A program made the position numbers and the translations under genes. Positions 1 to 32,857 of a stretch of 32,857 bases of DNA are shown here, piece after piece; the stretch's first letter is position 1; every line of letters begins with the position of its first letter. The notes beneath the pieces are model-generated. The model had not been told where the DNA came from. It made no database searches and worked only from the letters and a program-made list of their open reading frames with translations. This stretch comes from Oscillatoriales cyanobacterium (GTDB lineage Bacteria; Cyanobacteriota; Cyanobacteriia; Cyanobacteriales; Microcoleaceae): positions 1 through 32,857 of the forward strand of contig RDXH01000010.1 of assembly GCA_004292745.1 (NCBI GenBank). Direction: 5' to 3'.

Positions 1-84
1 GTAGAAGGAGCCGACTCCCTACGTAGAAGCAGGAAGTAAGTTTTAAGTGTCCGAGATGTCATTCTTGTCCGCTTTATGTCAATC

Positions 85-264
85 TTATGTAGCAGTCGAG
101 CCATCATAGCTGAAAGACCCTTCACCTACTAGAGAGTTAGTCGAATCAAAAAAACTTAAACTAAAATTAAGTGAGGCTGCCTGTGCTGAGTTGACCCCAG
201 TCAAGCCAAATCCCACAACAGCACCTGTCACAGCTACAGTAAATTTACGTAAAATATTAGTCAT
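85..264 (-). pseudogene. 5' fragment of a secreted (PEP-CTERM-like) protein gene
   Basis: Reading leftward from the ATG at 264 gives 59 codons before a TAA at 85-87. The product starts MTNILRKFTVAVTGAVVGFG, a classical signal peptide with a basic start, a hydrophobic core and an SAQA cleavage site near residue 29. It continues with a beta-rich start (SLNFSLSFFD, then GEGSFSYDG) of the kind seen at the mature N-terminus of cyanobacterial PEP-CTERM secreted proteins. Those proteins usually run to about 200 residues and end in a PEP motif plus a membrane anchor, none of which is present. I infer a truncated or frameshifted gene. Another frame stays open to the window edge but does not read as a convincing continuation. 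A short expressed peptide cannot be excluded. Confidence 0.5.
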
Positions 265-755
265 TGTTTACCTAATTTTTGTATTGTCAAGTATTGGATC
301 GAGGAGTTTTGTTTTTGAACTTCCTCTGCTAAAGTAGGTCAATTAAAAATACCAAATACCCCAATTGCCGACTTCTTTAAGCGATCGACAATCCCCGATC
401 GGCATCTGTGACCTTTAATCCGGCGCACTTACCGCTCCGTAATTTTACACATGAATACCCACCAGAAACATCTCCAATAATCATGTTTATCAAATCTTTA
501 ATAAAAATTACGCTATTATGAAGATTTAATCAAACTTATGGCTACAACTCCTAGGAAAATCAGCGCATCTGTTGTTAGTTGTTTCTGATTCAAAACCAAA
601 AATTCCCCCTTGAATCTTACAAAAGTTAATTATGTTTAATTTTTAGTTGTTATTAATCCTTAAAATTTCCTTACTTGATGCCCCATACTCTCAACCTGTA
701 AATTATCTTTTGCCCGCCACTGCCAAACAACGGATCTCAACCACATCAATTGAAA
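265..755. other. AT-rich intergenic region
   Basis: This is about 490 bp between the divergent secreted-protein fragment and the kinase gene. It is AT-rich, with a GC-richer island near 370-440 that includes GCGATCG-type motifs. I see no ORF with coding character, no RNA gene and no clear terminator. It probably holds the two divergent promoters. Confidence 0.5.
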
Positions 756-1997
756 ATGCTGCTGACCCTTTTAGATCCAGAACAAAATACCCCTCTGCAA
801 CAGTGGAGTTTTGAAAGCGAATCCATTGTTCGCATCGGCCGTTCTCCTGAAAATCACGTTGTGATCCCCAATGCTCTAGTCTCCCGGCAGCACCTGGAAT
901 TGCAAAGAATTAAAAGTGGTGCATCCAGTCAGTGGTATTTAGTCAATTCTGGGACTAATGGGACTTTTGTTAACGGTATGCTTTTATCTCAGGGATGGAT
1001 ATCCGACGGTGCTTTAATCCAGTTGGCGCGGGGCGGCCCACTGCTACATTTCCAAGTCACCACCATTGCCTGTGGTGGCAAAATCGAAGCCATGCCTCCC
1101 ATCGGTCGTCCCTCTCCCCTATGCACCCACGCGGGAAACCCCCCTAGTAATTTATTCTGCATCCACTGTGGCGAACCGATTAAAGTCGAGCGCACGGTGC
1201 GAAACTACCAAGTGCTGCGAACTTTGGGTCAAGGTGGTATGGGCACAACCACCTTAGCTTGGGATCGAGACAAAGCAAAAGCTCAACAACCAGGAAGTTC
1301 CCCCGCAGCTTCTTTGGTAGTTCTCAAGGAAATGAATGCTGACATGGCTCAAATCGCCAAAGCTCAAGAACTTTTTGAACGGGAAGCTAAGACCCTCAAA
1401 TCTCTCCATCATCCCGGAATTCCTCAGTTTTTTGACTTTTTTGTCGAAGGGGGCAAAAAATACTTGGTGATGGAAATGCTCCACGGCGAGGATTTAGAAA
1501 AACGCATCTATAACCGCGGCCCTGTTACTCCGCAGCAGGCTATAGAGTGGATGATTCAAAGCTGTGAAGTTTTGGAATACATTCACTCTCAAAAACCTCC
1601 CATCGTCCACCGGGATATTAAACCTGCTAATTTGCTAGTCCGACATCGAGACAATGGCATTTCCGTCCTCGATTTTGGCGCTGTTAAAGAAATTGGCACT
1701 CCTCCGGGTACTCGCATCGGCGTTGAAGGTTACACAGCGCCTGAACAAGACCGGGGACAGCCTCTTCCTCAGTCGGATTTATATGCTATTGGCCCTACTT
1801 TGATTTTTTTGCTCACCGCCAATGGCCCGCAAAAGTATTACGGCAAGATAGCTGGAGGTTATGGTTTTAAGCTCGAAAATATTCCCACTATTACCCCAAA
1901 ATTGCGAGAAATTATCTTAAAAACCACCGCAGCTAAACCAGGGGACAGGTTTCAAACTGCTCAACAATTAGCTCAAGCTTTAGCAGCTTGCCTATGA
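756..1997 (+). CDS. FHA domain / zinc ribbon / serine-threonine protein kinase
   Basis: This is a predicted cytoplasmic Hanks-type kinase with its own phosphothreonine-reading domain. Residue numbers count from an in-frame TTG at 750; I prefer the ATG at 756 because the FHA strand then starts directly. The FHA domain spans about 25-95, with GRS at 30-32, SRQH at 45-48 and NGTFVNG at 70-76. A short zinc-ribbon-like stretch follows (C125, C137, C140). The kinase domain runs from about 153 to the end: glycine loop GQGGMG 160-165, lysine K193, HRD 287-289, DFG 308-310, APE 330-332. All catalytic motifs are intact, so it should be active. There is no membrane segment. A heptamer repeat array lies just downstream. 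The substrate cannot be read from the sequence. Confidence 0.93.
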   Translation: MLLTLLDPEQNTPLQQWSFESESIVRIGRSPENHVVIPNALVSRQHLELQRIKSGASSQWYLVNSGTNGTFVNGMLLSQGWISDGALIQLARGGPLLHFQVTTIACGGKIEAMPPIGRPSPLCTHAGNPPSNLFCIHCGEPIKVERTVRNYQVLRTLGQGGMGTTTLAWDRDKAKAQQPGSSPAASLVVLKEMNADMAQIAKAQELFEREAKTLKSLHHPGIPQFFDFFVEGGKKYLVMEMLHGEDLEKRIYNRGPVTPQQAIEWMIQSCEVLEYIHSQKPPIVHRDIKPANLLVRHRDNGISVLDFGAVKEIGTPPGTRIGVEGYTAPEQDRGQPLPQSDLYAIGPTLIFLLTANGPQKYYGKIAGGYGFKLENIPTITPKLREIILKTTAAKPGDRFQTAQQLAQALAACL

Positions 1998-2042
1998 GGG
2001 CAGGCAGAAGTTATATCATTTCCGGTTACACCGTCAGGTGAT

Positions 2043-2133
2043 GTTGACAGTTGACGGTTGACAGTTGACGGTTGACGGTTGACAGTGAACAGTGAACAGT
2101 GAACAGTGAACAGTGAACAGTGAACAGTGAACT
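2043..2133. repeat. Heptanucleotide tandem array, 13 units (STRR type)
   Basis: Thirteen consecutive 7-bp units run without a break. The first six are GTTGACA or GTTGACG and the last seven are GTGAACA, the final one ending in T. The array starts 46 bp after the kinase stop codon. Short tandemly repeated heptamers between genes are a known feature of filamentous cyanobacteria. The two-block structure suggests stepwise slippage expansion of two variant units. Confidence 0.95.
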
Positions 2134-2304
2134 CGAATTTACTATTCCGATGCTAACGGATTTGATATTAGAACCTGTATTTTTTGTTCATGATTTCTTT
2201 AAGTCAGCAAAAGTCGCTCAAAAAAAACCTCTACTTAGTATCAGCTTTGAGGATGTTTGGAAACCCCCTATTTCTAAACACCCAAGTCTTCCTTGTCCTC
2301 CCTG

Positions 2305-2523
2305 CTATTCTTCGTCCCAAGCTTCTACAGCTAACAACTCGCTCACGGGGTCTTGCATGGAAAATTCAAACTCTGTGAGTTGCTGCTTCCAATAGGGCCA
2401 TTCGTCGCCGTATAGCAGAGCAATCTTCCAAATGCTGTCTGTCGGCTTGATGATGTCAGACGTGACGAGAGATTGCACCTGACGCTGGAACTTAACCATC
2501 GGCTGTATAACCTGCTGGTTCAT
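2305..2523 (-). CDS. Small conserved protein, DUF4327-like
   Basis: The product is a 72-residue soluble protein with no signal peptide or membrane segment. A good ribosome binding site (AAGAGG) lies 5 nt upstream of the ATG, which supports the start. The pattern of an N-terminal helix (VKFQRQVQSLV), a central DEWPYW and an acidic end (SELLAVEAWDEE) resembles the cyanobacterial DUF4327 family, which has similar length and the same end pattern. I assign this from memory, so it is tentative. No function is known for the family. It stands alone, convergent with the kinase gene. Confidence 0.7.
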   Translation of the reverse strand: MNQQVIQPMVKFQRQVQSLVTSDIIKPTDSIWKIALLYGDEWPYWKQQLTEFEFSMQDPVSELLAVEAWDEE

Positions 2524-2877
2524 AATACCTCTTGAATTGTTTAAATCTTGTTTGTAATTACAACTTCCCGGCTCTCACTATTTGTCGCAGTTTCGCCAAG
2601 AACAGTTTCACCAAGATACGTGTAGATTTTTTTCGGGAAGCTACATCTTCAACTTATATCTTAACATCGTTGGTTTTGACAAGGGGCTATAAGCAAGACT
2701 TAATAGTCAAGACTGACTCTAAAGAATTAATCATCTTTTAAGAGCCACCGCTATCTGCTGTTGATTAGCGACTGGTTATGGGTGGCCTTGACTATTTCTA
2801 GCTTTTGCTAGGTGCGATGACTGCCGCAGTCGTGTTTTTGACAAGATTTGGCAAATTCCCGCAACTAGAGCTAGATG
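2524..2877. other. Intergenic region without a convincing gene
   Basis: About 350 bp upstream of the DUF4327-like gene and downstream of the GerMN-like gene. It should contain the DUF4327-like promoter. A short inverted repeat, GACTG/CAGTC at about 2819-2831, is followed by a T-run (GTGTTTTT) on the plus strand, but no plus-strand gene ends here. A 69-codon ORF on the plus strand lacks coding character. Confidence 0.4.
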
Positions 2878-3447
2878 CTACAGCGAAATGTCTTCTCCCC
2901 GCGATGTGAACTGCACTTGTTTCACGTTCCACATTGGGTTAGCGATTAGAGTTTGGCGCAAACTGCCGAAGATAGCTAGTTGTTCGCAGGTTGACATGGA
3001 AGTCAGAGTACGTTTGGAGTCGGGGGAGACTCTCAAATCTATTATAGCCTTGCCAGTGTTTCGATCGACACTTACCCGATAAGCAAAGTTCAAGTCACCG
3101 CCATATTGTCTTTCCAGAATCTTAGAGACTGCTGCCAACAGCGAGTTTTCAGCAGGGAGTGAAATTGGCTGGGCAATCAGTGTTTTGCACTCAGAGTCTG
3201 GTTCGTAGACTGTAACTGTGACTATCTTTGCTGTCTCTGATAGCTGCATCCCTGGACTCGCTCCCAGGAGCGAAGGTGTTTGGCTGGCTGCTGCTGACTC
3301 GACTTTGAGCGAGGCTGCTATAGGTACACTGTTATCGTGTAATGTGCGAGACTGGATGCGGTTAGGGGGCAGCATACTACAGCTATACAAACCCATTATA
3401 ACTGTACTGGCGGCAAAGGTTGTCAAAATTTGTTGGATACTGTTCAT
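2878..3447 (-). CDS. GerMN-domain-like lipoprotein
   Basis: From the ATG at 3447 the protein is 189 residues. It starts with MNSIQQILTTFAAS, a hydrophobic segment, and a lipobox (LYSC, then SMLPPN), so it is a predicted lipoprotein. After a Ser/Thr/Ala-rich linker comes a C-terminal domain of about 110 residues starting at VTVTVYEPDSEC. It contains the elements VSVDRNTGKAIIDLRV, then CEQLAIFGSLRQTLIANP, then VKQVQF, which match the GerMN fold pattern. An in-frame ATG further upstream (3525) lies inside the TnpB element's left end, so it is unlikely to be native. No ribosome binding site precedes 3447: the inserted element starts within about 15 bp, so native translation and transcription signals are probably lost. 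Its function is unknown. Confidence 0.65.
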   Translation of the reverse strand: MNSIQQILTTFAASTVIMGLYSCSMLPPNRIQSRTLHDNSVPIAASLKVESAAASQTPSLLGASPGMQLSETAKIVTVTVYEPDSECKTLIAQPISLPAENSLLAAVSKILERQYGGDLNFAYRVSVDRNTGKAIIDLRVSPDSKRTLTSMSTCEQLAIFGSLRQTLIANPMWNVKQVQFTSRGEDISL

Positions 3448-3468
3448 CAAAAAAATGGGTCTGAAACC

Positions 3469-3485
3469 CCGTCCTTTTAGGACGG
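3469..3485. repeat. Left-end hairpin of the IS200/IS605 element
   Basis: A perfect 7-bp stem (CCGTCCT / AGGACGG) closes a 3-nt loop. Subterminal hairpins of this kind are recognised by TnpA of the IS200/IS605 family. It lies about 22-38 bp upstream of the GerMN-like start codon and about 75 bp upstream of tnpB. Confidence 0.75.
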
Positions 3486-3560
3486 CTTTACATGAATTTT
3501 TGTTAATATCTACCATTTCACACAAGACGTGCTAGTATGTGAAGCGTACTTAAGGTCAGC

Positions 3561-4742
3561 ATGACACTAAAAGCCTTCAGCTATCGATTCTACCCAACGC
3601 CGGAACAAGAAGGTTTGTTGCGACGTACTTTGGGTTGTGTTCGTTTGGTCTACAACCGTGCTTTAGCCACAAGAACGGAAGCTTGGTACGCAGAACAGAA
3701 ACGGGTAGGCTATGCTGAGACTTCTTCAATGTTAACTGAATGGAAGAAAACCGAAGAACTAGATTTTCTGAACAAAGTTAGCTGTGTGCCATTACAGCAA
3801 TGCTTGAGACATTTACAAACGGCTTATACCAACTTTTTTGATGGGCGGGCAAAATATCCTAACTTCAAAAAGAAACGCAATGGTGGTAGTGCAGAATTTA
3901 CCAAGTCAGCATTTAAGTTCAGAGATGGACAAGTCTACCTAGCAAAAAGCACACAAGCGTTACCAATTCGCTGGAGCCGGACACTACCTGATGGTGTCAT
4001 ACCATCAACCTTAAGCGTGAAGCTTGCACCATCAGGTAGGTGGTCGGTTTCTCTGCTGGTAGATGTTGAAATTGAAACACTACCCAAAACAGATAATCAA
4101 GTCGGCATCGACCTGGGAGTTACAAGCTTGCTCACTCTAAGCACTGGCGAAAAGATTGCCAATCCCAAAGGATTCAAGGCAAAGTATCGCAAGCTTAGAA
4201 GAGCGCATAAAGCCTTAAGTCGCAAGCAAAAAGGGTCAAACAACCGTCACAAAGCACGGCTTAAAGTAGCGAAAGTGCATCAAGAAATTACTGATGCAAG
4301 GAAAGATCATCTTCACAAGTTAACAACACGGTTGGTGCGTGAAAACCAAACCATCGCCGTAGAAGACTTAGCTGTGAAGAATCTGGTTAAAAACCGGAAA
4401 CTTGCTCTAGCTATAAGTGATGCAAGTTGGGGGGAATTAGTCAGACAACTAGATTACAAGTGCGATGGGTACGGTCGTACTTTAATTAAGATTGACCGAT
4501 GGTTTCCGAGTTCAAAACGGTGTGGCAATTGCGGACATATCGTTGACAAGATGCCGTTGAATATCCGGGAATGGTATTGTCCTAATTGCGGGACGCACCA
4601 TGACCGAGACATCAACGCGGCAAAGAATATTTTGGCGGCAGGGCTTGCCGTGGCAGTCTGTGGAGCGACTGTAAGACCCGAACAGAGTAAATCTGTTAAG
4701 GCTGGTGCGAAATCCCCTCTGAGGACGGAAGCAGAAACCTAA
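3561..4742 (+). CDS. tnpB: TnpB, IS200/IS605-family RNA-guided nuclease
   Basis: The 393-residue protein is full length for a TnpB. It opens with the typical helix-turn-helix start MTLKAFSYRFYPTPEQEGLL. The RuvC nuclease residues are all visible: D184 (in GIDLGVTS), E268 (in AVEDLAVKNL) and D350 (in HDRDINAAKN). The C-terminal zinc finger has C321, C324, C340 and C343. The nuclease should therefore be active. In this family TnpB is guided by an omega/re-RNA made from the gene's 3' end and the right end of the element, and it cuts sites next to a short target-adjacent motif. No tnpA is nearby. The gene lies on the same strand as pyrB, which starts about 150 bp downstream. Confidence 0.96.
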   Translation: MTLKAFSYRFYPTPEQEGLLRRTLGCVRLVYNRALATRTEAWYAEQKRVGYAETSSMLTEWKKTEELDFLNKVSCVPLQQCLRHLQTAYTNFFDGRAKYPNFKKKRNGGSAEFTKSAFKFRDGQVYLAKSTQALPIRWSRTLPDGVIPSTLSVKLAPSGRWSVSLLVDVEIETLPKTDNQVGIDLGVTSLLTLSTGEKIANPKGFKAKYRKLRRAHKALSRKQKGSNNRHKARLKVAKVHQEITDARKDHLHKLTTRLVRENQTIAVEDLAVKNLVKNRKLALAISDASWGELVRQLDYKCDGYGRTLIKIDRWFPSSKRCGNCGHIVDKMPLNIREWYCPNCGTHHDRDINAAKNILAAGLAVAVCGATVRPEQSKSVKAGAKSPLRTEAET

Positions 4743-4791
4743 GTCGTGAGTCTTAGGAATCCCCGTGCGTTTACGCCGGGGTGGATGTCAA
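4743..4791 (+). ncRNA. Probable right-end segment of the TnpB omega/re-RNA
   Basis: This follows the tnpB stop codon. It contains a hairpin with arms CCCCG and CGGGG separated by an A/T/G-rich loop, then GATGTCAA at the element edge. In characterised IS200/IS605 systems the guide RNA scaffold covers the tnpB 3' end and the right end, and the guide itself is the flanking DNA. By that rule the guide here would begin at about 4792. This is inference from the family; the 5' end of the RNA inside tnpB cannot be seen. Confidence 0.5.
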
Positions 4792-4889
4792 GATTATCAC
4801 TAAATCTCGATCGAACATTCTGGGCTGCAGCACACAAATCCGCATTCAGGACTCTTTGAATTGATACTTGCAACTCTCGACTTAACTCT

Positions 4890-5870
4890 ATGACTTGGAC
4901 TCGGCGCCACATTCTCACTCTGGCTGATTTTACTTCCGACGAATACGATACAGTGCTGCAAACGGCGGCGAGTTTTCGGGAGGTACTCGGCCGTCGCACC
5001 AAGAAAGTGCCAGCTTTGCAGGGTCAAGTCGTGGCGAATTTGTTTTTTGAGCCTTCTACCCGGACTCGCAATAGTTTTGAGTTGGCAGCGAAGCGACTTT
5101 CTGCCGATACCCTCAATTTTACCCCCGGTAGTTCTTCTCTCACCAAGGGAGAGACGATTCTCGATACGGCTAAGACTTATCTGGCCATGGGCACAGATTT
5201 GATGGTAGTCCGCCACGGACAGGCGGGAGTGCCTAGCACCATTGCCTCGGAAATGGATCGATTGGGTTCGAGAGTCAGTGTTCTCAATGCTGGAGATGGT
5301 CAGCACGAACACCCCTCCCAAGGTTTGTTAGACCTCTTTACTATCTGTTCTGTTTTAGATCCCGAACGTCCGAGACTGAAACTTTTAGCAGGCAAAAAAA
5401 TTGCTGTGGTTGGGGATATTTTGCATTCGCGAGTAGCCCGGTCTAATATCTGGAGTTTAACTGCTTCCGGGGCCCAAGTTCACCTGGCAGGACCGCCTAC
5501 TTTACTGCCACTTTTGTTCGCTGAGTGCGGCCAAGGTAGGGAAGGCAAGTTATATTTGCACTGGCATCTCGAACCTGCTTTGGCCGATGCTGATTTTGTG
5601 ATGACTTTGCGCCTGCAAAAGGAACGGATGAGCCAGAATTTGCTACCGAGTTTACGAGAGTATCATTCTCTGTATGGGATTACGCGCGATCGACTCAAAC
5701 TCTGCAAACCCGATGTCAAGGTTTTACACCCAGGCCCGGTGAATCGTGGCGTGGAAATTAGTTCCGATTTGATGGACGATCCCCAATTTAGTCTCATTTC
5801 TCAGCAAGTTACCAGCGGGGTGGCGGTGCGGATGGCCTTACTTTACCTGATCGGTGGCGGTAAAGTTTAA
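4890..5870 (+). CDS. pyrB: Aspartate carbamoyltransferase catalytic subunit
   Basis: This enzyme joins carbamoyl phosphate and aspartate to give carbamoyl aspartate, the committed step of pyrimidine synthesis. The 326-residue length fits. The carbamoyl-phosphate loop PSTRTR is at 55-60. [10 protein letters not shown] follows at about residues 138-147, and [10 protein letters not shown] sits near 281-290. There is no pyrI or other pyr gene next to it. The start ATG follows an ordinary AT-rich leader without a strong ribosome binding site. The nearby TnpB element ends about 98 bp upstream and may have changed its promoter. A strong hairpin terminator lies 22 bp after the stop codon. Confidence 0.97.
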
Positions 5871-5891
5871 ACTTGCGGTTGCTATGGAAAA

Positions 5892-5924
5892 TAATCGTTA
5901 CCAAGTCGAGCCTGGTAACGATTA
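5892..5924. terminator. Hairpin between pyrB and the SH3 gene
   Basis: A perfect 12-bp stem (TAATCGTTACCA / TGGTAACGATTA) closes a 9-nt loop. It lies between two convergent genes and probably ends pyrB transcription. It can also serve the opposite strand. Confidence 0.75.
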
Positions 5925-5933
5925 AACATCTTT

Positions 5934-5955
5934 CTAGAAAAACTATTTTTTCTAG
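5934..5955. terminator. Second, A/T-rich hairpin between convergent genes
   Basis: Stem CTAGAAAAA / TTTTTCTAG (9 bp) with a 4-nt loop. It starts 10 bp after the previous hairpin and ends 8 bp before the stop codon of the SH3 gene. The A- and T-tracts next to the GC-poor stem suit a bidirectional terminator working with the upstream hairpin. Confidence 0.5.
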
Positions 5956-5962
5956 TTAATAC

Positions 5963-6358
5963 TTATTGAATCCAGGCAGCAGATACCCAGCCACCGTCTG
6001 CGAGTTGGGCCCAACCATGTTTATAACGACCACTCAATGCCACATAATCTCCATCATATAACTTGCCAATGACATGAGAACATTTAGTGGGTCTGTGGCG
6101 GATATTCAGTCGGCCGCCATTGGTCACAACTTGGGTAGAGTTGTGATACTTGTGATGACCACCGCATTTGCGATATCCACAATTTGCCTGGGCTTCCCCA
6201 GGAATACTCACAACAGATAAGGCTACTGCCATACCTACAACCCCTACCCATGCAGAATTAGGAATTTTTAAACCCAGTTCGTCTAAGGACTTGAGCTGGA
6301 GTTCAGACTCTGGAGATTCATAAGCAACAAAAGAGTGGCTCAATGCTAGTGCTTCCAT
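5963..6358 (-). CDS. Secreted or membrane-anchored bacterial SH3-domain protein
   Basis: The product is 131 residues. An unusually long N-region (about 35 residues, acidic, ending LKIPNS) precedes a hydrophobic segment (about 36-52, AWVGVVGMAVALSVVS) and an EAQA site near residue 58, so it is exported or anchored. The C-terminal part from about 77 is an SH3b domain (RLNIRHRPTKCSHVIGKLYD, then GWAQL and GWVSAAWIQ). In bacteria such domains bind cell-wall peptides. A His/Cys-rich stretch (CGYRKCGGHHKYH) sits between the cleavage site and the SH3 domain. The ribosome binding site GAGGAAA lies 8 nt upstream of the ATG. Its role is not known. Confidence 0.85.
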   Translation of the reverse strand: MEALALSHSFVAYESPESELQLKSLDELGLKIPNSAWVGVVGMAVALSVVSIPGEAQANCGYRKCGGHHKYHNSTQVVTNGGRLNIRHRPTKCSHVIGKLYDGDYVALSGRYKHGWAQLADGGWVSAAWIQ

Positions 6359-6833
6359 AGTTTCCTCATGATTGTTGTTAACTGTTGTGGCTGGAGACTC
6401 AGATCAAAAAATCGATTACAAGCTCTAATTATTAACTTATGTGTCAGAGAAGGCACAAAGAACTGTTAGGGTCTTGCTGTTACCGAATATTAGACTATTT
6501 GCCTGAATCCTGCACAGGTATATGATGCCATGTCAGCAGCTTGTATGGCAAAAAAATCAATAAAGTTTACATCGGCTGCTGAAAATCTTGGGTGAGGGGG
6601 GAATGCTCGGACGCTCAGATTTTAGGTATTTGTATCATTGCGATGGGAATCAACAAATGGCTTGGGGGTCGAGATTCATTCTCGGATAGATAAATGATAC
6701 TGTCGATCGCCTAAAATTTGCTGATTGATTGGTTACAGTGCGATCGATAATAATTTAGATCCGGTAAACATCGAGCGATCGCCACTGGCATTGTGTCAAG
6801 ATAAATTAAGTTCTCCAGCACTATTTCCCAACC
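6359..6833. other. Divergent intergenic region (SH3 gene / moaE)
   Basis: About 475 bp separate the two divergent start codons. The region contains several CGATCG motifs (HIP1-like) and no convincing ORF or RNA. It should hold the promoters of both genes; I could not pick out a clear -10/-35 pair. Confidence 0.4.
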
Positions 6834-7322
6834 ATGAATTATGGCGCTGCTCTGTCCATCAACACAGTTCCTCAACGCAATCGGCAAGACAGTTTTGCCA
6901 TTACTTTTGCCCCTTTATCTGTAGAAGAAATCTACACTTTGGCAGATGACGAAGCCAACGGAGCGGTGGTATTGATGAGCGGTACTGTCCGCAACCAAAC
7001 TGAGGGTAAAGCTGTAGTTGCCCTAGAGTACCAAGCTTACGAACCAATGGCAGTGCGAGTATTCCAGCAAATCGCCACGGAAATTCGTCGCCAGTGGCCT
7101 GATGTCAATCGAGTAGTTATTCATCACCGCGTTGGACGCTTGGAGGTCGGGGAAATCAGCGTGTTGGTAGCCGTGGGCTGTCCCCACCGACGGGAGGCCT
7201 TTGCAGCTTGTCAGTACGGGATAGACACGCTCAAACATAATGTTCCCATTTGGAAAAAGGAACATTGGGCTGATGGTTCTAGTAGTTGGGTTAATATTGG
7301 TGCGTGCGAAGTTGCTGGTTAG
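6834..7322 (+). CDS. moaE: Molybdopterin synthase catalytic (large) subunit
   Basis: MoaE, with the thiocarboxylated MoaD, inserts sulfur into precursor Z (cPMP) to make molybdopterin, the cofactor of nitrate reductase and other molybdoenzymes. The 162 residues include the core GAVVLMSGTVRNQTEG, the central LEYQAYEPMA and the catalytic lysine region PIWKKEHW (K141/K142), all diagnostic of the family. The N-terminus is about 20 residues longer than the core. No moaD or other moa gene lies in the window. The sigma-factor gene starts about 120 bp downstream on the same strand. Confidence 0.96.
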   Translation: MNYGAALSINTVPQRNRQDSFAITFAPLSVEEIYTLADDEANGAVVLMSGTVRNQTEGKAVVALEYQAYEPMAVRVFQQIATEIRRQWPDVNRVVIHHRVGRLEVGEISVLVAVGCPHRREAFAACQYGIDTLKHNVPIWKKEHWADGSSSWVNIGACEVAG

Positions 7323-7441
7323 AAGCAAGAAGTCACCCCCCTAGCCCTGCCCACTCTCCCCTGTCTATTGGCCTGTTTGGGAACTTCCGAAGATAGCGCA
7401 ACGTCAAAAATCATGGAATGTTCGATGACCCGATTCCACCC

Positions 7442-8101
7442 ATGAGTGACTTTATTTCAGTGTCCTGGTCTGCGGTTGTGGCGACCGTTCAAAGAGTGCA
7501 ATTGCCAGCGGAAAAACTCTCTAACTATGACTTGGTGTTGCGGTGTCAGGAAGGAACTAGACCTGAAAGCGCTGCTTTTTCAGAACTGTTGAAGCGATAT
7601 CAATCCCATGTCGATCGCGTTCTCTATCACTTAGCCCCTGACTGGCAAGACCGCGCTGATTTGGCTCAGGAAGTCTGGATTCGAGTTTATCGAAATATCA
7701 ATCGCTTACAAGAGCCTGTAAAATTTAGGGGCTGGCTGAGCCGCATTGCCACAAATTTATTTTATGATGAGCTGCGCAAGCGCAAGCGCATCCGAACTCC
7801 CCTCTCCCTGGACGTACCCCGTACTCTCGAAGATGGGGAAGTCGATTGGGAGATTCCGGCAGATAGTCCGGGACCGGAGGAAGATTTGACGACCAGAGAA
7901 TTTTACGACCAGTTGCGGGAGGCGATCGCAGATTTACCAGAAGTATTCCGCACGACCATTGTTTTGAGAGAAATCCAAGGGTTAGCCTATGAAGAAATAG
8001 CTGAAATGACAGGAGTTTCTCTCGGCACTGTCAAGTCGAGAATTGCCAGAGCTCGCCAAAGATTGCAGTTGCAATTGCAAAAATATCTAGACGGTCATTA
8101 G
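7442..8101 (+). CDS. sigG: ECF-type RNA polymerase sigma factor, SigG-like
   Basis: The protein is 219 residues from the ATG at 7442; an in-frame ATG at 7418 would add eight. Region 2 reads DWQDRADLAQEVWIRVYRNI, then KFRGWLSRIATNLFYDELRK. Region 4 reads ADLPEVFRTTIVLREIQGLA, then EIAEMTGVSLGTVKSRIARA, a helix-turn-helix. The lack of region 3 makes it an extracytoplasmic-function sigma factor. Its sequence and the membrane anti-sigma gene 120 bp downstream match the cyanobacterial SigG arrangement. It probably answers to envelope or light/oxidative stress; the sequence does not show which. I am sure of the class, less of the exact name. Confidence 0.9.
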   Translation: MSDFISVSWSAVVATVQRVQLPAEKLSNYDLVLRCQEGTRPESAAFSELLKRYQSHVDRVLYHLAPDWQDRADLAQEVWIRVYRNINRLQEPVKFRGWLSRIATNLFYDELRKRKRIRTPLSLDVPRTLEDGEVDWEIPADSPGPEEDLTTREFYDQLREAIADLPEVFRTTIVLREIQGLAYEEIAEMTGVSLGTVKSRIARARQRLQLQLQKYLDGH

Positions 8102-8221
8102 TCTAGTGATTTGACAGGTAACAACAGAAGATTTGGTGAAGTTTTAGCTAACATCAAAACTTCTATTTGTCAATATAAATAAGCTGTAAATAATGTTAAG
8201 GGACAAGAAGCAGTATAAATT

Positions 8222-8797
8222 ATGAAATCTAACTTTGAATCGGAACACAATCAGCATCACCAAGGTGGCGGGGATGCACTCGCTAGAAATCAAGCTCAAC
8301 ACCATCATGCTCAGGGGACTGTAACTACTATGACTTGCGATCGCTTTGAAATGCTCAGCGCCTACCTCGATGGCGAAGTCACTGCTGCCGAACGGCGGCA
8401 AGTTGAGGAATGGCTGGCAAATGACCCCGCTACTAAAGCTTTGTACTCGCGACTGCTAACTATGCAGCATAGTTTTCAGGCTCTTCCGATACCGGCTTCG
8501 GAACAATCGGCACAGGAGTTGGCCGCGAAGGTGTTGCAGCGAGTTGAACGCAAGCCGAAACGGATGATAGTCTGGGGTGGATGCGCGATCGCAGCTTTGT
8601 TTGTCGCGGTAGTGTCTGGTGTCAGTGGTAGTCGCCAATTGTTCGCTCCCCAGTTTGCTCAATCCCCCGTTAATCCTGAGTATGACGGTTTGGTGGTGGC
8701 ATTAAACGAGCCTGTGGTGGAGATTATTAATCCTAACGATTTGCTCCTGGGAGTGGATGCACCCGTGGTGGAGATTCCCAAATCTGGCCACAAGTAA
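8222..8797 (+). CDS. Membrane-anchored anti-sigma factor
   Basis: The protein (191 residues from 8222) has a cytoplasmic anti-sigma domain at about 37-85 with the signature FEMLSAYLDGEVTAAERRQV. One membrane segment follows at about 118-137 (IVWGGCAIAALFVAVVSG), then a periplasmic tail of about 50 residues. It lies 120 bp after the sigG-like gene on the same strand and should hold that sigma factor at the membrane. Two oddities. The usual zinc-binding His-x3-Cys-x2-Cys is absent: C39 remains but the second pair is replaced by NDPAT. The first 36 residues are His-rich (H9, H12, H13, H27-H29). Starting at the ATG at 8330 would remove that leader; the upstream start has a better purine-rich leader (AAGAAG). 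Confidence 0.85.
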   Translation: MKSNFESEHNQHHQGGGDALARNQAQHHHAQGTVTTMTCDRFEMLSAYLDGEVTAAERRQVEEWLANDPATKALYSRLLTMQHSFQALPIPASEQSAQELAAKVLQRVERKPKRMIVWGGCAIAALFVAVVSGVSGSRQLFAPQFAQSPVNPEYDGLVVALNEPVVEIINPNDLLLGVDAPVVEIPKSGHK

Positions 8798-8848
8798 GAG
8801 TTTTAGCTAAACAGATTCCATTGATTTTGCCTGAAAAACCCAAAACCG

Positions 8849-8881
8849 AAAGCGGCGACTTCTTCAAGAAGTCGCCGCTTT
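8849..8881. terminator. Strong rho-independent-type hairpin after the anti-sigma gene
   Basis: A 33-bp near-perfect palindrome has arms AAAGCGGCGACTTCTT and AAGAAGTCGCCGCTTT around a single C. That gives about 15 paired bases with a tiny loop. It lies 52 bp after the anti-sigma stop codon. The T-run after the stem is short on both strands. Confidence 0.75.
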
Positions 8882-9064
8882 GCACTACAAATTTCTCAAC
8901 AACCGCTGTTTTTTTCAAACAGATTTATAATAATTGGAAAACTTAGGTTTTTTACTGACACTTAAATTTATTGTGTTTCAAGTAAATACTTAAAACTATA
9001 GCAAAACATGAAACTATTGTCAATGATTTTTGCGTAATTTATCAAATTTCAAGGAAATAAAAGC

Positions 9065-9751
9065 GTGTCTGAGCCTAGCAATCACTACCAAACCCTAAAC
9101 GTCACCCCAACCGCAACACAAGCCGAGATTAAACAAGCCTACCGCCGTTTAGTCAAATTATTTCATCCAGATAGTAACAGCCAAACCGCCGGTCACGAAC
9201 AAATTGTCCGGCTGAATGCAGCCTACGAAATACTAGGAGATGCCCAGCAAAGACAATCCTACGATCGCCAAATTTGCGATCGCACCGTACAGCAAGCACA
9301 ACCCGTTTCCAACGAAAACATCAGCCGCCAGCAAACAGCCACTGCACGGGATGCCGACGAACACATGGAACAGTGGCTGATTAAAGTATACAAACCCGTG
9401 AATCGATTTCTCAACAACATATTAAAACCACTCAAAAAAGAAATTGACCAATTATCAGCAGACCCTTTTGATGACGAATTGATAGAAAATTTTCAAACCT
9501 ATCTCGAAGCCAGTCGCGAGTTTCTCAAACAAGCTCAAAAGTTTTTTCGTTCCATGCCTAATCCATCTAACGTGGCCGGAGTAGCCGCTCATCTTTACTA
9601 CTGCATCAATCAAGTCGGAGATGGCATAGAAGAATTACATTTATTTACCTTAAACTACGACGATCGGCACTTGCATACAGGTCAAGAACTGTTTAGAATT
9701 GCCACGAGACTGCGACGGGAAGCACAAGCTGAATTAAAAATAAAAGCTTAA
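9065..9751 (+). CDS. J-domain (DnaJ-like) protein
   Basis: The start is GTG at 9065 with an AAGGAA ribosome binding site about 8 nt upstream. Residues 7-70 form a J domain with HPD at 34-36 and the flanking helices KQAYRRLVKLFHPDSN and NAAYEILGDAQQRQSYDRQ, so it can stimulate an Hsp70 ATPase. There is no Gly/Phe linker, zinc finger or DnaJ C-terminal domain, which makes it a class III J protein. The remaining 150 residues are mostly helical and not familiar to me; they presumably choose the client. An AT-rich leader of about 180 bp precedes it and should hold its own promoter. Confidence 0.9.
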   Translation: MSEPSNHYQTLNVTPTATQAEIKQAYRRLVKLFHPDSNSQTAGHEQIVRLNAAYEILGDAQQRQSYDRQICDRTVQQAQPVSNENISRQQTATARDADEHMEQWLIKVYKPVNRFLNNILKPLKKEIDQLSADPFDDELIENFQTYLEASREFLKQAQKFFRSMPNPSNVAGVAAHLYYCINQVGDGIEELHLFTLNYDDRHLHTGQELFRIATRLRREAQAELKIKA

Positions 9752-9769
9752 AAAATTTAATTTTCTCTA

Positions 9770-9797
9770 CCTGCTACCTGCTTCCTGCTTCCTGCTT
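9770..9797. repeat. Heptamer tandem repeat CCTGCTT (4 units)
   Basis: Units CCTGCTA, CCTGCTT, CCTGCTT, CCTGCTT follow one another exactly, 18 bp after the J-protein stop codon. The period is the same as in the arrays at 2043, 14574, 15297 and 24388, but the unit sequence differs. Confidence 0.85.
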
Positions 9798-9896
9798 CTC
9801 CCCTTGGGGTACGGCGGTTTCATTCTTGGTAGGGGCCGTGCCAAGAGTGCCGGCCCTCCGAGTCCCCCAAATGCCCATAAAATCGTTTTCCTGCTT

Positions 9897-11390
9897 TCAA
9901 ATTCCAAAAAGAACTTGAATTCGTTTCCGAACTTTAAGAAAAGGAGTTTGTTCAAAAGAATCGTCATCCAACAATCCCAAATCTCTCAAAGCTTGTTGAC
10001 GTTCAGACAATTTGAGAGCAATTTGATCTGCTAAATTTGGCTGTTCTACTAATAATTTTTTCAAATCATGGCGTTCCACTACAAACAAAATTGAATCCGC
10101 GCTAGTTTTAACAGTCGCGGTTCTCGGAGTTCCCAACAGCAAAGATATTTCCCCAAAAAACTCCCCCTCGTGAAGCGTAGCAATATACTTACCAGTTTTT
10201 TGAGAAAGAACTTCTACAGACCCCGAAAGAATAATATAGAAAGAATCGCCTGGATCGTTTTCTTTGCAGACAACCTGTTCTGCTGGAAACAGTTGTCGGT
10301 AGCCATATTCAATTAATTGTCGTAGTTCTAAATCTGTACATTGTTCAAAATAAGTTACTCGTCGCAACAAATCGCGCAAATTCCAATTATTTAGAGACTT
10401 GGGTACAGACTGTTTCGGAGAGGTAAAACTACCATTTGATTCGGCTGAGTTTTGGACATGGTGCGGAAAAACTTTGCCATTGGAAATATCATTTTTGTGA
10501 TTTTCAAGTATTTTAGTTAATTCTTGCGGATTTCGCAGCCATAAATCCTGTTGAGGAAAAGGAATTTCGATGTTGCGGTTGCGAAATTCGTAATCAATTA
10601 AAAAATTGACTGCACTTTTGATAGCATCGCTTTCCTGCGGCTGGTCAGTCCAAATCAAAAGGTCAAAGTTTAAAGCATTATCTCCAAATCCGCGAAACCA
10701 AACTTTCGGAGAAGGATGTGACAAAACATTTGGTTCCTTCCTCGCAGCGACTAAGAGTGCTTCCGTAACTAAAACTGGATCGGTGCCGTAGGCAACCCCA
10801 ACGGGGATATGTAGCCGACACCGAGGGTCTCTATAACTCCAGTTAATAATGTTCGTTTCGACAAATTTAATATTGGGGATAATAACAAAAAGACCGTCAA
10901 TTGTTTTAATAATCGTGGAACGAATGGAAATATTTTCCACGGTTCCTAATAAATTGTCTATTTCAATAAAATCTCCTACTCTAATTTGGTGTTCAAATAG
11001 TAAAGTGAGACCGCTGATAAAGTTAGTGGCTAGATTTTGCAAGCCAAAGCCAAAACCAATACCCACAACCCCGGCTAGGACGGTTAAAGAAGTGAGGTTG
11101 ATGCCTGCGCCTTGCAGGACGATGATGCAGCCAAAAGTTGCCAAAATATAGCCAATTATGGTAGAAATTGCTTCTTGACTACCTCGATCTAATCCCATCC
11201 GAACTAGGAGGCTGCGCTTGATTCCTTCACTAAGAATGCGAGCTACAAAAAAGGAAACTATAGCTAGTAAAATTAGTTTGATGATGGCAGCAATGGAAAG
11301 ATGAGCATCCCCGACATAAAATAGTGGGGTCATCATCGCACCAGATAGTTGTTCAAAAAAATGTTGGGCTTTTACAGTAATCCAATTCAT
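9897..11390 (-). CDS. MscS-family mechanosensitive channel with C-terminal cyclic-nucleotide-binding domain
   Basis: The 497-residue inner-membrane protein has three predicted membrane segments (about 31-52, 75-97 and 103-130). The pore helix and its exit read VVGIGFGFGLQNLATNFISG, followed by the MscS beta-domain start IRVGDFIEID. The MscS C-terminal alpha/beta part ends near residue 285. After a linker of about 60 residues, a CNB domain occupies about 347-470, with GEFFGEISLLLGTPRTATV as the phosphate-binding cassette, including its Glu and Arg. This predicts a tension-gated channel tuned by cAMP or cGMP. Such fusions are known in cyanobacteria. It sits between the J-domain gene (convergent) and the PTPS gene (divergent). 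Confidence 0.95.
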   Translation of the reverse strand: MNWITVKAQHFFEQLSGAMMTPLFYVGDAHLSIAAIIKLILLAIVSFFVARILSEGIKRSLLVRMGLDRGSQEAISTIIGYILATFGCIIVLQGAGINLTSLTVLAGVVGIGFGFGLQNLATNFISGLTLLFEHQIRVGDFIEIDNLLGTVENISIRSTIIKTIDGLFVIIPNIKFVETNIINWSYRDPRCRLHIPVGVAYGTDPVLVTEALLVAARKEPNVLSHPSPKVWFRGFGDNALNFDLLIWTDQPQESDAIKSAVNFLIDYEFRNRNIEIPFPQQDLWLRNPQELTKILENHKNDISNGKVFPHHVQNSAESNGSFTSPKQSVPKSLNNWNLRDLLRRVTYFEQCTDLELRQLIEYGYRQLFPAEQVVCKENDPGDSFYIILSGSVEVLSQKTGKYIATLHEGEFFGEISLLLGTPRTATVKTSADSILFVVERHDLKKLLVEQPNLADQIALKLSERQQALRDLGLLDDDSFEQTPFLKVRKRIQVLFGI

Positions 11391-11656
11391 TAATATTGGG
11401 TAAGGGGTAATAGATGGTTGGGAACGGGTGATTAATTTTGGTTGTCATGGAACTGCAAATGGCTAATTATTGCAGAGTTTATCCGAAAAACTTCTACTTT
11501 AGAGTGTCCTGTGTTGCAAAAAAGTCGATCGCACTTTTTATGTCAAAGATTCCTAACCGATGGGCTAGCAACTGATGGGGAGAAGATGTTTGCTAGGGGT
11601 ACTTGATATCTGATATCTGTTTATAGAATTAATGTAAAATCTTGCACTATGCTCAA

Positions 11657-11677
11657 GAACAGGCAAGATGCCTGTTC
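11657..11677. repeat. Hairpin repeat GAACAGGCA/TGCCTGTTC
   Basis: A perfect 9-bp stem closes the 3-nt loop AGA. I recall this GAACAGGCAAGATGCCTGTTC motif as a dispersed repeat in filamentous cyanobacteria. It lies about 180 bp upstream of the PTPS gene. Confidence 0.7.
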
Positions 11678-11705
11678 CCCAAAGAGTAAATTTGATTGTG
11701 GGCTC

Positions 11706-11721
11706 GGCGGGATCTCCCGCC
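11706..11721. repeat. 16-bp palindrome GGCGGGATCTCCCGCC
   Basis: A perfect 7-bp inverted repeat has a 2-nt centre. It lies 28 bp after the GAACAGGCA hairpin, and the two probably form one dispersed repeat unit. Confidence 0.65.
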
Positions 11722-11858
11722 CCTTGCCCATATCTGGAAAATTGGTCGCAATTCATGTACAGCACCCTCAAAGTATCGAAAAATTCCAGCAAAAATTAGT
11801 TTATCCTTAAGAAGTAAGTCCTTTACAGAACTTTACAAGCTTACCCTACTTGACTTTT

Positions 11859-12731
11859 ATGCAGTGCATCATCAATCGTCGGGCACAGTTTTCGGCGAGT
11901 CATCGTTACTGGCTACCGGAGTTGAGCGAAGCCGAAAATTTTGAGCGGTTTGGCCCAACAGCCCGCGCACCGGGACATGGACACAATTACGTCCTGTATG
12001 TTTCTATGATAGGAGAACTTGATGAGTACGGCATGGTGTTGAACCTGTCTGATGTCAAGCACGTCATTAAGCGGGAAGTTACCAACCATCTCGATTTTTC
12101 CTACCTTAACGAAGCATGGCCGGAATTTCAGCAGACTTTGCCGACTACCGAAAACATCGCACGGGAAATTTGGCGGAGACTAGCTCCTCATTTACCTGTG
12201 AGCAAAATTCAATTGTTTGAACACCCAGAACTTTGGGCCGAATATTTAGGAAACGGAATGGAAGCTTATCTAACTGTGTCTACTCATTTTAGCGCCGCCC
12301 ACCGGTTAGCTCGTCCAGATTTGAGCTGGGAAGAAAATTCGGAAATTTACGGCAAGTGCGCTCGTCCTCATGGTCACGGTCACAACTATCATTTAGATGT
12401 GACGGTGAAAGGGGAAATTGATGGGCGGACTGGTATGATTGCGGATTTGGGAGCTTTGCAAAAGGCTATTGATGATTATGTTGTTGAACCGTTGGATCAT
12501 ACTTTTTTAAATAAGGATATTGCTTATTTTGAAAATGTTGTACCGACTGCGGAAAATATTGCGGTTCGTATTTGCCAATTATTACGATCGCCCGTTCGTG
12601 AATTGGGAGCCGAGTTGTACAAAATTAAGCTGACTGAAAGCCCCAATAATAGTTGTGAAATTTACTCCGCTGATTTAGAGGAATTGGTGAGTGAAAGTCA
12701 GCAGCAGTCAGGGGTTTTGGTTGGGGTTTGA
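11859..12731 (+). CDS. Two-domain 6-pyruvoyl-tetrahydropterin synthase / QueD-family protein
   Basis: Two PTPS domains are fused in tandem (290 residues from the ATG at 11859; a TTG at 11850 is less likely). Family members convert dihydroneopterin triphosphate for pterin or queuosine synthesis. The second domain (about 137-280) is complete: zinc ligands H148, H173 and H175, catalytic C167 (YGKCARPHGHGHNY), D213-H214 (PLDHTFLN) and E260 (LTESP). The first domain keeps zinc ligands H15, H40 and H42 and E121, but has Thr34 in place of the catalytic Cys and Phe80 in place of the catalytic His (HLDFSYLN). It is probably structural or regulatory. The stop codon lies inside a relict IS right end, so the last residues may not be ancestral. 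Whether it serves queuosine or cyanopterin synthesis is not visible. Confidence 0.92.
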   Translation: MQCIINRRAQFSASHRYWLPELSEAENFERFGPTARAPGHGHNYVLYVSMIGELDEYGMVLNLSDVKHVIKREVTNHLDFSYLNEAWPEFQQTLPTTENIAREIWRRLAPHLPVSKIQLFEHPELWAEYLGNGMEAYLTVSTHFSAAHRLARPDLSWEENSEIYGKCARPHGHGHNYHLDVTVKGEIDGRTGMIADLGALQKAIDDYVVEPLDHTFLNKDIAYFENVVPTAENIAVRICQLLRSPVRELGAELYKIKLTESPNNSCEIYSADLEELVSESQQQSGVLVGV

Positions 12732-12764
12732 CATCTCCCCGGTCTAAAGACACGGGGATTCTAA
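12728..12764 (-). mobile_element. Relict right end of an IS200/IS605 element
   Basis: Read on the minus strand, this 37-bp segment matches the right end of the TnpB element: both carry GAATCCCCGTG, an A/T-containing loop, CCGGGG and a final GATGTCAA. The hairpin arms CCCCG/CGGGG are preserved. No tnpB or left end remains beside it. The TGA stop codon of the PTPS gene (12729-12731) lies inside the terminal TTGACATC. Confidence 0.75.
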
Positions 12765-12781
12765 ACTGTTGCGTAGTGGCA

Positions 12782-13028
12782 GGATAAATCCCATTGGTGT
12801 CAACAATCGCCTGAAACCCTTGGTATCTCTCGTTCATAGCCAAGTCTAGATCCCCCTCTAAATCCCCACCCCCCCCTGCCCCCCCAAGGGGGGATGGGGG
12901 AAGGGGGACGAAAGAGAAGACTCCTGTCCCCCCCTTCTTAAGGGGGGCTAGGGGGGGATCTGGCCTTAATGGTCAAACAGCAGTCTGTGACAGGGTTTGA
13001 CGTTAAGTTGATACTAATGGATAAATCC
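12782..13028. mobile_element. MITE-like dispersed repeat, copy 1
   Basis: About 247 bp are bounded by imperfect inverted repeats (GGATAAATCCCATTGGTGTCAAC and its near-complement ending in TAATGGATAAATCC). Inside are the phrases CAACAATCGCCTGAAA, TATCTCTCGTTCA and a G-rich TTCTTAAGGGGGG block, all shared in the same order with copy 2 at 22677-22894. It encodes no transposase, so it would move only with help from elsewhere. A short minus-strand peptide reading (MNERYQGFQAIV) comes from the repeat and is not taken as a gene. Confidence 0.75.
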
Positions 13029-13302
13029 GTACCACTACGCTTTTTAGTTTTGGTTTCCCAGATACTGAAACTACTTGACAGTGAAATTGCCAGAGTGTAC
13101 TATAAAAGTAGTATACAAAAATAACAACATGAGACTGAAGAGTTGGGAGTCTCCCCGCAGCGAAGGCAGAAACTCCAAAGGTAAAGGTGGCTCCGCCAGA
13201 GTTCGACAGCTAAAAAAACAACAGCAAACTTTGCGGAAAAAATTAAAAGCCCAAAACCCTCAATCCGGCGATCGCCAAAACTACACACAAAACAACAAAA
13301 AC
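13029..13302. other. Intergenic stretch with a long uninterpreted open frame
   Basis: This covers 274 bp between MITE-like copy 1 and a terminator hairpin. A plus-strand frame is open from 13075 to 13467 (a possible ATG lies at 13129) and would give a Lys/Arg/Gln-rich peptide. It runs through the terminator hairpin and overlaps the end of the opposite gene, which argues against coding. I see no RNA gene. Confidence 0.35.
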
Positions 13303-13334
13303 AAAGGGAAGGAAACTCACATTTCCTTCCCTTT
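13303..13334 (-). terminator. Terminator of the small membrane-protein gene
   Basis: Stem AAAGGGAAGGAAA / TTTCCTTCCCTTT (13 bp) with a 6-nt loop. On the minus strand it is followed by TGTTTTTGTTG, a good U-tract, so it most likely ends transcription of the gene at 13433-13741, about 100 bp away. The plus-strand tail (TGTGAT) is poor. Confidence 0.7.
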
Positions 13335-13432
13335 TGTGATATTTGCCTCAGCTCATTCCGATTACAAAACCTCATGGGATGTGTGGAAACTCAGTCGCTT
13401 CAGCGCTGAGAGGAAACAAGACTCAAGGGACT

Positions 13433-13741
13433 TTAGTCGCCGTGGATATAGGGAGGATTTTTTTTAGATAGGTTGTTGAGTGTGGGTAACTGAGGTCGAG
13501 AAGACTGAGGGGGGAGATAGTATTCGGGAGCAGGTGCCGGCTGTTCGGCTCCTGAGCGGTAACTCTGCCAGAATCTCAGGGCGATCGCCACCCCAGCGGT
13601 ACCTAGCCCAAAAGCCAATAAAGAGCCACTAGCACCAATACTGCCGATCGCTGCATCGACAACACCCACTGTCACAACAAAGCTGGTAATAGGATCTCTA
13701 CGGTAAGCAGACCTTAAAAATCGCGTCCATGAAGCATTCAT
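13433..13741 (-). CDS. Small conserved cyanobacterial membrane protein
   Basis: The 102-residue protein opens MNASWTRFLRSAYRRDPITS and then has one long or two short hydrophobic segments (about 20-57: SFVVTVGVVDAAIGSIGASG and AFGLGTAGVAIALRF). A Pro/Gln/Ser-rich cytoplasmic or lumenal tail follows. I recognise the N-terminal pattern from cyanobacterial conserved hypothetical proteins but know no function. It stands alone with its own terminator and no partner gene on its strand. Confidence 0.75.
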   Translation of the reverse strand: MNASWTRFLRSAYRRDPITSFVVTVGVVDAAIGSIGASGSLLAFGLGTAGVAIALRFWQSYRSGAEQPAPAPEYYLPPQSSRPQLPTLNNLSKKNPPYIHGD

Positions 13742-14253
13742 TGCTGTTTACTCTTTTCTATATTTATCTACAATCTGCTATACAAATACTAGACTTGTCT
13801 CGACATTTGCTTCTTACTTCATCGGGAGCATGGGAGCGGCTATCCCTCAGTAAGCTTTCACGGTTTAGCCAACCGCGATACGCCAGTTGCTCCACTTGGG
13901 GACACCCCAAGACCGCACTGGCTTAAATTAATCGCTCTAAAGCTGAGACCTGGCAGAACATTCGGGATTTCTAGCTCAAATACTAGCTTAACCTAGATTA
14001 ACATTCTCGCCTGTGGGGCATTGTACGGGAGTCCGGTCAAATTGCCAACCTTGTCAAATCAATTTTTTGCCCGATCGACACATGATAATCCAGCTCTGCC
14101 TTTGTGAGAACAGATATCCCAAGACACACAAGTCTCTGATATTGTTTCTTTTGAATATTCTCATCAATTCGAGAACTGGTTACAGTCAACAGAGAACTCA
14201 CACCGACTATTCCCTGGCGATCGAGCCGATGTGACGCTGACAGCACGCTAAAA
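13742..14253. other. Long intergenic region with one structured repeat
   Basis: About 510 bp lie between the start of the small membrane protein and the end of the HLIP gene. It holds a hairpin repeat at 13882-13922 and a small CGGTT/AACCG hairpin at 13861-13875. Overlapping ORFs of about 70 codons at 14013-14246 on both strands have no recognisable protein character. No tRNA or other RNA gene could be folded by eye. Confidence 0.4.
13882..13922. repeat. Dispersed hairpin repeat (CTTGGGG/CCCCAAG core)
   Basis: The inner stem CTTGGGG/CCCCAAG closes the loop ACA. The outer stem GCCAGT/ACTGGC encloses it with an asymmetric internal loop. I recall near-identical GCCAGTTGCTCCACTTGGGG units as dispersed repeats in several cyanobacteria. 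It could also act as a terminator, but no gene ends close by. Confidence 0.6.
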
Positions 14254-14424
14254 TTAGTTGAGGCCTAACCAGGACAGTAAGCCCTGCCCTGTGGCATACT
14301 CGATCGCCAAAGTGAAGATAAAGCCGATCATCGCAGCTCTACCGTTGAGCCTTTCGGCGTAGTTGTTGAAGCCAAATTTTGGCTGTGACAGTTTCGGAGT
14401 TATGGTGGGTTGTATTGGTGTCAT
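14254..14424 (-). CDS. hli: High-light-inducible protein (HLIP/Scp family)
   Basis: This 56-residue one-helix protein is short enough to be missed by common ORF cut-offs. It carries the family signature FGFNNYAERLNGRAAMIGFI at 17-36, with E24, N27 and R29 as the pigment-binding motif (ExxNGRxAM), then a membrane helix continuing through IFTLAIEYATGQGLL and a WLGL end. HLIPs bind chlorophyll and carotenoid in the thylakoid and protect photosystem II assembly under light stress. A GAGG ribosome binding site precedes the ATG by about 12 nt. The upstream region has one TTTACAAT half-site like the high-light element HLR1, but not the required tandem pair. It forms no operon with its neighbours. 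Confidence 0.95.
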   Translation of the reverse strand: MTPIQPTITPKLSQPKFGFNNYAERLNGRAAMIGFIFTLAIEYATGQGLLSWLGLN

Positions 14425-14573
14425 TGCTTTAATTGCCTCTGTGTGCCTAGTATCTAAATGTGAAATCCAATGTTAGTTACAATTCTTAAACGTTTCTTCT
14501 CCCATTGTAAAGAGGTTTGTGAAAGTTGACAAAATACCTAGATTTTTAGAAGCGGTTAACCCGCCATAAATCA

Positions 14574-14601
14574 ATTTGAGATTTGAGATTTGAGATTGAA
14601 G
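14574..14601. repeat. Heptamer tandem repeat ATTTGAG (3 units plus one variant)
   Basis: Three exact ATTTGAG units are followed by a diverged ATTGAAG. It lies between the divergent HLIP and DUF3611 genes. Confidence 0.75.
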
Positions 14602-14706
14602 AATTAAAGAATTGCTCCCACGGCTTAATACCCTAAACTCTTTTGGTCCCCAGTCCCTGCTACCAAAAACTCCTAGCTAAACCTAACCAGTTACACTGCT
14701 GCATAT

Positions 14707-15297
14707 ATGACAAATCAGTTAGATACAGATAATCTTCCCCTAGCGGCACAGCGAGTTGCCTTTGCCCTGCGGACTGCGGGCTGGACTTGCTTCTGGGTCC
14801 AAGCAGTGCTGGGCGTGGTGGCGGGGCTAATTTTGCTGCTGGCAGTCCCGTCTGCCCTGTCGAGTGGTGCCTCCGCTACGAGCCAGACCAGTGCTGGAAC
14901 CGGCGGAGGTGTATTGTTGGCTGTGTGCGGGCTGTTAGCCCTCGGCTACAGCGCCTATCGGGCTTTTCGGTTTACTCGCTTGTCTAAAGAACTGCGATCG
15001 CCAGCCACCGGTGTCCGCCCCAAAAAGGCAGACACAATTCAAGAAGTACGATTAACACTGATGAGTAATTTGTCGGGGATGCTGCTGACGCTGCTGGGAG
15101 CAGAAGCGATCGGTGGTACATTGTTCGTCAAATCTATATCTCAGCCCCAAGTTTTGTTCGGTGCAGCCGTCGATTTCAGTCGGTTCATTCAGCCCCTCGA
15201 TATATTTGTAGTGCTGGCAAACATTCACGCTACTTTAGCCCACTTTGTGGGGATAGTCGGAGCTCTGTGGTTGCTCGATCGCATCAACAAGCAGTAG
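14707..15297 (+). CDS. DUF3611 family membrane protein
   Basis: The 196-residue protein has about four hydrophobic segments: AGWTCFWVQAVLGVVAGLIL, then a region near GGGVLLAVCGLLALGYSAY, then SNLSGMLLTLLGAEAIGG, then IFVVLANIHATLAHFVGIVG. The RAGWTCFW-type start and the LANIHATLAHFVG end are what I know from DUF3611, which occurs in cyanobacteria and plant chloroplasts. The molecular function is unknown; a plastid or thylakoid membrane role is inferred from that distribution. The last G of its TAG stop codon is the first base of the GTTATTA heptamer array. Confidence 0.88.
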   Translation: MTNQLDTDNLPLAAQRVAFALRTAGWTCFWVQAVLGVVAGLILLLAVPSALSSGASATSQTSAGTGGGVLLAVCGLLALGYSAYRAFRFTRLSKELRSPATGVRPKKADTIQEVRLTLMSNLSGMLLTLLGAEAIGGTLFVKSISQPQVLFGAAVDFSRFIQPLDIFVVLANIHATLAHFVGIVGALWLLDRINKQ

Positions 15298-15331
15298 TTA
15301 TTAGTTATAAGTTATTGGTTATTAGTTATTG
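15297..15331. repeat. Heptamer tandem repeat GTTATTA/GTTATTG (5 units)
   Basis: The five units are GTTATTA, GTTATAA, GTTATTG, GTTATTA and GTTATTG. The array begins at the last base of the DUF3611 stop codon. It is the third plus-strand gene in the window followed within 50 bp by a heptamer array. Confidence 0.85.
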
Positions 15332-15506
15332 GTGAGGCAAGAGCCCAAGCATGAATCACCAGTTACCAATCCCCAGCGACCACTTCATCAATAGCAAATC
15401 AAGGGAGCTTAGCCCTACTGGACTCTCCCCCTAATGGCATCCGGAATCAGTACCAACTTGTCGAATAAGTTACTCAGATACCTTGTAGTAAAACAACATA
15501 AATATC

Positions 15507-16703
15507 ATGGCACTGAAACCCGATGCTTATTTTGGGGTAACAGATCACACAACTATTGAAGTTTCTCAAGAAAGTTTTCGCTCTGTCCTTGGTCAAATAG
15601 AAGCTGAACTACTTTGTAGCGACACCTACAGCCACGCTCTAGCTAGCTTGCAAACTATGTTGGGCGAAGCGGCATCGGCAGCGGAAATTTTAATTAGAGC
15701 CGTTAGCCGAGAAGCCGTCAAACTAGCATTTCAGCGGTTCCCCAAATCACAAAAAACTGAACTACAACTAGCCCCAGAAAGTCTGGCCATGGCAAGTTCT
15801 ACTATGGGAAGTTCTGCCCTGACAAGTCCGCTGCTGAGCAAGGCTACAGAGTTTACGGCAATCAGAGAATTGGAGCCATCACAAGAATCTGTTCCCATCT
15901 TTTATCGTCGCAGCACTACTTTACAATTGTCGCCCAAAACAGAGTCGGATACTGAAAATGCCGATCGTCTAGATACCGAAACTCTAGAAGCAAACCAACA
16001 ATTTCCCCCAGACGAAGGCCAAGTTGAGTCAGCTACACCCGGTGCTGTGGTAGTTAAAGGAAACTCCTTCCCAGGATTTTCTTTTCTTCAGAAACACAAG
16101 AAACTCACTAAGGAAGAAGCACTAGCTTTGGCTATTCAACAACGGAAAGATTGTTTGTGTGAGTTGGGGAGAGAATTGCGCCTGGGAAGGGAACTTAGAG
16201 CCTTATCTATCCAACACATCCACAGTCAAACCCTGGTGCCACTGCACCACATCGAAGCGATCGAAAATGGGGAAATTGAGAAACTCCCCCAAGACATCTA
16301 CGTTAGAGGTTTCATCCGTCGGATCGGCGATGCCGTGGGACTCAACGGTACTGCAATGGCAGATGCTTTGCCCCAACTCGATGCCAGTGGCAATCTCAAC
16401 TCCTATTTGTCGGTTTCCGAATCGGATTCAGACGATGGCTTTCAAATGAATTCAGCCCATTTGTATATCGGGTATACGGCTTTAATGGCTGGGGCTGTGG
16501 GGGGTGTGGCTTGGCTATCGCAACAACCCGTTGTGCCAGGGGGGCAGCCAGTACCGGCCAATTTGGCGACACCACCTGCATCCGTTGCACCAGCGACGGC
16601 GCGCGACACCTCCGCACCTAAACCTGGTGTGAAAAAGTCTCCCAGTCATGGGGGCATGATTATGGGGGCTGATATGGCGCCACCTGAAATGATTTTTGGC
16701 TAA
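15507..16703 (+). CDS. RodZ-like membrane protein with HTH_25 domain
   Basis: The protein is 398 residues. A cyanobacteria-type N-terminal part of about 200 residues includes a helical region at 20-85, then a low-complexity Ser/Thr/Glu-rich linker. At about 212-285 lies a Cro/RodZ-type helix-turn-helix (RELRLGRELRALSIQHIHSQ, then HIEAIENGEIEKLPQDIYVR). One membrane helix follows at about 318-337, then a short Pro/Ala-rich outer tail. In RodZ this domain binds MreB and the membrane protein helps place the elongation machinery. The mreBCD operon is about 10 kb away. The larger N-terminal region and the short tail differ from E. coli RodZ, so the name is only a likeness. It could also be a membrane-bound regulator. 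Confidence 0.75.
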   Translation: MALKPDAYFGVTDHTTIEVSQESFRSVLGQIEAELLCSDTYSHALASLQTMLGEAASAAEILIRAVSREAVKLAFQRFPKSQKTELQLAPESLAMASSTMGSSALTSPLLSKATEFTAIRELEPSQESVPIFYRRSTTLQLSPKTESDTENADRLDTETLEANQQFPPDEGQVESATPGAVVVKGNSFPGFSFLQKHKKLTKEEALALAIQQRKDCLCELGRELRLGRELRALSIQHIHSQTLVPLHHIEAIENGEIEKLPQDIYVRGFIRRIGDAVGLNGTAMADALPQLDASGNLNSYLSVSESDSDDGFQMNSAHLYIGYTALMAGAVGGVAWLSQQPVVPGGQPVPANLATPPASVAPATARDTSAPKPGVKKSPSHGGMIMGADMAPPEMIFG

Positions 16704-16858
16704 AATCTGTTAGTTGAAAATACCGATCGCAATTTTCATCGATCTAACCTTGAGGTCGATCGCCCTACAGTCACAAAGTGAATTTTCCAGTACATCAGGA
16801 AACCCGATATCTGCGATAAACTAACTACTCGACCAGTCATTTTAAGGTTTCCGAGAAG

Positions 16859-18868
16859 ATGAGTTCCCCTGCCACTGCTGCTTCCTCCCCGATCGAGCCA
16901 CTATCGACTCAGCCACCAAGTATCCCAAATTTGGTGACACCAGACACTACTTTGTCAACGACTGCTCCAATTCCACAGAAATCTTGGACAATCGAAGATA
17001 GCGAAAAACTCTACCGAATTCAAGGTTGGGGGGAACCCTATTTCTCGATCAATGCAGCCGGTCACGTTACAGTATCTCCCAAGGGCGATCGTGGTGGCTC
17101 CTTGGACTTGTGCGAACTGGTAGAATCTCTCAAACAACGAAACTTGGCACTGCCACTACTAATTCGATTTTCTGATATTTTGGAAGACCGGATTGAGCGG
17201 TTAAATTCTTGTTTTGCCAGAGCGATCGCCCGCTACAATTACAAAAATGTCTATCGCGGTGTCTTTCCGGTCAAATGTAACCAGCACCGACAATTAGTTG
17301 AAGATTTGGTGCGTTTCGGTCAACCGCATCACTTCGGCTTAGAAGCTGGATCTAAACCGGAATTAATGATAGCTTTAGCCACCTTAAAAAACCCAGGCGC
17401 TTTGTTAATTTGCAATGGTTACAAAGACCGCGAATATATAGAAACGGCAATTTTAGCCCAGCGGTTAGGGCAAACTTCAGTAGTTGTGCTTGAGCAAATA
17501 GAAGAAGTGCAACTGGCGATCGCCGCGGGCAAAGCATTAGGAATTAAACCGGTTTTGGGAGTGCGAGCCAAACTCAGTACCACCGGTGTTGGCCGCTGGG
17601 GAGGTTCCACAGGCGATCGGGCAAAATTTGGCTTGACTATTCCTGAAATTGTCCGCGCTGTCGAGGAGCTAAAAAAAGCAGGAATGCTAGACTGTTTGCA
17701 ATTGTTGCACTTCCATATCGGCTCTCAAATTTCATCCATTAGCGTCATCAAAGATGCCATCCGAGAAGCCAGCCACATTTATGTAGAATTAGCTAAGTTG
17801 GGAGCTAATATGAACTACTTGGACGTAGGTGGTGGACTGGGAGTTGACTATGATGGTTCTAAAACTAATTTTCATGCCTCTAAAAATTACAATATGCAAA
17901 ACTACGCCAACGACGTAGTAGCGGGAGTCAAAGATGCCTGTGACGAGCGAAAAGTAGCAGTGCCAATTATCATTAGTGAAAGCGGACGGGCGATCGCATC
18001 TCACCAATCTGTGTTAGTTTTTGATGTACTTGGTACGAGCGAAGTTCTGAGGGAAGTGCCGGAACCTGTAGACCAAAACGCCCACCAAATTCCGCGCAAT
18101 CTGTACGAAATTTACCAATCTATTAGTCCTGAAAATTACCAAGAAGTCTATCACGATGCTATCCAGTTTAAGCAAGAAGCAATCAGTTTATTTAACTTAG
18201 GCTATTTGGGAATTGGGGAACGGGCTAAAACTGAGCAATTGTATTGGGCTTGCTGCGAAAAAATCCAGGCGATCGCGCGGGAAAAAGAATATGTATCCGA
18301 CGATTTGGAAGACCTAGAAAAGGTGATGGCCTCAATTTATTACATCAACTTATCTGTTTTTCAGTCCGTACCAGACAGTTGGGCAATTAACCAATTGTTC
18401 CCTATTATGCCAATCCATCGACTTGATGAAGAACCCACTCAGCGAGGAACTTTGGCGGATCTCACCTGCGATAGTGATGGTAAAATCGACCAATTTATCG
18501 ATTTGCGAGATGTCAAATCAGTTTTGGAACTCCACCCTATGAAACCCGGACAACCTTACTATTTGGCGCTATTTTTGGGAGGTGCTTATCAAGAAATTAT
18601 GGGCAACCTGCACAACTTATTCGGCGATGCAAATGCAGTTCACATTCAGCTAACGCCTTCTGGCTATCATATCGAACACGTTGTGAAAGGGGACACGATG
18701 AAAGAAGTTCTCAGCTATGTACAGTACGATGCAGAAAGTTTGGTTGAAAGCATCCGCCGTCAGACAGAGGAAGCATTGCAGCAAAATAAAATAACTCTTT
18801 CGGAGTCACAACTTTTGCTGCAAAATTATGAGAGGAGTCTTAGCCAGTATACTTATCTTCAATCTTAG
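16859..18868 (+). CDS. speA: Biosynthetic arginine decarboxylase
   Basis: This PLP enzyme converts arginine to agmatine, the first step of polyamine synthesis. The 669-residue length fits the SpeA family. After a Ser/Thr/Pro-rich extension of about 45 residues comes WTIEDSEKLYRIQGWGEPYF, the conserved start. The PLP lysine is K139 in GVFPVKCNQH. Later motifs include LQLLHFHIGSQ, the glycine-rich LDVGGGLGVDYDGS, and ESGRAIASHQSVLVFDV. The ribosome binding site GAGAAG lies directly upstream of the ATG. Its TAG stop overlaps the stop codon of the convergent NDP-sugar gene by sharing TTAG, with no room for a terminator between them. Confidence 0.97.
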   Translation: MSSPATAASSPIEPLSTQPPSIPNLVTPDTTLSTTAPIPQKSWTIEDSEKLYRIQGWGEPYFSINAAGHVTVSPKGDRGGSLDLCELVESLKQRNLALPLLIRFSDILEDRIERLNSCFARAIARYNYKNVYRGVFPVKCNQHRQLVEDLVRFGQPHHFGLEAGSKPELMIALATLKNPGALLICNGYKDREYIETAILAQRLGQTSVVVLEQIEEVQLAIAAGKALGIKPVLGVRAKLSTTGVGRWGGSTGDRAKFGLTIPEIVRAVEELKKAGMLDCLQLLHFHIGSQISSISVIKDAIREASHIYVELAKLGANMNYLDVGGGLGVDYDGSKTNFHASKNYNMQNYANDVVAGVKDACDERKVAVPIIISESGRAIASHQSVLVFDVLGTSEVLREVPEPVDQNAHQIPRNLYEIYQSISPENYQEVYHDAIQFKQEAISLFNLGYLGIGERAKTEQLYWACCEKIQAIAREKEYVSDDLEDLEKVMASIYYINLSVFQSVPDSWAINQLFPIMPIHRLDEEPTQRGTLADLTCDSDGKIDQFIDLRDVKSVLELHPMKPGQPYYLALFLGGAYQEIMGNLHNLFGDANAVHIQLTPSGYHIEHVVKGDTMKEVLSYVQYDAESLVESIRRQTEEALQQNKITLSESQLLLQNYERSLSQYTYLQS

Positions 18869-20028
18869 TTAGTGTTGCTGAGAATGTCTGCGATCGCCCG
18901 CCGTTCTTCTCGTTGTTGAGTTGGCAAAACTTGACGAGCATCAGTAATCAGCCAATCGAGAGCCGCTGCTTGCAAATCGATCGCAGCCCCCGTTTTATCA
19001 ACGCAGTAGCGCCCGAACACCAGTTTGTCAACTAAGCGTACTTCTGGCCCCAAACGGGAATACTCAAAAATCACGCTATTTTCCACTGTCGCCCCACTGC
19101 AAAGCCAACAATTGGGGCCGATCATCGTCGGCCCAACAATTTTGGCTCCATCTTCAATAATCGTCATCCCGCCAATATAAACAGGTCCGGTAATGTCAAC
19201 CTTGTCCCAATTCACAGCTACATTTAAACCAGCATAAACGCCGGGACGAACTTCAATTCCCGGAATCGAAACATTTTTAACTTCTCCCAATAGTACACTT
19301 TGAATCGCCCGCCAATAGTCAGGAACTTTGCCGATATCTACCCACTCAAAGTCCATGCTAATCCCATAAAAAGGCGCGCCTGCGACTACTAGCTTGGGGA
19401 ATAATTCCGAACCGATATCGTACTCTGTATCAGAAGGAATGTAATTGAATATTTCAGGTTCAAAAATGTAAATACCAGTGTTGATATCGGTACTCAGAGC
19501 TTCTGCGACAGAGGGTTTTTCTTGGAATGCTTTAACTTTACCAGAATCGTCTGTTACCACAACTCCGTAACTCGAAACTTCTTCGCGGGGAACCGATTTC
19601 ATCACAATAGTAGCGATCGCCCCTTTTTCGCGGTGCCACTTGACAGCAGCCGTCAAATCCAGGTCAATCAAAGCGTCTCCGCACAGCACCACAAAAGTAT
19701 CATCAAAAAATGGTGAGAAGTCCTGAATCCGCTTCATACCGCCAGCCGAACCGACGGCTTCTCCGATCATTTTTCCCTCTTCAATCCGTCCCTCAAAAGA
19801 ATAGCCAATTTGTACCCCAAATTTTTGACCATCGCGGAAGTAATTTTCAATCACGTCCGCTAGGTGGGAAACATTGACCATAATCTCGTCAAATCCATGC
19901 TGACGGAGCAATTCAACCAAAAATTCCATCACAGGCTTTTGTAGGATGGGAATCATTGGTTTCGGTATTGTCTGAGTAATGGGACGGACACGAGTACCTT
20001 TACCGGCCGCCAGAATCATCGCTTTCAT
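18865..20028 (-). CDS. NDP-sugar pyrophosphorylase (mannose-1-phosphate guanylyltransferase-like)
   Basis: The ATG at 20028 is preceded by the strong ribosome binding site GAGGAAG, so I prefer it to the ATG 36 bp upstream. The protein is 387 residues. It opens with MKAMILAAGKGTRVRPITQT, the nucleotide-binding signature G-x-G-T-R-x-R-P. The sugar-nucleotide pyrophosphorylase fold covers about 1-235, with VVLCGDALIDLDL as the metal-binding Asp motif. A left-handed beta-helix tail of hexapeptide repeats follows (VYIGGMTIIEDGAKIVGPTM and beyond). It makes activated sugars for glycans, lipopolysaccharide or exopolysaccharide. The sequence does not settle whether the substrate is mannose-1-phosphate or glucose-1-phosphate. 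Confidence 0.9.
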   Translation of the reverse strand: MKAMILAAGKGTRVRPITQTIPKPMIPILQKPVMEFLVELLRQHGFDEIMVNVSHLADVIENYFRDGQKFGVQIGYSFEGRIEEGKMIGEAVGSAGGMKRIQDFSPFFDDTFVVLCGDALIDLDLTAAVKWHREKGAIATIVMKSVPREEVSSYGVVVTDDSGKVKAFQEKPSVAEALSTDINTGIYIFEPEIFNYIPSDTEYDIGSELFPKLVVAGAPFYGISMDFEWVDIGKVPDYWRAIQSVLLGEVKNVSIPGIEVRPGVYAGLNVAVNWDKVDITGPVYIGGMTIIEDGAKIVGPTMIGPNCWLCSGATVENSVIFEYSRLGPEVRLVDKLVFGRYCVDKTGAAIDLQAAALDWLITDARQVLPTQQREERRAIADILSNTN

Positions 20029-20160
20029 TCTTAACTTCCTCAACCCTTTGTTAATTGATATCAACTCAACACTTAGATGCTAGCGGTTACGATCTATAAT
20101 TGTCGATCGCACTAAAATCCTGACCTGTTTATTTCCCACACAGTACCAGGCGATCGATCG

Positions 20161-20208
20161 CTGATTCGGGATTTCGCTGAATTTCAGCAATCAGGAATCA
20201 CGAATCAG
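20161..20208. repeat. Imperfect inverted repeat between scpA and the NDP-sugar gene
   Basis: The ends CTGATTCG and CGAATCAG are perfectly complementary. The inner arms GCTGAA/TTCAGC also pair, with an asymmetric interior. It may help end scpA transcription (minus strand), together with a second weak hairpin, ATTCCAG/CTGGAAT, at 20252-20280. Confidence 0.45.
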
Positions 20209-20342
20209 TTAGCACTGGAGTCAGTGTCTTCCTCCCAAACTGAGCCAGACAATTCCAGCTAGGGAGCTTCTGCCTGGAATATTAACCGACGGAGTAACAT
20301 AGTTATTAGTTTCGGAGCGGTCAGTCTCATTTCCGTTTAAGT

Positions 20343-21164
20343 TTAGAGAACTCGGATTTTGAGGTCTCGATAAAACTCTTCTTGAACCAACTCTACTTTA
20401 GACTGAGCCGACAGTAGCAACAACGCCCAAAAAATACCAACGCGGTCATGATTGGGCGAATTTGTTGCCTCCGTTTCCTCCATAGAGACTGGAATTTTCG
20501 ACTCAACAGGCGAGTGCAAATCGTGATGAGGCCAGAGTTCCAGTAGTTGTTCCAAGTCCAGCCAACCCTCATCAATTTCAGAATTGCGTTCTCCCAAAAA
20601 CCGCTCCAGTTCACTAGCAGTTTCCACCAGATTTTCTTGGTGAGCTAGCTCAAATATAGCCCGCGCCGCTTGAGACCGCATTTTTGAGCTAGTGCGTCGC
20701 CGCGGAGCAACTGTCTCCTCCATGGCCGCTTTCATTAGCTGCAACTGCTCAATCAATTCTGGAAGCGTCACCGGGCGTTTTTGGGGTAGTTTAGCCACAC
20801 CACGGCGACGCAGTTGCCGCTCCAAATGCTGTGGCAAATGTCGCCCTCCTGAGTTTTCTGCCTCTTCCAGTGGCACCTCATCGGCGGAGTCATTCACGGG
20901 GGGTTCCGAGAGGACAATACTTTCTGCTTTGAGCAAAACCAGCATCGAAGCATACAAAAATGCCTGACCGGAGTGGGACAAATCAGAGAAATCCCCACTC
21001 TGCTCCGCATCACGCGCCTCGTTTAGCTTGTTCAAACAGCGATCGAACACTTCAATCACCTTAACGTCCCAAGGATTGATTTCTCCCCGTTCTGCTAAGT
21101 CAATTAAAATTGCGATCCCCTCGGAAATCGTCTGTAAACCATCTTGGGCTTTGGCAATGGTCAT
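20343..21164 (-). CDS. scpA: Segregation and condensation protein A (ScpA)
   Basis: ScpA is the kleisin subunit that, with ScpB, bridges the SMC dimer for chromosome condensation. The 273-residue protein shows the family start (ISEGIAILIDLAERGEINPW, then DVKVIEVFDRCL). A segment that binds the SMC neck follows (FLYASMLVLLKAES), then an acidic linker. The C-terminal winged-helix part reads RVGIFWALLLLSAQSKVELV. No scpB or smc lies in the window. The linker is long and rich in Arg/Gln (HLPQHLERQLRRRGVAKLPQ), as in other cyanobacteria. Confidence 0.93.
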   Translation of the reverse strand: MTIAKAQDGLQTISEGIAILIDLAERGEINPWDVKVIEVFDRCLNKLNEARDAEQSGDFSDLSHSGQAFLYASMLVLLKAESIVLSEPPVNDSADEVPLEEAENSGGRHLPQHLERQLRRRGVAKLPQKRPVTLPELIEQLQLMKAAMEETVAPRRRTSSKMRSQAARAIFELAHQENLVETASELERFLGERNSEIDEGWLDLEQLLELWPHHDLHSPVESKIPVSMEETEATNSPNHDRVGIFWALLLLSAQSKVELVQEEFYRDLKIRVL

Positions 21165-21199
21165 TCGATGTTGATGTTAGATTTTAGATGATCGAGCCT

Positions 21200-21305
21200 A
21201 TATAGCAATCCTTGTAGGAGTCGTAAATATTTTTACCCAAACCCAACCCGGACCTTACTAAGGTCCGGGAGTAAGAAATTCACAAATGATTTAGGATTGC
21301 TATAT
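21200..21305. mobile_element. Short MITE-like element with perfect 13-bp terminal repeats
   Basis: The element is 106 bp long, bounded by ATATAGCAATCCT and AGGATTGCTATAT. Its centre holds an 11-bp perfect inverted repeat (CCCGGACCTTA / TAAGGTCCGGG, 21247-21269) around a single C. It has no coding capacity. It fills the gap upstream of scpA and downstream of the LapA-domain gene, where it could also act as a terminator for that gene. Confidence 0.7.
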
Positions 21306-21346
21306 TTGATTTAATTAGCGATCGCCACCGCACTCTTGATATCATC

Positions 21347-21691
21347 TTACAAGGTGGACGGTTCTGCACTTTCTAACAAAAGTTGTTTCGCTTCTACTTC
21401 TGCTTTATACCGTTCTATGTCCTGTTCCAAAGCTTGAATTTGTTGCTCCTTTTCGCGAACTTGACGAGTCTCGGCACGAGAGGCGAGCATTCGCTGCATT
21501 CTAGACCACAAACTAAAAAGCCACGCTAAAATTGCCCCCAATCCAGTTGCCATAATTAATTCTACTGACAAAGGAGCTTTAACTTGGAAGCCTTTGATAA
21601 TTTGAATAGTTGTCGGCTCTGTATTCTCAATGCTGAACAAGACTAAAGCCAAACAAATCAGAAAGATGAAGAAGAAGTTGAGTACCCGCAT
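21347..21691 (-). CDS. LapA-domain (DUF1049) membrane protein
   Basis: The 114-residue protein has two membrane segments (about 4-20, FFFIFLICLALVLFSIE, and about 43-61, SVELIMATGLGAILAWLFSL). Between them is the LapA family signature FSIENTEPTTIQII. A charged coiled-coil tail follows (TRQVREKEQQIQALEQDIER and on). In enterobacteria LapA helps lipopolysaccharide assembly; in cyanobacteria the role is not established. The ribosome binding site AGGAA lies about 10 nt upstream of the ATG. Confidence 0.85.
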   Translation of the reverse strand: MRVLNFFFIFLICLALVLFSIENTEPTTIQIIKGFQVKAPLSVELIMATGLGAILAWLFSLWSRMQRMLASRAETRQVREKEQQIQALEQDIERYKAEVEAKQLLLESAEPSTL

Positions 21692-21816
21692 TTTCTTTGT
21701 TCCTAATTCTCAAACTGTACAATTTTTTGTGTCTTGGTAAACTATTAGATTCCCGATTTTTGCCAGCAGTCCTGGTGCTAGAGCTTCTGTTTTTTAGCTG
21801 TGACTGAGCAACTGCT

Positions 21817-22635
21817 TTAGGTTTGCGGGATTTTCTGAGTTTTGTGACCGATGCCCATGGCTGGCAATAGTTGATATTTCAAACCAATACCAGCAACAAC
21901 GAATAAAGCAATAATCACTGCACCAATTCCTACCGGACTGGGAACCCAAAATACAGCCTCTAAATAATTAATTTCCCCCGGTTTGAGCTTCCAAACCAAC
22001 TGTTTTCCCTGGTCAGAGATTTCCGGTGCGATCGCACCGGGGACAGTTTGAATACTTTCGGCTCCCCAAGGCGTGTTCAAGCTAAAGTCTAGCTCTAAAA
22101 GTCCCCCAGGACTGACGATCAGATTACCGTTAGCCGACAGCAAAGAAATCGATCGCAAATCCAACTCCAAACTTAACCGATTTCGCAGCACCAGCAACAA
22201 ATTATTTTGCTTGACCTTTAGGTGAGATTCAAACTTTGGTAAATCCGTTTCTAAGGGAGTGGCAACCCTAGATTTTTTGGGGGGTACGGGATTGTAAAAT
22301 TGGTTAAATTTTTCCTCTAACTCTGCACCATTATTAAAAGGAATTCTAACTAAAACCTCTCGCTCTGAAAGCCGTTTAGTTTTCCCATCCAAAGAGCGCA
22401 CTCTACGTTCTACACTATTCAACCAATCTCCAACAATCTCGCTGCTGAAGCTCGTCAGCCGTTCCCCCAGCTTAATGTGCTGCACAATTTCGCCGCCAGT
22501 TTGACTTTCAAATTTGACTCCGACATCGTACTGAACGCAGCCTGTTACCAAAGTTAAAAGGCACAATACAAAAGGTAAAAGAAACAAGAAGTGTTGTTTC
22601 CTTTTCCCTGTTTCATCGACAATTTGCTGCTTCAT
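21817..22635 (-). CDS. DUF3153 lipoprotein
   Basis: The 272-residue protein has an N-terminal export signal ending in a lipobox (LVTGC at about 29-33), preceded by a basic region. A soluble domain starting VQYDVGVKFESQTGGEIVQH follows. A membrane helix near the C-terminus (GIGAVIIALFVVAGIGLKYQ) would anchor it a second time. This layout and core match the cyanobacterial DUF3153 family; no function is known. The ribosome binding site AAAGG precedes the ATG. It lies on the same strand as the LapA-domain gene, 125 bp upstream of it, and the two may be co-transcribed. Confidence 0.88.
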   Translation of the reverse strand: MKQQIVDETGKRKQHFLFLLPFVLCLLTLVTGCVQYDVGVKFESQTGGEIVQHIKLGERLTSFSSEIVGDWLNSVERRVRSLDGKTKRLSEREVLVRIPFNNGAELEEKFNQFYNPVPPKKSRVATPLETDLPKFESHLKVKQNNLLLVLRNRLSLELDLRSISLLSANGNLIVSPGGLLELDFSLNTPWGAESIQTVPGAIAPEISDQGKQLVWKLKPGEINYLEAVFWVPSPVGIGAVIIALFVVAGIGLKYQLLPAMGIGHKTQKIPQT

Positions 22636-22676
22636 TTTACCTTTATTGTATTTTTTAACTGGTTAACTGGTTTCAA

Positions 22677-22894
22677 GGCTCTGCCGATTCGTGACAACAA
22701 TCGCCTGAAAACCTTTGTATCTCTCGTTCACAGCCGAGTCTATATCCCCCTCGCATCCCCCGAATCGTTGCGGGGACTTTGAGCCATTTCCGGTTCCCCC
22801 CTTCTTAAGGGGGGTTAGGGGGGATCTGAGCCTAATCATCAAACAGCAGACCGGTATTACGTTTAATGTTAAGTTGTCACCAATCGGCAGAGCC
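22677..22894. mobile_element. MITE-like dispersed repeat, copy 2
   Basis: The element is 218 bp long with 22-bp terminal inverted repeats (22677-22698 and 22873-22894) that differ at one position. The interior shares CAACAATCGCCTGAAA, TATCTCTCGTTCA and the TTCTTAAGGGGGG block with copy 1 at 12782-13028. No transposase is encoded. It occupies the gap between the DUF3153 gene and the PmbA-like gene. Confidence 0.8.
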
Positions 22895-22920
22895 TGGTAA
22901 CGAGTAAAACCCTACTTAAC

Positions 22921-24225
22921 TTATTGCCTTGATGCCACACCCAACTGTCGAAACAGCATACTGGGTAAATAAGCCCCGCCGCCTACCCATTCGGATTCGC
23001 TACTCAAATCTACCAAATTTTTAAAGGCTTCAAAAATGCTGCCCGCTACCATTGTATTCTTGACGCGGCCTACTATTTTGCCTTTTTCTACTTTATAGCC
23101 TAAAGCCAAATTGACTGAAAATTCGCCGGCTAATTGATTGGACTGACCGGCACCTAGAACCTGCTCTACTATCAAGCCTTCGTCCATGCTAGCAATCAAT
23201 TCTTGAGTAGGAGTATTTCCGGGGAGAATGCAAAAGTTGGTCAAATCTGGGCCGGGGCGAGACAGTCCCCCACGAAAACCGTTGCCTGTAGATTCTACAC
23301 CTCCACGAGCAGCCCATCTACGATCCCAGTAAAATCCGGTTACAGTACCTCTGTCAATTAAGACTTTGCGAGTGGTGGGAGTGCCTTCGTCGTCAAAGGG
23401 ACGAGCATAGGGCCCTAAAGTGGGGTCTTCTAAAAAGGTAAAGCGTTCGTCAAATAAGGTTTCGCCGATTTTGTCGGCTAGGGGAGAGGCTTTTTGAACG
23501 ACGGCTTGGCCCGACAGGATGGTGTCAAATAGGCCACCGAGGGTGCTAGCGGCGGCGTTGGGGGTGAATAATACGGGGTAGGAACCGCTGGTGATGCTGG
23601 CTGCATTTTCGGCGAGGCGGTATTTTTCCAGGAGTGTTTGCAGGATGCTGTTGGTGTCTAGGGGGCGATCGCACGCTACATCATAACTGTATGCTTGCAT
23701 AAAATCTTCTCCTTGCACCAAGTTGCCGGCAATAGTGCCACTGACTATTTGGCTGCATCTTTCGGCATAGACATCTTGGGTGGTGGCAATTTTGACGCGG
23801 CCGCTGCGGACGTGGAAGCCAACATCGACGATGATATCGGGATTGTAGGCGTGAACTTGCTCGATGAGGTTTTTGCCGTTTTCGACTAATTCGGCGGTTG
23901 TGGGCGGAATGTAGGTGGTTTCCGGGGTGGTTAGGTGGAAGTTGGATGCTAGTTCAAATTCCGCTGCATCGCCGATTTCGGCGGTTTGAATGGCTGCATC
24001 GACTAAATCCTCTACCCGCGTTAAATCGGTGGAACTAGCAAAGCCGATTTTGCCGTTGTGAATCAGTCGTAGTGCTACGCCTTGGAGGGCTTTGGTTTGC
24101 AGGGATTTGAGGCGATTGTTCTCAAATTCGATCGGGGTGTCTTGGCTGGATAGGTAGTATACTTCAGCGCTATCGGCGCGCCCAGATGCCAGTTTCAATA
24201 TTTGTTCTATGGTGGAATCGCTCAC
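22921..24225 (-). CDS. PmbA/TldD-family protein, PmbA(TldE)-like
   Basis: The start is GTG at 24225, giving 434 residues (MSDSTIEQILKLASGRADSA). An upstream ATG in frame would add 55 residues translated from a dispersed repeat (24281-24344), so I reject it. The family core is visible: PIEFENNRLKSLQ, then GVALRLIHNGKIGFASSTDL, and toward the end GLSRPGPDLTNFCILPGNTP and GEFSVNLALGYKVEKG. I find no HExxxH zinc motif, which TldD carries and PmbA lacks, so this is the PmbA/TldE side of the pair. TldD/PmbA proteins form a protease that processes modified peptides and CcdA-type antitoxins. Its TldD partner is not in the window. Confidence 0.9.
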   Translation of the reverse strand: MSDSTIEQILKLASGRADSAEVYYLSSQDTPIEFENNRLKSLQTKALQGVALRLIHNGKIGFASSTDLTRVEDLVDAAIQTAEIGDAAEFELASNFHLTTPETTYIPPTTAELVENGKNLIEQVHAYNPDIIVDVGFHVRSGRVKIATTQDVYAERCSQIVSGTIAGNLVQGEDFMQAYSYDVACDRPLDTNSILQTLLEKYRLAENAASITSGSYPVLFTPNAAASTLGGLFDTILSGQAVVQKASPLADKIGETLFDERFTFLEDPTLGPYARPFDDEGTPTTRKVLIDRGTVTGFYWDRRWAARGGVESTGNGFRGGLSRPGPDLTNFCILPGNTPTQELIASMDEGLIVEQVLGAGQSNQLAGEFSVNLALGYKVEKGKIVGRVKNTMVAGSIFEAFKNLVDLSSESEWVGGGAYLPSMLFRQLGVASRQ

Positions 24226-24280
24226 GATAATCGCCTTTGAGGTTGGTCTTTGTTCTATTTTAGCGATTTTGGGTGTGGCC

Positions 24281-24344
24281 AGAAACCGGGTTTTTTCTGA
24301 CAATAGCGATACCCCACAAAAAAACTGCGAAAAACCCGGTTTCT
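24281..24344. repeat. Inverted repeat AGAAACCGGGTTTTT / AAAAACCCGGTTTCT
   Basis: Perfect 15-bp arms (24281-24295 and 24330-24344) are separated by 34 bp. Related GAAACCGGG and GAAACGGGGTTTCTC fragments follow at 24364-24372 and 24740-24755. It lies just upstream of the PmbA-like start. The motif is dispersed-repeat-like rather than a terminator. Confidence 0.7.
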
Positions 24345-24387
24345 TCGGTTGTATGCGTGGCCCGAAACCGGGAAAAACCTTGCACTT

Positions 24388-24401
24388 CAACTGTCAACTG
24401 T
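24388..24401. repeat. Heptamer repeat CAACTGT (2 units)
   Basis: Two exact units occur. Their reverse complement matches the GTTGACA-type unit of the array at 2043-2133 except for one phase shift (TGTCAAC against GTTGACA), so the two sites use the same heptamer family. Confidence 0.55.
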
Positions 24402-24448
24402 CAAGAGCGATCGATATAATTAAACTAGATTGATGAACGAGGTAAACT

Positions 24449-24739
24449 ATGCCACCAACTGCAACCGAATATAAATATGTGGAATTAGATTAGAAGAATG
24501 TGCCTATCATCGCTGGCACCACCATGAAAGTGATTGAATTAGTACAAGCTCATATCGCCTACGGGTGGAGTCCCGCCGAGTTGCACCTAAATCATCGTTA
24601 TTTGACAATGAGCCAAATTCATTCTGCTTTCGCTTATTATTGGGATCACAAACAAGAGCTTGATGCGGATATGCAGCGCCGATTCGAGTATGCTGAAAAG
24701 TTACGATTAGAAGCAGGCGAACTCACGAGATCTTCGTGA
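24449..24739 (+). pseudogene. DUF433 gene interrupted by an in-frame amber codon
   Basis: The ATG at 24449 has a GAGG ribosome binding site 7 nt upstream and begins MPPTATEYKYVELD. It then meets TAG at 24491-24493 and continues in the same frame KNVPIIAGTTMKVIELVQAH, the conserved DUF433 start. The helix-turn-helix-like body (GWSPAELHLNHRYLTMSQIH, then ALAYYWDH-type residues) and the end are intact to 24739. One base change would restore about 96 codons. Restart at the GTG at 24500 could still make a protein lacking the N-terminus. DUF433 proteins often pair with a PIN-like DUF5615 toxin; none is found downstream. Confidence 0.8.
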
Positions 24740-24773
24740 GAAACGGGGTTTCTCAATCTTGCGCGCCAACTTA

Positions 24774-24947
24774 CGATCGATCCCCAGCCATCTGCTGAAC
24801 TCTAGCAATAATTCGCTTCACTGTCTCGGCATCGGGCGATCGCAAACCCTGTAAAATCTCCAAAGATTGCTGTAAATAATTGAACGCAACCCAACTAATT
24901 GCAAGCAATATAGTTGGGAATTCCTGCGCCTTGAAGTTCCAGACTTC
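24774..24947 (-). other. Open frame of 58 codons downstream of the TPR gene, no start codon
   Basis: This frame lies between stop codons at 24948-24950 and 24771-24773 and would read AQEFPTILLAISWVAFNYLQ, then QSLEILQGLRSPDAETVKRI. It has amphipathic character and no ATG. It follows the TPR gene on the same strand. It may be the 3' remnant of a deleted gene or chance. I do not recognise a family. Confidence 0.25.
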
Positions 24948-24955
24948 TCAACGTT

Positions 24956-25483
24956 TTAATAACTAATAAACAAGCCGCCTAAAATTAAAAATATGGCTAC
25001 TAATGCCACCCAAATAAATCGATTATCCTGCGTATTCACCTGACTTAAATCTACAGGTTCCTCTATGACATTTCGTTTGGGAATCGCAGGCTTGACGAAG
25101 GATACCCCTGGCCCTACTTGAAAATTTGAAGATTGATTTTCTTCTAGTGTGGCGAGATCGGGAATTTTTACCATCCATTCGGGAGGGATGGTGAGTTTGG
25201 GTGCTTCGAGAATAAACAGCAGCCGTTTTGCTTGTTGGCGGGTTTCTGGGCGCGGATGGCGGGTGAGTTGGCGGCAAAGACCGATCGCCTCTTCTGTGTT
25301 ACCAGAGGCTTCGTAGGCTGTCACTAGCCACATTTGCACTTCGCCACCTAGACGGGAACCGCGATCGACTAAACCTCTTGCTGTTTCTAAACTTTTGACA
25401 GCTTGAGCATATCGACCACTCTCAAAGGCGACTTTGCCAGTTTGGTATTCATTCTGAACAATTTCTAGCTTTTCTGAAGTCAC
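24956..25483 (-). CDS. TPR-containing membrane protein
   Basis: I chose the GTG at 25483 (MTSEKLEIVQNEYQTGKVAF), which gives 175 residues; a TTG at 25504 is possible. Residues of about 5-85 form tetratricopeptide-type helix pairs (GRYAQAVKSLETARGL, then EVQMWLVTAYEASGNTEEAI, then GLCRQLTRHP). A conserved RLLFILEAPKLTIPPEWM follows, then a linker and a single C-terminal membrane helix (FIWVALVAIFLILGGLFI). It is thus a tail-anchored scaffold with the TPR part in the cytoplasm. It lies about 50 bp downstream of ssb on the same strand and may be co-transcribed. Function unknown. Confidence 0.85.
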   Translation of the reverse strand: MTSEKLEIVQNEYQTGKVAFESGRYAQAVKSLETARGLVDRGSRLGGEVQMWLVTAYEASGNTEEAIGLCRQLTRHPRPETRQQAKRLLFILEAPKLTIPPEWMVKIPDLATLEENQSSNFQVGPGVSFVKPAIPKRNVIEEPVDLSQVNTQDNRFIWVALVAIFLILGGLFISY

Positions 25484-25530
25484 CTGATTCCACCCAATCC
25501 CCAAATTTTACTACCCACATCCGCCAAATA

Positions 25531-25893
25531 CTAGAACTCGCTGTTGTTTTGCGACATACTGGACTCGTTGTCCCGTTTGGAACCGAGCAGGTCTAACTGG
25601 TCTACCCTAATTACTGGTTTGGAGCGATTTGCTCCGCTATTACGATCCTGCCAGCGATCGAACTTTAAAGAGCCTGTAACTCCAATTAAAGAGCCTTTGC
25701 GAACATAATCAGCAGCTATCTGGGCTGTTTTGCCCCAAATTTCCAGATTGAACCAGTCTGTTTGTTCGTCTGGGTTGCGCGATCGCCGTCTCACTGCCAG
25801 AGTTAAACTGCACTTAACTGTACCCGATTCAAAATATTTCACGTCCGGGTCGCCACCGACGCGGCCGACCAAAGTTACAACATTAATGCTCAT
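25531..25893 (-). CDS. ssb: Single-stranded DNA-binding protein
   Basis: The product is 120 residues with a complete OB fold: MSINVVTLVGRVGGDPDVKY, then VKCSLTLAVRRRSR, then TDWFNLEIWGKTAQIAADYV, then GSLIGVTGSLKFDRWQDRN. It protects single-stranded DNA at replication forks. The C-terminus ends QNNSEF and lacks the acidic DDDIPF-type tip that recruits partner proteins in E. coli. Short, tip-less forms occur in cyanobacteria, so a second SSB may exist elsewhere in the genome. Confidence 0.93.
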   Translation of the reverse strand: MSINVVTLVGRVGGDPDVKYFESGTVKCSLTLAVRRRSRNPDEQTDWFNLEIWGKTAQIAADYVRKGSLIGVTGSLKFDRWQDRNSGANRSKPVIRVDQLDLLGSKRDNESSMSQNNSEF

Positions 25894-26242
25894 AAATTTT
25901 TCAGGAATGAGGTCAAAATCTTATATCTGTTACCCGTTATCTCTGTACTTACATCCAAACAGCCCAGCGCATTGCAATGGGAACAGCACTGATACCTGCT
26001 TCATCCTGATTTTACACCCACTTACCAGAACACATTGATGGTGACGGTAGCGGTCACTGAGTGGTCGATGTCCTTCGACTACGCTGACTCAACCGTATAG
26101 TGGAACTAGGGAGTCTAAGTGCAACCAATGTACAGCTTTGACTAGACTGTGGATGAAAAACGTAATAGAATCCACCTCGGTTACACTTTTGTAACAACAT
26201 TATTGCACACAATAGTATTTTAGTTTGGGGGGGTACAAATCA
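25894..26242. other. Divergent promoter region, ssb / mreB
   Basis: About 350 bp. Beyond the mreB promoter candidate at 26180-26218, it holds a repeat-like segment at about 26045-26095 (GTAGCGGTCACTGAGTGGTC, then CCTTCGACTACGCTGACTC) with a GTCGA/TCGAC inverted repeat. I recall similar phrases as dispersed cyanobacterial repeats. No coding frame is convincing. Confidence 0.45.
26180..26218 (+). promoter_or_regulatory. Candidate mreB promoter with overlapping palindrome
   Basis: TTGTAA (26189-26194) and TAGTAT (26213-26218) are separated by 18 bp and read as a -35/-10 pair. The start codon is 25 bp further on. The palindrome GTTACA-CTTT-TGTAAC (26180-26195) covers the -35 box and could be an operator. 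No known regulator matches it: it is not the GTA-N8-TAC of NtcA. Confidence 0.4.
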
Positions 26243-27277
26243 GTGGGTCTTCTCAATCGATTTTCCTTATCTAGAAACGATATGGGTATCGACCTCGGTA
26301 CTGCTAACACGCTCGTTTATGTATCTGGCAAAGGTATAGTTCTCCAAGAACCTTCTGTAGTTGCGATCGATCAAGACCTGAAAATACCTTTGGCTGTGGG
26401 AGAAGAGGCGAAAAAAATGCTTGGGCGCACGCCTGGGAATGTGATCGCTGTCCGGCCACTCCGCGATGGAGTGATTGCTGACTTCGATACGGCGGAACTC
26501 ATGCTCAAGACTTTTATTGGTCGGGTTCGTGGTAAAACTTTATCTCAGCCTCGGATCATCATTGGCATCCCCAGCGGTGTCACTGGTGTCGAGAGGCGGG
26601 CGGTGATTGAAGCGGCAACTCAAGCTGGTGCTAGCGAAGTCCGCTTAATTGACGAGCCAATTGCAGCAGCGATCGGAGCCGGATTGCCTGTAAGCGAGGC
26701 GACGGGCAATATGATTATAGACATCGGCGGGGGTACGACGGAAGTTGCAGTTTTGAGTTTGCAAGGTACCGTCATCAGCGAGTCGGTCCGGGTTGCCGGT
26801 GATGAACTCAACGAGGCGATTATCCAATACGTCAAAAAAGTTCACAATTTGGTCATCGGCGAACGTACTGCTGAAGAAATTAAAATTCAGGTGGGTTCAG
26901 CATATCCAACGGCCGAGGATAACGAAGTGGTGATGGAAGTGCGGGGTTTGCACTTGCTGTCTGGTTTGCCACGAACTGTGACGATTAAAGGTCCTGAAAT
27001 TCGCGAAAGTATGTCGGAACCGCTTTCAGTAATTGTGGAAGCTGTGAAGCGTACTTTGGAGCGGACGCCCCCGGAATTAGCGGCAGATATTATTGACAGG
27101 GGAATTATGCTGGCCGGCGGTGGGGCTCTGATGAAAGGTTTAGATACTCTGATCAGTCACGAAACAGGAATTGTGACTCACGTTGCAGCAGACCCTCTGT
27201 GCTGCGTGGTTTTGGGAACTGGTCGGGTATTGGAAAACAAAATGTTGGAACGGGTTTTTAGCGGGCAGTCGCGGTAA
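26243..27277 (+). CDS. mreB: Rod-shape-determining protein MreB (bacterial actin)
   Basis: MreB polymerises under the membrane and directs cell-wall elongation. I place the start at GTG 26243, which gives the usual cyanobacterial beginning (MGLLNRFSLSRNDMGIDLGT); the frame open from 26225 would add six residues. The 344-residue protein has phosphate-1 DLGTANTLVY, the connect motif IIDIGGGTTEVAVLSL and the adenosine motif IMLAGGGALMKGL. It is the first gene of mreBCD and is followed by mreC after 92 bp. Confidence 0.97.
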   Translation: MGLLNRFSLSRNDMGIDLGTANTLVYVSGKGIVLQEPSVVAIDQDLKIPLAVGEEAKKMLGRTPGNVIAVRPLRDGVIADFDTAELMLKTFIGRVRGKTLSQPRIIIGIPSGVTGVERRAVIEAATQAGASEVRLIDEPIAAAIGAGLPVSEATGNMIIDIGGGTTEVAVLSLQGTVISESVRVAGDELNEAIIQYVKKVHNLVIGERTAEEIKIQVGSAYPTAEDNEVVMEVRGLHLLSGLPRTVTIKGPEIRESMSEPLSVIVEAVKRTLERTPPELAADIIDRGIMLAGGGALMKGLDTLISHETGIVTHVAADPLCCVVLGTGRVLENKMLERVFSGQSR

Positions 27278-27369
27278 TTGTAGTTAACAAATTTGGGATT
27301 TTGGATTTAGGAATTTGGCTGCCATCTAAACTCTAAAATCCTGACAAAACAATTTTAAAGTTTGAAATT

Positions 27370-28185
27370 ATGCTAAAAAACACACTCCGCAGGTGGTGGG
27401 ATCTGCGATTGCCAATTGCACTTTTAGGTTTAGCTGTAACTGCTGCTTGGGGGGTTCGGCAAACACAAGGTACGGCAATGTTTGAAGTCTACAATTTTGT
27501 GACTCGCCCCTTTCATGCCAACGGCTCTGGGCAAGAACAGCTAATCTTGGCACGCACTCAGGAATTGCAAACACAGGTATTAGAATTAGAAACTCAAAAT
27601 CAGAAACTAAAAGAGCTTTTAAACTATGTTTCTGGTCAGAAGAAGAAAGGAGTTGTAGCTCCTATTATTGGCCGTAGTGCCGACCATTGGTGGCAACAGG
27701 TCACTTTGGGTAAAGGTAGTAATGATGGTATTAAAACTGATTTTACTGTGATGGGTCCAGGTGGCTTGGTCGGTCGGGTTGTGAGCGTTACTCCTAATAC
27801 TAGCTTGGTACTTTTAATCAGTGACCCTACGAGTCAACTAGGTGTGGCAGTTACTCGGACTCGACATATGGGTTTTCTGCGGGGTAAGGGAAAAAATAAA
27901 GCTGTGATGGAATTTTTTGATAATGTTCCTAATGTTAAACCTGGGGATGTGGTTTCAACTTCTGCTTTTAGTCAGTTGTTTCCTGCTAGTTTGCCGGTGG
28001 GAAAAGTGTTGTCGGTGGATATGAATAAAACTCCGGCTCCTGAAGCTATGATTGAGTTTTCTGCACCGATAAATTCTCTGGAGTGGGCGGTGGTTTATCC
28101 TCATTCTAAGGAAACAGAGAAACCAGATCAAAAAGCTTTGGAATCTCCAACATCTACACCGCAAGGGGGAGTTGAGAAAAAATGA
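27370..28185 (+). CDS. mreC: Rod-shape-determining protein MreC
   Basis: The 271-residue single-pass membrane protein links MreB to the periplasmic wall synthases. It has an N-terminal membrane helix (about 14-32, LPIALLGLAVTAAWGVRQ). A coiled coil follows (about 55-87, EQLILARTQELQTQVLELET). The beta-domain begins VVAPIIGRSADHWWQQVTLG and includes GPGGLVGRVVSVTPNTSLVL. It overlaps mreD by ATGA, so translation is coupled. Confidence 0.95.
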   Translation: MLKNTLRRWWDLRLPIALLGLAVTAAWGVRQTQGTAMFEVYNFVTRPFHANGSGQEQLILARTQELQTQVLELETQNQKLKELLNYVSGQKKKGVVAPIIGRSADHWWQQVTLGKGSNDGIKTDFTVMGPGGLVGRVVSVTPNTSLVLLISDPTSQLGVAVTRTRHMGFLRGKGKNKAVMEFFDNVPNVKPGDVVSTSAFSQLFPASLPVGKVLSVDMNKTPAPEAMIEFSAPINSLEWAVVYPHSKETEKPDQKALESPTSTPQGGVEKK

Positions 28186-28748
28186 AGTCTTTACGTCGGA
28201 TGTCTTCGCGATCGCGTCAATTCCTTAACTTCACCGTCACTTTTACTTCTGTGCTTCTGTGTTTGCTAATTTTGCCCACCCGTATGCCGGGAATGGAACT
28301 GTTGGGCATTACTCCAAACTGGCTGTTAATGTGGGTGGTAGCTTGGAGCATTAAGCGGAAACGCACCATTTGGGGATCTGCGTGTATGGGCCTGGTTTTG
28401 GGATTGTTGCAAGATGGGATGACTGCTCCTTATCCTAGTCATGCTGTCAGTTTGGTGATTGTAGCGGTACTCACGGTAGTTTTGCTGAAAACTTGGTCGA
28501 TTCCGGCGGATATTGTGGAGAGAGATCCGATTCCGATCGCCTTAATTGTGTTTGGGATGGCATTGTTGGCGGAAACGGTGATGGGGATTCAATTTTTTGC
28601 CATGGGCGATCGGGCTTTAATGGACATTTGGATGGATCATCAACGAATTGCTTTGTGTTCTGCTATTCTCAGCAGTCTCTGGGCTCCCGTGCTTTATTTT
28701 CCCCTCAATCGTTTGTGGGAAATGACCAGGAATTTAGAAAAATCTTAA
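28182..28748 (+). CDS. mreD: Rod-shape-determining protein MreD
   Basis: The 188-residue integral membrane protein is the third member of mreBCD. It has about five hydrophobic segments, including FTVTFTSVLLCLLILPTRMP, ITPNWLLMWVVAWSI and VSLVIVAVLTVVLLKTW. Its ATG overlaps the mreC stop codon (28182-28185), typical of coupled translation. Sequence conservation in this family is low; position and topology carry the assignment. Confidence 0.92.
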   Translation: MKSLRRMSSRSRQFLNFTVTFTSVLLCLLILPTRMPGMELLGITPNWLLMWVVAWSIKRKRTIWGSACMGLVLGLLQDGMTAPYPSHAVSLVIVAVLTVVLLKTWSIPADIVERDPIPIALIVFGMALLAETVMGIQFFAMGDRALMDIWMDHQRIALCSAILSSLWAPVLYFPLNRLWEMTRNLEKS

Positions 28749-28780
28749 GTGAGAAACACTTAAAAAAAATAAAATCTCCC

Positions 28781-28811
28781 AAACCCCGATTTATTTAATA
28801 AATCGGGGTTT
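28781..28811. terminator. Bidirectional terminator between mreD and the HAD gene
   Basis: Arms AAACCCCGATTTATT and AATAAATCGGGGTTT (15 bp) surround a single T. The A- and T-ends give a U-tract on both strands. It stands between convergent genes, 33 bp after mreD and 13 bp before the end of the phosphatase gene. Confidence 0.85.
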
Positions 28812-28823
28812 TACAAGTTTTGA

Positions 28824-29606
28824 TTAAAGACACCTTTTGAAACCTAATAAGTGATGAACGGCAATAATCAAGTCGCTGAGGATAAAACTGGGCTGGTATT
28901 GTTGTAGTTGATGACGACTGCGAATGCCACAGGTAACGGCAATTGTCGGTATTCCCAATGCTTGTCCTGCCAGGATATCTGCTTCGGTATCTCCGATCAT
29001 CCAAGCACAACCTAGAGATGACTGATATTCTTCGGCAACTTCAGCCAATAATTCGGTTTTTAAGGCGGTATAATTGTGGTAAGCTGCATCAGTCATCTGA
29101 GTTCCGCAAATACTCGTAAACAGTCTGGCTAAACCGTAATTCTGTAAAATTTGAACGGCTTGATTTTTTGGCCGCAAAGTGACTAAGACCAGTCTGACAC
29201 CACGAGAATGAAGCAGGGCGATCGCCCATTGCACTCCTGGCTGGATACGATCTAAGTGCAACAAGTCCGGCTGATTGACAATCCGACTCACGCAAGCGAG
29301 AAAAACTGGAATTTCTTCTCCACCCAAACCCGAACTTTTGGCAATTTCAGTATCCGGCACCCGATTTTGCTTCATTTGCCAAAACTGCTGCTTGCTGAGT
29401 ATTTCCAGGTTGAGGTTGATTCCTCGGCTCAGATACACCTCCTGAGTGTCTGCTAATCCCTGTTTATATGTGGTGTAGTAGCGATCGGATACATCGACGA
29501 TCGGTCCGTCTAAATCGCAAAATACCGTCATTTGGGCTGACGATTCAGCCTCTGAATGTACCTTGTAGTGAGCGTTTTCCGATTCCGCAGCGGGTGCAAT
29601 TAACAT
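28824..29606 (-). CDS. HAD-family phosphatase (phosphoglycolate phosphatase-like)
   Basis: The protein is 260 residues. Motif I is VFCDLDGPIVD, with the nucleophile and general-acid Asp; motif II is LVLVTLRP; motif III Lys lies in TALKTELL; motif IV is MIGDTEADILAG. The set is complete, so it should be an active phosphatase. The cap inserted between motifs I and II is long and helical, as in Gph-like enzymes. The substrate is not visible; phosphoglycolate is one candidate in a phototroph. The ATG at 29606 has an AAGG ribosome binding site. An ATG at 29531 (MTVFCDLDG) starts directly at motif I and may be the true one. Confidence 0.85.
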   Translation of the reverse strand: MLIAPAAESENAHYKVHSEAESSAQMTVFCDLDGPIVDVSDRYYTTYKQGLADTQEVYLSRGINLNLEILSKQQFWQMKQNRVPDTEIAKSSGLGGEEIPVFLACVSRIVNQPDLLHLDRIQPGVQWAIALLHSRGVRLVLVTLRPKNQAVQILQNYGLARLFTSICGTQMTDAAYHNYTALKTELLAEVAEEYQSSLGCAWMIGDTEADILAGQALGIPTIAVTCGIRSRHQLQQYQPSFILSDLIIAVHHLLGFKRCL

Positions 29607-29910
29607 AAAACCTTAAGTAAATCAAGAGTAGCCATACATTTCTTTACTTTACCAAGAAAGTCATAAGTTATAATACAAAAATTTTAGTTACATCATTAAA
29701 AAAACCTATTAATTTTTAGATACATAATTGCTGTGATAGCATGGCTAATCAGGCTGAGTTCGCTGCTGTGGCTGATGGGCGATCGGTCTGTTCATCCATA
29801 AATTCCATAAATTTAATAAGTTCCATACAAACAGCGCTTTTTGTGGTTGTTGATATCCGCTTTAACCATTAAACTTTAGACTTAAGTTTTTTGTCATTTG
29901 TAATTATCCC
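29607..29910. other. Divergent intergenic region, HAD gene / argB
   Basis: About 304 bp, AT-rich. A 43-codon frame at 29741-29872 has no ribosome binding site or family likeness and is not called. It should carry the argB promoter; I could not identify an ARG or NtcA box. Confidence 0.4.
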
Positions 29911-30810
29911 ATGCTCAAACAAAGCGATTTTGTGAGAAATTCAGAAACTAATCGAGTAGAAGTGCTTTCGGAAGCACTCCCCTACATTCAACATTTTGCA
30001 GGCCGCACGATTGTGGTAAAATATGGCGGCGCTGCCATGAAAGATAGCAATCTCAAAGATCAAGTAGTTCGGGATATTGTATTGCTATCCTGTGTGGGGA
30101 TGCGTCCGGTTGTGGTTCACGGTGGCGGCCCAGAAATTAATACTTGGCTGGAAAAATTAGGAATTGAGCCCCAATTTAAGAATGGTTTGAGGGTGACAGA
30201 TGCGGCGACTATGGAAGTTGTCGAGATGGTTTTGGTGGGGAAGGTAAATAAGGAAATTGTTTCGCTAATTAACCAAGCTGGCGGTAAGGCTGTGGGTTTG
30301 TGCGGCAAGGATGGTAATTTGATTCAAGCTCGTCCTGATGGCCGGGAGGGGATTGGGTTTGTGGGTGAAGTCAGTGGCGTCAAAATCCAGATTTTGGAGT
30401 CTTTGGTGAACAGCGGATATATTCCGGTGGTGTCGAGTGTGGCTGCGGATGAAAATGGTCAATCTTATAATATTAATGCCGATACCGTAGCTGGAGAAAT
30501 TGCGGCTGGTTTGGGTGCTGAAAAGTTGATTTTGATGACAGATACTGCTGGCATTTTGGAGGATTATCACAAACCCGAAAGTCTGATTGTGAAGTTAGAT
30601 ATTCAAGAGGCTCGACAGTTAATTGAGTCTGGGGTTGTTTCTGGGGGGATGATTCCCAAGGTTACTTGTTGTGTGCGGAGTTTAGCTCAGGGTGTGAAGG
30701 CTGCTCATATTATTGATGGCCGTCTTGAACACGCTTTGCTGCAAGAGATTTTCAGCGATTCGGGTATTGGATCGATGATTGTTGCTTCGGAGTATAGTGG
30801 GACGAAGTAA
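29911..30810 (+). CDS. argB: Acetylglutamate kinase
   Basis: This enzyme phosphorylates N-acetylglutamate, the controlling step of arginine synthesis, and in cyanobacteria it is activated by the PII signal protein. The 299 residues show the phosphate loop [25 protein letters not shown], the substrate part [20 protein letters not shown], and [20 protein letters not shown]. The N-terminal helix ([20 protein letters not shown]) before the kinase core is the segment found in arginine-inhibited forms. It stands alone on its strand with its own hairpin terminator 20 bp after the stop codon. Confidence 0.97.
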
Positions 30811-30830
30811 AATGTATTAATGTATTGATG

Positions 30831-30870
30831 GGCGATCGCGTTTGTGACAAGTAAGCGCGATCGCCATTTT
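30831..30870 (+). terminator. argB terminator built from two HIP1-type octamers
   Basis: Stem GGCGATCGCG / CGCGATCGCC (10 bp, all GC-rich) closes a 15-nt loop and is followed by ATTTTTG. Each arm contains the GCGATCGC palindrome that is over-represented in cyanobacteria. Confidence 0.75.
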
Positions 30871-31056
30871 TGTTTCGGGAAAAAGATCGATTCCCTACGA
30901 GATAGCTACCCACGCGCGTACTTTCGGAAAATACTAGCGATTCCCTGAAACAACGGTGAAAATATTTGCAACTATTCATACAGATGAAATCGCGTCCATA
31001 TTTACCGAATTTTCTGATACTCTCAATGTCTAATTATAGAATTAATCACCACGTCT

Positions 31057-31245
31057 ATGAATACAAACATCAGCCCCATCCTCAAAGTCTTCAGTCTCTC
31101 CGCCGCTCTTTCCCTAGCCATTAAGTACGCAGGGCCTAGTTTATCCATAGCCTCCACGGACTTCAACGCCCTCATCGCCATTCTTTCGCCCAGCCTAATC
31201 GTAGCTGCTATCCTCGGCTGGCGGGCGTCGCAACAGCCAAGATAG
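31057..31245 (+). CDS. Small conserved cyanobacterial membrane protein
   Basis: The product is 62 residues with two hydrophobic segments, about 10-24 (VFSLSAALSLAIKYA) and about 35-56 (FNALIAILSPSLIVAAILGW). Its length and pattern match short hypothetical membrane proteins I know from cyanobacterial genomes. Function unknown. It is the last core-type gene before the integrative-element boundary. Confidence 0.65.
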   Translation: MNTNISPILKVFSLSAALSLAIKYAGPSLSIASTDFNALIAILSPSLIVAAILGWRASQQPR

Positions 31246-31322
31246 GAGATAGAGGGCGATCGACCCCAAAGACAAGTTAAATTAAGCTAGGAACCCTTAA
31301 AATTGTTGTTGTGTAAGGGATA

Positions 31323-31342
31323 CGGAGAGGGTGGGATTTGAA
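31323..31342 (-). other. tRNA-Ser 3'-end fragment, probable attachment site
   Basis: On the minus strand this reads TTCAAATCCCACCCTCTCCG. It has the order of a T-loop (TTCAAAT), the T-stem 3' arm (CCCAC), the acceptor 3' strand (CCTCTCC) and the discriminator G that is typical of tRNA-Ser. No matching 5' acceptor, T-stem partner or anticodon region lies nearby, so it is only a fragment. A tyrosine recombinase gene begins 156 bp to the right, as expected for an attachment site at one end of an integrative element. The tRNA body would then lie at the other end. Confidence 0.6.
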
Positions 31343-31376
31343 TTAGCGCTTAGCTCTCAATTTACCATTTTCCGTC

Positions 31377-31426
31377 CTTCTAGCTCATTCCTTGGCTCAC
31401 CCTAGAAGTCCTATTTCATCTTCTAG
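31377..31426. repeat. Three CTTCTAG/CTAGAAG heptamers upstream of the recombinase gene
   Basis: CTTCTAG occurs at 31377-31383 and 31420-31426, and its complement CTAGAAG at 31402-31408. The short, repeated, mixed-orientation sites between the tRNA fragment and int resemble arm-type binding sites of integrases. Confidence 0.4.
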
Positions 31427-31489
31427 CGAAAACTGAGCGACTCGCTGTAGGCTGGATGCAGACAACAAACTCAACAATGCTACATCTCA

Positions 31490-31511
31490 GAGCGAAAAAT
31501 GAGCGAAAAAT
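31490..31511. repeat. Tandem GAGCGAAAAAT repeat over the recombinase start codon
   Basis: Two perfect 11-bp copies adjoin; the ATG (31499-31501) spans their junction. A partial copy (TAGCGAAAA, then GAGCGA) lies at 31425-31439. It could bind a regulator that controls the recombinase gene. Confidence 0.4.
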
Positions 31512-32857
31512 TTAATTCAGTCACACTAAGTACCAGCGCCGACTATCTTATTGGGTACGAGCGGATTCTGGACTACTTCAAGCAAGCGCAAAAAGAATGC
31601 CCCAAAGCAGTAGGTTTGAAAAAAGATAGCAAAGCTAGTGGTAGTTACATAACACTACAATTCAAGCTAGGTAACAAGCGGGTCAATAAAACCTGTGGGT
31701 GCTACTTGACAATGCAAGGGATTACCGAGTCTCTAAAAAAGGCTCACTTAGTCGCTATAGCTCTAGAATCGTTGAGAACCGAGTCTCAGTTTTTAGCATG
31801 GTATGATGACACAATCCTAGAGAAAAACATCATCAAAAATGATTTAATGGTGTTTAGTGAGGCTATCGCAAAAGTAGAAAAAGAGTATTGGAACGGATAC
31901 ACCAAACGTCGTCAACAGCGTGACAAAAACAATGTTAGCCACCAGTACAGTTGGCGATGTGTCTACGGACACTATTTTAAGTTATTGCCACAAAACACAG
32001 TCGTAAACCTTGCAGATATTCTGCTGGCAGTTCACAGTAAGCAAAAAGGAACTAAATGTTTCAAAAACTGCCTGTGTGCTATGCGTAAGCTTGCTGAAAC
32101 AATTGGTAATTCCGATATACTTAGTTGTCTTAAAGAGATTGATGGTACGCAGACGCAGTTCAGAGAAGACCTTCAGTCTATATCGGTTGATGAATTTTTG
32201 AAGTTTTACGAAGAAGTTTTAGCTATTTCAGGCGATAAGCGATATCATTTAGAATCACGCAAGCGATGGCTGTGGGTATTCTCAATGCAGTTAGTGTATG
32301 GCTTTCGAGTACATGAGGTGTTTGCTGTTCAGAATCTCAACGAACCATTCAAAACAAAAGACGGCATTACGATTCCGGCACTATCTGAACTAAGTAATGC
32401 AAAAATGATTGCCGTAGTTGGAGAGAGGACAAGGCTAGACACGACAACCAAGACTGGCTACCGATTGTGTGTACCAATGCTTCCCCCTACTCATCCTGAT
32501 TTAATTGAGTGCTTGGGAATTAAATCAGGACAATTGCCTGATATTAAGTTGACATCGAGCAATTCAAAGACAATTTCTGGTGCATACAATGACCGTGCAT
32601 GGGCTACGCTGAAAAGATGGAATAAAGGCTTTACTCAGTCTCATGCGTTACGCCACTTGGCAAATTTCAATGGTCAAATGGCGGGGATATCTCAAGAAAC
32701 CAGAGCTAAAAGTTTAGGTCATTCAACTCAGATGAATGAAGGGACTTATAAAAAACGGGCTAATACCGAAACGACAATCAACTTGCTGACTCAATCTACA
32801 AAGGAAGCTATTCCTGTAGGTAGTGCAATTGAGGTACTTAAACAGTTGGGTAGTGAC
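31499..32857 (+). CDS. int: Tyrosine recombinase (phage/element integrase type), 3' end outside the window
   Basis: The frame is open for 453 codons to the last base of the window, with no stop codon. It starts MSEKFNSVTLSTSADYLIGY. The N-terminal 225 residues form a large Lys-rich region probably used in DNA binding. The catalytic part carries R270 (VYGFRVHEVFAV), H382 and R385 (SHALRHLANF), H408 (SLGHSTQMNE) and nucleophile Y417 (EGTYKKRA), the complete tyrosine-recombinase set. The gene looks active so far. Its codon use and Lys content differ from the core genes to its left. The tRNA-Ser fragment just upstream points to site-specific integration at a tRNA gene. Confidence 0.9.
   Translation, partial: MSEKFNSVTLSTSADYLIGYERILDYFKQAQKECPKAVGLKKDSKASGSYITLQFKLGNKRVNKTCGCYLTMQGITESLKKAHLVAIALESLRTESQFLAWYDDTILEKNIIKNDLMVFSEAIAKVEKEYWNGYTKRRQQRDKNNVSHQYSWRCVYGHYFKLLPQNTVVNLADILLAVHSKQKGTKCFKNCLCAMRKLAETIGNSDILSCLKEIDGTQTQFREDLQSISVDEFLKFYEEVLAISGDKRYHLESRKRWLWVFSMQLVYGFRVHEVFAVQNLNEPFKTKDGITIPALSELSNAKMIAVVGERTRLDTTTKTGYRLCVPMLPPTHPDLIECLGIKSGQLPDIKLTSSNSKTISGAYNDRAWATLKRWNKGFTQSHALRHLANFNGQMAGISQETRAKSLGHSTQMNEGTYKKRANTETTINLLTQSTKEAIPVGSAIEVLKQLGSD

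Follow-up and report, generated by a model that had tools for sequence, protein, structure and literature searches.

The right-hand end of this contig raises the question of whether a tyrosine recombinase gene beside an orphaned tRNA 3′ end marks the edge of an integrative element and, if so, into which tRNA gene the element was inserted and where its other end lies. The window, which is the whole stretch of 32,857 nucleotides that was analysed, is contig C150 of the draft genome G000 (408 contigs) from the same genus group as Microcoleus vaginatus HSN003. Positions 31323–32857 are very probably the integrase-side end of an approximately 9-kb integrative element of Microcoleus, inserted into the T-loop of a tRNA-Ser gene, with its far end most likely on contig C169. 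The features of the junction are as follows.

29911–30810, plus strand: amino acid kinase gene (PF00696) of the host flank, which we take to be argB; synteny with relatives extends to 31298
31299–31322, no strand assigned: 24 nucleotides separating the argB flank from the tRNA fragment, their origin uncertain; absent from the argB locus of the relatives compared
31323–31342, minus strand: displaced tRNA-Ser 3′ end from the T-loop start to the discriminator base, the core of the displaced-fragment attachment site
31343–31498, plus strand: attachment arm on the integrase side, nearly constant in length and containing GAGYGR direct repeats; 156 bp from the fragment to the ATG
31499–32857, plus strand: type A tyrosine recombinase (integrase), 453 codons read, with the C-terminus beyond the contig end

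The minus strand from 31342 to 31323 reads TTCAAATCCCACCCTCTCCG, and it is identical in 20 of 20 nucleotides to the last 20 nucleotides of both tRNA-Ser(TGA) and tRNA-Ser(CGA) of the genus. By simple arithmetic, approximately 3e-6 exact matches in the window to any of about 45 tRNA ends are expected by chance. No whole tRNA was detected in the window by ARAGORN or Rfam, and no Rfam families were found in it either. The initial annotation had described a tRNA-Ser 3′ fragment without a tRNA body 156 bp from a recombinase gene, and the exact match bears this out. A displaced 3′ tRNA fragment beside an integrase gene in the correct orientation, by which tRNA-integrated genomic islands are recognized, is thus present in the window.

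The arrangement recurs in related loci. The integrase family of the window is called type A here, and type B denotes a second integrase, a match to PF00589, that is found on a similar backbone (C331). Twenty-six loci with a type A integrase, including the window, one tandem pair, and one near-identical pair, were searched for an upstream tRNA 3′ end with a T-loop-like start. Such an end with zero to three mismatches is present in 23 loci (15 exact, three with one mismatch, three with two, and two with three). The fragment begins 153–157 nucleotides from the integrase start in 22 of these 23 loci, and 92 nucleotides from it in L055. Of the remaining three loci, the contigs of L045 and L054 begin too close to the integrase gene, and L057 lacks the fragment. 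Ten tRNAs are represented among the 23 fragments: Ser, Arg(CCG), Arg(TCT), Pro(CGG), Leu(TAG), Lys(CTT), Val(GAC), Val(CAC), Thr, and Met.

Contig C150 breaks off inside the integrase frame, at 32857; therefore, the far end of the element cannot be read in cis. The closest intact relative of the window integrase is 477 residues long. The recombinase with all catalytic residues that had been annotated initially (R270, H382, R385, H408, and Y417) is confirmed, because these positions are invariant in all 14 aligned sequences, that of the window included; K318, which was absent from the earlier list, is likewise invariant. In a more diverse alignment of 17 rows, R270, K318, R385, and H408 are invariant, Y417 is conserved in at least 90%, and H382 is replaced in some distant rows. 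The catalytic R-K-H-x-x-R-H-Y set of the tyrosine recombinase superfamily is present in the window integrase.

No integrase model of Pfam, PHROGs, or NCBIfam is matched by the window integrase at the thresholds used, and neither this protein (P0001) nor that of L043 has any hit to PF00589. The homologue L032 matches PF00589 at 35.7 bits (cut-off 27.1), and L033 and L227 match it below the cut-off; of the four integrases L032, L033, L227, and L228, three were scanned against this model, and all three match, one of them above the cut-off. As the sole query, P0001 finds a protein of genome G037 (E 1.8e-15) that matches PF00589 above the cut-off. The comparison of a profile of 17 family members with a profile of the four integrases gives 99.9% with an E value of 7e-32. 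The conserved catalytic residues, the homologues matching PF00589, and the profile–profile match together identify the predicted protein as a divergent tyrosine recombinase. Its AlphaFold model is poor, with a mean pLDDT of 47, and is confident only at residues 21–109 approximately. Within this part, residues 38–91 are modelled as three strands and one helix, which would suit an arm-binding domain. A fold search with the model found nothing at E 0.001 or better, the best E value of a PDB profile search with the integrase was 0.02, a plasmid search yielded nothing useful, and the phage collection contained no match. Two peptide patterns of the integrase were used to scan viral contigs, and none of 34 stretches was confirmed.

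The anatomy of the complete element can be seen in relatives. The order is a displaced tRNA 3′ end, approximately 155 bp, the integrase gene, small genes, a gene for a large replication protein, a small RHH-like gene (present in seven of nine elements by the author's reading), a gene for a coiled-coil protein of about 90 residues, and an intact tRNA on the opposite strand. In eight large elements of Microcoleus relatives, the distance from the integrase start to the intact tRNA is 7,966–10,626 bp, and in seven of the eight the displaced fragment fits the intact tRNA (six exactly and L050 with two mismatches; L057 has no fragment). The proposal that the window holds the integrase-side end of an element extending to the right agrees with these eight related elements, whose opposite-strand intact tRNA lies 8.0–10.6 kb away, inside the 200 kb initially allowed. 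The closest relative, L043, with an integrase 96% identical to that of the window, has both ends and sits at tRNA-Ser(TGA).

Gene content was compared in nine elements, one of which (C52) is a contig without the integrase end. Five of the nine genes of L043 recur in all nine. The large protein of L043 (1,027 residues), a predicted primase-helicase, matches DUF5906 above the cut-off, and the D5_N and P4-type primase models below theirs. A large protein of the DUF5906 type is a single frame of 918–1,027 residues in six elements; in L044 a transposase-like frame interrupts the large replication protein, and another large protein takes its place in L050 (1,011 residues) and C52 (1,036 residues). 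The L043 protein is nearest to plasmid proteins of Nostocales (48 plasmid records; 35–42% among the 15 matches listed), and it is weakly similar to primases of phages and satellites (33 records, none covering 80%). PHROGs matches of 10 proteins, nine from L043 and one type B integrase, comprise replication, integrase, and three families of unknown function; none of them is structural, and no phage packaging or hijack gene is recognized among the 10. The Pfam and NCBIfam matches of the nine L043 proteins include no relaxase. The initial suggestion that the cargo may hold defence genes gained no support, as none of 10 proteins from elements L043, L048, and L065 matches PADLOC. The large extra open reading frames of L044 and L065 look transposase-like by eye, and no metabolic cargo was noticed. 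Because no relaxase, capsid, or defence gene is recognized, the element, judged from its predicted genes, looks like an integrative plasmid.

The insertion point is indicated by direct repeats. Nine of the 13 loci that have both an integrase gene and an intact tRNA on the expected side contain a direct repeat including the tRNA 3′ end; the other four have no direct repeat of 12 nucleotides or more. In six of the nine, TTC, with which the T-loop opens, is also the exact start of the repeat. Of the remaining three, one starts a base earlier, one later owing to two loop changes, and that of L055 further 5′. In 13 elements, the motif GAGYGR is enriched at both ends, with densities of 18.7 per kb on the left and 9.2 per kb on the right, compared with 1.4 per kb in the interior of the eight large elements. 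The motifs are mostly paired 11 bp apart, at approximately −75/−64 and −9/+2 of the integrase start and at approximately −79/−68 from the tRNA; they are absent on the left of L072 and on the right of L052. The window has clear copies at 31435 and 31490, another at 31501 inside the gene start, and, as the decayed member of the usual set of four in the left arm, a copy near 31424. The pair spanning the start codon suggests that integrase binding may control the integrase's own gene.

A mechanism that would account for these features is the textbook one for tRNA-targeting tyrosine integrases. The recombinase would act on a circular form of the element, joining it to the chromosome at a point within the tRNA-Ser T-loop. 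The seven nucleotides of the T-loop would constitute the crossover overlap, the T-stem would provide the core binding sites, and the GAGYGR repeats at the two ends, including the one that overlaps the integrase start codon, would be arm-binding sites. The element would bring its own copy of the last 20 nucleotides of the tRNA, which would leave the tRNA intact at the far end, and the original 3′ end of the host tRNA would be displaced to the integrase end, where it is found in the window. The primase-helicase would replicate the element.

The left flank of the window does not fit simple integration. Homology with relatives ends at 31298 or before in the best matches, and synteny with the nearest relative, G018, stops at 31298. 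None of 26 argB loci of relatives (12 plus 14 loci, each searched with ARAGORN up to 1.5 kb past the match) has a tRNA beside argB. In G018, the sequence after argB corresponds to C195, another contig of the window's genome, and approximately 25 kb separate tRNA-Ser(TGA) from the argB flank, both being on the same strand. The argB site was therefore rejected as the original tRNA locus, and the earlier view that the left side is simply core genes beside that locus does not hold. Of the integrative-element end proposed initially, the fragment, the recombinase, and the position of the element to the right stand, whereas the original-site left flank and the defence cargo do not. Because the argB neighbourhood of relatives contains no tRNA, simple integration alone cannot explain the junction and at least one rearrangement must be added, and the synteny indicates that it is a rearrangement, not an original tRNA locus, that placed the fragment beside argB. 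A simple inversion between argB and a tRNA-Ser(TGA) site of the G018 type may have occurred, although C195, on the other side of the argB break, ends approximately 2.1 kb further in sequence that is IS-like by eye. This sequence (L141, G000:C195 9729–11873) has inverted ends and is located at the break of the argB locus, and the contig end resembles 5S rRNA by eye. Elsewhere in the window, the 12-kb segment 18865–30906, which includes the MreB, MreC, and amino acid kinase genes, has the opposite orientation to its counterpart in G018, and the sequence to the left of 18865, from 2258, is collinear with G018.

The 20-nucleotide fragment does not separate tRNA-Ser(TGA) from tRNA-Ser(CGA), and the assembly provides additional information. 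C150 and C64 have exactly 99 nucleotides in common at their ends, and C169 and C17 have another 99; C150 and C169 carry Ser ends, and C64 and C17 carry Arg(CCG) ends, as would fit two near-copies that were collapsed in the assembly. C198 joins C52 by 99 nucleotides as well, both being labelled Arg(TCT), with one mismatch in the C198 fragment. Apart from C150 itself, the last 100 nucleotides of the window are found in C64 and two diverged copies only, and no contig continuing C150 was found. Tyrosine integrases related to that of the window and the assembly overlaps, which pair C150 with C169, favour Ser(TGA). Through this presumed link, C169, which carries tRNA-Ser(TGA), is most likely the far end of the window's element.

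The 24 nucleotides between 31299 and 31322 argue away from Ser(TGA) and towards the Ser(CGA) site. They resemble tRNA-Ser(CGA) flanks bearing an element right end: against L111, L112, L116, and C331, only 0–4 of 500 shuffles score as high. These are four of 17 element-type flanks; the other 13 give at least 15 of 500, and 14 element-free flanks give at least 56 of 500. It is conceivable, although improbable, that the element is located in, or came from, the tRNA-Ser(CGA) site beside the remnant of another element, and that a rearrangement then joined this stretch to argB. Such an origin is compatible with the 20 nucleotides in which both tRNA-Ser genes end, and with the similarity of the flank to that of C331 and to three of six Ser(CGA) right-end flanks; however, the other three of the six give 21–127 of 500. 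Furthermore, the four integrases of the window's clade for which the site is known all have Ser ends, and three of the four adjoin an intact tRNA-Ser(TGA); in C215, tRNA-Ser(CGA) is followed directly by the right end of another element; and the 99-nucleotide assembly join points to C169.

An equally improbable alternative is that the window contains a dead remnant, a decayed integrase end that was carried to its position by chromosome rearrangement and is immobile. The rearranged flank and the decayed arm repeat would be expected of a remnant, and broken or stub-like element ends occur in the genus. By contrast, no stop codon interrupts the 453 codons of the integrase frame, none of its catalytic residues is missing, the fragment has no mismatch, and L043, the closest relative, retains both ends. 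A chance resemblance, or a tRNA pseudogene with an unrelated recombinase next to it, can be practically dismissed: the integrase has no Pfam, PHROGs, or NCBIfam match, but the same spacing occurs in 22 of 23 fragment loci at ten tRNAs, and the profile match to known integrases is strong.

The preferred assignment, an integrative element in tRNA-Ser(TGA), can be compared with empty and filled sites. At tRNA-Ser(TGA), C169 of the window's genome and G018 are 96% identical up to 3–4 nucleotides past the tRNA; beyond that point, C169 has the right end of an element, whereas G018 has sequence without it. The empty site that had been anticipated in relatives thus exists for tRNA-Ser(TGA), but not for the window's own left junction. 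At the same tRNA, G016 and G010 have what appears by eye to be a right-end stub. At tRNA-Val(GAC), the insertion is a 2-kb form in G018 and an element with the larger backbone in G000; the left flanks of the two agree (95.5% over 400 nucleotides). G004 contains two copies arranged head to tail, with 9,087 bp identical and a period of 9,055 bp, which suggest recent movement or duplication. After these tandem elements, and preceding an intact tRNA-Arg(TCT), there is a stub of approximately 127 bp (L062, G004:C4 about 270722–270849) with a displaced tRNA end and right-end arm repeats. In C64 (L008), at approximately 1510–1600, the displaced Arg(CCG) end is flanked by the apparent right end of another element, a layout that resembles, by eye, a tandem array or an attP-like junction.

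In the genome of the window, right ends of elements are found at Ser(TGA), Ser(CGA), Arg(CCG), Arg(TCT), Gly(TCC), and Gly(CCC); together with a displaced Val(GAC) end that has two mismatches, this gives seven occupied tRNA genes. The Ser(CGA) occupant is probably a type B element, to which it is linked through C331, since this contig carries the matching displaced piece. In C331 (L007) and C215 (L009), a backbone similar to that of the type A elements is combined with a type B integrase beside a tRNA-Ser(CGA) piece that extends to the anticodon arm; this arrangement is an integrase swap with a changed insertion point.

The integrase tree comprises 27 sequences, 25 with a known target: those of the window and L224 and 25 of 33 collected integrases, with the near-copies L051, L056, and L061, the broken L040, and the distant or partial L028, L031, L032, and L039 left out. 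The tree requires 11 target changes for 12 targets, which is the minimum. Shuffled target labels require 18.6 changes on average, and none of 200 shuffles was as low; the shuffles show only that the target label is clustered, because near-relatives share targets by descent. As read from the tree, integrase clades follow tRNA targets, with Val(GAC) occurring in two separate parts. Integrase matches are present in 20 of 59 genomes, the window's own included, and a distant member used as the query matches at E 1e-20 in 47 of 291 genomes and 23 of 121 genera of an order-wide sample. The class-wide search used an alignment (A2) that contains the type B integrase; therefore, its weaker matches lean towards ordinary integrases, and it served only to pick loci. 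The family is missed by standard integrase profiles and is spread into many tRNA genes of related bacteria.

Some members consist of little more than the integrase gene. The distance from the integrase start to the intact tRNA is 1.5–2.1 kb in L060, L070, and L052 from Microcoleus and in L072, L224, and L225 from other genera. The displaced piece is exact in L070, whereas that of L060 has two mismatches and that of L052 three or four; none was seen in L225, the contig of which starts close by. The integrase of L070 (G018) has an insertion of approximately 43 residues in its N-terminal part that leaves the frame unbroken. Twenty of 30 loci from the order-wide search, ten of the window's genus being left out, were also inspected: five have an intact tRNA downstream on the opposite strand, two of these with a displaced copy of at least 14 nucleotides, and the five include L254 and L255, which are the same insertions as L224 and L225. 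The nearly one-gene forms may be deletion derivatives. L060 and L070 are located at different tRNAs and have related right ends (69.5% over 197 nucleotides), and such shared right ends speak for a lineage that would move in the short form. A more far-reaching reading, which we offer tentatively, is that of an overlooked order-wide lineage in which the recombinase gene, the arm repeats, and a 20-nucleotide tRNA end would be a complete mobile unit. One-gene elements of approximately 2 kb would hop between T-loops, the 9-kb plasmid-like elements would be one lineage that gained a replicon, and retargeting would need only recognition of a new T-arm and capture of the last 20 nucleotides of the new tRNA.

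Several known systems share parts of this organization. P4-like satellites and PICIs also combine an integrase with a primase-helicase in approximately 10 kb; however, no packaging or hijack gene is recognized here, the primase-helicase is closest to Nostocales plasmids among the matches listed, the phage collection contains no match to the integrase, and the scan of viral contigs confirmed none. Tycheposons are known from work on Prochlorococcus. The elements described here share with them the cyanobacterial host, the tRNA border, and the tyrosine recombinase, but tycheposons are characterized as large and cargo-carrying (4–200 kb), whereas the backbone here is 8–11 kb and no metabolic cargo was noticed (PMC10872708). 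The islands catalogued by Islander, as presented in its description, have the same signature of an intact tRNA at one end, a displaced 3′ fragment at the other, and a tyrosine integrase between them, including the T-loop as a sublocation (PMC4383910). According to the same description, Islander finds integrases by PF00589 and drops candidates shorter than 2 kb (PMC4383910); by contrast, the type A integrase does not match PF00589, and some relatives are approximately 2 kb or less. In the archaea, a review attributes 14 tRNA genes as targets to the Thermococcales integrases of pT26-2-related plasmids (PMC8371274). Target diversification of one integrase lineage is, on that account, already known; the elements described here differ in their bacterial host and in the position of the integrase gene 156 bp from the attachment site. 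No elements of this kind from Microcoleus or other cyanobacteria were recognized in the literature searched, and a printed account may exist.

Integrase finders based on PF00589 would miss type A elements, even though seven tRNA genes are occupied in the genome of the window. The correspondence of clades to targets, with eleven changes in the tree, provides a natural series on how tyrosine recombinases change their specificity. If shown to move, the nearly one-gene forms would rank among the simplest of site-specific mobile elements.
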